A stretch of 49,393 nucleotides of DNA. Origin: an uncultured Victivallaceae bacterium. Its GTDB lineage: Bacteria; Verrucomicrobiota; Lentisphaeria; Victivallales; Victivallaceae. Under the pieces are notes generated by a model. The model saw only the letters and a program-made list of their open reading frames with translations, searched no databases and was not told where the DNA came from. The translations under genes and the position numbers were made by a program. Positions within the stretch are counted from its first letter, which is position 1. Every line of letters starts with the position of its first letter. This document shows positions 1 through 49,393 of this stretch, piece after piece. The stretch covers positions 1 through 49,393 of the forward strand of contig CALXXL010000015.1 in NCBI GenBank assembly GCA_944392655.1, in the 5' to 3' direction.

Positions 1-70
1 AGAACCCGTGTCGGGTTGCCGGTAATATCGCCTTGAAGGCGTGGTGCATACCACCGGCTAAGCCGGTGGT
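1..70. repeat. Cluster of three hairpins, IS200/IS605- or REP-like end
   Basis: Three short inverted repeats follow each other at the window edge: AACCCG/CGGGTT around TGT (3-17), CGCCT/AGGCG around TGA (29-41), and a perfect palindrome of 10-nt arms ACCACCGGCT/AGCCGGTGGT around one A (50-70), followed by TTTT. Compact GC-rich hairpins of this type are found at the ends of IS200/IS605 elements (sometimes overlapping the 3' end of a TnpB-associated RNA) and in REP sequences. No transposase gene lies inside the window, so any element would extend upstream. A plain terminator of an upstream gene is the main alternative for the third hairpin. Confidence 0.4.
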
Positions 71-326
71 TTTGATTGCTTCTAGGTAGAAAACTATCGG
101 TTTCCAATATATAGCTGAAACAATCTTGTTTTTAATGCAACAGATTAACTTTAATTTATCACTTCATAAGATAGATGATTGAATTTTGATAAAAGATAGA
201 GTGAATGCAATATTTAACTATTTGGATATAAAGCGCTTTAAATTAGACAAGTCAGTTGTTTGATTTATATATATTGGATTGCAAATTTGGATATTATTAA
301 TAATGCCGTGATCAAAATTATATAAA
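71..326. other. AT-rich intergenic DNA, no gene recognised
   Basis: No ORF with a convincing ribosome binding site and no RNA gene is seen between the hairpin cluster and the argG terminator. Confidence 0.5.
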
Positions 327-359
327 AAAGCGATGGAGGATAAAAACCTCCATCGCTTT
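327..359 (-). terminator. Intrinsic terminator of argG
   Basis: A perfect 13-bp stem (327-339 with 347-359) surrounds a 7-nt loop. On the minus strand it is followed by a run of T residues. It lies 25 nt past the argG stop codon. Confidence 0.85.
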
Positions 360-384
360 AGTGAATTATTTAATGCTTATTGCA

Positions 385-1581
385 TCAATATTCATTCTGT
401 TTGCTGCGGGCACGAACACGGAGACGCAACGCGTTAAGTTTAATAAATCCAGCCGCATCTTTGTGATCGTAGGCATCGGCGCCTTCAAAGCTGGCTACAG
501 CTTCATCATACAGACTGTATTCGGAACGTCTGCCAGTGACATGGCACGCGCCTTTAAAGAGTTTGACTCTTACATCACCAGTTACATAACGCTGACTGTG
601 GGTTATGGCCGCCTGGAGCATTTCACGTTCCGGAGCATACCAGAATCCATTATATACCATGTCGGCATATTTCGGAACCAGGCTGTCACGCAGATGCATA
701 ACTTCACGGTCCATGGTGATCTCTTCCAGACCACGATGCGCCAAGTGCAGGATTGTACCACCGGGAGTTTCATAAACACCACGTGACTTCATGCCTACAA
801 AACGGTTTTCAACAATATCTACACGACCTACAGCATGCTTTTTACCGATAGCATTGAGTTTGCGCATCAGGTTTGCCGGAGAGAGTTTTTCACCGTTGAC
901 GGCAACCGGAATACCTTTTTCAAACGAAATGATCACATCTTCAGGCGTATCCGCCGCTTCACTCAACGGTTTGGTCATTACCGCAATTTCATCCGGGAAT
1001 TCATTCCACGGATCTTCAAGTATACCACCTTCAAAGCTTATATGCAACAGGTTGCGATCCATACTGTAAGGTTTCTTTGCCGTGGTGGAAACCGGAATGC
1101 CGTTTTTCTTGGCATATTCCACCAGATCCATACGGCCGGTGAAATTCCATTCACGCCATGGAGCAATAACTTTGATATTAGGTTCAAGCGCATAGGCGGT
1201 GAGTTCAAATCGGATCTGGTCATTGCCTTTGCCGGTAGCTCCGTGGCAAATCGCATCGGCCCCTTCCTGACGGGCAATTTCAATCAGACGTTTGCCAATC
1301 AGCGGACGGGCAATTGAGGTTCCCAGCAAATAGTTGCCTTCATAAATCGCATTTGCCTGCATCATCGGGAAAATGAAATCACGGGCAAATTCTTCCGTCA
1401 AATCTTCAACATAGCATTTGGTCGCTCCGGTGGCAATCGCTTTTTCTTCAACACCGGAAAGTTCTTCCTCCTGCCCAACGTCTGCACAGAAGCCAATAAC
1501 TTCCGCATTATAGACGTCTTTAACCCATTTCACGATTACCGACGTATCCAAACCGCCGGAATAGGCCACAATTACTTTCAT
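385..1581 (-). CDS. argG: Argininosuccinate synthase
   Basis: This 398-residue protein has the usual length of type 1 argininosuccinate synthases, which join citrulline and aspartate with ATP to form argininosuccinate in arginine synthesis in the cytoplasm. The N-terminal PP-loop reads AYSGGLDTS (residues 6-14), and the family signature [13 protein letters not shown] follows near residue 115. The ATG directly follows the TAA of the upstream mscS-like gene, and its Shine-Dalgarno AAGGAG lies within the tail of that gene, so translation is probably coupled. The gene ends before a strong terminator. No argH is nearby. Assignment is secure. Confidence 0.97.
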
Positions 1582-2964
1582 TTATTGCTGCTCCTTATTC
1601 TTGGTTAAAAGTTTAGTTTGTATATTATCTAATCCAATAAGATACGATGTATTGGTCGGGAATGCAAATTCCAAACCGGCTTCATTGAATTTTTCCAGTA
1701 TGGCAAAGTTAATCGATTCCCGCGCATCAAGAAATTCATCCCATGAACAGTTGAACCATAGCATTACCCCGATTACCAGAGCCCAGTCACGCATTTCATT
1801 GAAATGTATCGCCGGAGGATTGGTTGCCATATCGAAAACTGGCATGTTATCCATAATCTCATGCAGGATTTTTACTGCCTGACGCATTTGCTGCGGAGTC
1901 ATACTGTAAGTTAAAGTTATGTCAAAAGAATACCTTATATAAGGTCGCTTGGTAATATTTTCTATCGGACTGTCAGCAACAGTGGCGTTGGGAATGGTAA
2001 AAAGATTGCCGTCAAGAGTGCGAACTGAGGTGGAACGTAAACCTACTTCTTCGACAAAACCATCTATCCCGTTTAGTTTTATACGGTCACCAACAACAAA
2101 TGGACGATCAAGTATAACCATTATTGAACTTATAAAGTTGGCAATGGTGTTTTGAGCCGCAAAAGCAATCGCCAAACCTACAACCCCGGCACCGGCAAGC
2201 AGTGTTGATATATTGAGACCCAGAATATTCTGCATTATAAACATTATGCCTATCGCACCTATCGCGACTTTCAGGGTTTTGCGTATCAGGCTGATAAGCA
2301 GATCATTTATGTTTTTGCCGGTGCGGTCTGAGAAGTTTTTGAGAAAACTGTCAACCACTGCAATGCATCTGAACACCATCCAGAAAATGATAATCGAAAA
2401 TATGGCCCAAAATATTCTGGCAATTATTATTCTGCTTTCCGGTGGAATATTTTTCAGCACACCAGCTGCACTGGTGAAAACACCTAATAGTGTCAATGCC
2501 AGAAACATCGGAAGCCTCAGGCTGCTTTTTAATACTTTTCCGGTCGCTCCACGGGATTTTCGAAACAGTTTAGCACTTACTCCTGTCAAAACAAATGTTA
2601 ATACTGCTGACAGAATTACCGATGCCAACGACCCGCCGGCAAAAATAAGCAGATTTTGGGTGTTATCGGAGAACCATGTCCCTAATTCGTTCAGCGTTTG
2701 AACAAAAAAACTCTGCATTTTCTGTAATGTGGTTAAATCAATAGACTCCAGAATTGGCAATTCTTCAGGAATTTCTCCAAATAGCTCCAAGCCTTCACTT
2801 TCAGCCGGTTCCGGCGACGGTTCCGATACTGCAGCATCACTTGTTGCTGAATCTTGCTGTGTCTCTGCTGTTGTCGCAGTTACCATGAGTGGATTGGCAA
2901 TAGTTTTAACCGGGAATAAAAAAATTACAACCAAGGTTGTCAGAATTAAAAATGATATCTTCAT
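1582..2964 (-). CDS. MscS-family mechanosensitive channel
   Basis: The 460-residue protein starts with a signal-peptide-like stretch (1-23), then an acidic, Ser/Pro/Glu-rich linker (35-75). Predicted membrane helices lie at about 104-128, 151-172, 179-205 and 231-265. The MscS pore/beta-domain signature is clear: GLAIAFAAQNTIANF (263-277) followed by DRPFVVGDRI (286-295) and the beta-domain RTLDGNLFTIPN. Family members open under membrane tension during hypo-osmotic shock. The N-terminal periplasmic extension is longer than in E. coli MscS. It is the first gene of an mscS-argG unit with zero intergenic space and a good promoter at 3014-3042. The pairing with argG is probably a transcriptional convenience. 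Confidence 0.93.
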   Translation of the reverse strand: MKISFLILTTLVVIFLFPVKTIANPLMVTATTAETQQDSATSDAAVSEPSPEPAESEGLELFGEIPEELPILESIDLTTLQKMQSFFVQTLNELGTWFSDNTQNLLIFAGGSLASVILSAVLTFVLTGVSAKLFRKSRGATGKVLKSSLRLPMFLALTLLGVFTSAAGVLKNIPPESRIIIARIFWAIFSIIIFWMVFRCIAVVDSFLKNFSDRTGKNINDLLISLIRKTLKVAIGAIGIMFIMQNILGLNISTLLAGAGVVGLAIAFAAQNTIANFISSIMVILDRPFVVGDRIKLNGIDGFVEEVGLRSTSVRTLDGNLFTIPNATVADSPIENITKRPYIRYSFDITLTYSMTPQQMRQAVKILHEIMDNMPVFDMATNPPAIHFNEMRDWALVIGVMLWFNCSWDEFLDARESINFAILEKFNEAGLEFAFPTNTSYLIGLDNIQTKLLTKNKEQQ

Positions 2965-3013
2965 TTTTATATTATTTTTCGTTTTTTTCCAGGTTGAATA
3001 TTCTTACTTCATT

Positions 3014-3042
3014 AATATATTACCAAAGCGGCAGATTGCCAA
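3014..3042 (-). promoter_or_regulatory. Sigma-70-type promoter for mscS-argG
   Basis: On the minus strand, TTGGCA (3042-3037), a 17-nt spacer and TATATT (3019-3014) sit about 50 nt before the mscS-like ATG. Spacing is ideal, with one mismatch in each hexamer. Confidence 0.55.
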
Positions 3043-3090
3043 ACGAAAATATGATTTAAGCTTAAATTAACTGCAAGCAGAATTGCAATT

Positions 3091-3870
3091 ATGGAAAAAA
3101 ACGATTTCTTCAAAACATTGCTGGACACGGTAAGTCGCGAATATTCCGGAATGGATAGTGATAGTGGTGTATGGCGGCAGTTACTTGCAGAGCAACCACG
3201 AACTGTTCATGAATTGAAAATTGCTCCACAGATAAAAACAGAGGAAATAAATATTAACCGCAATAGTTCAGCTGCTGAGAGTAGCGGAACTTTGGCTTCC
3301 ACCGACATGGCCTCCCTGGCGAAAATGGTTAAAGATTGCCATAAATGCAATTTGCGCGGAGGATGCAAACAAACTGTATTCGGCGAGGGTAACTATCATG
3401 CTGATTTGATGTTTGTTGGCGAAGCTCCAGGGGCAGAAGAAGATGCCACCGGGCGCCCATTTGTCGGCAAATCTGGACAGTTGCTGGATAAAATGATACA
3501 GGCAATGCAATTTCAGCGCTCAGAGGTGTTTATCGGCAATATTATAAAATGTCGTCCGCCGGGAAACCGTAATCCTATGCCGGAAGAAGCCGACGCATGT
3601 ATCGGATATCTTAAACGGCAAATAGAATTGATTAAACCTAAAGCGCTGGTATTGTTAGGCGCAACGCCGTTATTGTTTTTAATGAATATTTCCGGGATAA
3701 AGAGGAATCGCGGTAAGTGGTTGGAATACAATGGTATACCTGTGATGCCGACATTTCATCCTGCCTATCTTCTGCATTCTCCAGGCGACAAACGGCTGGT
3801 TTGGGAAGATTTGAAGGCGGTTATGCGTCTTTTGGGTAAAGATCCGGCTGCTACTGTTGTCCGTAAATAA
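3091..3870 (+). CDS. Family 4 (Fe-S) uracil-DNA glycosylase
   Basis: This 259-residue protein removes uracil from DNA in base excision repair. After a roughly 75-residue non-conserved N-terminal extension come the four cysteines expected for the 4Fe-4S cluster of family 4 UDGs (C83, C86, C154, C170). The active-site motif GEAPGAEED is at 110-118 with GRPFVGKSGQLL after it, and the second motif HPAYLL begins at H223. The start ATG lies 126 nt from the divergent mscS start; the Shine-Dalgarno is weak. The N-terminal extension resembles that seen in phage SPO1 DNA-polymerase-related UDGs, but it lacks any polymerase-like sequence here. Confidence 0.93.
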   Translation: MEKNDFFKTLLDTVSREYSGMDSDSGVWRQLLAEQPRTVHELKIAPQIKTEEININRNSSAAESSGTLASTDMASLAKMVKDCHKCNLRGGCKQTVFGEGNYHADLMFVGEAPGAEEDATGRPFVGKSGQLLDKMIQAMQFQRSEVFIGNIIKCRPPGNRNPMPEEADACIGYLKRQIELIKPKALVLLGATPLLFLMNISGIKRNRGKWLEYNGIPVMPTFHPAYLLHSPGDKRLVWEDLKAVMRLLGKDPAATVVRK

Positions 3871-3925
3871 TATTGATAAAAATTTCTAAAATTCGTTTTT
3901 ATCGTTGCAGGAACAGTAAATATAC

Positions 3926-3954
3926 TTGACATTTGATATATAATGTACTATAAT
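3926..3954 (+). promoter_or_regulatory. Perfect-consensus sigma-70 promoter
   Basis: TTGACA (3926-3931), exactly 17 nt, then TATAAT (3949-3954): both hexamers match consensus completely. A small inverted repeat ACATT/AATGT (3930-3934 and 3943-3947) overlaps the spacer and could be an operator. Transcription would start near 3961 and run into the glycosidase-lipoprotein-lexA genes. Confidence 0.8.
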
Positions 3955-4005
3955 TAATAAAACTATATATATAAAATAGTGATTAACCGCAAAAATATCC
4001 TTGCT

Positions 4006-7000
4006 ATGAAAAAAATAATAACCATATTAATGAGCGGCCTTTATTATGCCGGAATAAGTCTTGCCGGGAATGTACTGATCAACGGCAATGCTGAGTCCGG
4101 TCCATGTGGCTGGAGTGGTAAATATGATATTACTACCCAAAATGTATTTAAAGGAAAATACTCTTTTGTAATTGAAATCGGGGAGAATGGGCAGACTGTG
4201 TTTGCGCCCGGATCGTTGATCCCTTTAAATAATGTTGAAAATCTGAATTTTTCCGGCGTTATGCGGGCGGAAGATGCAGCATCAGGCGCTGTGTCTGTTG
4301 AACTGGAATTATATGATGATTATGCCATGCCATATGAGTATACTTCTGTATTGCCGATACCGGGAAGTGAATCTACTCTTATGAAATCTGCTCAGGCTGG
4401 AGATAAGACTATATATATATCGCCTGAGACCAACTGGCAGGCCGGAGATGATGTGGCTGTTGTTTTTAATGTTGCTGAAGAAGATCTGAACAGCAATACT
4501 CCTAATATGAACTGCTATGTCGGCGGAATCGCTAAAGTGCGCAATAGTGAATTCGCAACAGAAGTTGTGCTGAAACGGGAATTGGAACGAAGTTATCCCG
4601 TTGGGAATGTGCGTTTACATAAAATCTCCAAGCTTCCGGCAATAGTTGAAAAGACCGGCATAAGCAATGAGTTTAAAGCATTTTCCGGCGTAGCAGAATG
4701 TTCTGCATTGACTGGATTCTGCAAGCCGGTTTTGACATTTTACGGTAAGCCAGGTACTCATATAATTGTGGATGAATTGACTTTTTCCGCAGTGCCGGTT
4801 GAGGTGACAATAAATGGTGACACCGTCGGCTATAACAGCGAAACTTTGATTAAAAAATATGAAACCCTGGGGCACGAATTGGATCTTGCTTATTATGAGT
4901 TCGGTACGGCACTGGATATTGCCGCATTTAAATTGCAGGCGGCCGGTAAGGATCCCAAAAATATTGTGGCAAATGGAAAAAATTTACGTGCGGAATATCT
5001 CTCATTATATGAAATGCTTGAAAAAACAATAACCGATATCCGGGCAGATCAGGGCGATGCAAATGAACAGTTTGATAACCGCATTCAGGTTTTTGAGGCC
5101 GGTTTTGCTGAATTGAAGAGCATGGGCAAAGTTATGACGGCGGAAGCCGGAGCTTTGACCGCTGATCTGCCGGAACTTCCTGAACCGGATAGAACATATT
5201 CCAGTGATTACTTGTTTGATAAATTTATTTTAGGCATGGATATATCATGGAAATTATACGGAGAAAATATACTTACATATCCAGGTCATGCTTATAACAA
5301 TGAATATGTTGCCCTCGCAATGAATGATGCCGGTGTGAATTTGCTGTCGCTGGAAGTTATGCGTAAAGGCGGATATCTGGATTTTATGAATGCTTTGCGC
5401 CGCTACACCCGGGCGCCTTTTATGCCGTGGACCAGCGATGAGGCTTTTGATAATGGCGATTCTGGAAGTTTCGGATATTTCGGGAAAGTTGATGCTCTTA
5501 TAAACGATACGGATAGATTCTTTAAATTGTTTAAGGATTATCCGAATTGCATCGGGGTACAGTTGGATGAACCGATGATTTCCGATACCAGTTCCCTATA
5601 TGGCTCATTGGATCGTAACCGGTTGTTCATCCGCAACTGGAACAACGCATACAGGGAAAAATCTAATGAGCTTCTGCGTTGGGGTATTAAACCTCCGGAA
5701 ATAAGTGCACGCAGAATTCCGGAAGAAAAGGACACTTTCCCTGAGTCGATAGGATATATAGAATGGAAGATATTTAAAAAGGATTTCCTGGGAAAACATC
5801 TTGATGCATTATATAACGGGTTGACAAAGAAAAATATTCAGGTAAGTACCGTTATGATGGATTGGAATGCTTCCAACCCTGAGGATACCAGTTATGTGTC
5901 TGTGGCATCAAAGATACCTTATATCGGTACAGATTTATATGAAAACGGTTCTTTGAAAGAGAGTTTCTCTATGCAGTTGTTCCGCAATGCGGCTAAAGAC
6001 CGGGCGATATTATGGCCGGGAGCCGGATATTCATGCAAGAGCAGCTCAGCATTCAACCGCTCACTGGCTGTCGGACTGGCATATGCCGACGGAATCCATA
6101 TGTGGACGTATGAGTATTGCAGCAAATATCGCGACCCGAATATCTTCTGGCGTTATTGCGGCTCTGCACCAAACCTGGATGACCGAAACCGTTTGATGCT
6201 CAACAATTGGGCGCCATATTTATGGGATGATCTGTGTGCATGTTATGCCACAGCCGGCAGGGCTCAGAACAGTTTGATTAACCGCGAGTCGCTGGCTGAT
6301 GCGGCAATGCTGTTCTCTGAACGTCAGATAATGGTTGCGGATAATCCGGGTAAATATTTCAACAGTCAGGTTGGACTTTATTCTGCATTTGTAAATCAGA
6401 ATATTCCTTGCGATATATTGTTTATCGACAATTTGACAGCTGAAAAAATCGACTCTTACAAGATGGTGGTGGTCGATAGTATCGCAGCAATGACTGAGGA
6501 TGAAGCTGTACTGCTGCAAGATTACGTTGCCAATGGCGGTACGCTGGTTGTGATAGGACGTAGTTCTCTGGATAATGACTGGGGGGCACCATTGAAAGAT
6601 TTTGCTTTAAAGCGGGTTTTGGGCGTAAGTTATAAGAAGGATGGTCGTTCATATGGAACAATAAACACTAAATGGGGCGATATAAAGCTTAATCCCAATA
6701 TAGATATTCCTTTCGTCAATTCCAGCAAAAAAGACAGTGTCGATTGGCCGGGCGGAGGTATTGCACTTATGGAGAATAGTTACGGCTCTGGGCGTTCGAT
6801 CTATTTTGCATTGCCGAGCGGAGGTTATTACAGCAATGGTTACAAATTTGTTCCAGGGATAGAAAAGATCCTGGCCAATATTTATCGTGAGGTCTGTGAG
6901 GAATTGCCGGTCGGATTCATTGGATTGCCGAATAATGTAGAAGTTTCTATTTCCGTAAATGCCCAGGGAGAAATAGTTATAGTATTGATTAATCGTACCG

Positions 7001-7167
7001 GATTATCCGATTTTGGAGAGATATCAGATATTCCGGCATATAAGTTAAAACTGAATGGTGGTAAGGAGGTGTTTGCACCCGCATCAGAGACGGTATGGGA
7101 GGCCGGAAGTGATGGCGTAGTGGAAATACCGGGGTTTACCGATTATCAGTTGCTTATTGTAAGATAG
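4006..7167 (+). CDS. Large secreted glycoside-hydrolase-like protein (GH-A/GH42-like)
   Basis: The ATG at 4006 gives a 1053-residue protein with a clear signal peptide (MKKIITILMSG... up to SLAG); the upstream GTG at 3979 adds only a polar stretch and lacks a ribosome site. Residues about 25-260 look like a beta-rich carbohydrate-binding region, and 270-390 are helical. A TIM-barrel-like part follows, with WTSDEAFD and a VQLDEPM strand end (D521, E522), where the Glu could be the acid/base as in clan GH-A enzymes. Near residue 820-880 a Rossmann-like segment (VVDSIAAMTEDE, YVANGGTLVVIG) resembles the trimerisation domain of GH42 beta-galactosidases. Exported, probably periplasmic or surface. 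Substrate unknown; the family assignment is by pattern only. Short gaps link it to the lipoprotein and lexA genes downstream. Confidence 0.6.
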   Translation: MKKIITILMSGLYYAGISLAGNVLINGNAESGPCGWSGKYDITTQNVFKGKYSFVIEIGENGQTVFAPGSLIPLNNVENLNFSGVMRAEDAASGAVSVELELYDDYAMPYEYTSVLPIPGSESTLMKSAQAGDKTIYISPETNWQAGDDVAVVFNVAEEDLNSNTPNMNCYVGGIAKVRNSEFATEVVLKRELERSYPVGNVRLHKISKLPAIVEKTGISNEFKAFSGVAECSALTGFCKPVLTFYGKPGTHIIVDELTFSAVPVEVTINGDTVGYNSETLIKKYETLGHELDLAYYEFGTALDIAAFKLQAAGKDPKNIVANGKNLRAEYLSLYEMLEKTITDIRADQGDANEQFDNRIQVFEAGFAELKSMGKVMTAEAGALTADLPELPEPDRTYSSDYLFDKFILGMDISWKLYGENILTYPGHAYNNEYVALAMNDAGVNLLSLEVMRKGGYLDFMNALRRYTRAPFMPWTSDEAFDNGDSGSFGYFGKVDALINDTDRFFKLFKDYPNCIGVQLDEPMISDTSSLYGSLDRNRLFIRNWNNAYREKSNELLRWGIKPPEISARRIPEEKDTFPESIGYIEWKIFKKDFLGKHLDALYNGLTKKNIQVSTVMMDWNASNPEDTSYVSVASKIPYIGTDLYENGSLKESFSMQLFRNAAKDRAILWPGAGYSCKSSSAFNRSLAVGLAYADGIHMWTYEYCSKYRDPNIFWRYCGSAPNLDDRNRLMLNNWAPYLWDDLCACYATAGRAQNSLINRESLADAAMLFSERQIMVADNPGKYFNSQVGLYSAFVNQNIPCDILFIDNLTAEKIDSYKMVVVDSIAAMTEDEAVLLQDYVANGGTLVVIGRSSLDNDWGAPLKDFALKRVLGVSYKKDGRSYGTINTKWGDIKLNPNIDIPFVNSSKKDSVDWPGGGIALMENSYGSGRSIYFALPSGGYYSNGYKFVPGIEKILANIYREVCEELPVGFIGLPNNVEVSISVNAQGEIVIVLINRTGLSDFGEISDIPAYKLKLNGGKEVFAPASETVWEAGSDGVVEIPGFTDYQLLIVR

Positions 7168-7189
7168 TAAATTAAAATAGGGGGGATAA

Positions 7190-7657
7190 ATGAAATTTAA
7201 AGTCGGACTTCTGGTAGTCTGCGGTGCGCTGCTGTTATGCGTTACCGGCTGCCGAAGTACGGAGACACAATCATTCCAGGTTACACCGCTGACTCAGACG
7301 GAACAGAATAGTCTTGAGCAGCTTGGGGAACAGTTATTTGTTGCAGTGGCGGCTCAGGATTATGCCGCGGCTAAATCGCTTTTTGCCGAGGATTTCGGTA
7401 AAGACAGCGACAATGAGGCGCAGTTCAAATTATTCTGCAATAATTTTGCCGACTGCGGGACGCTGAAAAATAAAGAGCTTGTTACGACAATAAACCGTAC
7501 TCCATTTAAATTATTGGTATATAAGTTGTCGTTTGAGAAGACGATGCCCGATAGTGAATCTGAAGAGATAATAGTTCCGCAGGAGCGGCTCTTTGTTATG
7601 GGCATGGGGAATATTGACGGTAAACTGGTTGTTGTGGATTTTCGACCGGTGTTATAA
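7190..7657 (+). CDS. Small lipoprotein of unknown function
   Basis: The 155-residue protein has a classical lipoprotein signal (MKFKVGLLVVCGALLLCVTGC), with the lipobox VTGC ending at C21. The mature part (about 135 residues) has a helix with LGEQLFVAVAAQDYAAAKSLFAEDF followed by beta-rich sequence ending in DGKLVVVDFRPV, a layout reminiscent of NTF2/SnoaL-like folds, though no family is recognised. A strong purine-rich ribosome site (AGGGGGG) precedes the ATG. It lies 22 nt after the glycosidase gene and 24 nt before lexA, so the three are probably co-transcribed. Confidence 0.75.
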   Translation: MKFKVGLLVVCGALLLCVTGCRSTETQSFQVTPLTQTEQNSLEQLGEQLFVAVAAQDYAAAKSLFAEDFGKDSDNEAQFKLFCNNFADCGTLKNKELVTTINRTPFKLLVYKLSFEKTMPDSESEEIIVPQERLFVMGMGNIDGKLVVVDFRPVL

Positions 7658-7681
7658 TCTAACTGCAGGAGGGACTCCATC

Positions 7682-8308
7682 ATGAGAGAACTAACTGAAA
7701 AACAAAAAAATATCTTACAATTCATAGAAGAATTTTCAGAAAAAGAAGGCATGGCACCTACGGTTTATGAAATAGGTGAAAAGTTTAACATTAAAACCAG
7801 TACTGTATTTGCCCACTTAAAGGCTTTGCAGCGCAAGAATCAATTGACACGCAGCTCAAAAGCACGCAGTATCGCGTTGCGCAATGGACGCAAACCGGTG
7901 CCGCACATGTCCTTCCTCACCGCAATTCCGTTGCTTGGACGGATTAATGCCGGTATGCCGGCTGATGCACAGGAGTATCGCGAACGGGATATTTATATTG
8001 AATCTGCTCTGCTGGCTCGATTCCCGAATGATAAGTTCTTTGCTTTGCGGGTATCCGGCGAAAGCATGCGTGATCTTGGCGTCTTGGATGGCGATATTGT
8101 AATCGTCCGGCAGACAGAAAATATCCGCTCCGGTGATATGGTGGTTGCGTTAATAGGAAATGAAGCAACTGTGAAGAGCTATTTCCCGTTGACTCAGGGA
8201 CGGATTGAATTGCGCCCCGCCAATCCGGATTATTCAACTCAGGTTTACCGTATGGATGAAGTGGTGATTCAGGGTAAAGTAGTTGGATTGCAGCGGGAAT
8301 ATTGTTAA
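7682..8308 (+). CDS. lexA: LexA SOS repressor
   Basis: This 208-residue protein is a complete LexA. The N-terminal winged helix (1-65) carries APTVYEIGEKFNIKTSTVFAHLKALQ as its recognition region. The self-cleavage bond is Ala90-Gly91 (INAGMPA), and the catalytic dyad is S128 (GESM) and K165 (EATVK). It represses DNA-damage genes and is cleaved with RecA help. The ribosome site GCAGGAGG is well placed. The recognition helix differs from the E. coli and Bacillus forms, so its operator may differ; no known LexA box is seen in front of it. A terminator follows, and lexA appears to be the last gene of a unit starting with the secreted glycosidase. Confidence 0.95.
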   Translation: MRELTEKQKNILQFIEEFSEKEGMAPTVYEIGEKFNIKTSTVFAHLKALQRKNQLTRSSKARSIALRNGRKPVPHMSFLTAIPLLGRINAGMPADAQEYRERDIYIESALLARFPNDKFFALRVSGESMRDLGVLDGDIVIVRQTENIRSGDMVVALIGNEATVKSYFPLTQGRIELRPANPDYSTQVYRMDEVVIQGKVVGLQREYC

Positions 8309-8324
8309 TTATTGCATAGTTACA

Positions 8325-8362
8325 GCAATTATCCCGGATTAACCGGGGTAATTGCTTTTTTT
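8325..8362 (+). terminator. Intrinsic terminator of lexA
   Basis: A 13-bp stem (8325-8337 with 8343-8355, one G-U pair) with loop ATTAA is followed by seven T residues. Confidence 0.9.
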
Positions 8363-8393
8363 ATTTTAATATATACAGGTCTTTGCTGGAAGA

Positions 8394-9521
8394 ATGAATA
8401 CAATAGAGAAATTGGAACTGTTGTCGCGTGACTCCCAGTATGATTTGGCCTGTGCATGCGGTTCCGGTAAAGATACCAGACGCAGGTCTTCAGACGGTGC
8501 ACGGTGGCTATATCCGGTGCCGTTAATTTCCGGCGGAACCGGGACAATGTTTAAAACGCTGATGACTAACTGCTGCTCCAATGATTGCGCATATTGTCCT
8601 TTACGCGGCGGAGCTAATGCGGAACGCTGTACGATAACACCGGATGAGATTGTCAGGACATTTACTGAGTATAACTACAAACGGCCGTTATACGGGCTGT
8701 TTCTGTCATCCGGAGTGCCGGATCAGCCCGATCGGGCAATGGAGAGGATGATTGCTGCTGCGGAAATTTTACGCAAAAAAATACGATATAAAGGGGTTAT
8801 TCATCTTAAAATAATTCCTGGAGCAAGTTTCGCGGCAATAGAAGAGGCTTTAAGTTATGCAAGTACAGTGTCGCTGAATATAGAGGTTCCTGGCGTTGAG
8901 CATTTTAAGAAACTCTCCGAAAAAAAGGACTTTATGAATGATATTGTCCGCCCACTGAAATTTATTGCCGAACAGACCGCAAAAGGAATGAAATATTCCA
9001 GAGTAAAATCAACTACACAGTTTATTGTCGGAGCTTCAGATGAGAAAGACAGTGAGATAGTTCATTATATGAATGCTATTTATAAACGGCTGAATTTTAA
9101 CCGGATATATTTTTCCGCATATCAGAAAGGGTTGGGAAAGCCGGATATTCCGGGAGAACAGCGGGAGTTTACTTTAAATTCCGGACGGGAGCTGCTGACC
9201 AGAGAGCATCGACTGTATCAAGTGGATTTTCTGCTGCGTAAGTATAAGTTTGCCGCAGAAGAGTTGATTTTTAATGAAAATGGCAACCTGGATTTGCGGT
9301 TAGACCCGAAAGAGCGCTGGGCGTTGGCGCATCCGGAATTTTTTCCGGTACGTTTAAACTGCGCAGATAAAGAGACATTGCTTCGAGTTCCAGGGCTGGG
9401 GCCGGTATATGTTTCCAGAATTATTGCCTTGCGGCGTGAACGCAGAATATCAGCTTTAAGTCAAATCGGATTGCGCGGTGTTTCAGCGATAAAAAGCGCG
9501 TCATATCTGGATTTTTCATAA
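8394..9521 (+). CDS. UDG-linked radical SAM protein (putative DNA modification/repair)
   Basis: The 375-residue protein matches by eye the family described as putative DNA modification/repair radical SAM protein, usually encoded beside a uracil-DNA glycosylase-like gene. The SAM/4Fe-4S motif is C61-SND-C65-AY-C68. The N-terminus has DLACACGSGKDTRRR, and the C-terminus has a helix-hairpin-helix (LRVPGLGPVYVSRIIALRR, about residues 330-348), a typical non-specific DNA-binding element. The ribosome site (GGAAG) is unusually close to the ATG. The usual UDG-like partner (a different family from the gene at 3091) is not adjacent: terminators flank this gene on both sides. Reaction unknown. Confidence 0.85.
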   Translation: MNTIEKLELLSRDSQYDLACACGSGKDTRRRSSDGARWLYPVPLISGGTGTMFKTLMTNCCSNDCAYCPLRGGANAERCTITPDEIVRTFTEYNYKRPLYGLFLSSGVPDQPDRAMERMIAAAEILRKKIRYKGVIHLKIIPGASFAAIEEALSYASTVSLNIEVPGVEHFKKLSEKKDFMNDIVRPLKFIAEQTAKGMKYSRVKSTTQFIVGASDEKDSEIVHYMNAIYKRLNFNRIYFSAYQKGLGKPDIPGEQREFTLNSGRELLTREHRLYQVDFLLRKYKFAAEELIFNENGNLDLRLDPKERWALAHPEFFPVRLNCADKETLLRVPGLGPVYVSRIIALRRERRISALSQIGLRGVSAIKSASYLDFS

Positions 9522-9523
9522 AG

Positions 9524-9563
9524 AATCCCGGTAAGCGCGGATCGCCTGCCGGGATTATTTTTT
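9524..9563 (+). terminator. Intrinsic terminator of radical SAM gene
   Basis: AATCCCGG (9524-9531) pairs with CCGGGATT (9549-9556), followed by ATTTTTTTATTT. It lies between convergent genes and may also slow transcription from the trxB side. Confidence 0.8.
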
Positions 9564-9566
9564 TAT

Positions 9567-10487
9567 TTAACGGTTGCGCAAATAGTGCTCTGCATCAAGC
9601 GCCGCGCGGCAACCCATGCCGGCTGCATGAATTGCCTGCCGGTAAACCGGGTCAGCACAATCGCCGGCTGCAAATACTCCGGCTATGTTGGTGCGGCTGG
9701 ATGATGCTTCCAGTTTTATAAAACCATGTTCATCCAGCTCAAGCTGTTCTTTAAAAATTTCGGTTGCCGGGATATGCCCCAGCGCAACGAACATGCCATC
9801 ACAAGCCACGATTTGCTCTTCACCGGTTTCCACATTGCGTATTTTTACTCCGGTAACGTGGTCTTCTCCGAGAACTTCTATAACAGTGGCGTTCCAGATA
9901 AAGTTTATCTTTTCATTGTTAAGCGCTCTTTCGGCCATGATTTTTGAGGCACGCAATTCATTGCGCCGGTGGATGACCGTTACTTTGGCCGCAAAGTTGG
10001 TCAGTGCCATAGCATCTTCCATAGCCGAATCACCACCTCCGATAACCACAACATTCTTATCCCGGAAAAATGCCGCATCGCATACCGCACAGGCAGAAAC
10101 TCCATGATTCTTCAGATGTTCCTCCGACTCCAGCCCCAGCCAGCGCGGCTGGGCGCCGGTGGCAACGATTACGCTTTCAGCTTCTATGACATTGCCGCCG
10201 GCAAGAAATATTTTTTTACAATTAATGTCGGTCAGATCTACTTTTTCGACCTGTTCCATTTCAATTCTGGTGCCGAAACGTTCTGCCTGCTGCTGCATTT
10301 TAAACATAAGTTCAAATCCGTTAACCCCTTCAGGAAAACCGGGAAAATTCTCTACCTCAGTCGTTTGAGTAAGCAATCCTCCCGGCAGCATACCGGCTAA
10401 CAGAAGTGGTTGGAGGTTGGCTCGGGCGGCATATATGGCGGCGGTAAAACCGGCCGGACCACTACCGATGATTACTAATTTTTCCAT
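9567..10487 (-). CDS. trxB: Thioredoxin reductase
   Basis: The 306-residue flavoprotein reduces thioredoxin with NADPH. It has the FAD-binding GSGPAGFTAA (8-17), the NADPH-binding GGGDSAMEDA, the HRR(N)ELRA motif for NADPH 2'-phosphate recognition, and the C-terminal FAD motif GVFAAGDC. The redox disulfide is C133-AV-C136 within CAVCDA; the family norm is CATCDG, so the Gly after Asp is replaced by Ala here. It is the last gene of the nadA-ygjP-ydbH-ynbE-ydbL-trxB unit, 23 nt after ydbL. Ferredoxin/flavodoxin-dependent relatives exist, but the HRR(N) motif favours NADPH. Confidence 0.95.
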   Translation of the reverse strand: MEKLVIIGSGPAGFTAAIYAARANLQPLLLAGMLPGGLLTQTTEVENFPGFPEGVNGFELMFKMQQQAERFGTRIEMEQVEKVDLTDINCKKIFLAGGNVIEAESVIVATGAQPRWLGLESEEHLKNHGVSACAVCDAAFFRDKNVVVIGGGDSAMEDAMALTNFAAKVTVIHRRNELRASKIMAERALNNEKINFIWNATVIEVLGEDHVTGVKIRNVETGEEQIVACDGMFVALGHIPATEIFKEQLELDEHGFIKLEASSSRTNIAGVFAAGDCADPVYRQAIHAAGMGCRAALDAEHYLRNR

Positions 10488-10510
10488 TAAATATTACCTT
10501 TTCAATAATA

Positions 10511-10927
10511 TTATTTCTTTTTGGCCGGATCGTCAGCACTGCCCTTCTGATACCATTTCCCGTCAGTACTCTGGAGCCATTCGCCATCTTTCGCCTTTTC
10601 CGCAATCTGTTTTGCCCGAGCCTGTCCGATGGATTTACTGCTGACCTTCTGCTTGGTGGCTATTGTATCATAAACGATTTTACGGTCGGCATTTTCTTCT
10701 TTTACCAATTCGGTTACCTTTTCATCTGATGATCTTGCCGTGAGATAACCAAGATTATTTTCGCCTATCTTGCCATCTTTCTTCATAGTTACCATGTCTT
10801 TCAGTCTCGCCTTCATGCTTTTCTGGACTTCCGCCAGATCATTCTCTTCAGCGAATACCGGAACGGCGGTGGAGAAAATCAGTGCCAATGCCAGAATCAC
10901 TTTGCCAGTCAAACAATTAAGTTTCAT
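10511..10927 (-). CDS. ydbL: YdbL-like periplasmic protein (DUF1318)
   Basis: The 138-residue protein has a signal peptide (about 1-26, ending VPVFA) and matches YdbL: KDGKIGENNLGYLTAR, the ENADRKIVYDTIA segment and the helix GQARAKQIAEKAKDGEW. E. coli YdbL is a periplasmic partner of YdbH and YnbE, which form an AsmA-like lipid-transport bridge between inner and outer membranes. The C-terminus (WLQSTDGKWYQKGSADDPAKKK) is slightly extended compared with E. coli. It sits 17 nt after ynbE, as expected for the conserved gene order. Confidence 0.88.
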   Translation of the reverse strand: MKLNCLTGKVILALALIFSTAVPVFAEENDLAEVQKSMKARLKDMVTMKKDGKIGENNLGYLTARSSDEKVTELVKEENADRKIVYDTIATKQKVSSKSIGQARAKQIAEKAKDGEWLQSTDGKWYQKGSADDPAKKK

Positions 10928-10944
10928 AATAGTATCTCCTTTGA

Positions 10945-11145
10945 TTAAAGTTGTTCTGCCTGTTGATCCAAGTCACCGAAGAAATCTTCCAGTTCACGTT
11001 CAACTTTGACGTTGACATTGATATTCATGGTAATTGGCTTTACTTCAATCGGTTTGATTTCAATCTCATTTTTTGTTTCGATCGTCGGCGTACAGCCGGC
11101 CACGGCAAGCAGACCGGCAAATACGGCACAATAAAGAATTTTCAT
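10945..11145 (-). CDS. ynbE: YnbE-like lipoprotein
   Basis: A 66-residue lipoprotein with signal MKILYCAVFAGLLAVAGC (lipobox AVAGC, C18). The mature part repeats short beta-forming units (KPIEVKPITMNINVNVKVE) and ends in an acidic helix (EDFFGDLDQQAEQL), the pattern of YnbE. In E. coli, YnbE is an outer-membrane lipoprotein that continues the beta-sheet groove of YdbH. The start overlaps the ydbH stop (ATGA), and the ribosome site AAAGGGG is inside ydbH. Confidence 0.88.
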   Translation of the reverse strand: MKILYCAVFAGLLAVAGCTPTIETKNEIEIKPIEVKPITMNINVNVKVERELEDFFGDLDQQAEQL

Positions 11146-13928
11146 AATTTAACCCCTTTCATTAGTTTTTGTGTCTGTGCTTTTAATTCCAGTATCTTAT
11201 TCAATGGAATAATCCAGTTCAAGGTAAGATTGATTCCCTGGAAATTGGCTCCTTTGTAATCCACCCGGACAAATCCGCCTTTCTGAGCGTCAAATGTGAA
11301 AGGAAGTGTGTCGGCCGGACGACCGTTAAAGGTCAAGGCAAGCTGCAGATTTTCGTCTTCCGTAATAAAATCAACCTTAACCCAGTCATAGATGAAGTCT
11401 TTTAACGCTTGAGCCGCAATATCAAGTTCCGTTACACTGGCTGGATCAAAGCCTAAAGCTGATTCCATATCCATTAAACTGAATTGTTCCGGAACTCCCG
11501 GTTCAGAGTACAGAAATCCGCGTTTCATGAAAATACCATCAGGACCATAACTTATAGGAATACGGCCATATAACTTGCCACTGCCGGAGGCGCGGCCATA
11601 ACCGAATGTGTTTATAAATTCTGAAAGCAACAATCCATCACAGAATACGGTTGCATTGATGTTTTCGCTGTTTTTATTCAATCTTAGCGCATACGAGTAA
11701 ATATGGCCGCCGCACCATTCGACATCCACTTCATCAATAAACAGCTCTTGCTCCGCAATCTGAAAACCGACATAAAGATTGTTGAACTCCATGCCGCCAT
11801 ATGATATCTTGGCGCAATGCAGCTCCTGTTTGCCATCAGTATTCAGATTCGGCAGATTGGATAGAGATAATTCGGTCTCAATATCTTCAATAGATAATCC
11901 GATTTCCTGCTGTTCAATATAACCATCACGTATTCCCAGTATGGCTGCGCCGCCATTGGCCCCGAAACCATAATCATAATTGGCATCCAACTTTATCAAT
12001 CCTCCGATATTCCATGCCTGGACAACCGGGAACAGCTGATGTACCAGTTCCATGTCCGGCAGCTGTTCCGGAACATGCAGCTCCGTATGAATTTGCATTT
12101 TCGGCCATAATATGGCGTTAACTGCAATCTGGGGAGCTGTTGTCATAACAGGATTATTGATGGCTCCGGATATATGATAGCCTCCATCAATTGGTTCAAC
12201 TGTTCCAGTTACAGAGATATCGGTGTCGGTATTTATATGCCACGGTGATTGAACAGCCTGATCGGCGGCGAGCTTATTCCATGGCAGATGAAATTTTACA
12301 TCGGTAATTTTAAATGGAAGCATTGAAAACATTACATCATTTACCAGTAAATCTGCTCCGGTGAAATTAAATTTGCTGTCGGTTGCCGCGTTAATGTGTA
12401 ATTGCCGGATATTGCCGGATTGTTTGCCTGAGGACATTGTTATATTGTTCAAGGTAAGCTGACTGGCGACCGCCTGAGGATTTCCGGTATTATAATTTAC
12501 TTTCAGCTCAGTTTGAGCTCCGGACAGATTCAAAGATGCGGCGGCCTCCTGGGCTGATTTTACCAAATCCCATTTGTCCGAGACAACCGCAAGAGAGGCT
12601 TGGGTGTCGATTTTACTATGAGATATTTCCGCATTGCCGGAAAGGTTGAACAATCTGAAAGTTTGAGCATCATTTACCGGAATTTGCATGGCATAATCTT
12701 GTTCCGAGGCGAATGACAGTGCGGCATTTAAATTATCATTGTGTTTGTGAAAAGTTATCTCTCCGGATAATGGAGTCGTTTGATTAACCTTATTATCGGT
12801 TACAGTATAATTGCCGGTAATATCAAAGCCATCAGCAAAATTTAATTGCAACACCGGATGACAATATAGTTCTATACCTTGAAATGCAATACTGCTTTGC
12901 CATTCAACCGCAGCGGTTTTTCCTCTGAAATCCATATCACCTTTCAGATGATCTGTTCCGGATTGAATGCCATAGCCGTTAACGCCTAAACAGCCTTCAA
13001 CAGAGTTGAATGATAATTTCCGATCATGCAATGTGAAATTAAATATCATATCCGGTGACAGGTTCAGTTTGTCGTATTTGAAATTACGGCTGTTGAAAGC
13101 AGCCGTTCCGGATGCGGTCATAGTTGCACCGTCTATTTCCGCATTCAATTCAGCGCCTATCCCTCCGGAAATCGGCAGGTTCGCTGTCGTTGGAAACAAC
13201 GCCAGGTATCGTTGCGGGAATATACCTAATTTTGCATTGAAATTGCCTTTGCGTGATTCTCTTGAATAGGCAAAATTTCCAGTTATATAATCCCGGCCTT
13301 GAAAAATTTTAAGTTCACCATTCATCTGCTGGCGATTTGCAGTAGGCATCACTAAACGCGCTTCAATCGGGAATTGCCATTCATAACCGGGTGTGGCTAA
13401 ATGCAGCGAGGCAAATTCCAGTGCAACCTCATTTATATGAAAATAACTTGATTTGGTTTTATCAACTTCAGTATCTTGGCCGGATGAGGCAGGAATGAGC
13501 GCCTGCCACTCCTCAAGAGAACGACCTGCAATAAAAATATTATTGTTATTGTCGATTTTTACATCCAGCTTCAGACCGGAGACAACAATCCTGGTAATTT
13601 CAAAATTATGCAGAGAAAGTTTGTAATCAATTCTGACCGAAGATAATGCCAGTTGATCTCCACCAGGCGATTTTCCAATATGAACTTCCGCCAGATCAAA
13701 AGAGTTGAAGTTGATATTTCTTACATTGGCGCTGAAGTAGGTTATGCCGAGCTTTTCTGTAATCCGCGGCAACACAATATGTTCAATAATTGCCGGCAAT
13801 GCGAGGTAAATTACAATTCCGGCAATTATAATGAAACCGGCAACCGCACTGATGATTTTTCTTGTGATCACCAGTTTTCTCAGTTTTTTATACTGTTTTG
13901 CCGATGGATTCTTATCACCGGTTATCAT
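11142..13928 (-). CDS. ydbH: YdbH-like AsmA-superfamily intermembrane bridge protein
   Basis: This 928-residue protein has one N-terminal membrane anchor (about 28-52, ISAVAGFIIIAGIVIYLALPA) and a long periplasmic beta-rich region with the repeat pattern of AsmA-like proteins. The C-terminal part (from about 640, WNIGGLIKLDANYDYG onward to DFITEDENLQLALTFNGRP) matches the YdbH family. Such proteins form a hydrophobic groove for moving phospholipids from inner to outer membrane. The identification rests mainly on the ynbE-ydbL neighbours and domain layout; sequence similarity outside the C-terminus is low, as is usual. It starts 6 nt after the ygjP-like gene. Confidence 0.88.
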   Translation of the reverse strand: MITGDKNPSAKQYKKLRKLVITRKIISAVAGFIIIAGIVIYLALPAIIEHIVLPRITEKLGITYFSANVRNINFNSFDLAEVHIGKSPGGDQLALSSVRIDYKLSLHNFEITRIVVSGLKLDVKIDNNNNIFIAGRSLEEWQALIPASSGQDTEVDKTKSSYFHINEVALEFASLHLATPGYEWQFPIEARLVMPTANRQQMNGELKIFQGRDYITGNFAYSRESRKGNFNAKLGIFPQRYLALFPTTANLPISGGIGAELNAEIDGATMTASGTAAFNSRNFKYDKLNLSPDMIFNFTLHDRKLSFNSVEGCLGVNGYGIQSGTDHLKGDMDFRGKTAAVEWQSSIAFQGIELYCHPVLQLNFADGFDITGNYTVTDNKVNQTTPLSGEITFHKHNDNLNAALSFASEQDYAMQIPVNDAQTFRLFNLSGNAEISHSKIDTQASLAVVSDKWDLVKSAQEAAASLNLSGAQTELKVNYNTGNPQAVASQLTLNNITMSSGKQSGNIRQLHINAATDSKFNFTGADLLVNDVMFSMLPFKITDVKFHLPWNKLAADQAVQSPWHINTDTDISVTGTVEPIDGGYHISGAINNPVMTTAPQIAVNAILWPKMQIHTELHVPEQLPDMELVHQLFPVVQAWNIGGLIKLDANYDYGFGANGGAAILGIRDGYIEQQEIGLSIEDIETELSLSNLPNLNTDGKQELHCAKISYGGMEFNNLYVGFQIAEQELFIDEVDVEWCGGHIYSYALRLNKNSENINATVFCDGLLLSEFINTFGYGRASGSGKLYGRIPISYGPDGIFMKRGFLYSEPGVPEQFSLMDMESALGFDPASVTELDIAAQALKDFIYDWVKVDFITEDENLQLALTFNGRPADTLPFTFDAQKGGFVRVDYKGANFQGINLTLNWIIPLNKILELKAQTQKLMKGVKL

Positions 13929-13934
13929 GCTGTT

Positions 13935-14600
13935 TTACTCCCAGTTGTCAAGATTCAAACTGTATTGTCGTAATTCCCGTTCCGCCCGGCGCCATTCCGG
14001 AGATATCCTTTCCAGTTCCATATAGAACGCCCTAGAATGATTCATCTCTCTGATATGCGCCAACTCATGCGCTATAATATAATCAGCCAACCGCTCCGGC
14101 AGCAGCAGTAAACGCCAATTGAGATTGATACTCTTTTTATATGAGCATGATCCCCAGCGTGTTTTGGCATTGGATATTTTCATGCCTGAATATACTATAT
14201 CACATTGTTTTGCTTTTTCCGCCAGTTTCAGCCCAAGTATACTCTTTGCTGTTTGACGATAGAGCTGGCGCAGCTTGTCTGCCGCATCTCCCCCCGGAGT
14301 TATATAAAACGCATTATTGAACTCCAGCTTTGTTCCCTCTTTTATGACATATAACGCATCAAACAACGGGAAATATTTACCAGATTCTATTGTTACAGGC
14401 GGATTTTCCGCTTTTTTAATATTTTGTTCCAGTATTTTTTGTTCTATCCAGTTATGATGCTTTTGCAGAAGTTCATGTGCCTTTCGCATACCGGAATAGT
14501 AAGGCAACCGGAGAATTACTTTGCCATCCTTTACTTCAACGGCGTAACTTTTCCTTTTTGAAAAGATTATCTCGCATTGTTCAGGAGACAAATTCATCAT
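13935..14600 (-). CDS. YgjP-like metallopeptidase (DUF45)
   Basis: This 221-residue cytoplasmic protein has the DUF45/YgjP signature: TRWGSCS (148-153 region) followed by NWRLLLLPERLADYIIAHELAHIREMNHS. H178, E179, H182 and the third ligand H188 form the HExxH...H zinc site, close to SprT and WLM proteases. No signal peptide. Cellular substrates of this family are not known. The gene start overlaps the nadA stop (ATGA). Either of the first two Met codons could be used. Confidence 0.9.
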   Translation of the reverse strand: MMNLSPEQCEIIFSKRKSYAVEVKDGKVILRLPYYSGMRKAHELLQKHHNWIEQKILEQNIKKAENPPVTIESGKYFPLFDALYVIKEGTKLEFNNAFYITPGGDAADKLRQLYRQTAKSILGLKLAEKAKQCDIVYSGMKISNAKTRWGSCSYKKSINLNWRLLLLPERLADYIIAHELAHIREMNHSRAFYMELERISPEWRRAERELRQYSLNLDNWE

Positions 14601-15523
14601 TTCAGCATCTTTTCAATTGCGCCTCTGGCTGAATCAATCACCTCCTGCGGCAGGATTATCTCTTCCTTCATATCCCGCAGGGCAATATATACATCAAAAA
14701 GTTCACATTTTTTCATGTCCGGGCAGATTGCCTGTTCGGTAAGCGGTATGAAAATCTTATCCGGATTTTCTTTGCGCAGACGATATATTATTCCTATTTC
14801 CGTACCGATAATGAACATTTTTGCCGGAGAATTTTTTACAAATCCGAGCATCGCCCCGGTACTTAAGGCCGCGTCGGCCGCCGCTGTTATATCAGGCGCG
14901 CACTCCGGATGAACGATGACAACAGCTTCCGGAAATTCCCGGCGGCGATCTTCAATCATCTGGCGGGTAAAGCGGTTGTGAATCGGGCAGAAACCATTGT
15001 AACGGATGATTTTTCTCTTCAGCGCGTTACCGACGTTGGCACCAAGATTGCCGTCCGGCACCATAATAACTTCTTTTTCTGCCGGAATCGAGGCAACAAT
15101 CCGTTCCGCATTGGCCGAGGTACAGCAGATATCCACGCCTGTCTTTACCTCCGCGGTACTGTTGACATAGCAAACAGTTACTGCGTCAGGATATTGTTTC
15201 TTAATCTTGTTAAGTGTATTGAGATCAATCATATCCGCCATTGCACAGCCAGCATCCGGTGTGGGCAGAAGCACCTTTTTACCAGGTGAAAGTATTTTCG
15301 CCGTTTCCGCCATAAATCTTACGCCGCAGAATACTATGGTATCGGCATTGGTATTTTCGGCAGCTTTGATGCTCAATTCAAGAGAGTCGCCGCAGAAGTC
15401 GGCAATATCCTGTATTTCACCCAGTACATAGTTGTGAGCCAGAATAATTGCATTGCGTTTCTGTTTCAGTTCAGCTATTTTTTCCCGCAGTTCCTGCGGA
15501 GTTAAATTGGGATTACAACTCAC
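14597..15523 (-). CDS. nadA: Quinolinate synthase
   Basis: NadA condenses iminoaspartate with dihydroxyacetone phosphate to quinolinate in NAD synthesis and carries a 4Fe-4S cluster. The GTG at 15523 is chosen because AGGAGG lies 5 nt before it; this gives 308 residues, a normal length. An ATG at 15571 would add 16 residues without a ribosome site. Typical segments are AIILAHNYVLGEIQDIADFCGDS, IVFCGVRFMAETAKIL, VPDGNLGANV and HPECAPDI, with conserved Cys in FCGVRF, ICCTSANA and AICPDMKKC. First gene of a six-gene unit. nadB and nadC are not in the window. Confidence 0.95.
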   Translation of the reverse strand: MSCNPNLTPQELREKIAELKQKRNAIILAHNYVLGEIQDIADFCGDSLELSIKAAENTNADTIVFCGVRFMAETAKILSPGKKVLLPTPDAGCAMADMIDLNTLNKIKKQYPDAVTVCYVNSTAEVKTGVDICCTSANAERIVASIPAEKEVIMVPDGNLGANVGNALKRKIIRYNGFCPIHNRFTRQMIEDRRREFPEAVVIVHPECAPDITAAADAALSTGAMLGFVKNSPAKMFIIGTEIGIIYRLRKENPDKIFIPLTEQAICPDMKKCELFDVYIALRDMKEEIILPQEVIDSARGAIEKMLK

Positions 15524-15656
15524 AATATCCTCCTGATGATAAAAATTGTCTCTTGCAAAGTAATATATCACTGCACATTGATTTTTCCAGTTTCAGCAGT
15601 TATAGTAATCAACTATTTTGAACTGGACTTTAAAAAAATTATATACGGAGCAGACT

Positions 15657-17258
15657 GTGAACTATTTTCTGGCATTGGACATGGGGGGGACCAATCTGAA
15701 AACTGCATTGGTAAGTGAAGATAATATTAATGCCCGGGATTGGAATTTTGAGATATTTTCCACTCCGAGTAAGGCATCTGTAACAGATAATTGCGATGCA
15801 GTCGCTGCCGCGCTGGAAAAAACACTGTCAGAATTGCCGCCGGGAGATCAGATTGCGGCGGTAGGGATTTCCACGGCTGGAATTGTCAACTATGCCGGAA
15901 ATGGAATGGAGCGGGTGTCAGATCATCTTGCCGCACTGCGGAATCCTGAATGGATAAAAAAATTGTCAGATAAATTTTCTGTGCCGGTAACACTTATTAA
16001 TGACGCTGATGCCGCAATGATTGCTGCCCGTTATTCCGGATTGATTGCTCCGGAGGATTGTTGCGGACTGTTGGCGGTTGGCACCGGAGTGGGATTTTCT
16101 GTAATCAGAAAATCCCACCGTATACGCCCAGGTCGGGAATTGGCTTTGCTGGGAAGTATAAGAACACCGTTGGGCGATTATAATTCCCTGGCAGGTCTGA
16201 CAAGGTTGAAAGATTCAGTTCCCAATGGCGATCTTAAGGAGTGTTTTAAAAATCATAATGGCAATCTGGAAAAATATCTGGATGATTTGACTGCAATTAT
16301 AACTACCGCCGCGATATTATACCAGATTGACCGTATTTTATTGATCGGCGGAGTCGTCAACGCAGCAATGGAATGCGGGTTCGACCTGGAAGCGGAATTG
16401 AATCTCAGATTGCGGAAACCTGCTCCTGAATTGCGGAAGCCGGTGCGGGTGACTATTTCCGGATTAAGTACTAAACTTCAGCTGGCCGGAGCGGCGTTAC
16501 TGGCATGGGGAAGCTCAAATCTGCCATCCGGAGAATTGCCAAAAGTGGCGGAAATGGTGACCGAACAGCCTTTGTTCCCAGAGCTTGAACTTACTGATAT
16601 CCCCGGAACAGAATTGGCAGAAATGTTGAATGATGCAGAAAAGCAGGCGGCGGAGAATTTGAGCGCCTCTGTTAATATAATAGGTAATGAAGCAGAAAAA
16701 ATTGCTGAACATTTCAGAGCAGGGGGGCGGCTGATCTATCTTGGCGCCGGTACCAGCGGAAGATTGGCGGCTCTGGATGCGGTGGAGTTGCCTTGCACTT
16801 ATGGGATTGAGGAATCCAGAGCTGTTGCACTGGTCGCCGGAGGTAATGATGATGCCGCCTTGACTATCGAAAGTGACGGCGAAGAAGATGCCTCAAGTGT
16901 GCCGGAATTATTGTTGCTTGATCTGACTCCGCAGGATACTGTAATCGGTATTTCCGCCAGCGGCAGCGCTTACTATGTGCGTTCCGGGATCTCGTTTGCC
17001 CGGCAGTGCGGCTGCCGGACAATAATGATTCAGGAATCTGAAATTAAAAGAGTTGAGTGTGATTGCGTAATCGCCTTGCATAGCGGGGCAGAATTGGTTG
17101 CCGGATCCACCAGAATGAAGGCCGGAACCGCAACTAAGAAAGCGCTTAACTTCCTTACTACCATAGCTATGATAAAACTTGGGCGTACCCGTAATTCCCG
17201 TATGAGCAATATGATGCAATTAAATGAAAAGTTACGCCGCAGAGCCGAAACGTTGTGA
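15657..17258 (+). CDS. ROK-family sugar kinase fused to MurQ-like etherase
   Basis: The GTG at 15657 (GGAG 11 nt upstream) gives 533 residues and puts the kinase motif LDMGGTNLKTAL at the N-terminus. Residues 1-300 form a ROK-type ASKHA kinase (second motif INDADAAMIAA, then LLAVGTGVGFS); the ROK zinc motif is missing. Residues about 310-533 are a SIS-domain MurNAc 6-phosphate etherase: GAGTSGRLAALDAVE with E377 in the acid/base position, GISASG, and AGSTRMKAGTATKKALN. The C-terminal helical domain of MurQ is absent. Plausible job: phosphorylate an N-acetylated amino sugar (perhaps MurNAc) and cleave the lactyl ether to GlcNAc-6-phosphate, for cell-wall recycling or muropeptide use. Confidence 0.85.
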   Translation: MNYFLALDMGGTNLKTALVSEDNINARDWNFEIFSTPSKASVTDNCDAVAAALEKTLSELPPGDQIAAVGISTAGIVNYAGNGMERVSDHLAALRNPEWIKKLSDKFSVPVTLINDADAAMIAARYSGLIAPEDCCGLLAVGTGVGFSVIRKSHRIRPGRELALLGSIRTPLGDYNSLAGLTRLKDSVPNGDLKECFKNHNGNLEKYLDDLTAIITTAAILYQIDRILLIGGVVNAAMECGFDLEAELNLRLRKPAPELRKPVRVTISGLSTKLQLAGAALLAWGSSNLPSGELPKVAEMVTEQPLFPELELTDIPGTELAEMLNDAEKQAAENLSASVNIIGNEAEKIAEHFRAGGRLIYLGAGTSGRLAALDAVELPCTYGIEESRAVALVAGGNDDAALTIESDGEEDASSVPELLLLDLTPQDTVIGISASGSAYYVRSGISFARQCGCRTIMIQESEIKRVECDCVIALHSGAELVAGSTRMKAGTATKKALNFLTTIAMIKLGRTRNSRMSNMMQLNEKLRRRAETL

Positions 17259-17280
17259 CCAAGTTCGGAAATATAAAAAA

Positions 17281-17308
17281 ACCGCTGCCTATACGCAGCG
17301 GTTTTTTT
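17281..17308. terminator. Bidirectional intrinsic terminator
   Basis: ACCGCTGC (17281-17288) pairs with GCAGCGGT (17295-17302), with A residues before and T residues after. It serves the ROK-MurQ gene on plus and the lipoprotein gene on minus. Confidence 0.9.
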
Positions 17309-17336
17309 ATTAACGCAAATGAAAATTGAAACTGTA

Positions 17337-17786
17337 TTATTTGACCGGTTTCAGACCTTTTTCCACGCCCGGATAACCTGATACTTTGCAATTGTAGATT
17401 TTGAAGACAAAGTAGTCTGTGGTTTTGATATTATATTTGGCATTTAAAATCACGTCGCACTTATTGGTGTTGCAGGCATTATAAGCTGCTGCATCTTTGA
17501 CCAGTGTCAGCGGGCTGGAGAAGAGGCTTACTACCGGCATATCATCATATTCTGATTCAAACGCACGATCCGCAAATTCGCTCACACCCCAGCTGAAAAT
17601 TCCGAAAAGTACATTTAACTGAGCCTCTCCGTTGACTTTGGTATCGCCTGCTTCAATGATGGTTTGGAATTCTGCCGGTTTGATTGTTGCATTGAAAGCA
17701 CGGGCGGCATCATTGGTGTTGACCGAGGTACAGCCGGTCAATACCATAGCCAGCGTGACAACAGCGGATAAGACTATTTTTTTCAT
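17337..17786 (-). CDS. Small lipoprotein of unknown function
   Basis: The start at 17786 is chosen because a lipoprotein signal begins there (MKKIVLSAVVTLAMVLTGC, C19) with AGGGAAG upstream; the reading frame is open further but without a signal. The 149-residue product has a mature region with a helix (NDAARAFNATIKPAEFQ), a Gly/Phe-rich VLFGIFSWGVSEFADRAF segment and two Cys pairs (YNACNTNKC and IYNCKVSGYPG). The ending KVSGYPGVEKGL recalls small TRL-like/DUF lipoproteins with a terminal SG(Y/F)PG motif, though I cannot name a function. Confidence 0.75.
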   Translation of the reverse strand: MKKIVLSAVVTLAMVLTGCTSVNTNDAARAFNATIKPAEFQTIIEAGDTKVNGEAQLNVLFGIFSWGVSEFADRAFESEYDDMPVVSLFSSPLTLVKDAAAYNACNTNKCDVILNAKYNIKTTDYFVFKIYNCKVSGYPGVEKGLKPVK

Positions 17787-17981
17787 AATTCTTCCCTTTC
17801 TGGTTGTTGAATTGATAAAAGTTATGGAGTTCACCTCAAAAAACTCTCTTTGTGGTTCTACTATAACCTGAAATATCAAAAAAACAAATTTAATACGGTG
17901 GCAGTGTCTGTTTTGTGTAGTCTGGCAGATTGAATGTTGCCGGATGGGAAATGCAGGTGCGTTTGTGAATAAAAAATTGTT

Positions 17982-18599
17982 TTATTCTGGAATAATGTGA
18001 GCTAACATTTCAGGTGTATAGAACAGCAACCACCAGTTATTTATCCGCCAGCAGCGGCGTTTGAAATCAAAAACGGCAACCGGTCTGTTTTTGTAGAATA
18101 ACATTGCTTTGAAGCGGATGCCTTGACGGCGGAACTCCTTGTATTCCAGTAATTTTACTGACGGGGCAAATAGCCGTAGCGGCGCACAGGAAAATGCCCT
18201 CCTGATTATTTGCCGTAATTTTTGAACAAGCTTCTTTTTCCTCTGATGCTGATAAAAATCCTGCATTCCCTGCGCACCATGTGAAAAATATACCGGCTCG
18301 CCGTTTCGCAATGCTTTTTCCACAAGATATATATCGCCGTTTTTGCGAGTGATTGGTCTGTCCGGCAGCAGATTATTGTCGCCATGCGTCAGAATCCGGT
18401 CTTCGTTACGTTTAATAATCCGGTGCACAACCAGTCTTTGTTTCCGGTTGTTTTGGGTAAATACAATGATGTCACCAGCCTGCGGACTGGAGAAATCAAT
18501 CTTTCTGGCGAAAATTTTATCTCCCGGAGAAAATACTCCTAACATGCTGTTACCAAAAGTCCTTAATACTTCCAGCTCTTCAGAATTTTCCCTGTTCAT
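17982..18599 (-). CDS. Soluble S26/S24-type signal-peptidase-like protein
   Basis: The 205-residue protein starts with a signal-peptidase core: GNSM (S18 as candidate nucleophile), FSPGDKIF, AGDIIVFTQ, then LVVHRII with H59 where bacterial SPase I has Lys, and ILTHGDNN. The Ser-His arrangement is that of SipW/archaeal-type enzymes. No membrane helix is evident, which is odd for a processing peptidase. The second half is basic (QHQRKKKLVQKLRQIIRR) and ends in a Trp-rich part. Similar soluble proteins occur near RiPP or PqqD-like genes in other genomes, but none is here. It might act as a regulator or be a divergent peptidase. Confidence 0.7.
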   Translation of the reverse strand: MNRENSEELEVLRTFGNSMLGVFSPGDKIFARKIDFSSPQAGDIIVFTQNNRKQRLVVHRIIKRNEDRILTHGDNNLLPDRPITRKNGDIYLVEKALRNGEPVYFSHGAQGMQDFYQHQRKKKLVQKLRQIIRRAFSCAPLRLFAPSVKLLEYKEFRRQGIRFKAMLFYKNRPVAVFDFKRRCWRINNWWLLFYTPEMLAHIIPE

Positions 18600-18619
18600 T
18601 GCATTCCCTGATGTTAAAA

Positions 18620-18644
18620 AAAAGCGCCGGATTTCCGGCGCTTT
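18620..18644 (-). terminator. Intrinsic terminator of the 2-epimerase gene
   Basis: AAAGCGCCGG (18621-18630) pairs with CCGGCGCTTT (18635-18644), loop ATTT. On minus it is followed by seven T residues, 28 nt past the stop codon. Confidence 0.88.
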
Positions 18645-18671
18645 TGTATTCTGCCGTGTCGCAGTTTAAGC

Positions 18672-19859
18672 TCAATCGGTCGGTAATCCAGCCGCCTTGA
18701 TTGCCTTAAGTTGTTCAATGGCAAAATATAACCCGCGCGGAACGTGGAAGAAGGTCTTCCACTTGCCACCTTTAAGCATGTGGGTCGGTTCGCCGCGGCG
18801 GTTGAGGTAGCCGAACCATTCGCCGTATTCCTTGTCCGGGAAGTGGTTCCAGGTCCATTCATCAACCATCTTGAAGTAATTCCAGAACTTGCGGTCACCG
18901 GAAAGACGGTAAGCATAAAGCATGGCAATGATCGCTTCGTTATGCGGCCACCACAGCTTCATATCCCACTGCAGTTCCATATGCGGTTTGCCCAACGCGT
19001 CCATGAAGTAGAAGATGCCGCCATACTGTTTGTCCCAACCGAACTCAAAGATGCCGTCAACATATTTGAATGCATCTTGCATCATATCTTTCTTGCCGGT
19101 TCTTTCAAGATAGTTCATGATGAACCACATGGTTTCAAGTCCATGACCGGGATTGACAAAACGGCCTTCGCAGGATTCAAGATCGAAAGAGCCGTCTTTA
19201 TTGACATTTTCAAACAGTACCTTCAAACCCGGATTCCAGAACATTTTCATAACGGTGTTAACCGCATTTTCGGTATCTTTTTCATACTTGTCGGACTTGA
19301 GCGACTGTTTCATTACTGCGCCAAGGTTGGCAAGAATCATATAGGAACCGAGCGAAAGCCGGTCGCCTTTGCCCGGCAGGCATTTTTCGTATTTGCCTTT
19401 GGGGTTGGGAATGCGGCGGATGTAGCTGTTCATAGCGGATTCGGCTTCCTGACGGTATTTGTCTTCGCCGGTGGCTTCATACATGGCCGCAGCTCCCATG
19501 GCGGCAAAGCAGTCAGAGAAGATGCTGTACGGAGCCATTGCCGGTTCACCTTTGCGGTTGAGCTGGAAATAGTAGCTGCCGTCTTCAAGTCTGCCATGTT
19601 TGGTGAGGAAGTCATAACCCTGGCGGGCGATGTCGAGGAAGTTGTCTTTACGGTACGGGGAGTTGTAGAATGTGGCAAACATGTAGACTATGCGCCACTG
19701 CATCCACATATATTTCGCCGTGTCGTATACCGAGCCGTCGCGGTCGAGCATGGTGAAATATCCGCCGTAGGTTTTGTCTTCGCAGTTCTTTTCCCAGAAC
19801 GGAATGACGGAGTTGACCAGTTCATTCTCATATCTGGCGATAATCGAATCGATACTCAT
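18672..19859 (-). CDS. N-acylglucosamine 2-epimerase (AGE family)
   Basis: Starting at the ATG at 19859 (AAGGTG upstream), the protein is 395 residues, the standard AGE length; the longer frame to 20051 encodes an unrelated polar leader. AGE enzymes have an (alpha/alpha)6 barrel. The active-site motifs are present: RFVNPGHGLETMWF, LWWPHNEAI and FHVPRGLYF, giving the catalytic His pair. The reaction is probably GlcNAc to ManNAc interconversion, feeding or draining sialic acid metabolism, although cellobiose or mannose 2-epimerase activity cannot be excluded. The divergent neighbour is a sialate O-acetylesterase, which supports an amino-sugar role. A TATAAT on minus at 19908-19903 may be its -10 box. 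Confidence 0.88.
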   Translation of the reverse strand: MSIDSIIARYENELVNSVIPFWEKNCEDKTYGGYFTMLDRDGSVYDTAKYMWMQWRIVYMFATFYNSPYRKDNFLDIARQGYDFLTKHGRLEDGSYYFQLNRKGEPAMAPYSIFSDCFAAMGAAAMYEATGEDKYRQEAESAMNSYIRRIPNPKGKYEKCLPGKGDRLSLGSYMILANLGAVMKQSLKSDKYEKDTENAVNTVMKMFWNPGLKVLFENVNKDGSFDLESCEGRFVNPGHGLETMWFIMNYLERTGKKDMMQDAFKYVDGIFEFGWDKQYGGIFYFMDALGKPHMELQWDMKLWWPHNEAIIAMLYAYRLSGDRKFWNYFKMVDEWTWNHFPDKEYGEWFGYLNRRGEPTHMLKGGKWKTFFHVPRGLYFAIEQLKAIKAAGLPTD

Positions 19860-19977
19860 GATACACCTTGATTTGTTATTGATAAGTTCCGACTTGAAAA
19901 TGATTATAACTATATTGTTTAAGGTATCGCTTTTTTTGTTATTTTCAACCTTTTTAACGGGTTTGAAGAATAAAATT

Positions 19978-20006
19978 CTTGAATATGGCGTTATTGGGTA
20001 GTAATA
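19978..20006 (+). promoter_or_regulatory. Candidate promoter for the sialate esterase operon
   Basis: TTGAAT (19978-19983), 17 nt, TAATAT (20001-20006); four of six matches in each hexamer, 38 nt before the start codon. Confidence 0.35.
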
Positions 20007-20044
20007 TATCCAGAGCAACGCAATAATACAGGAGGGCGGACTGG

Positions 20045-22237
20045 ATGACAATGTGCAGAAGAACTAAGTTTTTATCTGTTGCCGTATCAGGAATACTGGC
20101 TTTTTGGACCGCAAGTGCGGAAGTTACGGTTAACGGATTGTTTTCCGATCATATGGTCTTGCAAAGAGGAAAACCGATAGCGGTGTTCGGTACTGCGGAT
20201 TCAGGCGAGGCAGTTACGGTTAGACTGAATAACCGCGAGGCTAAGACGAAAACCGGCAAAGACGGACGTTTCCTGGTAATGCTTCCGGCAATGCAGGCAG
20301 GTGGCCCTTATACTATGGAAATTGCCGGAGAAGATAATACCATTGTAATAAATGATGTTATGCTTGGCGAAGTATGGCTCTGCTCTGGGCAGAGCAACAT
20401 GGAATGGACCATGCGCAATAACACCGACGGTGAAGAGCTGTTGAAGCATGTGAATAATCCGGATATCCGGCTTTTCAATGTCAACCGGGACTCCTCTTTT
20501 TATCCACAGACGGCATTGAATGGAGATGTAAAATGGCAGTTGTGCGATTCGGAAAGCGCAAAAAATTTCTCCGCGGTGGGCTATTTCTTTGCGGAAAAGG
20601 TTCAGCGCGAGCTGGGGGTGGTGGTCGGAATGATCAACTCCAGCTGGAGTGCAACCAGAATTGAACCGTGGATCGCTTCAGAGGCGATCATCGCTTCCAA
20701 CGCCGAATTGTGGCGGACAAAACGCGAGCTGTTGCTTGCCCGTCAGCCCGGAAGTGAATTTCAGGAACAGCTGCTGGAGGGGTATTTTGACCAGTTGGAT
20801 GAATGGGAGGATGCCGCATCCGATGCTTTTGATGAAAAGCGTGAAATTCCTGCCCCGCCGGTATATCCATGGCAGCTTGCCGCAAAAAAAATGCTCGGCG
20901 ATCCGTCTGTCATTTATAACTGCATGATTGCACCGCTTACACCATATTCCATGGCCGGTTTTCTCTGGTATCAGGGCGAAGCCAATTTGTGGGATGGGAA
21001 AGTATACGATCAGATGATGGCTATGCTGGTCGATGGATGGCGTTCGGCTTTCAAAGATAATTCACTGGCATTCTATTTCGTTCAGCTTGCACCGCATTTA
21101 AAACAGGCGAATCCGGATGAACTGCCGAAAATGTGGGAAGCTCAGGAACGTTATGCCGACAGCGCAGAAAATGTGGGTATGGTAGTGATAAACGATATTC
21201 ATTCAGTTAATGACATCCATCCGCCGGATAAGCGTATGGTTGGCGCGCGGTTGGCCAACAAGGCATTGAAATATACTTATAAGCTAGATGTTCCGAATCC
21301 TGATTCACCCAGGTTGGCAGCTGTTACGATGGATGGCAGTTCGATGAAACTCGATTTCAAAAATTGCCGCGGACTGGCATCGACCGGCGGGTCGGCGGTA
21401 TTTGAAATCGCAGATGACATCGGCAGATGGTATCCGGCTCAGTTTAAGATAAACGGCACCAGCATAATCGTATCTGCTCAGGATGTGACTGCGCCGACCA
21501 TGGTGCGTTACGGCTGGGATCATACAGCTGAGGCCAACATAGTTGATGTTGAAACCGGCTTGCCTCTCGGTTCATTCCGTTATGGTGAACTGCCTCCGCG
21601 GGGAAGGGTGGATGCTCTGGTGCCGGAATTGAAGGATTATAAGCTGGTATACCGTTTTCAGCCGGGCAGTAATATTATGAGCGGCGACGGACTTTCAGCA
21701 GTATATACGATTGCAAATGACGAACCATGCGCTTTCAGCCGAATTGCCTATTTTGTGCAATTGGTCAAAGCAGATGGGCAGAGTGAATTTGTCGCCGTAG
21801 ATATGGATGCATTTACTGATGATATAAAAAAGGTTGGTCTGCCGACAGTCGCCAGCGGAGCATCCTTTCAGTGTGAAGTTAATAATGTAAAGGTGACATC
21901 CAATGTGCCCGGAATCAAAAACGGCTTTTTTGAAAAAGGATGCAATATTGAATTTTTCCCGGGTAACTATGTGCCGGAAAACAAAATGGGAATACCGGGA
22001 GCTTCGGATGAAAAATTCGACTTTGGCGATATGATAGCCACTACCGGAGTCGGATACGGTTCTTTTCAGGTGCATAATTATGCAGAAAAACAGACACTGT
22101 TTGCTTTTAACGCATGGCAGAATAATGCCGGGGCGGATCTTGGCGTCGGAACCAATCCTGATGGTAATCCGGACTGGACTTTTACTCGCAGCGCCGGGAA
22201 ATACGCCTATGCTTATATTTTAGTTCTGGTAAAATGA
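20045..22237 (+). CDS. Secreted sialate O-acetylesterase-like protein
   Basis: The 730-residue protein has a signal peptide (to about residue 25, WTASA) and begins the mature part with VNGLFSDHMVLQRGKPIAVFG, the usual opening of this family. The catalytic Ser is S117 in GEVWLCSGQSNMEW; QGEANL and NDIHPPDKRMVGARLA supply the remaining SGNH/GDSL-type motifs. It should remove O-acetyl groups from sialic acids or other sugars in the periplasm or outside. Residues about 540-730 form an extra C-terminal domain (beta-rich, ending WTFTRSAGKYAYAYILVLVK) not normally part of these enzymes. The ribosome site AGGAGG is good. The Fe-ADH gene follows after 18 nt. Confidence 0.9.
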   Translation: MTMCRRTKFLSVAVSGILAFWTASAEVTVNGLFSDHMVLQRGKPIAVFGTADSGEAVTVRLNNREAKTKTGKDGRFLVMLPAMQAGGPYTMEIAGEDNTIVINDVMLGEVWLCSGQSNMEWTMRNNTDGEELLKHVNNPDIRLFNVNRDSSFYPQTALNGDVKWQLCDSESAKNFSAVGYFFAEKVQRELGVVVGMINSSWSATRIEPWIASEAIIASNAELWRTKRELLLARQPGSEFQEQLLEGYFDQLDEWEDAASDAFDEKREIPAPPVYPWQLAAKKMLGDPSVIYNCMIAPLTPYSMAGFLWYQGEANLWDGKVYDQMMAMLVDGWRSAFKDNSLAFYFVQLAPHLKQANPDELPKMWEAQERYADSAENVGMVVINDIHSVNDIHPPDKRMVGARLANKALKYTYKLDVPNPDSPRLAAVTMDGSSMKLDFKNCRGLASTGGSAVFEIADDIGRWYPAQFKINGTSIIVSAQDVTAPTMVRYGWDHTAEANIVDVETGLPLGSFRYGELPPRGRVDALVPELKDYKLVYRFQPGSNIMSGDGLSAVYTIANDEPCAFSRIAYFVQLVKADGQSEFVAVDMDAFTDDIKKVGLPTVASGASFQCEVNNVKVTSNVPGIKNGFFEKGCNIEFFPGNYVPENKMGIPGASDEKFDFGDMIATTGVGYGSFQVHNYAEKQTLFAFNAWQNNAGADLGVGTNPDGNPDWTFTRSAGKYAYAYILVLVK

Positions 22238-22255
22238 CAACCAAGGAGGTGTTAT

Positions 22256-23464
22256 ATGTGGGAAGATACTGTTGACATTAACAAAATTGCTGAAATCCGG
22301 ACCAGAACTCTGGTCTACTTCGGCGTTGGCGCAATCAATAAGATTGCAGACATTGCCGCTGAACTGAAGGCAAGAGGCGTGGATGCGGTACTGGTTACTG
22401 CCGGTCACTCGGCCTATCGCCGTACCGGCGCGTGGGATAAAGTGGAAGCTGCCCTGAAAGCGAATAATCTGGCCTATTTTGTCTACGACAAAGTTACTCC
22501 TAATCCGACTGCTGAACAGGTCGATGAAGCGGTTGCTGAAGGCCGTAAAATCAACGCCGGCGCGGTAATCGCTATTGGCGGCGGCAGCCCGATAGATGCA
22601 GGCAAAAGCGCGGCGATACTGCTGAAGAATCCGGGAGAAGACGCTCGTTCGCTTTATGAGATGAAGTTTGCTCCCACAGCGGCACTGCCGATTGTAGCGA
22701 TCAATCTTACTCATGGTACCGGCTCTGAAACCAACCGCTTTGCGGTGGTTACTATCCCGGAAAAACATTACAAGCCGGCTATTGCGTATGACTGCATCTA
22801 TCCGACATGGGCGATTGACGATCCGGCTCTGACTGCCGGACTTTCAACTAAACAGACCCGCTATGTAAGTATTGATGCGGTCAACCATGTGGTTGAAGCC
22901 GCCACCAGTAAAGTCGCCACTCCCTATACTGCACTGCTGGCCAAGGAGACAATCCGGTTGGTAGCAAAATATCTCCCGGCGGCAATTGCGGACGGAGGCG
23001 ACCTTAAGGCCCGTTACTTCCTCCATTATGCTTCAATGCTGGCTGGTGTGGGATTTGATAACGGTCTTTTGCATTACACGCATGCGCTGGAACATCCATT
23101 GAGCGCGGTTGAACCGGAATTGTCCCACGGTCTTGGGCTGGCGGTACTGCTGCCGGCAGTGGTGAAAAATATCTATCCGGCTACAGCTGAGGTAATGGCT
23201 GATATTTTGAGTCCGATCGTTCCTGGATTGAAAGGTGAACCGGGCGAAGCATTGGCGGCAGCACGTGGAGTGGAAAAGTGGCTGGCTTCGGTCGGCGTAG
23301 CGGAAAAACTGGTTGATATCGGTGTAAAAGCCGAGGATATTGACAGACTTACAGATCTGGCGTTTGAAACACCCGGTCTGGCAGGTCTTATTTCGGTCGC
23401 ACCGACTGATGGTACCAGAGAAGCTGTCCGTTCTATCTATGCGGATTCTCTGAAACAGCTTTAA
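22256..23464 (+). CDS. Iron-containing alcohol dehydrogenase (type III)
   Basis: The 402-residue protein shows the group III layout: NAD(P)-binding GGGSPIDAGK (about 109-118), then the metal-binding half with D and H in SIDAVNHVVE and two His in HYTHALEHPLSAVEPELSHGLG. It reduces an aldehyde or oxidises an alcohol with NAD(P) in the cytoplasm; the actual substrate cannot be read from sequence. The AAGGAGGTG ribosome site is very strong and the gene is in an operon with the sialate esterase, followed by a terminator. A role in disposing of a sugar-derived aldehyde is possible but unproven. Confidence 0.9.
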   Translation: MWEDTVDINKIAEIRTRTLVYFGVGAINKIADIAAELKARGVDAVLVTAGHSAYRRTGAWDKVEAALKANNLAYFVYDKVTPNPTAEQVDEAVAEGRKINAGAVIAIGGGSPIDAGKSAAILLKNPGEDARSLYEMKFAPTAALPIVAINLTHGTGSETNRFAVVTIPEKHYKPAIAYDCIYPTWAIDDPALTAGLSTKQTRYVSIDAVNHVVEAATSKVATPYTALLAKETIRLVAKYLPAAIADGGDLKARYFLHYASMLAGVGFDNGLLHYTHALEHPLSAVEPELSHGLGLAVLLPAVVKNIYPATAEVMADILSPIVPGLKGEPGEALAAARGVEKWLASVGVAEKLVDIGVKAEDIDRLTDLAFETPGLAGLISVAPTDGTREAVRSIYADSLKQL

Positions 23465-23481
23465 TACAGGTCTTGTATTGC

Positions 23482-23512
23482 AACCTCCGGAGTCCCCTCC
23501 GGAGGTTTTTTT
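23482..23512 (+). terminator. Intrinsic terminator of the Fe-ADH gene
   Basis: Perfect 11-bp stem AACCTCCGGAG/CTCCGGAGGTT with loop TCCC, followed by seven T residues. Confidence 0.93.
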
Positions 23513-23648
23513 ATTTTACAACAGCGGTATCCGGATGGTTGCAGTTTTGGGTGTCGGTTATCTTGAAAATAAGAGAAAAAATGCTATATTATAAGCCAAT
23601 AAAAATAAAAACAATCTAAACACAAGCAACCGCTTGATTGGAACAATC

Positions 23649-25457
23649 ATGCAACCGATCCGAAATATTGCAATTATAGCCCATGTTGACCATGGGAAAA
23701 CCACGTTGGTGGATCAGATTCTGAAGCAGGCACATATCTTCCGCCAGAACCAGGAGGTGGCTGAATGCTTTCTGGACAGCAACGATATTGAACGCGAACG
23801 CGGAATAACAATCCTTTCCAAGAATATCAGTATAGAATATAAAGGGGTGAAGATCAATGTGATCGATACTCCGGGACACAGCGATTTCGGCGGTCAGGTG
23901 GAGCGGGTGCTTAAGCTGGCGGACGGAGTGCTGTTGCTGGTGGATGCGGCTGAGGGTCCGATGCCGCAGACCCGTTTCGTGCTGGGCAAGGCGTTGCAAT
24001 TGAATTTGCGCCCGATAGTGGTTATAAACAAGATTGATAAACCCGACGCACGGCCACAGGTTATTCACGATAAGGTTTTTGACCTCTTCTGCGAACTGGA
24101 TGCCACCGACGAGCAGCTGGATTTTCCGTTGCTTTTTGCCTCCGGACGCGATGGTTGGTGCGTGCGTAATCTGAACGATCCGCGGGAGTCGATACTGCCG
24201 CTGATGGATGCGATACTGGAATATATTCCGGCGCCGGAAAAGATTGAAGGGCCGGTGCAGACACAGGTGGCAACACTTGACTATTCTGAATATGTCGGCC
24301 GTATCGGTATAGGACGGGTGTACCGCGGTACGCTTGAACTGGGAAAACCTTTAACACTGATTAAACGTGATGGTTCTACTCAACCTGCCAATATCAAACA
24401 GCTTTTTACTTTTGCCGGTCTGGAAAGAAAAGAGACGGACAAAGTGGAATGCGGCGACCTGTGCGCAATTGTGGGAATTGAAGGAATAGATATTTCCGAC
24501 ACGATTGCCGATGCGGAACATCCGGAAGCAATGCCGCCTATTGCTGTGGACGAACCAACCATCAGTATGCTTTTCCGGGTCAATGATTCACCATTATTCG
24601 GTAAAGACGGAAAATATATCAGTTCACGGCATTTGCGTGAACGGCTTTATAATGAGATGGAACGCGATGTGGCACTGAGGGTAGAGGACTATTCCGGCGA
24701 TGCCTTCAAGGTTTCCGGGCGTGGCGTTTTGCATCTTTCAATTTTGATTGAAAATATGCGTCGTGAAGGATATGAACTTAGCGTAGCTAAACCGCATGTT
24801 ATCTTCAAAGATATCGACGGAGTTAGAAATGAGCCGATAGAACGGCTTACGGTTGATGTTCCGGACGAATATGCCGGTAAGATTATTGAATTGGTGGGGC
24901 AGCGGCGTGGCGAACTCCGCAGTATGGAAAGCCGCGGAGCCCGTCAGCAGCTTGAGTTTATGATTCCAACCCGCGGCTTGATCGGTCTGCGCAGCCGTGC
25001 GCTTACAGTTAGCGGTGGCGAAGCGGTAGTAGCAAGTCAGTTTTCTCATTATGAGCCTTACAAAGGAGAAATTCCAACTCGCCAGAATGGTGTGATGATT
25101 TCGATGGGCAACGGTCGTGCCGTGCCTTACGCGATTGACGGTTTGCAGCAGCGCGGTACATTCTTTATTGAGCCGAATGTGGAGACCTACGAAGGGATGA
25201 TTGTAGGCGAACATTGTAAAGAAGGTGATTTGATGGTCAATGTTCAGCGCGCAAAACAGCTTACCAACCTGCGTGCGGCTGGCAGTGACCGCAATATGAA
25301 AATCGCTCCGGCATTGGTTATGAGTCTTGAGCAGGCACTGGAATATATTGATGACGATGAACTTTTGGAAGTGACGCCGAAGAATATCCGTATGCGCAAG
25401 ATTCTGCTTACTGAGCTTGAACGTCGCCGTAACCGGAATAAGATTTTTGAATATTGA
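23649..25457 (+). CDS. typA: Ribosome-associated GTPase TypA/BipA
   Basis: The 602-residue translational GTPase has G1 AHVDHGKTTL, switch I with RERGITI, G3 DTPGHSDF, G4 NKIDKP and, after the EF-G-like domains, the TypA-specific C-terminal part (EALEYIDDDELLEVTPKNIRMRKILL). It binds the ribosome and helps 50S assembly and growth under stress or cold. The ATG at 23649 is preferred because MQPIRNIAIIAHVDHGK is the family start; a TTG five codons earlier is in frame. The ribosome site is weak. Confidence 0.96.
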   Translation: MQPIRNIAIIAHVDHGKTTLVDQILKQAHIFRQNQEVAECFLDSNDIERERGITILSKNISIEYKGVKINVIDTPGHSDFGGQVERVLKLADGVLLLVDAAEGPMPQTRFVLGKALQLNLRPIVVINKIDKPDARPQVIHDKVFDLFCELDATDEQLDFPLLFASGRDGWCVRNLNDPRESILPLMDAILEYIPAPEKIEGPVQTQVATLDYSEYVGRIGIGRVYRGTLELGKPLTLIKRDGSTQPANIKQLFTFAGLERKETDKVECGDLCAIVGIEGIDISDTIADAEHPEAMPPIAVDEPTISMLFRVNDSPLFGKDGKYISSRHLRERLYNEMERDVALRVEDYSGDAFKVSGRGVLHLSILIENMRREGYELSVAKPHVIFKDIDGVRNEPIERLTVDVPDEYAGKIIELVGQRRGELRSMESRGARQQLEFMIPTRGLIGLRSRALTVSGGEAVVASQFSHYEPYKGEIPTRQNGVMISMGNGRAVPYAIDGLQQRGTFFIEPNVETYEGMIVGEHCKEGDLMVNVQRAKQLTNLRAAGSDRNMKIAPALVMSLEQALEYIDDDELLEVTPKNIRMRKILLTELERRRNRNKIFEY

Positions 25458-25467
25458 TAGCCTTAAA

Positions 25468-26100
25468 ATGGGGTTTAATTTTATCGATATTGAAAATTGG
25501 AATCGCAGGGAACATTATCTGCATTATATGAATAATGTCCCCTGCGGTTATTCTTTTACAGTTGAGCTTGTGATTGAGAAAATCAAAAACGAGCGTCTCT
25601 ATCCGGCAATGTTGTGGCTGTTGACCGCGGCGGTGAATGAGTTTATAGAGTTTCGAAGTGCGTTGGCCAAGGATGGGCGTCTGGGATATTTTGACTCTAT
25701 GAATCCGACTTATACCATATTCAATCCGGAGCAGAAAACTTTTTCATCAATCTGGACGGAGTTCAACTCCGATTACAGTAAATTTTTAGTTGCATATCAG
25801 AAAGATACAGATTTATATAAGACCTCTACAGGTATGACTCCCAAGCCTGATTGTCCGGACAATGTGTTCAATGTATCAATGATTCCATGGTTGAAATTCA
25901 GCTCATTTAATCTGAATATATGGAAGGGCGATAATTATTTGCTTCCTATATTTACGCTTGGGAAAAAATATACGGAAAAAGGTGTACTCAAACTGCCGTT
26001 AGCTGTTCAGGTACACCATGCGGTATGTGATGGTTATCATGCCGGCTGTTTTATCGAAGCTCTTCAGGAAAAAATAAATAACTGGCTTGGAACCAACTAA
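25468..26100 (+). CDS. Chloramphenicol acetyltransferase-like (type A CAT)
   Basis: The ATG at 25468 gives a 210-residue protein aligned with CatA over its whole length: FNFIDIENWNRREHYLHY at the start, PTYTIFNPEQKTFSSIWTEF in the middle and VQVHHAVCDGYHAG at the active site, where H184 is the general base and D188 the structural Asp. Type A enzymes use acetyl-CoA to acetylate chloramphenicol; many chromosomal homologues act on other acceptors. It begins 10 nt after typA with no clear Shine-Dalgarno, so it may be translated by re-initiation. Its stop overlaps the convergent lipocalin stop by 3 nt. Whether it gives resistance cannot be told. Confidence 0.9.
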   Translation: MGFNFIDIENWNRREHYLHYMNNVPCGYSFTVELVIEKIKNERLYPAMLWLLTAAVNEFIEFRSALAKDGRLGYFDSMNPTYTIFNPEQKTFSSIWTEFNSDYSKFLVAYQKDTDLYKTSTGMTPKPDCPDNVFNVSMIPWLKFSSFNLNIWKGDNYLLPIFTLGKKYTEKGVLKLPLAVQVHHAVCDGYHAGCFIEALQEKINNWLGTN

Positions 26101-26621
26101 TTCAATTCTTGTTTCGGGTATTCCAGCAACCCGGTCTGGAAGCCTAAGCCTGAGGCAAAATCAAGCAGCTCTTTCAACTGTTCTTCCGGCATATGGTTCT
26201 GTCTGGATAAGATCCACAGGTAATCTTTAGTGGAAGATGTGACAACTGCCCATTGATAATTATCATCCAATTTAATAATTTTATAGTCGCCGGAAAACGG
26301 CCAGAAGAATGAGACGCTGAGTTCACCGACATCGGAAGAGCCTTTCCATTTTGCTTCACCTTGAACAGATTTTGGATATCCGTTTTTTACGCCGCGGTTG
26401 ACTACGGTTATGCCGCCATTGTTATTCAGTTTATATTCGGCGCTGACGTAATCGAGATCCTTTTCAAAGCGGTGCGGCAATCTGGCAATTTCATACCAGG
26501 TGCCGAGATATTTGTCAACTTTAAATCCGGTTACAGCCGGAATTTCAGCAGTACTCTGAGAGGCGCAACCACCAAGCAGCAACCAGAGCGATGAGGCTAA
26601 AAATAAAAAGATTTTTTTCAT
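26097..26621 (-). CDS. blc: Bacterial lipocalin (Blc-like) lipoprotein
   Basis: The 174-residue protein has a lipoprotein signal ending LLLGGC (C19) and the lipocalin core: FKVDKYLGTWYEIARLPHRFEKDL, YKLNNNGGITVVNRG, FFWPFSGDYKIIKLDDNYQWAVV and the final helix PEEQLKELLDFASGLGF. Blc-type lipocalins sit in the outer membrane facing the periplasm and bind fatty acids or lysophospholipids. It is a stand-alone minus-strand gene between the two acetyltransferase genes. Confidence 0.94.
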   Translation of the reverse strand: MKKIFLFLASSLWLLLGGCASQSTAEIPAVTGFKVDKYLGTWYEIARLPHRFEKDLDYVSAEYKLNNNGGITVVNRGVKNGYPKSVQGEAKWKGSSDVGELSVSFFWPFSGDYKIIKLDDNYQWAVVTSSTKDYLWILSRQNHMPEEQLKELLDFASGLGFQTGLLEYPKQELN

Positions 26622-26709
26622 AATAGAATATCCTGTTGTTAATGAGCTGGTTTATTTAAAAATATCACAATATTGCAAATATGCAAAATTTTTTTGTTAT
26701 TGGTGGCTG

Positions 26710-27918
26710 TTAAATATAGTCGGATATATAAGCCTTTTCTTTGCGGATAATTCTATTCAAAATTTCCAGTTTGCCGGTATTGACGGATAATCTTTCAATT
26801 TTAGCAAGATATTGTGCAGATTTATAACCCATCAGCATGGAAGTTAAAGTGCCTATTCCAAGTTCAAAATCTGGCTTAAAATCGCATAAAGATGCTTTAG
26901 CTCTGCCGTCAGCTGAAATGTCAATTAAAAAGGTGTGATTGTTCCATTCAAGGAAAGGGTCTGTCACCTTTATTGTCAAACTGGTTGGCTTTTCTATGAT
27001 TGCAAACCGATATTCATTTAGAAAATTAATTACATCTACTATTCTTCCCATTATATATGGACGTATTGTCTCCTTTATGTCGCTGTCTTCAAGAGAAAAG
27101 GCTATTGGTTCACTGGAGTAATTATTACCTTGAACCTCGTTAATCATTGATTCATGGGCGCTGATATAACGCCATAATCCTTTGCGGGCATCATGGGTAA
27201 GATATATCATCTCTTTTATGAACATGATGTTGTCTTTGATGAGATAAACAATATATCCCTGTGGCGTGGAAGTATTGTCATAATATACCGCGACATTGGT
27301 GTCATCTTCGGCCCAGCGCCAATACTCTTCCCACGCCAGATCATTCCGCATAAGGCAGCCGTGGGTTTGGGCCGCAAATGTATTGTGCAGCAGCTTGAAT
27401 TCACGATTATCTTTATCTACCCGTAGAACATAGCCAGATGAGGATATATTCTGCGGAAGTTGACTGTCTTTTATCCGGAATGTCATCTTGTCAGCAATGA
27501 TCTCCCAACCCCGGTGGCGGTACAGTGGTATGGAAAATGGATACAAAATGGCCAGATTCTCTCCCAGTTCGCGCATTTCCTCCAATGATTTGCGCATAAG
27601 TTTTGACATTAATCCCATGCCGGTATATTCCGGATATGTTGCTACACTGGTTATGAAGCCGATTTTGCATATTTGATTGAATATATTCATTTTCATAGGA
27701 TAAACTGCGAATTGTGAAGCGAGCTTGTCCCGGCAGAAACATCCTCTTACACGTGCCTTTTCCAGCACCGGCAGTTTGGATTGCCTTATGTCATCATCTT
27801 CCCAACCGTAATCGAGAAGCTGCTTCTGAGTTACCTGAAACGCGTAGCGCAGAAGTTCGTTATACTGGTTGAGATGTTTTTCCGGAGTTAATTTTTTTAT
27901 ATTAATATAGTTAGTCAT
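26710..27918 (-). CDS. Eis-like GNAT N-acetyltransferase
   Basis: The ATG at 27918 (CAGGAG upstream) gives 402 residues, the size of Eis-family enzymes with two GNAT domains and a C-terminal sterol-carrier-like domain. The acetyl-CoA region is recognisable (VATYPEYTGMGLMSKLMRKSLEEM), followed by the family-typical LAILYPFSIPLYRHRGWE. The C-terminal part (FLEWNNHTFLIDISADG...LGIGTLTSMLMGYKSA) also fits Eis. Mycobacterial Eis acetylates aminoglycosides and proteins; this homologue's acceptor is unknown. A structured leader with a 33-codon ORF lies about 95 nt upstream on the same strand. Confidence 0.85.
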   Translation of the reverse strand: MTNYINIKKLTPEKHLNQYNELLRYAFQVTQKQLLDYGWEDDDIRQSKLPVLEKARVRGCFCRDKLASQFAVYPMKMNIFNQICKIGFITSVATYPEYTGMGLMSKLMRKSLEEMRELGENLAILYPFSIPLYRHRGWEIIADKMTFRIKDSQLPQNISSSGYVLRVDKDNREFKLLHNTFAAQTHGCLMRNDLAWEEYWRWAEDDTNVAVYYDNTSTPQGYIVYLIKDNIMFIKEMIYLTHDARKGLWRYISAHESMINEVQGNNYSSEPIAFSLEDSDIKETIRPYIMGRIVDVINFLNEYRFAIIEKPTSLTIKVTDPFLEWNNHTFLIDISADGRAKASLCDFKPDFELGIGTLTSMLMGYKSAQYLAKIERLSVNTGKLEILNRIIRKEKAYISDYI

Positions 27919-28012
27919 AGAATTCTCCTGTTTTTTTTGTATGCAGTTGAACACCGGTAGAATAAGGCATTCTCCGGCGGATTATGAAGAGAGTATTTTT
28001 ACAGGAGGAAAG

Positions 28013-28114
28013 CTATGTGGGGGCTTCGACTTCGCAGTCGAAGAGATATTGTTCCAGGAAGAGCAGAGCAGAGTATTCCCGGCTTCCGGCGTTACCGATA
28101 AAAAAATGTGCCAT
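28013..28114 (-). CDS. Small ORF, 33 codons, with strong ribosome site
   Basis: The frame starts at an ATG (28114-28112) with AAGGAG 7 nt before it and encodes a 33-residue peptide beginning MAHFFIGNAGSREYSALLF and ending DCEVEAPT before TAG. The start codon lies in one arm of an inverted repeat, followed by T7 on this strand. A perfect 8-bp hairpin (28024-28031 with 28036-28043) lies near the 3' end. It is 94 nt upstream of the Eis-like gene and could be a leader peptide, a free small protein or chance. No family is recognised. Confidence 0.4.
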   Translation of the reverse strand: MAHFFIGNAGSREYSALLFLEQYLFDCEVEAPT

Positions 28115-28170
28115 GGTCGAGCTCCTTTCTGTTAATGGACGGGCATTGCCCAGAGTCTACCATAGCACAT
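28100..28170 (-). promoter_or_regulatory. Structured RNA leader/attenuator-like inverted repeat
   Basis: An 11-nt arm at 28160-28170 pairs with 28106-28116 (one G-U), enclosing a GGGC/GCCC hairpin (28141-28151) and the ribosome site of the 33-codon ORF. The distal arm contains its start codon and is followed on minus by seven T residues (28106-28100). The layout fits a terminator/attenuator or a start-codon-sequestering switch. Confidence 0.4.
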
Positions 28171-28217
28171 CGCGCCGGAAATACAAATTAATCCGTCAAA
28201 AATAATTGCCGCTTAAT

Positions 28218-29231
28218 TTACTCAAGATACTTTGTTTTTATTGCATTAACTGTTATAACAAAATTGGTGACAGTATCAACCTCCCGCCATCCCATGGCGA
28301 TTCCGCTTGCAACAAGACCTCCCGCCGCAATACCCCATCCGACAGGTCCGGCTAACAGTGCGGCGCCGGATGAGGCTGCCATGTATCCGGCAAACGGTAC
28401 AGTAACTCCGGCTAACCCGGCAACTGTAGCGATGGTTGAGGATAATGTTGTATAGAATGCAAACCCGGTAAAAGCGACGGTCGCGCTTAATGCTGCAATT
28501 GCAGCTGCTCCGCTCATGCCGGCGATAGCTAACTTATTATGGATAGTAGAATTGCTGTTAGATTCGATTTGTGTCAGCAGTGCTGTTCTCTGTTCAACGG
28601 TTAATTTGTCCCATAATTCAGCAAAAAATTTTTCCGCAATGGCATATTCCAAATAATATGTACTTAATTTATTGATTTTTGATTCCGGGATGTCGTGTTC
28701 TTCTGCAACCCATTGAACAATGTCTTTATGATAGTCGATATTGTTGTGATCCAGGAACAGATATCTGGTTTTATTGTATCTGCGCCATATCAATTCACGG
28801 CATATATTTTCACTGCTTACCATATTTTTATCTATAATTCCCATATCCATGGCTTTTGCTACAGTTTCTGGCGGAACGTCATTAAAAGTACTTGGTTTTA
28901 AAGGCAGTTCGGCAGAAGCCATATCTTTGTCTTCCGTATATTTATCAAGCGTATCCAGATAAGGCAAATGACCAAAATATTCATCCCTCAGTTCAATATC
29001 GTCCAAACCTTTCAAACTCTGCATGAGCTGGATACGATCCTCTAATGAACATTGATCAAGAAAATTTTTGAAATCAACAGAAGTATCAATTCTGGTTACA
29101 TCAATTCTGGGATAATTATTGAAGATTTGAATTATCTGGGAGTAAAATAAGGTTGCAATTAGCAGTACGGCTAAAATGCAGATGGTAATTTTCCCTGTTA
29201 ATGTGTGGCGTATCCAATGATTGAATTTCAT
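28218..29231 (-). CDS. Membrane protein resembling the YaaW/UPF0174 family
   Basis: The 337-residue protein has an N-terminal membrane helix (about 15-35), a charged helical middle and a long Gly/Ala-rich hydrophobic C-terminal region (about 232-320), including AGMSGAAAIAALSATVAF and GPVGWGIAAGGLVASGIAMGW. E. coli YaaW/UPF0174 proteins end in a similar Gly-rich hydrophobic stretch with TGPVGW, and the segment WVAEEHDIPESKINKLSTYYLEYAIAEKFF is like their middle region. The match is by pattern and only moderately certain; hairpin-type membrane insertion is plausible. It shares a 29-bp upstream element with the S16 protease gene. Confidence 0.5.
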   Translation of the reverse strand: MKFNHWIRHTLTGKITICILAVLLIATLFYSQIIQIFNNYPRIDVTRIDTSVDFKNFLDQCSLEDRIQLMQSLKGLDDIELRDEYFGHLPYLDTLDKYTEDKDMASAELPLKPSTFNDVPPETVAKAMDMGIIDKNMVSSENICRELIWRRYNKTRYLFLDHNNIDYHKDIVQWVAEEHDIPESKINKLSTYYLEYAIAEKFFAELWDKLTVEQRTALLTQIESNSNSTIHNKLAIAGMSGAAAIAALSATVAFTGFAFYTTLSSTIATVAGLAGVTVPFAGYMAASSGAALLAGPVGWGIAAGGLVASGIAMGWREVDTVTNFVITVNAIKTKYLE

Positions 29232-29293
29232 TTCTTCTGTTCCTTTTTTACAACTAAAGATCTGATTAAAATTATTAATGTTATCTACAGAAT

Positions 29294-29322
29294 AACTTAC
29301 TTCTTTAGTATGATATCTGACA
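29294..29322 (-). promoter_or_regulatory. 29-bp element shared with the S16 protease gene (copy 1)
   Basis: 26 of 29 bases are identical to 31553-31581. On minus it opens with TGTCAGATAT and closes with AAGTAAGTT, and lies 62-91 nt before the YaaW-like start. Probably a common promoter or operator. Confidence 0.55.
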
Positions 29323-29638
29323 TTGATTTATAAAAAAACATTGCCATAATATTAGAAAAAATTTTTTAATTGAAATATTCTATCATTAAAGCGGCGATAA
29401 TGAATATCACTATGATACGTGTACAGATAATGGTAAAAACTACCATCGGTAATCGCTACGATTTCTTAAGAGATGATAGCTCTTGCCGTATGAACTTTCT
29501 TGGCAGGACAGCTTGTTTTTATTCACTTCCGCGTTCGCGATTTATTAAAGAGAGGTGTAGATTCTTGCCACAGACTCAACTAGAGTTGCTTTTCTTATTG
29601 AAGTGCCATGCTTTCTTTCAAAGATGGTATTACAGCAG
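29323..29638. other. Gap with no gene recognised
   Basis: AT-rich DNA between the YaaW-like promoter element and the end of the S16 protease gene. Plus-strand open frames here have no ribosome site or recognisable product; decayed coding sequence is possible. Confidence 0.4.
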
Positions 29639-31507
29639 TTATTCGAAAATTATTTTTAAAGCCTTTGCGCTCAATTCCGCTTGCCAATAATAGGGAATTG
29701 CTGTCAAAGGATCTGTTTTTGCTGTTTCCGCCTCTTGGAATTGTTCGATTGAATAAAGGCATACTATACCTCTGTTTGTGCAGGATCTAATGCTTCTTAA
29801 AGCTTGATTTCTTGCAGAAGACATTAAATAATCAAGCCTGTCCGGAGCGCTGTCCAATGGCAGCATCATGGCGTAGGCTGTTGTCAGCAGTTCGATTTGA
29901 GCGATAATGGAGGCCACCTTCTGATATTCCGGATCCGCTACGCCGCGGAGATCATGCATCTCTATCACATTATTAAGCATAGAATCATATATATAGTAAT
30001 ATGAGTCATCAAGGCTGGCTGAGATTGAGCTAGCCATTTCTGGATATTCGTTCAAAAAGACGTATAAATTATTGCATGTCGCCATGGCTGCCTGATAAAA
30101 GAAATTCTCGCAGACGGATAATTTAGAATTTGCTTCAAGCCGTGGTAAAGTTCCTGTTATTTCATCATACATATCAATAAAGTTACTGTATTCAACGATA
30201 AAATTATAAACTGCTGGACGTGATATAAGCTCTAATAAGGCAAATTCCTGTAATTCTTCGTCAGACAATTGCTGCAACAGGTTTTCAGGTGGCAACAGAG
30301 AGGCATAGTATTCACCCATTCCATAAGATTTAGCGAGTCCATTAGGATCGCATAATTGCGCGGAGAATTCACTCCGATTCTCTGCCGAGCGAGAATATTC
30401 ATATGTAAAGCTGAAATCAGCTAATTTTTTATCATTATATCGGCTTAACTCAAGAAGCAGATTATAGTCCGGTCTTTGCCAGGAAAGTAATGCGCTGAAA
30501 TCGGTTGCGGAATCTTGAAAATATTTTTCATAAAAGCTGGGGTTTTGCGCAAGGTTATATGAGTTAAGGCCTATAAATGAAAGCATAATATCATTCAGCG
30601 CCGGCAGAATTTTCCCAGCTATGAAATATTGCTGAGCCGTCTTATATGGTGTTATTATTATATCTTGAAAAAACGAATCTTCAATAAGCTCTTCACGCGT
30701 TGCTTCCGGAATTGCGTTTATCATATTATCAACAGCTTCATTTTTTTCAAGAAATAGTTCTATAAGTGCTTTTTCTGTTGCTTTAGGAATGGCAGAGATT
30801 TTTTTTACATCATCAACCATGATAAATTTTGATGGCAAATCATGCATCGCCGCATATGCTTCTTCCAAATTTTCTGCCAATATAAGTTCAATACCAAGTT
30901 GTTCAGCTTTCTCGGCAAGGTCAATCAGGCTGCCGTCCGGCTGCGGTTCAAAGCGGATGAATGCGGGAATACATACTTTTTTCATGCCGGATTCGGCGGC
31001 GGCTTCAAGTTTGTAGGCAACACCACCAACCGGCCCTATTGTGCCATCTGGCATAATTGTTCCAGTTGCGGCAAAGTCTTCAGGCGGGGTACGCCCGTCC
31101 AAAGCGGAGAGTATGTACAGTGCTGTAATTGCTCCGGAGCTTGGTCCATCAACATTACCGGAAAAATCAATACTTATATGCCAACCGCTTAAGGTCTCGT
31201 TACGTTGTAACGCGGCGCTGACAGCCGCAAGCCATACATTATTACGGATAGTATCTCCGGAGCCTAAAGGAGTGTCGTCAGATGTGGAAACTCTTAAAAT
31301 GTCCGACGAGTTATTATATGTCATAGAAAATTTACTTTTTGAACAACTCTGTGATACTATATTACCATTTATATCGCTTATTACTGCAAGTGTCGGAATG
31401 TTCCATTCATATTTTGTAGAGGTTGTCTCTTCCGCAATACAAAAAGTTGAACTCAGTAAGATAATGAATAGACAGTAAATTTGAAATAATAATTTTATCT
31501 GTTGCAT
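29639..31507 (-). CDS. Exported Lon-type (S16) serine protease domain protein
   Basis: The 622-residue protein has a signal peptide (about 1-25, ending STFCIA) and then a Lon proteolytic domain without the ATPase. The Ser-Lys dyad is S123 in VDGPSSGAITALYILSAL and K166 in GPVGGVAYKLEAAAESG, with TGTIMPDGTIGPVGG and the MKKVCIPA strand between and after. Residues 240-622 are a helical domain of unknown function ending in a conserved-looking YYWQAELSAKAL. Exported stand-alone S16 proteases are known (for example in PDZ-containing Bacillus proteins), but with a different layout. It lies divergently from the membrane kinase. Confidence 0.8.
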   Translation of the reverse strand: MQQIKLLFQIYCLFIILLSSTFCIAEETTSTKYEWNIPTLAVISDINGNIVSQSCSKSKFSMTYNNSSDILRVSTSDDTPLGSGDTIRNNVWLAAVSAALQRNETLSGWHISIDFSGNVDGPSSGAITALYILSALDGRTPPEDFAATGTIMPDGTIGPVGGVAYKLEAAAESGMKKVCIPAFIRFEPQPDGSLIDLAEKAEQLGIELILAENLEEAYAAMHDLPSKFIMVDDVKKISAIPKATEKALIELFLEKNEAVDNMINAIPEATREELIEDSFFQDIIITPYKTAQQYFIAGKILPALNDIMLSFIGLNSYNLAQNPSFYEKYFQDSATDFSALLSWQRPDYNLLLELSRYNDKKLADFSFTYEYSRSAENRSEFSAQLCDPNGLAKSYGMGEYYASLLPPENLLQQLSDEELQEFALLELISRPAVYNFIVEYSNFIDMYDEITGTLPRLEANSKLSVCENFFYQAAMATCNNLYVFLNEYPEMASSISASLDDSYYYIYDSMLNNVIEMHDLRGVADPEYQKVASIIAQIELLTTAYAMMLPLDSAPDRLDYLMSSARNQALRSIRSCTNRGIVCLYSIEQFQEAETAKTDPLTAIPYYWQAELSAKALKIIFE

Positions 31508-31552
31508 CTTCGTTCCTTTTATTTTCTTTAATTTCTAATATCTGTCTATAAC

Positions 31553-31581
31553 AACTTACTTTTTTACTATAATATCTGACA
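31553..31581 (-). promoter_or_regulatory. 29-bp element shared with the YaaW-like gene (copy 2)
   Basis: Twin of 29294-29322 with three substitutions; 45-74 nt before the S16 protease start. Conservation over non-coding DNA points to a common regulator or sigma factor. Confidence 0.55.
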
Positions 31582-31683
31582 CGAATTATCTGAGAAAGTA
31601 GAAAATTTTTATTTTAAAAAAGCTATAAATAATATTGAAAAAATATTCTCTTACATTACCTTAATTTTAAGGAGATAATTATT

Positions 31684-33234
31684 ATGAGTTTTAAACCTGG
31701 CACTTCTTTTCATACATGGAAAATAATTCATCATTGTGGCGGCGGAGCATTTGGAGAGGTATACTACTGTTCTGATATATCCGGACAACATGTGGCGGTA
31801 AAGGTGATCCCAAAGAACCGGTTGGGGAATTACTGGGAACGGGAGTTGACAGGAGTGTCAAGCTATCGGGAAATAACCGGGAAAACAGATGGATTATTAC
31901 GCATTTTTCATGTTTCTGAAGATAGTGAAAGCCTCTTTTATTCAATGGAAGCAGCCGATAACTGCGGTGATGATAATGAGTATCGCCCGGATACATTGTC
32001 GCGAAGACTCGAACATGGATCACTGCCGGTTGACGAGCAGGGCAGGGTGATAAATGATATCTTTGCAGCAGTAAAAAAACTGCATGAGTTCGGATTCGCT
32101 CATTGTGATATAAAACCTGAAAATATTCTGTTTGTAAAGGGAAAACCCAAACTCGGGGATATCGGGCTGGTGTCATCATTTACCGCCACCATGTCTCATC
32201 TTATGGGTACCCTGGAGTTTCTGCCGCCGGAACTGCGTCTGCGTGAAACGGTTGAAGATATCCCGGATAAATCATCCAGGCAGAAGAGCGATCTTTACGC
32301 TTTAGGGAAAGTTATATATTGTATTGTTACCGGAATGAGCGCAGAGCATTTTCCCTCCATCCCGCAGGGATTCAAACCGGCATTGCACAGTAAATTCCTT
32401 TTGCGTTTCGCTTTCCGGTTGTGCGACCGCCAAATCAAGGGGCGAATTGCCGATATCGGCGCGGCGGAACGGGAATTAAGTGAAATTGAACGCAAAACGT
32501 TGTACGGTGAAACCATTGTTGATAAGGTCAAATATTGTTGCGGATGTTTTTCCAGATATGTGCGGGGATGGTTTTCATGGCTTTGGCGTGGGGTTTTACG
32601 GTACTGGCCGATTTCAATTTTAATAATTTTTCTGACGGCGGCAGGCATATGGCGGATTCTGCCTGAGTCTGAATTCGATATTGCTGATGTTAAAACTCAG
32701 GAATTCGTGAATAATAATATTGGTGTGGCAATGACTATGCCGGCACAATGGAATATAATAGATGATGCGTTTAAAGAAGAATTATTTAATGTGAATTCAG
32801 ACGATGTGCCTCAGGAGGTACAAAAATTTATTGAAGTAGCTAAAGAAGTGGCAAGCGATACTCAGGCGGCTATAATATATTGCGGTTATCACAATTATTT
32901 TGCTGACAATGTAATTATACAGGCAATGCCGCCAGGCGCTGAACTTTGGGATTACAGCGATAGTGGATTACGTTTTTATTGGTCATCCATTTTGGAGGCT
33001 GAACTGGGAGTGAAGCCGGAAATATATGAAATAAAGAGGATGGAAAAAGCCGGTAGCCGGTGTATATATATTGATATGGGATACTATTTTGGAGAAATCC
33101 CTGTAAGAGTCAACAATTATTATATTGACAGGGGCGATAAAACGTTGTTGATCAGTTTGACGGCGCGCAAAGACGCGTTCAAGGATTTGAAACCGCAGTT
33201 TGAGGCGGTATTGGCAACTTTAAAATTTATTTGA
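31684..33234 (+). CDS. Transmembrane Hanks-type Ser/Thr protein kinase
   Basis: The 516-residue protein has a kinase domain at about 10-270: G-loop GGGAFGEV (19-26), K40 in VAVKVI, and a catalytic loop HCDIKPEN with D142, where HRD is changed to HCD. The metal-binding DFG is changed to DIG (159-161), then MGTLEFLPPE. A basic, Cys-rich juxtamembrane part (KVKYCCGCFSRYVRGWF) leads to one helix (308-325). The periplasmic domain (335-516) opens with NNIGVAMTMPAQWNI and has a PsbP/DcrB-like look; it is also found in the gene at 34816. Key catalytic residues are present, so activity is likely. First gene of an operon with the sigma and anti-sigma genes; the ribosome site is AAGGAGA. Confidence 0.9.
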   Translation: MSFKPGTSFHTWKIIHHCGGGAFGEVYYCSDISGQHVAVKVIPKNRLGNYWERELTGVSSYREITGKTDGLLRIFHVSEDSESLFYSMEAADNCGDDNEYRPDTLSRRLEHGSLPVDEQGRVINDIFAAVKKLHEFGFAHCDIKPENILFVKGKPKLGDIGLVSSFTATMSHLMGTLEFLPPELRLRETVEDIPDKSSRQKSDLYALGKVIYCIVTGMSAEHFPSIPQGFKPALHSKFLLRFAFRLCDRQIKGRIADIGAAERELSEIERKTLYGETIVDKVKYCCGCFSRYVRGWFSWLWRGVLRYWPISILIIFLTAAGIWRILPESEFDIADVKTQEFVNNNIGVAMTMPAQWNIIDDAFKEELFNVNSDDVPQEVQKFIEVAKEVASDTQAAIIYCGYHNYFADNVIIQAMPPGAELWDYSDSGLRFYWSSILEAELGVKPEIYEIKRMEKAGSRCIYIDMGYYFGEIPVRVNNYYIDRGDKTLLISLTARKDAFKDLKPQFEAVLATLKFI

Positions 33235-33270
33235 CCGCCGTGTAAGAAATGCCATGCTTTACGGTAGTTA
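33201..33270. repeat. Direct repeat A1 (kinase 3' end and downstream DNA)
   Basis: Nearly identical to 35957-36027, covering the last codons (VLATLK), the stop and about 35 nt of non-coding DNA including GTGTAAGAAATGCCATGCTT. Marks a tandem duplication. Confidence 0.85.
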
Positions 33271-33304
33271 GTAGCAGATGAATACTGAAAGGATTATCTG
33301 CTGT

Positions 33305-33907
33305 ATGGCATTCACCACTAAAAAATCGTTATTGGCCAAGGTTCGTGCCGGAGACGAGATCTCCTGGCAGGAGTTTTATGATACCTATAAACCGTTGATG
33401 ATTCTGGTCGGCAATGACTGCGGTTTAACCACGGATGAAAACGACGAGTTGGTTCAGACGGTTATGTGCGAGATTTTCCAGAAAAATATTCTGGATAAAT
33501 ACGACATTGATAAAGTTCCGGATAATGTAATATTCAAATATGATCCGGCAAAAGGGCGGTTTCGCCACTATTTAAAAAAAATTGTCCGGAATCATGCAAT
33601 CAAGCTGTGGTATAAGCGATATAAAGACGTTCCGATAGAGTCTGTTCCTGAACCTGTCTCCAATGACGAATGGGATGCAATATGGAACGATGAGTGGCAG
33701 CAGCATATATTGAATTCTGCTTTGGCTGAATTGAAATTGCGTATTCAGCCGGGGAATTACGCCGCGTTTGAAATGTACGTTTTTCAGAAAATGCCGGTAG
33801 AGGAGATAGCCGATTTACTTGGAATATCAATCGGAGCGGTATACACAGCAAAGAGCCGGTGTTTGAAGATGTTGAAACTGATTATCAGTAAACTGGAGGA
33901 GAAATAA
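33305..33907 (+). CDS. ECF-type RNA polymerase sigma factor
   Basis: The ATG at 33305 gives 200 residues, starting MAFTTKKSLLAKVRAGDEISWQEFY; an ATG at 33278 would add nine residues, and neither has an ideal ribosome site. Region 2 is about residues 20-95 (YKPLMILVGNDCGL, ELVQTVMCEIF, FRHYLKKIVRNHAIKLWYKR). Region 4 is about 135-195, with the helix-turn-helix PVEEIADLLGISIGAVYTAKSRCLKMLK. It should direct RNA polymerase to a set of stress or envelope promoters. The zinc-finger protein starts 3 nt after it and is the likely anti-sigma partner. The upstream kinase may control the pair, as in PVC-type kinase-sigma loci (inference). Confidence 0.88.
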   Translation: MAFTTKKSLLAKVRAGDEISWQEFYDTYKPLMILVGNDCGLTTDENDELVQTVMCEIFQKNILDKYDIDKVPDNVIFKYDPAKGRFRHYLKKIVRNHAIKLWYKRYKDVPIESVPEPVSNDEWDAIWNDEWQQHILNSALAELKLRIQPGNYAAFEMYVFQKMPVEEIADLLGISIGAVYTAKSRCLKMLKLIISKLEEK

Positions 33908-33910
33908 TAT

Positions 33911-34135
33911 ATGGGTTGTTACAGTAAAGAAGAGTTGGATATGTTCCGGCATGGAGAGATGTCGGTATTATCCAGAATCTGCTGCAAAGCGCATTTGAAA
34001 GAGTGTGAGGCTTGTCAGCACCGTTTAGCTGAATTGTGTGAAGATGATCTGCTGGTTAAAGAGTTGCAACAGCGCGTAAGTGTATATGAGAAGATTAATT
34101 TTGATAATAAGAAAATTCTTACTTCCGAATTATAG
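33911..34135 (+). CDS. Small zinc-finger (zf-HC2-like) anti-sigma candidate
   Basis: The 74-residue protein has the anti-sigma zinc-finger spacing H...C..C: KAHLKECEACQHRL (His28, Cys32, Cys35), preceded by SKEELDMFRHGEMSVLSR. No membrane segment follows, so it would be a soluble anti-sigma factor or a zinc-binding co-regulator. It is 3 nt after the sigma gene. A fragment of a second copy of this gene (start region only) lies at 36041-36071, directly before nrdG. Confidence 0.75.
   Translation: MGCYSKEELDMFRHGEMSVLSRICCKAHLKECEACQHRLAELCEDDLLVKELQQRVSVYEKINFDNKKILTSEL
33921..33950. repeat. Direct repeat B1 (start of the zinc-finger gene)
   Basis: Thirty bases match 36041-36071 except for one inserted base and one substitution; includes GAGTTGGATATGTTCCGGC. 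Confidence 0.85.
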
Positions 34136-34146
34136 AGGTGACGGTG

Positions 34147-34419
34147 ATGATTATGATGAAAAAATTACTGCTTGGCGTCGCTGCTGTGCTAATCATGGCA
34201 GTAACTGGTCGGGCTTGTAATTATACTCCACGTGGGCGAATAATTAATGCCACTGTGGCCCTCGTAATTAAGCACTACTTTAATAAAAAATCCGAAGTAC
34301 AAATACCGACTCTGATCAACCCGGAAACCGTTGGCGACCGGAGTGATAAAAAATTCAAGGGCATTATTCAGAAGCGGATAAACACGAATAAGCTAAATAA
34401 TATTGGCAATAAGGAATAA
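34147..34419 (+). CDS. Small exported protein of unknown function
   Basis: The ATG at 34147 (AGAGGTG upstream) gives 90 residues; a GTG three codons earlier lies within the ribosome site. A hydrophobic signal (KKLLLGVAAVLIMAVTG) is followed by a basic tail with VALVIKHYFNKKSEVQIPTLINPETVGD. It is 11 nt after the zinc-finger gene and probably in the same operon. No family recognised. Confidence 0.6.
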   Translation: MIMMKKLLLGVAAVLIMAVTGRACNYTPRGRIINATVALVIKHYFNKKSEVQIPTLINPETVGDRSDKKFKGIIQKRINTNKLNNIGNKE

Positions 34420-34423
34420 ATAC

Positions 34424-34606
34424 ATGAAGATAATAGTCGGTATAATATTGTGCGTCATTTTTTGGAATATTGTTGATAATAATCCTTTCTATACTTTTGC
34501 TCCACCGCTAACGGATTTTGAGGTTCGGGCTTATATTGTATTATTGACTGGTATTGGCGCTATTATTTGGGGAGTGATAGAAATAGCTGATAAGGACAAC
34601 AAATAA
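34424..34606 (+). CDS. Small membrane protein, 60 residues
   Basis: The ATG at 34424 follows TAAGGAATAAATAC and lies 4 nt after the previous stop. The peptide has two hydrophobic helices (MKIIVGIILCVIFWNIV and AYIVLLTGIGAIIWGVI) joined by a short loop with NNPFYTFAPPLTDFEVR. Function unknown; last gene of the kinase-sigma operon. Confidence 0.6.
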   Translation: MKIIVGIILCVIFWNIVDNNPFYTFAPPLTDFEVRAYIVLLTGIGAIIWGVIEIADKDNK

Positions 34607-34618
34607 AAACAGGATTTC

Positions 34619-34751
34619 TTATTTCGAAAACACGGTTTCATTGCATAGCGCAATGGTGTTGCATTAATAGGATTTTAACTTCGGGTTTATGTTCTATTAT
34701 TTGGTTTTTTATAGAGAAAGCGAATCTTGAGAAATTAAGAGACACCGGAAT
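34619..34751 (-). pseudogene. Decayed 3' fragment of nrdG
   Basis: On minus, the last codons read IALCNETVFSK then TAA, against IALCDEAVFSN at the end of the intact NrdG (36078-36614). Further upstream, in a shifted frame, VSLNF and NQIIEHKP match VSLKF and NQRLIEMP of NrdG. A frameshift and small insertions separate the pieces. It is a relic of a duplicated nrdG tail. Confidence 0.75.
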
Positions 34752-34815
34752 TCTGATGTGAAGATTTTGAAAAAAATTTGAACATGGGAAAATATATAGA
34801 AAAGGAGAGACGATT

Positions 34816-35991
34816 GTGATTGAAGAACAGTGTAATAATTGCAGAAATCGTAATACTGCATATTGTATAATTTTTGATGGAAGAAGTTGCCCTGCGTACA
34901 CAGAAGAGATAGACGATACTATATCATCTCATGAAATAGCAGGTGATGCTCCGCCGATTCATTATACCGCAGAAGGTTTAAAGGCAACAACAAAAATTCG
35001 GGGAGGGATTAGATGGTTTTTAATTTTAATTGTACTTATTGGCTTGGGAGGATTATATAGTGCCATCCGCCCAATTGCGACATTAAATATTTCAGAATAC
35101 GGAAACAGCTGGGCGTTTGCATTGGTAGGCATTGTTGGTGGTATAATGACATTTGGCATAGCAATATATACCGCTATCGCCTTTTTTAGAAGAAGCTCCA
35201 ATGCTGTATTTATTGCCACACTTTGCATCCTCTATGTACTTCTTTATGGACTTATGGATGAGGTGATAGCTCTAATATTCAGTGATTTAATTCCAATAGT
35301 AATAGTATCTGGAACAGCAGGTATAATAGGATTTAGCATCGTAGCAATATTTCTTTTCCGTTATCTTGCTCTTTCCAAACAAGTCAGAGAGCTTATTCCC
35401 CAAACATATAGAAAAGTAAGCGGTAAAGATTATATTCTTTCAGCGTTAGCTATTTTAATACTATTACTTTATTCTGCTTTTTCATTCATAACTCATAATC
35501 AAGGTGCCGAGGAGGCAAAAGCATCTGCTTTTTCCAGCTTTGGCATAGAAACAAAGAAGCTGGTAAGTAATGAGCTCGGCATAAAAATGACTGTGCCGGC
35601 AAACTGGCAATACGAAGAATTGCCTTCAGACGATGGTTCTCTGGAGATACAACTGCTTTGTGATTATGGCGCTATGGGGATAGCAGTTTCGCCACAGCTA
35701 GAGGGAAAGCTTGCTTTTATGTGTAGCGACAGTGATTGGCGTTCTATGATCGCCCAAAAATTTGGTGCAAATACGGAAATATATGAAATAAAGAGAACGG
35801 AAAGAAACGGGTGGCCGTGCCTATGTGTAGATTTTGAATTTTATATAGAAGATATCCCGATGAGAGGCAATATCTATCTTATTGATATGGACGCCAAAGT
35901 GCTGATGATAGAGTCGTATGCACACAGAGAAGTGTTCAGCGAACTGAACTCTCAGGTTGAGGCGGTATTGGCAACTTTAAAATCCATTTGA
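34816..35991 (+). CDS. Zinc-ribbon membrane protein with kinase-like periplasmic domain
   Basis: The GTG start (AAAGGAGAG 6 nt before it) gives 391 residues. The N-terminus has Cys-rich CNNCRNRNTAYCIIFDGRSCP (6-26), likely a zinc ribbon. Membrane helices follow at about 60-80, 95-120, 128-150, 155-182 and 208-228. The C-terminal domain (about 240-391) opens with SNELGIKMTVPANWQY and ends EAVLATLKSI; it is homologous to the periplasmic domain of the kinase at 31684, including the EIYEIKR segment. The nucleotide match is strongest at the 3' end. Probably born by joining a duplicated kinase tail to an unrelated membrane protein. Function unknown; same-system partner is an inference. Confidence 0.8.
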   Translation: MIEEQCNNCRNRNTAYCIIFDGRSCPAYTEEIDDTISSHEIAGDAPPIHYTAEGLKATTKIRGGIRWFLILIVLIGLGGLYSAIRPIATLNISEYGNSWAFALVGIVGGIMTFGIAIYTAIAFFRRSSNAVFIATLCILYVLLYGLMDEVIALIFSDLIPIVIVSGTAGIIGFSIVAIFLFRYLALSKQVRELIPQTYRKVSGKDYILSALAILILLLYSAFSFITHNQGAEEAKASAFSSFGIETKKLVSNELGIKMTVPANWQYEELPSDDGSLEIQLLCDYGAMGIAVSPQLEGKLAFMCSDSDWRSMIAQKFGANTEIYEIKRTERNGWPCLCVDFEFYIEDIPMRGNIYLIDMDAKVLMIESYAHREVFSELNSQVEAVLATLKSI

Positions 35992-36027
35992 CCACCGTGT
36001 AAGAAATGCCATGCTTTACTGTAGTTG
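35957..36027. repeat. Direct repeat A2
   Basis: Second copy of 33201-33270, covering the 3' end of the zinc-ribbon membrane gene and the DNA after it. Confidence 0.85.
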
Positions 36028-36040
36028 GCAGTATATAAAC

Positions 36041-36071
36041 ACAGTAAAAAAAGAGTTGGATATGTTCCGGC
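36041..36071 (+). pseudogene. Scar of a second zinc-finger (anti-sigma) gene start
   Basis: Matches codons 4-14 of the zinc-finger gene at 33911 (repeat B1), with one extra base, then runs directly into the end of nrdG. The rest of the gene and the sigma factor are missing from this copy. Confidence 0.8.
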
Positions 36072-36077
36072 GTTGAT

Positions 36078-36614
36078 TTAATTTGAAAAAACGGCTTCGT
36101 CACATAGGGCTATACGACCGCTTTTTCTTGTGGATGGCATCTCGATTAAACGCTGGTTGGAGGAGCCGCGGAATTTTAAAGATACGTCTTTCAGGCTTTC
36201 GACAAAAGGTCCGTCAACCAGTACTGCAAGCGCATCGAGAATTTCATCCGTTACTTCACAATATGCCCGCCCGCCGGGAATCAAATCCCGGTCGTAGATA
36301 AAGCCGCTATAGGCCCAGATAGTTTTATCCGGAAAATCATCCCGCACTTTTCTTATCAACGGCAATAAGCCACGTTGATTGGGGATTTCAAACGGTTCTC
36401 CTCCAAGCAGGGTAAGACCGTTGCAGTAGGGAAGGGCGATCCGCTTTAATATCTGCGCCATAACAGCGTCATCGAATGATTTGCCGGCATTGAAGTCCCA
36501 CGTCTCCGGGTTGAAGCACCCGGGACAGTGATGGGTGCACCCGGCGACAAAAATAGATACCCGTACCCCAATGCCGTTGGCAATATCAGAATTTTTTATA
36601 TTACAATAGTTCAT
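36078..36614 (-). CDS. nrdG: Anaerobic ribonucleotide reductase activating enzyme
   Basis: The 178-residue radical SAM enzyme creates the glycyl radical on NrdD. The cluster motif is C26-THH-C30-PG-C33 in FVAGCTHHCPGCFNPETWDF, followed by LLGGEPF and IWAYSGF. The length is normal (E. coli NrdG has 154). Its ATG overlaps the nrdD stop (ATGA), so the two are translationally coupled. Its 3' end abuts duplication debris, and a decayed copy of its tail is at 34619-34751. Confidence 0.95.
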   Translation of the reverse strand: MNYCNIKNSDIANGIGVRVSIFVAGCTHHCPGCFNPETWDFNAGKSFDDAVMAQILKRIALPYCNGLTLLGGEPFEIPNQRGLLPLIRKVRDDFPDKTIWAYSGFIYDRDLIPGGRAYCEVTDEILDALAVLVDGPFVESLKDVSLKFRGSSNQRLIEMPSTRKSGRIALCDEAVFSN

Positions 36615-38773
36615 AGATGCAATACCCGGTCACGGATCTCCTGGGTTCTTCCCTGATTCCAGAATTGTGAACCTATATAGCCGCAGGTACGGCGTGCAAC
36701 ATTCATCTTGGTCTGGTCGGTATTACCGCATTTCGGACAGCGCCAGATGAGCTTTCCGGAATCGTCTTTTACAATCTCTATTTCACCATCAAAACCGCAT
36801 TCGTGGCAATAGTCGCTCTTGGTATTCAGCTCGGCATACATAATGTTTTCGTAGATGAATTTGATAATCTGCAGGACGGCTTCAATGTTGTTCTGCATGT
36901 TGGGTACTTCTACGTAACTTATTGCTCCTCCAGTCGAAAGCGACTGGAATTGCGCCTCAAATGCCAACTTGTCAAAGGCATCGATCTCTTCAGATACATG
37001 CACATGATAGCTGTTGGTGATATAGTTTTTATCAGTTACTCCGGGAATGATGCCGAAACGCTTCTGCAGACATTTTGCGAAACGGTAGGTCGTCGATTCT
37101 AGCGGAGTACCGTAAATGCCGAATCCGATAGTAGTCTCTGCCTTCCATTTGTCGCATGCGTCATTCATGTGCTGCATAATCTTTATCGCAAATGGCGTGG
37201 CTTCCGGATCGGTGTGACTTTTCCCAGTCATATAGCGCACACATTCACATAATCCGGCATAGCCCAAAGAGATGGTGGAATAGCCATTATAGAGCAGATG
37301 GTCAATCGGTTCGCCTTTTTTGAGTCTGGCAATCGCTCCGTTCTGCCACAGAATCGGCGCCGCATCAGACAACGTGCCCTTCAGCCGGTTATGACGGCAC
37401 ATCAAGGCCTTGTAACACAATTCCAGACGTTCATCAAAGATTTTCCAGAATCTGGTCATGTCCTTATCGCTGGATAATGCAATGTCAACCAGATTCAATG
37501 TGACTACGCCCTGATTAAATCTGCCATAAAATTTATAGTTGCCATTGGCATCTTTCCAGGGAGAGAGCGCAGAACGGCACCCCATAACCGGGAAGCAGTT
37601 ACCCTCTTTCAGCTCCTTCATCTTTTTTTCCGAAATATAATCGGGCACCAGACGTCTGGCAGTACATTTGGCCGCCAGACGGGTCAAATACCAGAATTTG
37701 CCGTTTTCGTCAATATTATCCGGTTCCAGTACATAGATAAGTTTGGGGAAGGCCGGCGTAATATATATGCCGAGTTCATTCTTTACGCCCTCGTAACGCT
37801 GGGAAAGCATCTCTTCAATAATAATTGCAAGGTCATTTTTTTCCTGTTCTGATTTTGCCTCGTTGAGATACATAAATACAGTTACAAAAGGTGCCTGCCC
37901 ATTGGTGGTCATCAAGGTCACCACCTGATACTGAATCGTCTGTACGCCGCGGGAGATCTCCTTGCGCAACCGTTTTTCAACCAGAGTGTTGAAGACTTCA
38001 GGCTCGACTTTTGCACCTATTGTTGCAAGTTCATTCTGCATTTCGCGGCGTATTGCCTCGCGCGATACCTGGACGAATGGCGCCAGATGTGCCAGGCTGA
38101 TGCTTTGCCCACCATATTGATTGGAAGCTACCTGCGCGATGATTTGAGTGGCTATATTGCAGGCAGTGGAAAAGCTGTGCGGTTTTTCAATCAATGTTCC
38201 GGAGATTACAGTGCCGTTTTGCAACATGTCCTCCAGATTTACCAGATCACAATTGTGCATATGCTGGGCAAAATAATCCATATCATGAAAATGAATAAAC
38301 CCCTGATCGTGAGCCTCAACAATTTCCCTTGGCAGCAGAATTCGTTTAGAAACGTCTTTTGAGACTTCTCCAGCCATATAGTCACGCTGTACGCTGTTGA
38401 TGGTCGGATTCTTATTCGAGTTTTCCTGTTTTACCTCTTCATTATTGGATTCTATTAAAGACAGAATCTGATTGTCCGTTGTATTAGCCTGACGTATCAG
38501 GGTTCGTGTATAACGGTAGGTGATATACTTTTTGGCGACCTCAAAAGCACCAGATTTCATAATCTGGGTCTCAACCAGATCCTGAATCTCTTCCACTGAA
38601 AGAGCCCGATCCAGTGCTGCGCATGTACTTTGAATAAAATCGGCAATGGCATTAATCTGCTCCAGAGTCAACGCCTGTTTATACTCAACAGTCTGATTGG
38701 CTTTGGAGATTGCCGCGACAATTTTATTTTTATTGAACTCCTGTTCTTCCCCGTTGCGTTTTATTATATGCAT
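36611..38773 (-). CDS. nrdD: Anaerobic (class III) ribonucleoside-triphosphate reductase
   Basis: The 720-residue enzyme makes dNTPs without oxygen. The ATP-cone is at 1-90 (MHIIKRNGEEQEFNKNKIVAAISKA). The catalytic barrel includes HNCDLVNLEDML and NPVMGCRS-like CFPVMGCRSALSP. The C-terminal zinc ribbon has CHECG and CPKCG, and the glycyl radical is Gly698 in RRTCGYIGSQFW. All functional parts are present. Two NrdR boxes precede it, so NrdR control is expected. Implies anaerobic or facultative growth. Confidence 0.97.
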   Translation of the reverse strand: MHIIKRNGEEQEFNKNKIVAAISKANQTVEYKQALTLEQINAIADFIQSTCAALDRALSVEEIQDLVETQIMKSGAFEVAKKYITYRYTRTLIRQANTTDNQILSLIESNNEEVKQENSNKNPTINSVQRDYMAGEVSKDVSKRILLPREIVEAHDQGFIHFHDMDYFAQHMHNCDLVNLEDMLQNGTVISGTLIEKPHSFSTACNIATQIIAQVASNQYGGQSISLAHLAPFVQVSREAIRREMQNELATIGAKVEPEVFNTLVEKRLRKEISRGVQTIQYQVVTLMTTNGQAPFVTVFMYLNEAKSEQEKNDLAIIIEEMLSQRYEGVKNELGIYITPAFPKLIYVLEPDNIDENGKFWYLTRLAAKCTARRLVPDYISEKKMKELKEGNCFPVMGCRSALSPWKDANGNYKFYGRFNQGVVTLNLVDIALSSDKDMTRFWKIFDERLELCYKALMCRHNRLKGTLSDAAPILWQNGAIARLKKGEPIDHLLYNGYSTISLGYAGLCECVRYMTGKSHTDPEATPFAIKIMQHMNDACDKWKAETTIGFGIYGTPLESTTYRFAKCLQKRFGIIPGVTDKNYITNSYHVHVSEEIDAFDKLAFEAQFQSLSTGGAISYVEVPNMQNNIEAVLQIIKFIYENIMYAELNTKSDYCHECGFDGEIEIVKDDSGKLIWRCPKCGNTDQTKMNVARRTCGYIGSQFWNQGRTQEIRDRVLHL

Positions 38774-38819
38774 AATGTCTTGCCTTTATGAATTATAAAA
38801 TATCAATCTTTATCATAAT

Positions 38820-38835
38820 GCACATAATATAGTAT
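38820..38835. promoter_or_regulatory. nrdR box: NrdR box 2 (start-proximal)
   Basis: GCACATAATATAGTAT agrees with acaCwAtATaTwGtgt at 12 of 16 positions. It is placed 31 bp from box 1, three helical turns, which is the usual spacing of paired NrdR sites. Confidence 0.6.
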
Positions 38836-38850
38836 GATATTTGTAAAATT

Positions 38851-38866
38851 CCACAATATATTGTGT
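38851..38866. promoter_or_regulatory. nrdR box: NrdR box 1 (start-distal)
   Basis: CCACAATATATTGTGT matches the NrdR consensus acaCwAtATaTwGtgt at 15 of 16 positions, with a perfect palindromic core CACAATATATTGTG. It lies about 80 nt before the nrdD start. Confidence 0.75.
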
Positions 38867-39260
38867 TGCTTTTCTGGGTATGAATGGATTTAGTTCTAGT
38901 AATAAAGGAGTTAAGGATAAAAAAATTTTTTTAAATTTATTTATGTAAAAATTGTGATATTGAGCGGTTTGTTGTGTATTCCTTTAACAGAAAGATAATT
39001 AATGCAAATTACCTTATTTTTCATGATAATGCTGTATATTTGAAAGCCCGTAAATCAATATTAAGGTTACGATAGGAGAAGAATAAGTTATTTATCTTGC
39101 CACTCGCATAATTAAAGATCTTTAGTTTTGCAGTATAAATTTGCCTGAGAGCACAGTAATAAAATAAATATAGCTTTCCCGGTGCTTTCCGATCATTTGA
39201 AAATGTATCATATAATAAAAGTTTTCTATTTTAGCTTGCACTGGAAACATTTGCAGATAA
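38867..39260. other. AT-rich intergenic DNA, no gene recognised
   Basis: Between the NrdR boxes and the duplicated upstream region of the LolA-like gene. No ORF with a ribosome site, no RNA gene and no clear terminator seen. Confidence 0.45.
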
Positions 39261-39425
39261 ATATATAACCTTTTATTGATGAAATTATTGCTAGACGCTT
39301 GTAAAAGCGAATCCTTGTATTATTTTTCAGATAGGAGGATTGGTTCGTAAGTATTTTGTAAAACAGGTATATCATTTATGAATAGCAGTTATTGTGTTAT
39401 TTTTCGTCAAGAAACGGGGGGGTAA
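39261..39425. repeat. Duplicated upstream region, copy 1
   Basis: Closely resembles 42637-42788 (for example TTTTATTGAT, CTTGTAAAAG/CTTGCAAAAG, TTGTATTATT, TTCAGATAG). The duplication of the downstream gene therefore included its promoter region. Confidence 0.7.
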
Positions 39426-40325
39426 ATGGTTAAAAAGATAGTTTGCTTAATCGGTATTATTACGGTATGTCTGGCCAATGCCATGTCGCAGGAAGATATC
39501 GCAGAAAAAGTTGATTCAGCCTGGCATACATTTACACGACGTTACTATAAGGCTGTGAATGTAACAGGAAATAAAGAACCTAAAGAAAAAATGGTTATGA
39601 CGATTTATCATAACCCCAATATGATTAGAGTTCCAGGTAAATTCAGATACAGGGCTGAAGCATATTATGATGATGAGCGTATTTTAGTAACCTTGTTTAG
39701 TGCTCAAAATGCATTTTTATATCAAAACGGTTCAGATATTGCATACGATGTATCTGAGGAGCGAGATAGGCTGTTCCCATTTGTAAAAAGAATTAGTAAC
39801 TTTTATATTTTATTGACTTCCTATCGCAAAAATTCTATCACAAATTATGAAATAGAAGATACTTTCAGGGGGGAACGACCTTGCTATAAGATCAAAATGA
39901 CTTTTAAGCCTACTGAAGAAACGCTTAAGACATGGGCGGAACTTTCACCGGAAGAACAAACAAAACGCTTTAATAATTCTTGGGGAAGTGTTTTGTTTAT
40001 TGTCGATAAAGAAACTATGTTTCCATATGTATTGAGCAGCTTTTATAACTCCGGGAAACAAGATCTATTCATTGATTTTGGCGAAGTGGAAGTAGTACCT
40101 CAGGATGAAAAACTTTTTGAACTTCCTGAAGGAATGAAAATAGAAAAAGTGCCGCTGAAAGAAGGGCTGCGCAAGATAGCGGCGGCACATTACAATAGAA
40201 TACAATCTGAGACTACAGCTGCTCCTGCAATGAAATCGATATTGATATATTCAATATTGAGCATTGCAGGGGTATTGATTATTATTGTTGCAGTTCGTAT
40301 TTTTATAAGAAAATGCCGAAAATAA
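39426..40325 (+). CDS. LolA-like protein with signal peptide and C-terminal anchor (paralogue 1)
   Basis: The 299-residue protein has a signal peptide (about 1-20, ending NAMSQ), a beta-rich domain (25-240) and a C-terminal helix (about 270-292, SILIYSILSIAGVLIIIVAVRI) followed by basic residues. Motifs such as KEKMVMTIYHNP, YRAEAYYDDERILV, CYKIKMTFKP and MFPYVLSSFYNSGKQDLFIDFGEVEV...LFELPEGM follow the pattern of LolA/LolB-type lipoprotein carriers, although the permanent membrane anchor is unlike them. It is a close paralogue of 42789-43694. The G-rich ribosome site is good. Confidence 0.6.
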   Translation: MVKKIVCLIGIITVCLANAMSQEDIAEKVDSAWHTFTRRYYKAVNVTGNKEPKEKMVMTIYHNPNMIRVPGKFRYRAEAYYDDERILVTLFSAQNAFLYQNGSDIAYDVSEERDRLFPFVKRISNFYILLTSYRKNSITNYEIEDTFRGERPCYKIKMTFKPTEETLKTWAELSPEEQTKRFNNSWGSVLFIVDKETMFPYVLSSFYNSGKQDLFIDFGEVEVVPQDEKLFELPEGMKIEKVPLKEGLRKIAAAHYNRIQSETTAAPAMKSILIYSILSIAGVLIIIVAVRIFIRKCRK

Positions 40326-40575
40326 TTAAAACAATAACATTGTATTCAATGCAGTGTAATTTAGAATGATACGTTTCTCCTCTACAGAAATTTCAAGCCA
40401 GATAAATTTATAGCCTTGTCTCTAAATTTTAAATAAATCCCTTATCAGAAAATAATAAGCTGGTTATAAAAAATAACCTCTACGAAGAAAAAATTTCTCA
40501 ACTAAATATAACGCACAACCAGAATTATAAATCATAAATCTGGCTAGACAAGCCAGTAAGATTAAAGATAACATT

Positions 40576-41976
40576 ATGGTCTATAGATTTGAAGGACTCT
40601 ATCGCGAGCAGTTATGGTTTAGCACTCCTAATTTGGCGGCGTGCTTTCTGGTTATGGCAATTATGCTTTGCATTGGTCTCTTTCTCGATTTTATTAAACA
40701 AAAAAATAGTTATTCACAAATTATTGCTATTGTTTGGGCGGGTGCCGCAATTGTTTCTCAACTTTTATTGGTTTGCACTTACTCTCGTGGAGGTTATGTC
40801 GCATTTGCAATTGGTCTGTCTGTTCTGATTTTTATGATTCGAAGCAAGTGGTTGTTTTTATTTGGAGGATGTTTTGCCCTGTTCCTGATGTTAGTGGAAA
40901 AGGGTGTGAATAGAGTTGGTACTATTAGCGAATTTGCTGATGGTTCTATTCGTAACCGGCTTTTGTTGTGGAAAGGCGCAATGGCAATGATTTCAGACAA
41001 TTGTCATACGGGAATCAATTCATTTGCAAAGTTGGGAGGCGAATATGCCGCATGGTTTCAGCCCCTGTGGCTGGATGAACAATATAAGCTGATGCTTAAT
41101 GATTTTTTTACCATAGCATGTGCCTGGGGAATCTGGTTATCCGGTGGAATACTGTTTATTATAGTATTTATTATTTATTGGGGATGGCAGACACAACGTA
41201 GATCAAAATCTCCTTTATTGGCTGGAATTATCTGCGGAGTAATAGTTTTCCTGGTATGCGGGATATTCAATAATGTTGCATTTGATTATGTTTATCTTTT
41301 CTCGGTATTTCTGCTGATATTGATAACAGCTTTGGTTTGGAGTACAGTTTTTGCTATAAAAAACAGATGCTGGAATTGGAGGTTTTTATGGATTCCAGCT
41401 GTTTTTGTCGGAGTTTTTTGTACTGTATTTATATTTATGTGCCGTATTATCCGGTCAACTTTTCCATATCATTGTAAAAACATTCAAATAGAAGAATGTC
41501 ATGTTACAATTGTTACTCCGGAACATAAGACTGGTACAATTATTTTAGTTGTGGATGAAGAAGATAATATTGTAAAGTTCATCAGAGAAAAAGTTCGTCC
41601 ACAGGTCGATTCAGGTTATAAAGTCTATTTTGCAACCGTCGATAACGGGCTTAACGGATTGAATAATACTAAAAAACTTTTGAACTTTGCGTTTGAAGAC
41701 TCAAATGATATCTCTCACACTCTATTGATGGATGGTATGGCGGGCAAACAGCTTTTTATTGCCGCCGCAGAGACTTTGTCCGGGAAGGATATAGAAATTT
41801 TAATTTATAATTTTCCGGAAACATGGCCGATGGATGCGCTTTCTCCGGTAAATTTTGTTCATAAAATAAAAGGTAATATAACTTTTATAGAAGGTAAACA
41901 ACATCCGATGAAGCTGTTACAAGATGAGATGACGATAAACTCAATAGAGTTTTCTGTTATAAATGAATATAAATAA
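40576..41976 (+). CDS. Short O-antigen-ligase-like membrane protein with extra C-terminal domain
   Basis: The 466-residue protein has 8 or so membrane helices in 1-295. The first part, REQLWFSTPNLAACFLVM, corresponds to the mid-protein G-x-NPN-x-A region of Wzy/WaaL ligases, and CTYSRGGYVAF is their typical TYSR(G)G motif. The N-terminal third of the family is missing: a stop lies 48 nt upstream and no helices are coded before it. After the last helix comes a soluble domain (310-466) with IILVVDEEDNIV and LLMDGMAGKQLFIAAAETL, which looks like an alpha/beta hydrolase that has lost its nucleophile Ser. No clear ribosome site. It may be truncated or a novel short type. Confidence 0.55.
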   Translation: MVYRFEGLYREQLWFSTPNLAACFLVMAIMLCIGLFLDFIKQKNSYSQIIAIVWAGAAIVSQLLLVCTYSRGGYVAFAIGLSVLIFMIRSKWLFLFGGCFALFLMLVEKGVNRVGTISEFADGSIRNRLLLWKGAMAMISDNCHTGINSFAKLGGEYAAWFQPLWLDEQYKLMLNDFFTIACAWGIWLSGGILFIIVFIIYWGWQTQRRSKSPLLAGIICGVIVFLVCGIFNNVAFDYVYLFSVFLLILITALVWSTVFAIKNRCWNWRFLWIPAVFVGVFCTVFIFMCRIIRSTFPYHCKNIQIEECHVTIVTPEHKTGTIILVVDEEDNIVKFIREKVRPQVDSGYKVYFATVDNGLNGLNNTKKLLNFAFEDSNDISHTLLMDGMAGKQLFIAAAETLSGKDIEILIYNFPETWPMDALSPVNFVHKIKGNITFIEGKQHPMKLLQDEMTINSIEFSVINEYK

Positions 41977-42158
41977 AAATCATGCTGGTTTTTTACTGGA
42001 TGATAGGAAATGTGAATAAAAAAGGCGCTTGTCAGGCCGGCATAAATATTCTGATAGCATATAAATAACGTTAAGAATTTAAGAACCTGACTCCTGGGAC
42101 GGACGGATTCAGGATGTTTTACGGAAAGTAATGAAATAAACAAACGGAGGTAACGGTA

Positions 42159-42574
42159 ATGAACATGTATACTGGAAATAAGTTGCAGTCTAACGTGGCA
42201 AAATTAGGGAAAAAATATTATGCACAATATTATCGGTCTTTTTATGTATCATAATGTCTGCCTGCAGAAGTCATGATCTTACAAAAGATCAAATTCAAGA
42301 GTTTAAAGTTGAACTATGTGCAGAAGATAGCAATGAATATATTATTGTTTCAGGAATCCCGTCTAACAGTGCATTAATTATAAAAAGAGTTGAAATTACA
42401 GATATGGGATCATCTGTTAATATTACGGCGGAACAGCAGTTGTGTGGTCCTGTAAGCGGCGCTGGAATAGGATTGCCTTTTTATCTTAAGATACAAATAA
42501 ACAAAGATATAAACACAGTTACATTGGGAGAAAAAGAGGAGGTCATCTGGGAAAGAAAGCAGGAAATTCAATAG
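42159..42574 (+). pseudogene. Lipoprotein gene with apparent frameshift at an A6 run
   Basis: A strong ribosome site (GGAGG, 8 nt spacing) serves the ATG at 42159, but that frame stops at 42249-42251 after 30 codons. Adding one A to the run at 42210-42215 would join the start to a frame coding ILCTILSVFLCIIMSAC, a lipoprotein signal with lipobox, followed by the open region to 42574 (SHDLTKDQIQEFKVELC...). Downstream domain: about 105 residues, beta-rich, ending VIWERKQEIQ. Options are a pseudogene, phase variation or transcriptional slippage, or a sequencing error. No family is recognised. Confidence 0.55.
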
Positions 42575-42636
42575 AGTTATCCCGTTATGACAGGTATTTT
42601 TTCGCGCTTGTCTGCGGAGAAAACAGCTACTGTCGA

Positions 42637-42788
42637 ATATATAATCTTTTATTGATAAAAGTGCTGCTGACTGCTTGCAAAAGAGAAGCTTTGTATTATT
42701 CTTCAGATAGCGGGATCAGCTGGGAGCGCTTTATAAAACAGTTATATCATTTATTGTATTATTCCCCTTCAGGAAAAGGAGGTTGTAG
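42637..42788. repeat. Duplicated upstream region, copy 2
   Basis: Pairs with 39261-39425; see that entry. It ends in the ribosome site AAAAGGAGG of paralogue 2. Confidence 0.7.
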
Positions 42789-43694
42789 ATGATTAAAAAG
42801 ATAGTTTGCTTAATCGGTATTGTTACGGCATGTCTGGCCAATGCGATGTCGCAGGAAGATATTGCAGAAAAAGTTGATAGAACCGATATGATACTTAGGC
42901 AAACCCACTATAAGGCGGTCAATGTGACTGGTGCTCAAGCCCCCAGAGAGAAAATGATAATGACGCTTTATCATAATCCAGCCCTGGCAGGGGTTGCCGG
43001 TAAATCCAGATACAGAGCTGAAGCATATTATGATGATGATCGCATTTTAGTAATGCTGTTTGGAAACTGGGACGGATTTCTATATCAAAAAGGCTCAGAT
43101 ATTGCATACGATATATCCGACGAGCAAGCAAAGATGTTTCCAATATTATTCCGAATACAGCGATTTTATAATGTGCTGAGGTTCTATCGTAAAAATTCTA
43201 TTGTGAATTATGAAATAGAAGATACTTTCAGGGGGGAACTGCCATGCTATAAGATAAAAGTAACCTTTAAGCCAACCGGAGAAACCCTGAAAGAATGGGC
43301 GGAACTTCCACAGGAAGAACAAACAAGACGCATGAATAACTGGATGGGAGTTGTTGTGTTTGTTGTTGATAAAAAAACGACATTCCCATATGTGTTAAGT
43401 AGTTTTGACAACACCGGCAAGCAGACTATGTTTATTGATTTCGGCGAAGTTGAACTAAAGATTCATGATGAAAAACTTTTTGAACTTCCCGAAGGCATGA
43501 AAATAGAGAAAGTGCCGCTGAAAGAGGTGCCGCGCAAGATAGCTGCGGCACACTACAGTAGAACACAATCTGAAACCACCTCTACTCCTGCAATTAAGTC
43601 GATATTGATATATTCAATATTGAGCATTGCAGGGGTATTGATTATTATTATTGCAGTTCGTTTCCGGGGTAAATTTAAAGCTGGAAGTAAATGA
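42789..43694 (+). CDS. LolA-like protein with C-terminal anchor (paralogue 2)
   Basis: The 301-residue protein is about as long as its paralogue at 39426 and matches it over its whole length, most strongly at both ends (IVCLIGIVTACLANAMSQ; EKLFELPEGMKIEKVPLKE; SILIYSILSIAGVLIII). Differences cluster in 30-130. Signal peptide, beta-rich middle and a C-terminal helix with a short basic tail place the domain in the periplasm. Both copies keep full reading frames, so both are probably expressed. Function unknown beyond the LolA-like resemblance. Confidence 0.6.
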   Translation: MIKKIVCLIGIVTACLANAMSQEDIAEKVDRTDMILRQTHYKAVNVTGAQAPREKMIMTLYHNPALAGVAGKSRYRAEAYYDDDRILVMLFGNWDGFLYQKGSDIAYDISDEQAKMFPILFRIQRFYNVLRFYRKNSIVNYEIEDTFRGELPCYKIKVTFKPTGETLKEWAELPQEEQTRRMNNWMGVVVFVVDKKTTFPYVLSSFDNTGKQTMFIDFGEVELKIHDEKLFELPEGMKIEKVPLKEVPRKIAAAHYSRTQSETTSTPAIKSILIYSILSIAGVLIIIIAVRFRGKFKAGSK

Positions 43695-43954
43695 AATTAC
43701 ACCCCGTATTCCAATTTGGTAAAATTCGGGAAATGTGTTTTTAGTGCACGTGAATTTTGAATCGGATTTATTTATTGCCGCCATTGCTCTTCTTAATAAT
43801 TATATTTTTGCCGTCTGTCATTGGTACTGCTCCAACTCCAACAACGCTATTGCTTCAGGCAAAAAATACGAAAACGGTCGAAAATGAAATTTTATATATG
43901 ATTTTGGGAATATCAGCGTACTTTTGACTAAAATTCCATCTTAATGCCATAAAA
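43695..43954. other. Intergenic DNA, no gene recognised
   Basis: A 44-codon frame from a GTG near 43750 (NFESDLFIAAIALLNNYIF...) lacks a ribosome site and is not called. No RNA gene seen before the tRNA terminator. Confidence 0.45.
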
Positions 43955-43985
43955 GCAAAAAAGTCCAGCCGTCAAGACTGGACTT
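43955..43985 (-). terminator. Intrinsic terminator of tRNA-Ala
   Basis: AAGTCCAG (43961-43968) pairs with CTGGACTT (43978-43985); on minus it is followed by TTTTGCTTTT. Confidence 0.8.
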
Positions 43986-44001
43986 CTGATAAAATCATAA
44001 A

Positions 44002-44078
44002 TGGTGGAGATGGTGGGAGTCGAACCCATGACCTGTACGATGCGAACGTACCGCTCTAGCCAACTGAGCTACATCCCC
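44002..44078 (-). tRNA. tRNA-Ala (anticodon CGC)
   Basis: A complete cloverleaf on minus: acceptor GGGGATG/CATCTCC with the G3-U70 pair that defines alanine tRNAs, D-arm GCTC/GAGC, anticodon stem GTACG/CGTAC with loop TTCGCAT (anticodon CGC), T-loop TTCGACT and an encoded CCA end. The outermost T-stem pair is A-C, a small irregularity. Confidence 0.95.
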
Positions 44079-44093
44079 ATTCAATGTTGAATT

Positions 44094-44121
44094 AATATAA
44101 CTTTGCCACCGGAAAAATCAA
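44094..44121 (-). promoter_or_regulatory. Promoter of tRNA-Ala
   Basis: On minus, TTGATT (44121-44116), 16 nt, TATATT (44099-44094), about 16 nt before the first tRNA base. Confidence 0.55.
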
Positions 44122-44205
44122 GCGGCAACTTATTAATATATCAGATTTTTTCAAAACAAATATAACCGGAGAGGTGTTTTTTCCGATTCCAGTGTATAGT
44201 ATAAC

Positions 44206-45024
44206 ATGATGACTTGCGAATTCAAAATCACTGTAATCGTGGAAAATACTGCTGAACCGCCGTTTCAAGCAGAGCATGGCGTCTCCTTACTGATTGAATA
44301 CGGTAAACGCCGCATACTGTTCGACTGCGGAGCCGGTGGCGTTTTAGCTTATAATGCCGAATTGCTCGGGATTGAACTGGATGATTTGTCGACAATAGTA
44401 TTATCGCATGGACACAATGACCACACAGGCGGAATCAGCCTGTTCAAGCAATGCGAAATATGGTGCGCCACCAATGTGGAAGCGCCGCATTACAGTCTGC
44501 ATCACGGACAGCCGGTTCACAATATCTCCATGCCTGATACCGCATTAGCCAGTTTTAATCAACAGATTATTCACCGAGTGCAAGCGTTTACTGAGTTTGA
44601 TACCGGAATATGGCTTACGGGACCGATTCCCCGGTTATCCGGCGAAGATACAGGCGGACCATTTTATTGTGATCCGGATGGAATTTGCAAAGACAGCATT
44701 CCGGACGAGCAGGCAATGTTATTGGATGATGGGATATTGATACAGGGGTGCTGTCATTCCGGGATAATAAATACCATGGAATACTGTCATCGTGAACATC
44801 CTGAAATCGCAGTTCACACTGTTATTGGCGGATTACATTTGCTGCATGCCGATGAAGAGCGTCTCTATCGAACTGCCGAATACCTGAGGCAGACAAAAGT
44901 TGAGCGGCTTTACTTGATGCATTGTACTGGAGATAATGCCGTGGAGTTTTTCAGGAAGTCTCTGCCTTATTGCAAGATCTGTACTCCTCATACCGGCGAC
45001 ATTATTTCTCCGTCTTTTTGCTGA
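44206..45024 (+). CDS. Metallo-beta-lactamase-fold hydrolase
   Basis: The 272-residue cytoplasmic protein has the metal motif LSHGHNDHTGG (H68, H70, D72, H73), LIEYGKRRILFDCG before it, CCHSGIIN and GGLHLL as further ligand regions, and a final LMHCTGDNAVEFF. The pattern fits the subgroup annotated near archaeal dihydropterin/beta-ribofuranosylaminobenzene phosphate synthases, but the substrate cannot be assigned. Two Met codons start the frame; the ribosome site is weak. It stands alone, divergent from the tRNA. Confidence 0.85.
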   Translation: MMTCEFKITVIVENTAEPPFQAEHGVSLLIEYGKRRILFDCGAGGVLAYNAELLGIELDDLSTIVLSHGHNDHTGGISLFKQCEIWCATNVEAPHYSLHHGQPVHNISMPDTALASFNQQIIHRVQAFTEFDTGIWLTGPIPRLSGEDTGGPFYCDPDGICKDSIPDEQAMLLDDGILIQGCCHSGIINTMEYCHREHPEIAVHTVIGGLHLLHADEERLYRTAEYLRQTKVERLYLMHCTGDNAVEFFRKSLPYCKICTPHTGDIISPSFC

Positions 45025-45125
45025 ATCCATTCGTTGCCGGGGTTGTATTATCCTGCTTTTGAATTATGTTACCCGACAAAGTTTTGCTCAGTAAGATCAA
45101 TTATAAATCATGCGAAAGGAATATT

Positions 45126-47846
45126 ATGAAAACATCTCTTAAGTATGTTGTTGTACTTGGGCTAATATTCTGCGGATTGATATCACATGCCGCAGAGTAT
45201 CTGTTAAAAGCGGACAGCGGCGGTGTGCTGATTAAAGGCGATCGTATAAATCTGTCTATTCACGGTCAGGTTATTGCAGTTACTCCGGAGTGGATACATA
45301 TATATTATTCAGTATTCGGCCCGGCGGATAACCGGACTGCACCCGACAGCCAATCATGCGCAATAGTTCAGACCGGACAGGATGACCGGTTTAAAATGCT
45401 CGACTACTCTGCCAAGGTTGAAAATGGCAGTGTAATTATGACTATGGATTGTGAAATGGCAAAAGATGAGCCAGGCATGGTAGAATATACCATGATGTTG
45501 GCTCCGGAAGAGTTGCTCGCCGGTGCGGCATATAAGGCTGAACTGAAGGATGGTCAGGTTGTAACTGGAACCATTCCGGAAATCTATCCATACAGTGAAG
45601 TTCACTACTATTTCAGAGATGCGGTAAAAGCTGAGTTCACTTCTGATTTCGGCAAACTTTCTTTGGAAGTATTAGCAGGAATGCCGTTTAACCTGGGCGA
45701 TCGCCGTTACAATCAGTTTGAAGGTCATTACGGCTACTGGTTCGGAGGTGAGGCTGGACTCACATATGGAGAAAAAGTGCATAGCGAGATAAAAGTGACA
45801 TTTGAAAAGTCTCCGGAACTGACAATTCCTGAGTTGAGCGTGGCGGAAACTACGGCTCAACCTCCGGAACATGTGACTGATCTGGTGATCGCTCCGCCGG
45901 TCGAACAGCGCGAACTTCTGCCGGTTCCGCAAAATATAGTTTATGAAGATGGTTTTTATACGCTGAATGATAATTCCGCTGTAAATATTACAGTTGATTC
46001 TGCGGAATATCCGCGTTTAATCCGGGCGGCGGCGCGGGTATTGACAGAGCAGGGCGGGATTCCGGTTGCAGTTTCAGACAACGAAAAAAGTGATATAAAA
46101 ATAGTTATTGACGAGAAATATGACGATATAATTCCACCGGAAAATCCGGAGGGTTATGTTCTTCAGGTTGGGGAGGAAGGCGTGATTATCGTCAGCCGTT
46201 CTCCGCGCGGCGGGTTCTATGGAATACAGACGCTGCGCAACTTGTACAATACGGATAACAATGGTTTCCGGAAATGCCTGATTACCGACTATCCGGATAT
46301 GGAGTTCCGCGGCGCGATGTTTCTGGTAGACGACTATTCGATTGTCGCCCATAAGTATATGATAGAAAACATGCTAGCTCCATTGAAGATGAATCACATT
46401 ATTATGGAGTGTGAATATGCCGCATGGGATGCGACCAAAAATCTGCATCAGCCTCATGCGATAAGTAAAGATGATCTGCGCGAACTGATTAAGATCGCGA
46501 ACGACAACTATATTGATGTTTCTCCACTGTTCCAGACATTGGGGCATTGCGAATGGCTCTTTGTTGATGGACAGAATCTTGATATGGCTGAGGATCCGCG
46601 TTATCCGTATGCATATAATGTCTCACATCCAGGGTTGTATCCGCTTATGGATTCAATACTGGACGAAGTTATGGAGGTTTTCGGTCAGCCGAAGTATCTG
46701 CATATAGGCCATGACGAAGTGCTGTATTACCAGGGGGCTGAATTCCCGCACCGTCCTGAAAATATTGAAAAAGGGGCCAAGAAGATTATTTTCGACGATA
46801 TCATGCATTACTACAACTACGCCAATGAGCGCGGAATCCGGCTGATGATGTGGCATGACATGTTGGTGACCAAGGAAGAGTGTCCGGAGGTTGGTTTTGG
46901 CGGACCGCCGCATTATTTTGCTGAACTCCGTCCACAGCTGCCGCACGATATTGTATTGGCTGACTGGCGTTATTCCGGCTCTTATCCTGAATATCCGGAA
47001 ATCGGTATCCTTGTGAACGAGGGATTCGATGTTATCGGTTGCGGCTGGTATGATAAAAATAACATTGAAAATCTCTCAAAGGGTGTGAAAAAACACGGCG
47101 GTCTTGGGGTATTGCAGACAATATGGAACGGTTATTTCGGCAATCGTCAGGTTCTTGAGGATGGTTTCAATCAGATTGCTCCGTATACCCGTACAGCCTG
47201 CCGGACATGGAATGTCAAGGACGAAGCCAACACCTATGACTCGCACAAACTTGCCGCCGGAATATATGCAAAAATGCGTGAGCTTGAACCTGCCGCCGGA
47301 GCGATGGTGGATATTGCACCGGTAGCAAATATTGAGATCAGTGCGGCAAATAATCCATTCCTCTATATGGACACATTCGGAATTGATGCGGCATTAAAAC
47401 CGGGAGTGACCCGGATTGGACAGGTTGATTTCAAACTTCCCGGTTCCGGAGAGATTTTGCGGGCGGCAGCATTAAAGAGCGAATTAATACCGGACGCTCC
47501 GGAAAAGATTGTTATTGATATGGGCGATATTACCGCTTCAAAACTTTTCCTGCTGCACACATCTATGGATACGCCGTCGCGTCGGTTGGAAGCAGTTGCT
47601 GAACTCAAAGTGAATTATGCTGATGGTACGAGCGAGATTGCGCCTGTGGCTTATTACCGTGATATCGCTCCGGTAAGCGAGCCTTACAATAAGAATCTCA
47701 ATCCCGATAATGCGATTGAGTTCGATGGCAACAAGATTTGGTATATGACTTGGGATAATCCGCGCAAATCGGAAAAAATAGATTCGATTGAGCTGATTTC
47801 CAGAAATTACAGTTATTATCTTTTCGGCGTGTCTGCGGCTGAATAG
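45126..47846 (+). CDS. Secreted GH20 beta-N-acetylhexosaminidase
   Basis: The ATG at 45126 (AAAGGA upstream) begins a signal peptide (MKTSLKYVVVLGLIFCG... to SHA); the product has 906 residues. Residues 22-260 are a beta-sandwich-like domain not usual in GH20. The GH20b domain (about 275-400: LLPVPQNIVYEDGFYTL...GGFYGIQTLRNL) leads to the GH20 barrel, with the catalytic pair D530-E531 in YLHIGHDEVLYY and substrate Trp-rich DIVLADWRY. A C-terminal beta domain (about 740-906) may bind sugar. It removes GlcNAc/GalNAc from glycans by substrate-assisted catalysis. The GH27-like gene follows 33 nt later. Confidence 0.92.
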   Translation: MKTSLKYVVVLGLIFCGLISHAAEYLLKADSGGVLIKGDRINLSIHGQVIAVTPEWIHIYYSVFGPADNRTAPDSQSCAIVQTGQDDRFKMLDYSAKVENGSVIMTMDCEMAKDEPGMVEYTMMLAPEELLAGAAYKAELKDGQVVTGTIPEIYPYSEVHYYFRDAVKAEFTSDFGKLSLEVLAGMPFNLGDRRYNQFEGHYGYWFGGEAGLTYGEKVHSEIKVTFEKSPELTIPELSVAETTAQPPEHVTDLVIAPPVEQRELLPVPQNIVYEDGFYTLNDNSAVNITVDSAEYPRLIRAAARVLTEQGGIPVAVSDNEKSDIKIVIDEKYDDIIPPENPEGYVLQVGEEGVIIVSRSPRGGFYGIQTLRNLYNTDNNGFRKCLITDYPDMEFRGAMFLVDDYSIVAHKYMIENMLAPLKMNHIIMECEYAAWDATKNLHQPHAISKDDLRELIKIANDNYIDVSPLFQTLGHCEWLFVDGQNLDMAEDPRYPYAYNVSHPGLYPLMDSILDEVMEVFGQPKYLHIGHDEVLYYQGAEFPHRPENIEKGAKKIIFDDIMHYYNYANERGIRLMMWHDMLVTKEECPEVGFGGPPHYFAELRPQLPHDIVLADWRYSGSYPEYPEIGILVNEGFDVIGCGWYDKNNIENLSKGVKKHGGLGVLQTIWNGYFGNRQVLEDGFNQIAPYTRTACRTWNVKDEANTYDSHKLAAGIYAKMRELEPAAGAMVDIAPVANIEISAANNPFLYMDTFGIDAALKPGVTRIGQVDFKLPGSGEILRAAALKSELIPDAPEKIVIDMGDITASKLFLLHTSMDTPSRRLEAVAELKVNYADGTSEIAPVAYYRDIAPVSEPYNKNLNPDNAIEFDGNKIWYMTWDNPRKSEKIDSIELISRNYSYYLFGVSAAE

Positions 47847-47879
47847 AGATTGTTATGAATATTTAATGCAGGATAGAAT

Positions 47880-49175
47880 ATGAGAATTGAACGAACTGAA
47901 GTTCCACCGTCCGGATTTAACTCCTATGATTGCTGGGGAATCGACATTAATGAGGAACGTGCATTTAAGCTGATAGATGCGTTTGTGCAAAAACTTAAAC
48001 CACACGGATTTGATTATTTCTGCTTTGATGCGGGATGGTTTTGTGAACCATATTATCGTGAACGTTATCTGAATAAAGGCAAACCGGAAGAAAAAAATCT
48101 TGATGAATTCGGCCGTTGGCAGCCGGCTCATTCAAAATTTCCACATGGCCTCAAACCTATTTCTGACAGATGTCACGAAAATGGGCTGAAATTCGGCGTC
48201 CACATTATGCGTGGTGTGCCGCGGTTGGCCATTGAGCGCGGGTGTACGGTAAAAGGAACATCTTACTCTGTGGCTGATATTGCTGACTTTGATGACGATT
48301 GTCCGTGGGGAACAGAGAATGTTGGCGTAAATATGGATAAACCGGGGGCTCAGGAGTATTACAACAGTGTGATTGAGTCGCTTGCGGAACACGGGGTTGA
48401 TTTTATCAAGGTTGATGATATGGCCGAGCATCCCCGTGAAATTGAGGCGATATCCGAGGCAATAGACCGGGTGGAGAGACCGATACTTTTGAGCCTGTCA
48501 CCCGGCAATTATGTATATAAAGGAAATATGCCGCATATCCGCAAGTACGGTAATATGATTCGGATATCGGGTGATATATGGGATCGCGGTTGGGATTTGC
48601 AGGTGGCGTTTGACTGCTGGGAGAACTGGGAAAATGAAGGATCAAATGAGTGCTGGCTGGATCTGGATATGATCCCATTTGGTTTGCTTCAGGCTTATAT
48701 TCCGGAGGATTTCCCCAAAGACCATGTTCCGCATGACCTGAATGAAAAACGTTTATCCCGTTTGACTAAAATCGAAAAGCAGACCTTTATGACTCAAAGA
48801 GCATTGGCCGCATCACCGCTGTTTTTCGGTGGCGAATTGACGATGACTCCGGATGAAGATATCGCCATTGCCACTAATCCTGAAATGTTGCGATGCAACC
48901 GCAACGGGTTGGTCGGGAAACGGATTTACGGCGAACGTCATATCGATATCAGGCAGGTGTTCAAACGCGGTTCAACAGAACACGGCTGGCTGGCTGTTTT
49001 CAACCGCAAAGGAAGACCTTATAAATTCAGCGTACCTGTTTCTGCTTTTGGAATAAAGGATGAAAAACAGCTCCTTGCCATGCGTGATATCTGGACTGGT
49101 GAAAAATTGAATATCGTTGACGGTAAGGCTTATTTCAACATGGAGATCTGTCAGTGCTTTTTTGCTGAATTTTAA
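47880..49175 (+). CDS. GH27-like alpha-galactosidase / alpha-N-acetylgalactosaminidase
   Basis: The 431-residue protein follows the GH27/GH-D barrel: PPSGFNSYDCWG at the start, FDYFCFDAGWF, LKPISDRCHENGLKFGVHIMRG, the nucleophile D179 in FIKVDDMAEHP and the acid/base D232 in MIRISGDIWDRGWDL, then a WLDLDMIPFG segment and a C-terminal beta-domain. No signal peptide, so it is cytoplasmic or exported otherwise, unlike the GH20 enzyme before it. It probably acts on small alpha-Gal or alpha-GalNAc oligosaccharides after uptake. A terminator follows. Confidence 0.88.
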   Translation: MRIERTEVPPSGFNSYDCWGIDINEERAFKLIDAFVQKLKPHGFDYFCFDAGWFCEPYYRERYLNKGKPEEKNLDEFGRWQPAHSKFPHGLKPISDRCHENGLKFGVHIMRGVPRLAIERGCTVKGTSYSVADIADFDDDCPWGTENVGVNMDKPGAQEYYNSVIESLAEHGVDFIKVDDMAEHPREIEAISEAIDRVERPILLSLSPGNYVYKGNMPHIRKYGNMIRISGDIWDRGWDLQVAFDCWENWENEGSNECWLDLDMIPFGLLQAYIPEDFPKDHVPHDLNEKRLSRLTKIEKQTFMTQRALAASPLFFGGELTMTPDEDIAIATNPEMLRCNRNGLVGKRIYGERHIDIRQVFKRGSTEHGWLAVFNRKGRPYKFSVPVSAFGIKDEKQLLAMRDIWTGEKLNIVDGKAYFNMEICQCFFAEF

Positions 49176-49210
49176 AATTCTGTAATCATATCTTTATAAT
49201 TATATAGTAT

Positions 49211-49240
49211 AAAGGCTGCCCGGAACCGGGCAGCCTTTTT
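49211..49240 (+). terminator. Intrinsic terminator of the GH20-GH27 unit
   Basis: AAAGGCTGCCCGG (49211-49223) pairs with CCGGGCAGCCTTT (49226-49238), loop AA, then T residues. Confidence 0.93.
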
Positions 49241-49393
49241 TTGTCTGTATTATTGTATTGGTTCTGCATTTTAACTTACAATCCTATAATTATAATATAA
49301 AAAATTAAAAAAAACGATTTTTTTTATAAAAATCCGCTTTTTTTTTTTGCAATTGTAATAAATTGTTATTTTTTAGAATTGTATGTATATAGT
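49241..49393. other. Very AT-rich end of window, no gene seen
   Basis: Homopolymer A and T runs only. Confidence 0.5.

Follow-up and report, generated by a model that had tools for sequence, protein, structure and literature searches.

Do the genes at positions 28218-35991 of this stretch of DNA from an uncultured Victivallaceae bacterium form a single envelope signalling system, and which of them are its fixed parts and which its possible targets? The window is here the whole stretch analysed (49,393 nucleotides). A sequence-only reading had proposed an exported S16 protease, a membrane kinase, an ECF sigma factor, a zinc-finger protein, tiny envelope proteins and a YaaW-like protein as such a system, and all of these were found by open reading frame and profile searches, on the strands and at the places given there, with the kinase, sigma, zinc-finger and tiny-protein genes on the forward strand divergent to the protease and YaaW-like genes on the reverse strand. 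The features are as follows:

28218..29231 (-): YaaW/JukA-like protein, 337 aa, with an N-terminal hydrophobic segment, predicted to be exported or membrane-anchored (JukA profile, hhalign to YaaW)
29294..29322 (-): promoter-like element, copy 1, TGTCAGATATCATACTAAAGAAGTAAGTT (genome pattern search, shuffled-pair comparison)
29639..31507 (-): S16 (Lon-type) protease without ATPase, 622 aa, predicted to be exported, with a Ser123/Lys166 dyad and a helical C-terminal domain (PF05362, AlphaFold model, PDB fold match)
31553..31581 (-): promoter-like element, copy 2, TGTCAGATATTATAGTAAAAAAGTAAGTT (genome pattern search, shuffled-pair comparison)
31684..33234 (+): Hanks-type Ser/Thr kinase with one transmembrane segment and a C-terminal PsbP-like domain predicted to lie outside the cytoplasm (PF00069, transmembrane survey, model)
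33278..33907 (+): ECF sigma factor, probable start 33305 (TIGR02937, alignment of 30 homologues)
33911..34135 (+): ZAS-type zinc-finger protein, free-standing, 74 aa, a candidate anti-sigma with an invariant C-x2-H-x3-C-x2-C and weak anti-sigma matches
34138..34419 (+): tiny protein with a signal-like sequence and no family match in profile searches
34424..34606 (+): tiny hydrophobic protein, 60 aa (open reading frame list, profile search)
34816..35991 (+): sensor-only kinase paralogue, a membrane protein with the C-terminal PsbP-like domain of the kinase but without kinase domain, 45% identical to kinase residues 432-516 (alignment)
35759..36076 (+): duplication scar, in which the kinase 3' end and intergenic sequence run directly into the first part of the zinc-finger gene, the sigma gene missing (repeats D1 and D4)

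The gene at 34816-35991 did not figure in the earlier reading; it ends in the sensor domain of the kinase and lacks the kinase itself. A repeat search showed that 33002-33290 recurs at 35759-36047 and is followed directly by the beginning of the zinc-finger gene (a copy of 33926-33955, reaching to 36076), with no sigma gene in between. These repeats suggest how the gene came by the PsbP-like domain of the kinase, and it is best read as the remnant of a second cassette copy that retained the sensor alone. Outside the locus, the window also holds two genes (39426-40325 and 42789-43694) whose first 30 bases are alike at 29 of 30 positions, and which likely encode paralogous exported proteins.

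Among the 59 ECF loci whose neighbourhoods were fetched, a kinase gene lies within 1.5 kb of the ECF gene in 50 and a zinc-finger gene follows the ECF gene immediately in 44, counts to be read knowing that these loci are mutually related, that some misses are contig ends and that the search profile was built from 23 of the zinc-finger sequences. The order in the set closest to the window is kinase, sigma, zinc finger, and in paralogous modules the sigma gene usually precedes the kinase gene; in two loci (L059 and L061) the kinase and sigma genes come without a zinc-finger gene, as they do in several paralogous kinase-sigma pairs. The three genes do make up a module, one met repeatedly in the class Lentisphaeria. 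Since it recurs so widely, the main objection foreseen for the proposed association, a lack of recurrence in other genomes, does not apply. The earlier reading had asked for a neighbourhood search on S16-kinase-ECF sets, and here the kinase-ECF half held up while the S16 gene, linked in one other genome, did not prove to be a fixed part.

Several other genes were seen around these modules. The kinase-ECF-zinc-finger module of L058 (5882-15441) has as neighbours a dynamin-like GTPase, a metallo-beta-lactamase-like protein and two proteins with Sel1 repeats, one of them caspase-like. Near three modules stands a pair of genes for exported or membrane proteins, about 25-44% identical (L052:15869-17729, L053:10960-13190, L066:968-2886), and related proteins (45-53% identical) occur near kinase-ECF modules with ABC transporters adjacent (L053:566-1498, L060:5837-6763, L061:13030-13953), the latter apparently ATP-grasp peptide maturases. 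An enrichment of Sel1-repeat neighbours was considered and dropped, as the difference was not significant (6/89 adjacent vs. 2/89 distal, p = 0.14). Envelope-type peptidases were also noted next to the modules of L052 (M48), L058 (caspase-like) and L136 (HtrA-type), a suggestive pattern with too few cases for a claim.

The sigma factor itself belongs to the ECF family (TIGR02937, 52.9 bits vs. a curated cut-off of 42.9), and its start is probably at 33305, where the sequence MAFTTKKSLL matches its orthologues, rather than at 33278. Both acidic DxxD positions of region 2.2 (E54 and E/D57) are kept in all 30 homologues aligned, so that binding to RNA polymerase, and a need for a brake, are to be expected of the protein. 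Matches to it were found in 104 of the order's 137 genomes, among them a close set of ~49-65% identity, and those at or above 50% were confined to the same class in our sample of the phylum. In the named genome collection, all homologues but a few called just "uncultured bacterium" bear the names Lentisphaeria, Lentisphaerae, Victivallales, Victivallaceae or Victivallis, which places the window probably in Victivallales or close by; Victivallis vadensis has related sigmas (L180, L199). Sigma factors are few in this genome: beyond the window, it has three Sigma70_r2 matches above cut-off, one of them in a frame of 210 codons, the size of an ECF sigma. In the literature, no paper found tied Lentisphaerae to ECF signalling, apart from a passing mention.

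A brake could be supplied by the next gene. Its zinc-finger family has C25, H28, C32 and C35 invariant in 23 homologues, and H28, C32 and C35 form an Hx3Cx2C signature. A profile search gave a weak match to ChrR (E = 0.018), and the three best PDB matches, each weak alone, are DdvA (E = 0.052), RsiW (E = 0.17) and 3hug (E = 0.18), the last being the anti-sigma RslA with SigL. Hx3Cx2C is the signature of the zinc-binding class I anti-sigmas (PMC7406223), and the protein resembles ChrR, RsrA and RsiW (PMC7406223; PMC4960319) in this motif, in its small helical make-up and in the place of its gene directly after an ECF gene. The soluble anti-sigma candidate of the earlier reading is thus borne out as plausible, by the ZAS signature and by anti-sigmas as the three best PDB matches, weak as their E-values are, and we regard the protein as plausibly the anti-sigma of its cognate ECF sigma. 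Unlike ChrR, RsrA and RsiW, it is a free-standing protein of 74 aa without sensor domain or transmembrane segment, and the kinase of the same operon could be the sensor.

That kinase has a clear catalytic domain (PF00069, E = 9e-26 in a profile search) and a single hydrophobic segment at about residues 308-326. Its C-terminal domain was modelled with a pLDDT of 90.5, and a structure search with this model returned PsbP, LpqN and DcrB folds; this PsbP-like sensor is predicted to lie outside the cytoplasm. Most kinases of the close set carry a C-terminal domain of the same type; those of the paralogous modules bear other C-terminal sequences.

Across the divergent intergenic region, the protease is an S16 family member by its domain (PF05362, E = 8e-9, above cut-off), its dyad and its predicted fold, which matches Lon proteolytic domains in a PDB structure search. 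Ser123 and Lys166 are invariant in six orthologues and stand 43 residues apart as in Lon (S679/K722 in E. coli). The chain has a signal-like N terminus and no match to an AAA+ ATPase (Lon_C alone was above cut-off), which sets it outside the ATP-dependent Lon proteases. It shares with SepM and YlbL a (here predicted) extracytoplasmic S16 domain without AAA+ ATPase, but differs from them in having no PDZ match in the profile search and a helical C-terminal domain of about 400 residues, and it scored 26.7 bits against the SepM model (cut-off 200), outside the SepM/YlbL family. Of the 136 other genomes searched in the order, 5 have exported full-length S16 homologues; one is divergent to a kinase gene (L059), and the remaining ones are unlinked within the stretches fetched. 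A close sigma is also present in four of these five genomes (p = 0.0016, uncorrected for relatedness, the four representing just two genera). With this one linked recurrence, the S16 gene was rejected as a core member of the module.

Two observations were made beside these relatives. In two genomes (L117:5579-7765 and L118:6357-8543), the gene right after the exported S16 gene encodes a Sel1-repeat protein of 728 aa whose N terminus is signal-like. The S16-kinase intergenic sequence L059:2957-3098 is common to two contigs of one related genome (L061:11983-12480 and L120:7750-8083), on one of which it stands before the kinase gene and on the other before an unlinked S16 gene; it contains a GGAGAGG...CCTCTCC inverted repeat, and neither it nor the G132/G133 leader had an Rfam match.

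The YaaW-like protein matches the JukA profile (E = 2.3e-11) and aligns to E. coli YaaW with 96.5% probability over 71 columns (hhalign). It has in common with YaaW and JukA a homologous helical segment and a glycine-rich hydrophobic hairpin, and departs from them in its N-terminal export signal or anchor and in the lack of a second Juk component, no JukB being found among the seven neighbouring proteins scanned. Five other genomes of the order have homologues, which adjoin the module in one of them (L066, directly before the kinase gene), a single linked recurrence on which core membership was rejected for this gene as well. Protease and YaaW-like protein, taken before as parts of the system, are therefore not fixed to it, each being linked in one other genome.

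What these two genes do have in common is an upstream element, TGTCAGATATnATAnTAAAnAAGTAAGTT. The two copies are identical at 26 of 29 positions and the identity is limited to TGTCAGATAT and AAGTAAGTT (10/10 in the first block, 7/10 in the middle, 9/9 in the last block), falling to chance level on both flanks; a best 29-nt match of 26 compares with a maximum of 23 in 2000 mononucleotide-shuffled pairs. Genome-wide pattern searches (2.34 Mb, up to three mismatches) returned these two sites only, and a loose search for TGTCAG-n15..17-GTAAG added two sites, the same number as the control, neither of which lies close before an open frame of at least 120 codons. The shared element suspected from the sequence is thus real and unique to these two genes. 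Its layout, two conserved blocks 15-17 nt apart shortly before a gene, resembles that of an ECF-type promoter. Around the start codon, both leaders have a further stretch in common, AAAAGGAAC-GAAG. Relatives carrying the sigma yielded no copy of the element (a bipartite scan stayed at chance and a near/far comparison was negative), nor did other S16 genes have one before them, and in an upstream-pair scan it appeared, among non-coding pairs of interest, only in the window. It is also absent from the kinase operon of the window, which accordingly shows no sign of autoregulation.

Because neighbouring genes for exported proteins share a promoter-like sequence absent elsewhere in the genome, the trio probably drives a small local programme of envelope care. 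In such a programme, the PsbP-like domain would sense an envelope condition outside the cytoplasmic membrane and activate the cytoplasmic Hanks kinase, which would phosphorylate the sigma, the zinc-finger protein, or both; the ECF sigma, held back until then by the ZAS protein as a cytoplasmic brake, would be freed or activated and would transcribe the two adjacent genes through TGTCAGA-n15-GTAAGTT. Their products, an ATP-independent Lon-type protease and a YaaW-like protein, both exported, would act in the envelope, presumably in its quality control. Both copies of the element precede genes for exported proteins beside the sigma, a second genome has S16 divergent to the kinase (L059) and a third has a YaaW-like gene before it (L066). 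Protease and YaaW-like genes have the look of targets recruited locally. Against this account stand the absence of the element from relatives and from the kinase operon, the rarity of module-linked S16 and YaaW genes, the loci without zinc finger (L059 and L061) and anti-sigma PDB matches at E-values of 0.05-0.2. We would give roughly even chances to this account as a whole, of a kinase-controlled, zinc-finger-restrained ECF sigma with a two-gene local regulon of exported proteins. A narrower version, in which Lentisphaeria-specific control runs in three parts from PsbP-sensor kinase through zinc-finger anti-sigma to ECF release, with exchangeable envelope effectors and the protease and YaaW/JukA-like protein as the whole regulon, is possible and offered tentatively.

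The trio might instead be real and have its targets elsewhere, the protease and YaaW-like genes being neighbours by chance and the element being bound by another regulator or duplicated locally. S16 and YaaW genes rarely adjoin the module, the element is unconserved in relatives, duplication is known within the locus and AAAAGGAAC-GAAG at both start codons is what duplication would leave; however, plain recent duplication would not yield identity in two blocks at ECF-promoter spacing with chance level outside, nor are there further sites in the genome, and we consider this reading doubtful. It is unlikely, too, that the kinase acts on the sigma itself to activate it, on the model of the ECF43 pairs PknT-EcfP and PknS-EcfK, with the zinc-finger protein an accessory or redox modifier rather than the main brake. 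This rival must nevertheless be taken seriously, the kinase being the more constant partner (the zinc finger is missing in L059, in L061 and in several paralogous pairs); T14 of the sigma is invariant in the alignment of 30 homologues, and EcfK is directly phosphorylated (PMC13147305). Yet ECF43 sigmas lack the acidic DAED (PMC8999054) that is retained here at positions 54 and 57, and the zinc-finger gene follows the sigma gene in most loci.

A place for the protease in the signal path was also weighed. The earlier reading had named proteases among the usual parts of regulated sigma release, a role that topology makes unlikely for this one, and cleavage of the zinc-finger protein was rejected on the same ground, the protease having an export signal and the zinc-finger protein being small and soluble. 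With the anti-sigma candidate in the cytoplasm and the protease predicted to be exported, it is likelier that the protease is an output than that it transmits the signal. Trimming of a periplasmic sensor, either that of the kinase or that of its sensor-only paralogue, thereby setting kinase activity, would suit three proteins predicted to meet outside the cytoplasm and the divergent S16-kinase order in L059, but most modules lack a nearby S16 gene and no processing site is known, which leaves it very improbable. We give hardly any credence to the idea that the locus is a defence island against phages in which the YaaW/JukA-like protein serves as effector: next to the JukA match, the kinase domain does match several defence-library kinases, but along the catalytic domain alone, as with any Hanks kinase, and the missing JukB and the export-type N terminus of the YaaW-like protein speak against it.

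The preferred account, a kinase-controlled and zinc-finger-restrained sigma, can be set beside known systems. ECF41 promoters (TGTCACA-n16-CGTC) have neighbouring genes as their only known targets (PMC3426412), and our element is like them in its TGTC-type -35 block, its 15-16 nt spacing and its putative neighbouring targets, but has another downstream block (GTAAGTT), and no C-terminal regulatory extension is seen in the sigma. Kinase-linked ECF systems are likewise a known kind (ECF43, with PknT-EcfP of Vibrio parahaemolyticus and PknS-EcfK of Xanthomonas citri, and ECF59, 61, 62, 217 and 283; PMC8999054; PMC13147305). Like them, the module encodes next to its ECF sigma a transmembrane Hanks kinase whose extracytoplasmic domain is variable. 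Such groups usually have no anti-sigma gene in the operon (PMC8999054), and by their descriptions ECF59, 61, 62, 217 and 283 differ from the module in its zinc-finger candidate after the sigma; ECF43 sigmas have lost the acidic DAED/DxxD motif of region 2.2 (PMC8999054; PMC13147305), which the window sigma keeps; and the module belongs to the class Lentisphaeria, unlike the systems described. By its sequence, the trio is kinase-linked ECF signalling plus a zinc-finger candidate brake, a variant new relative to those systems. Its candidate two-gene regulon with an exported Lon-type protease is directly testable, in a gut-associated lineage whose signalling is barely studied. Control of ECF sigmas by kinases and by anti-sigmas is usually described as a pair of alternatives, and this conserved operon, which holds both, is a natural case for asking whether a Hanks kinase frees a sigma through modification of its anti-sigma.
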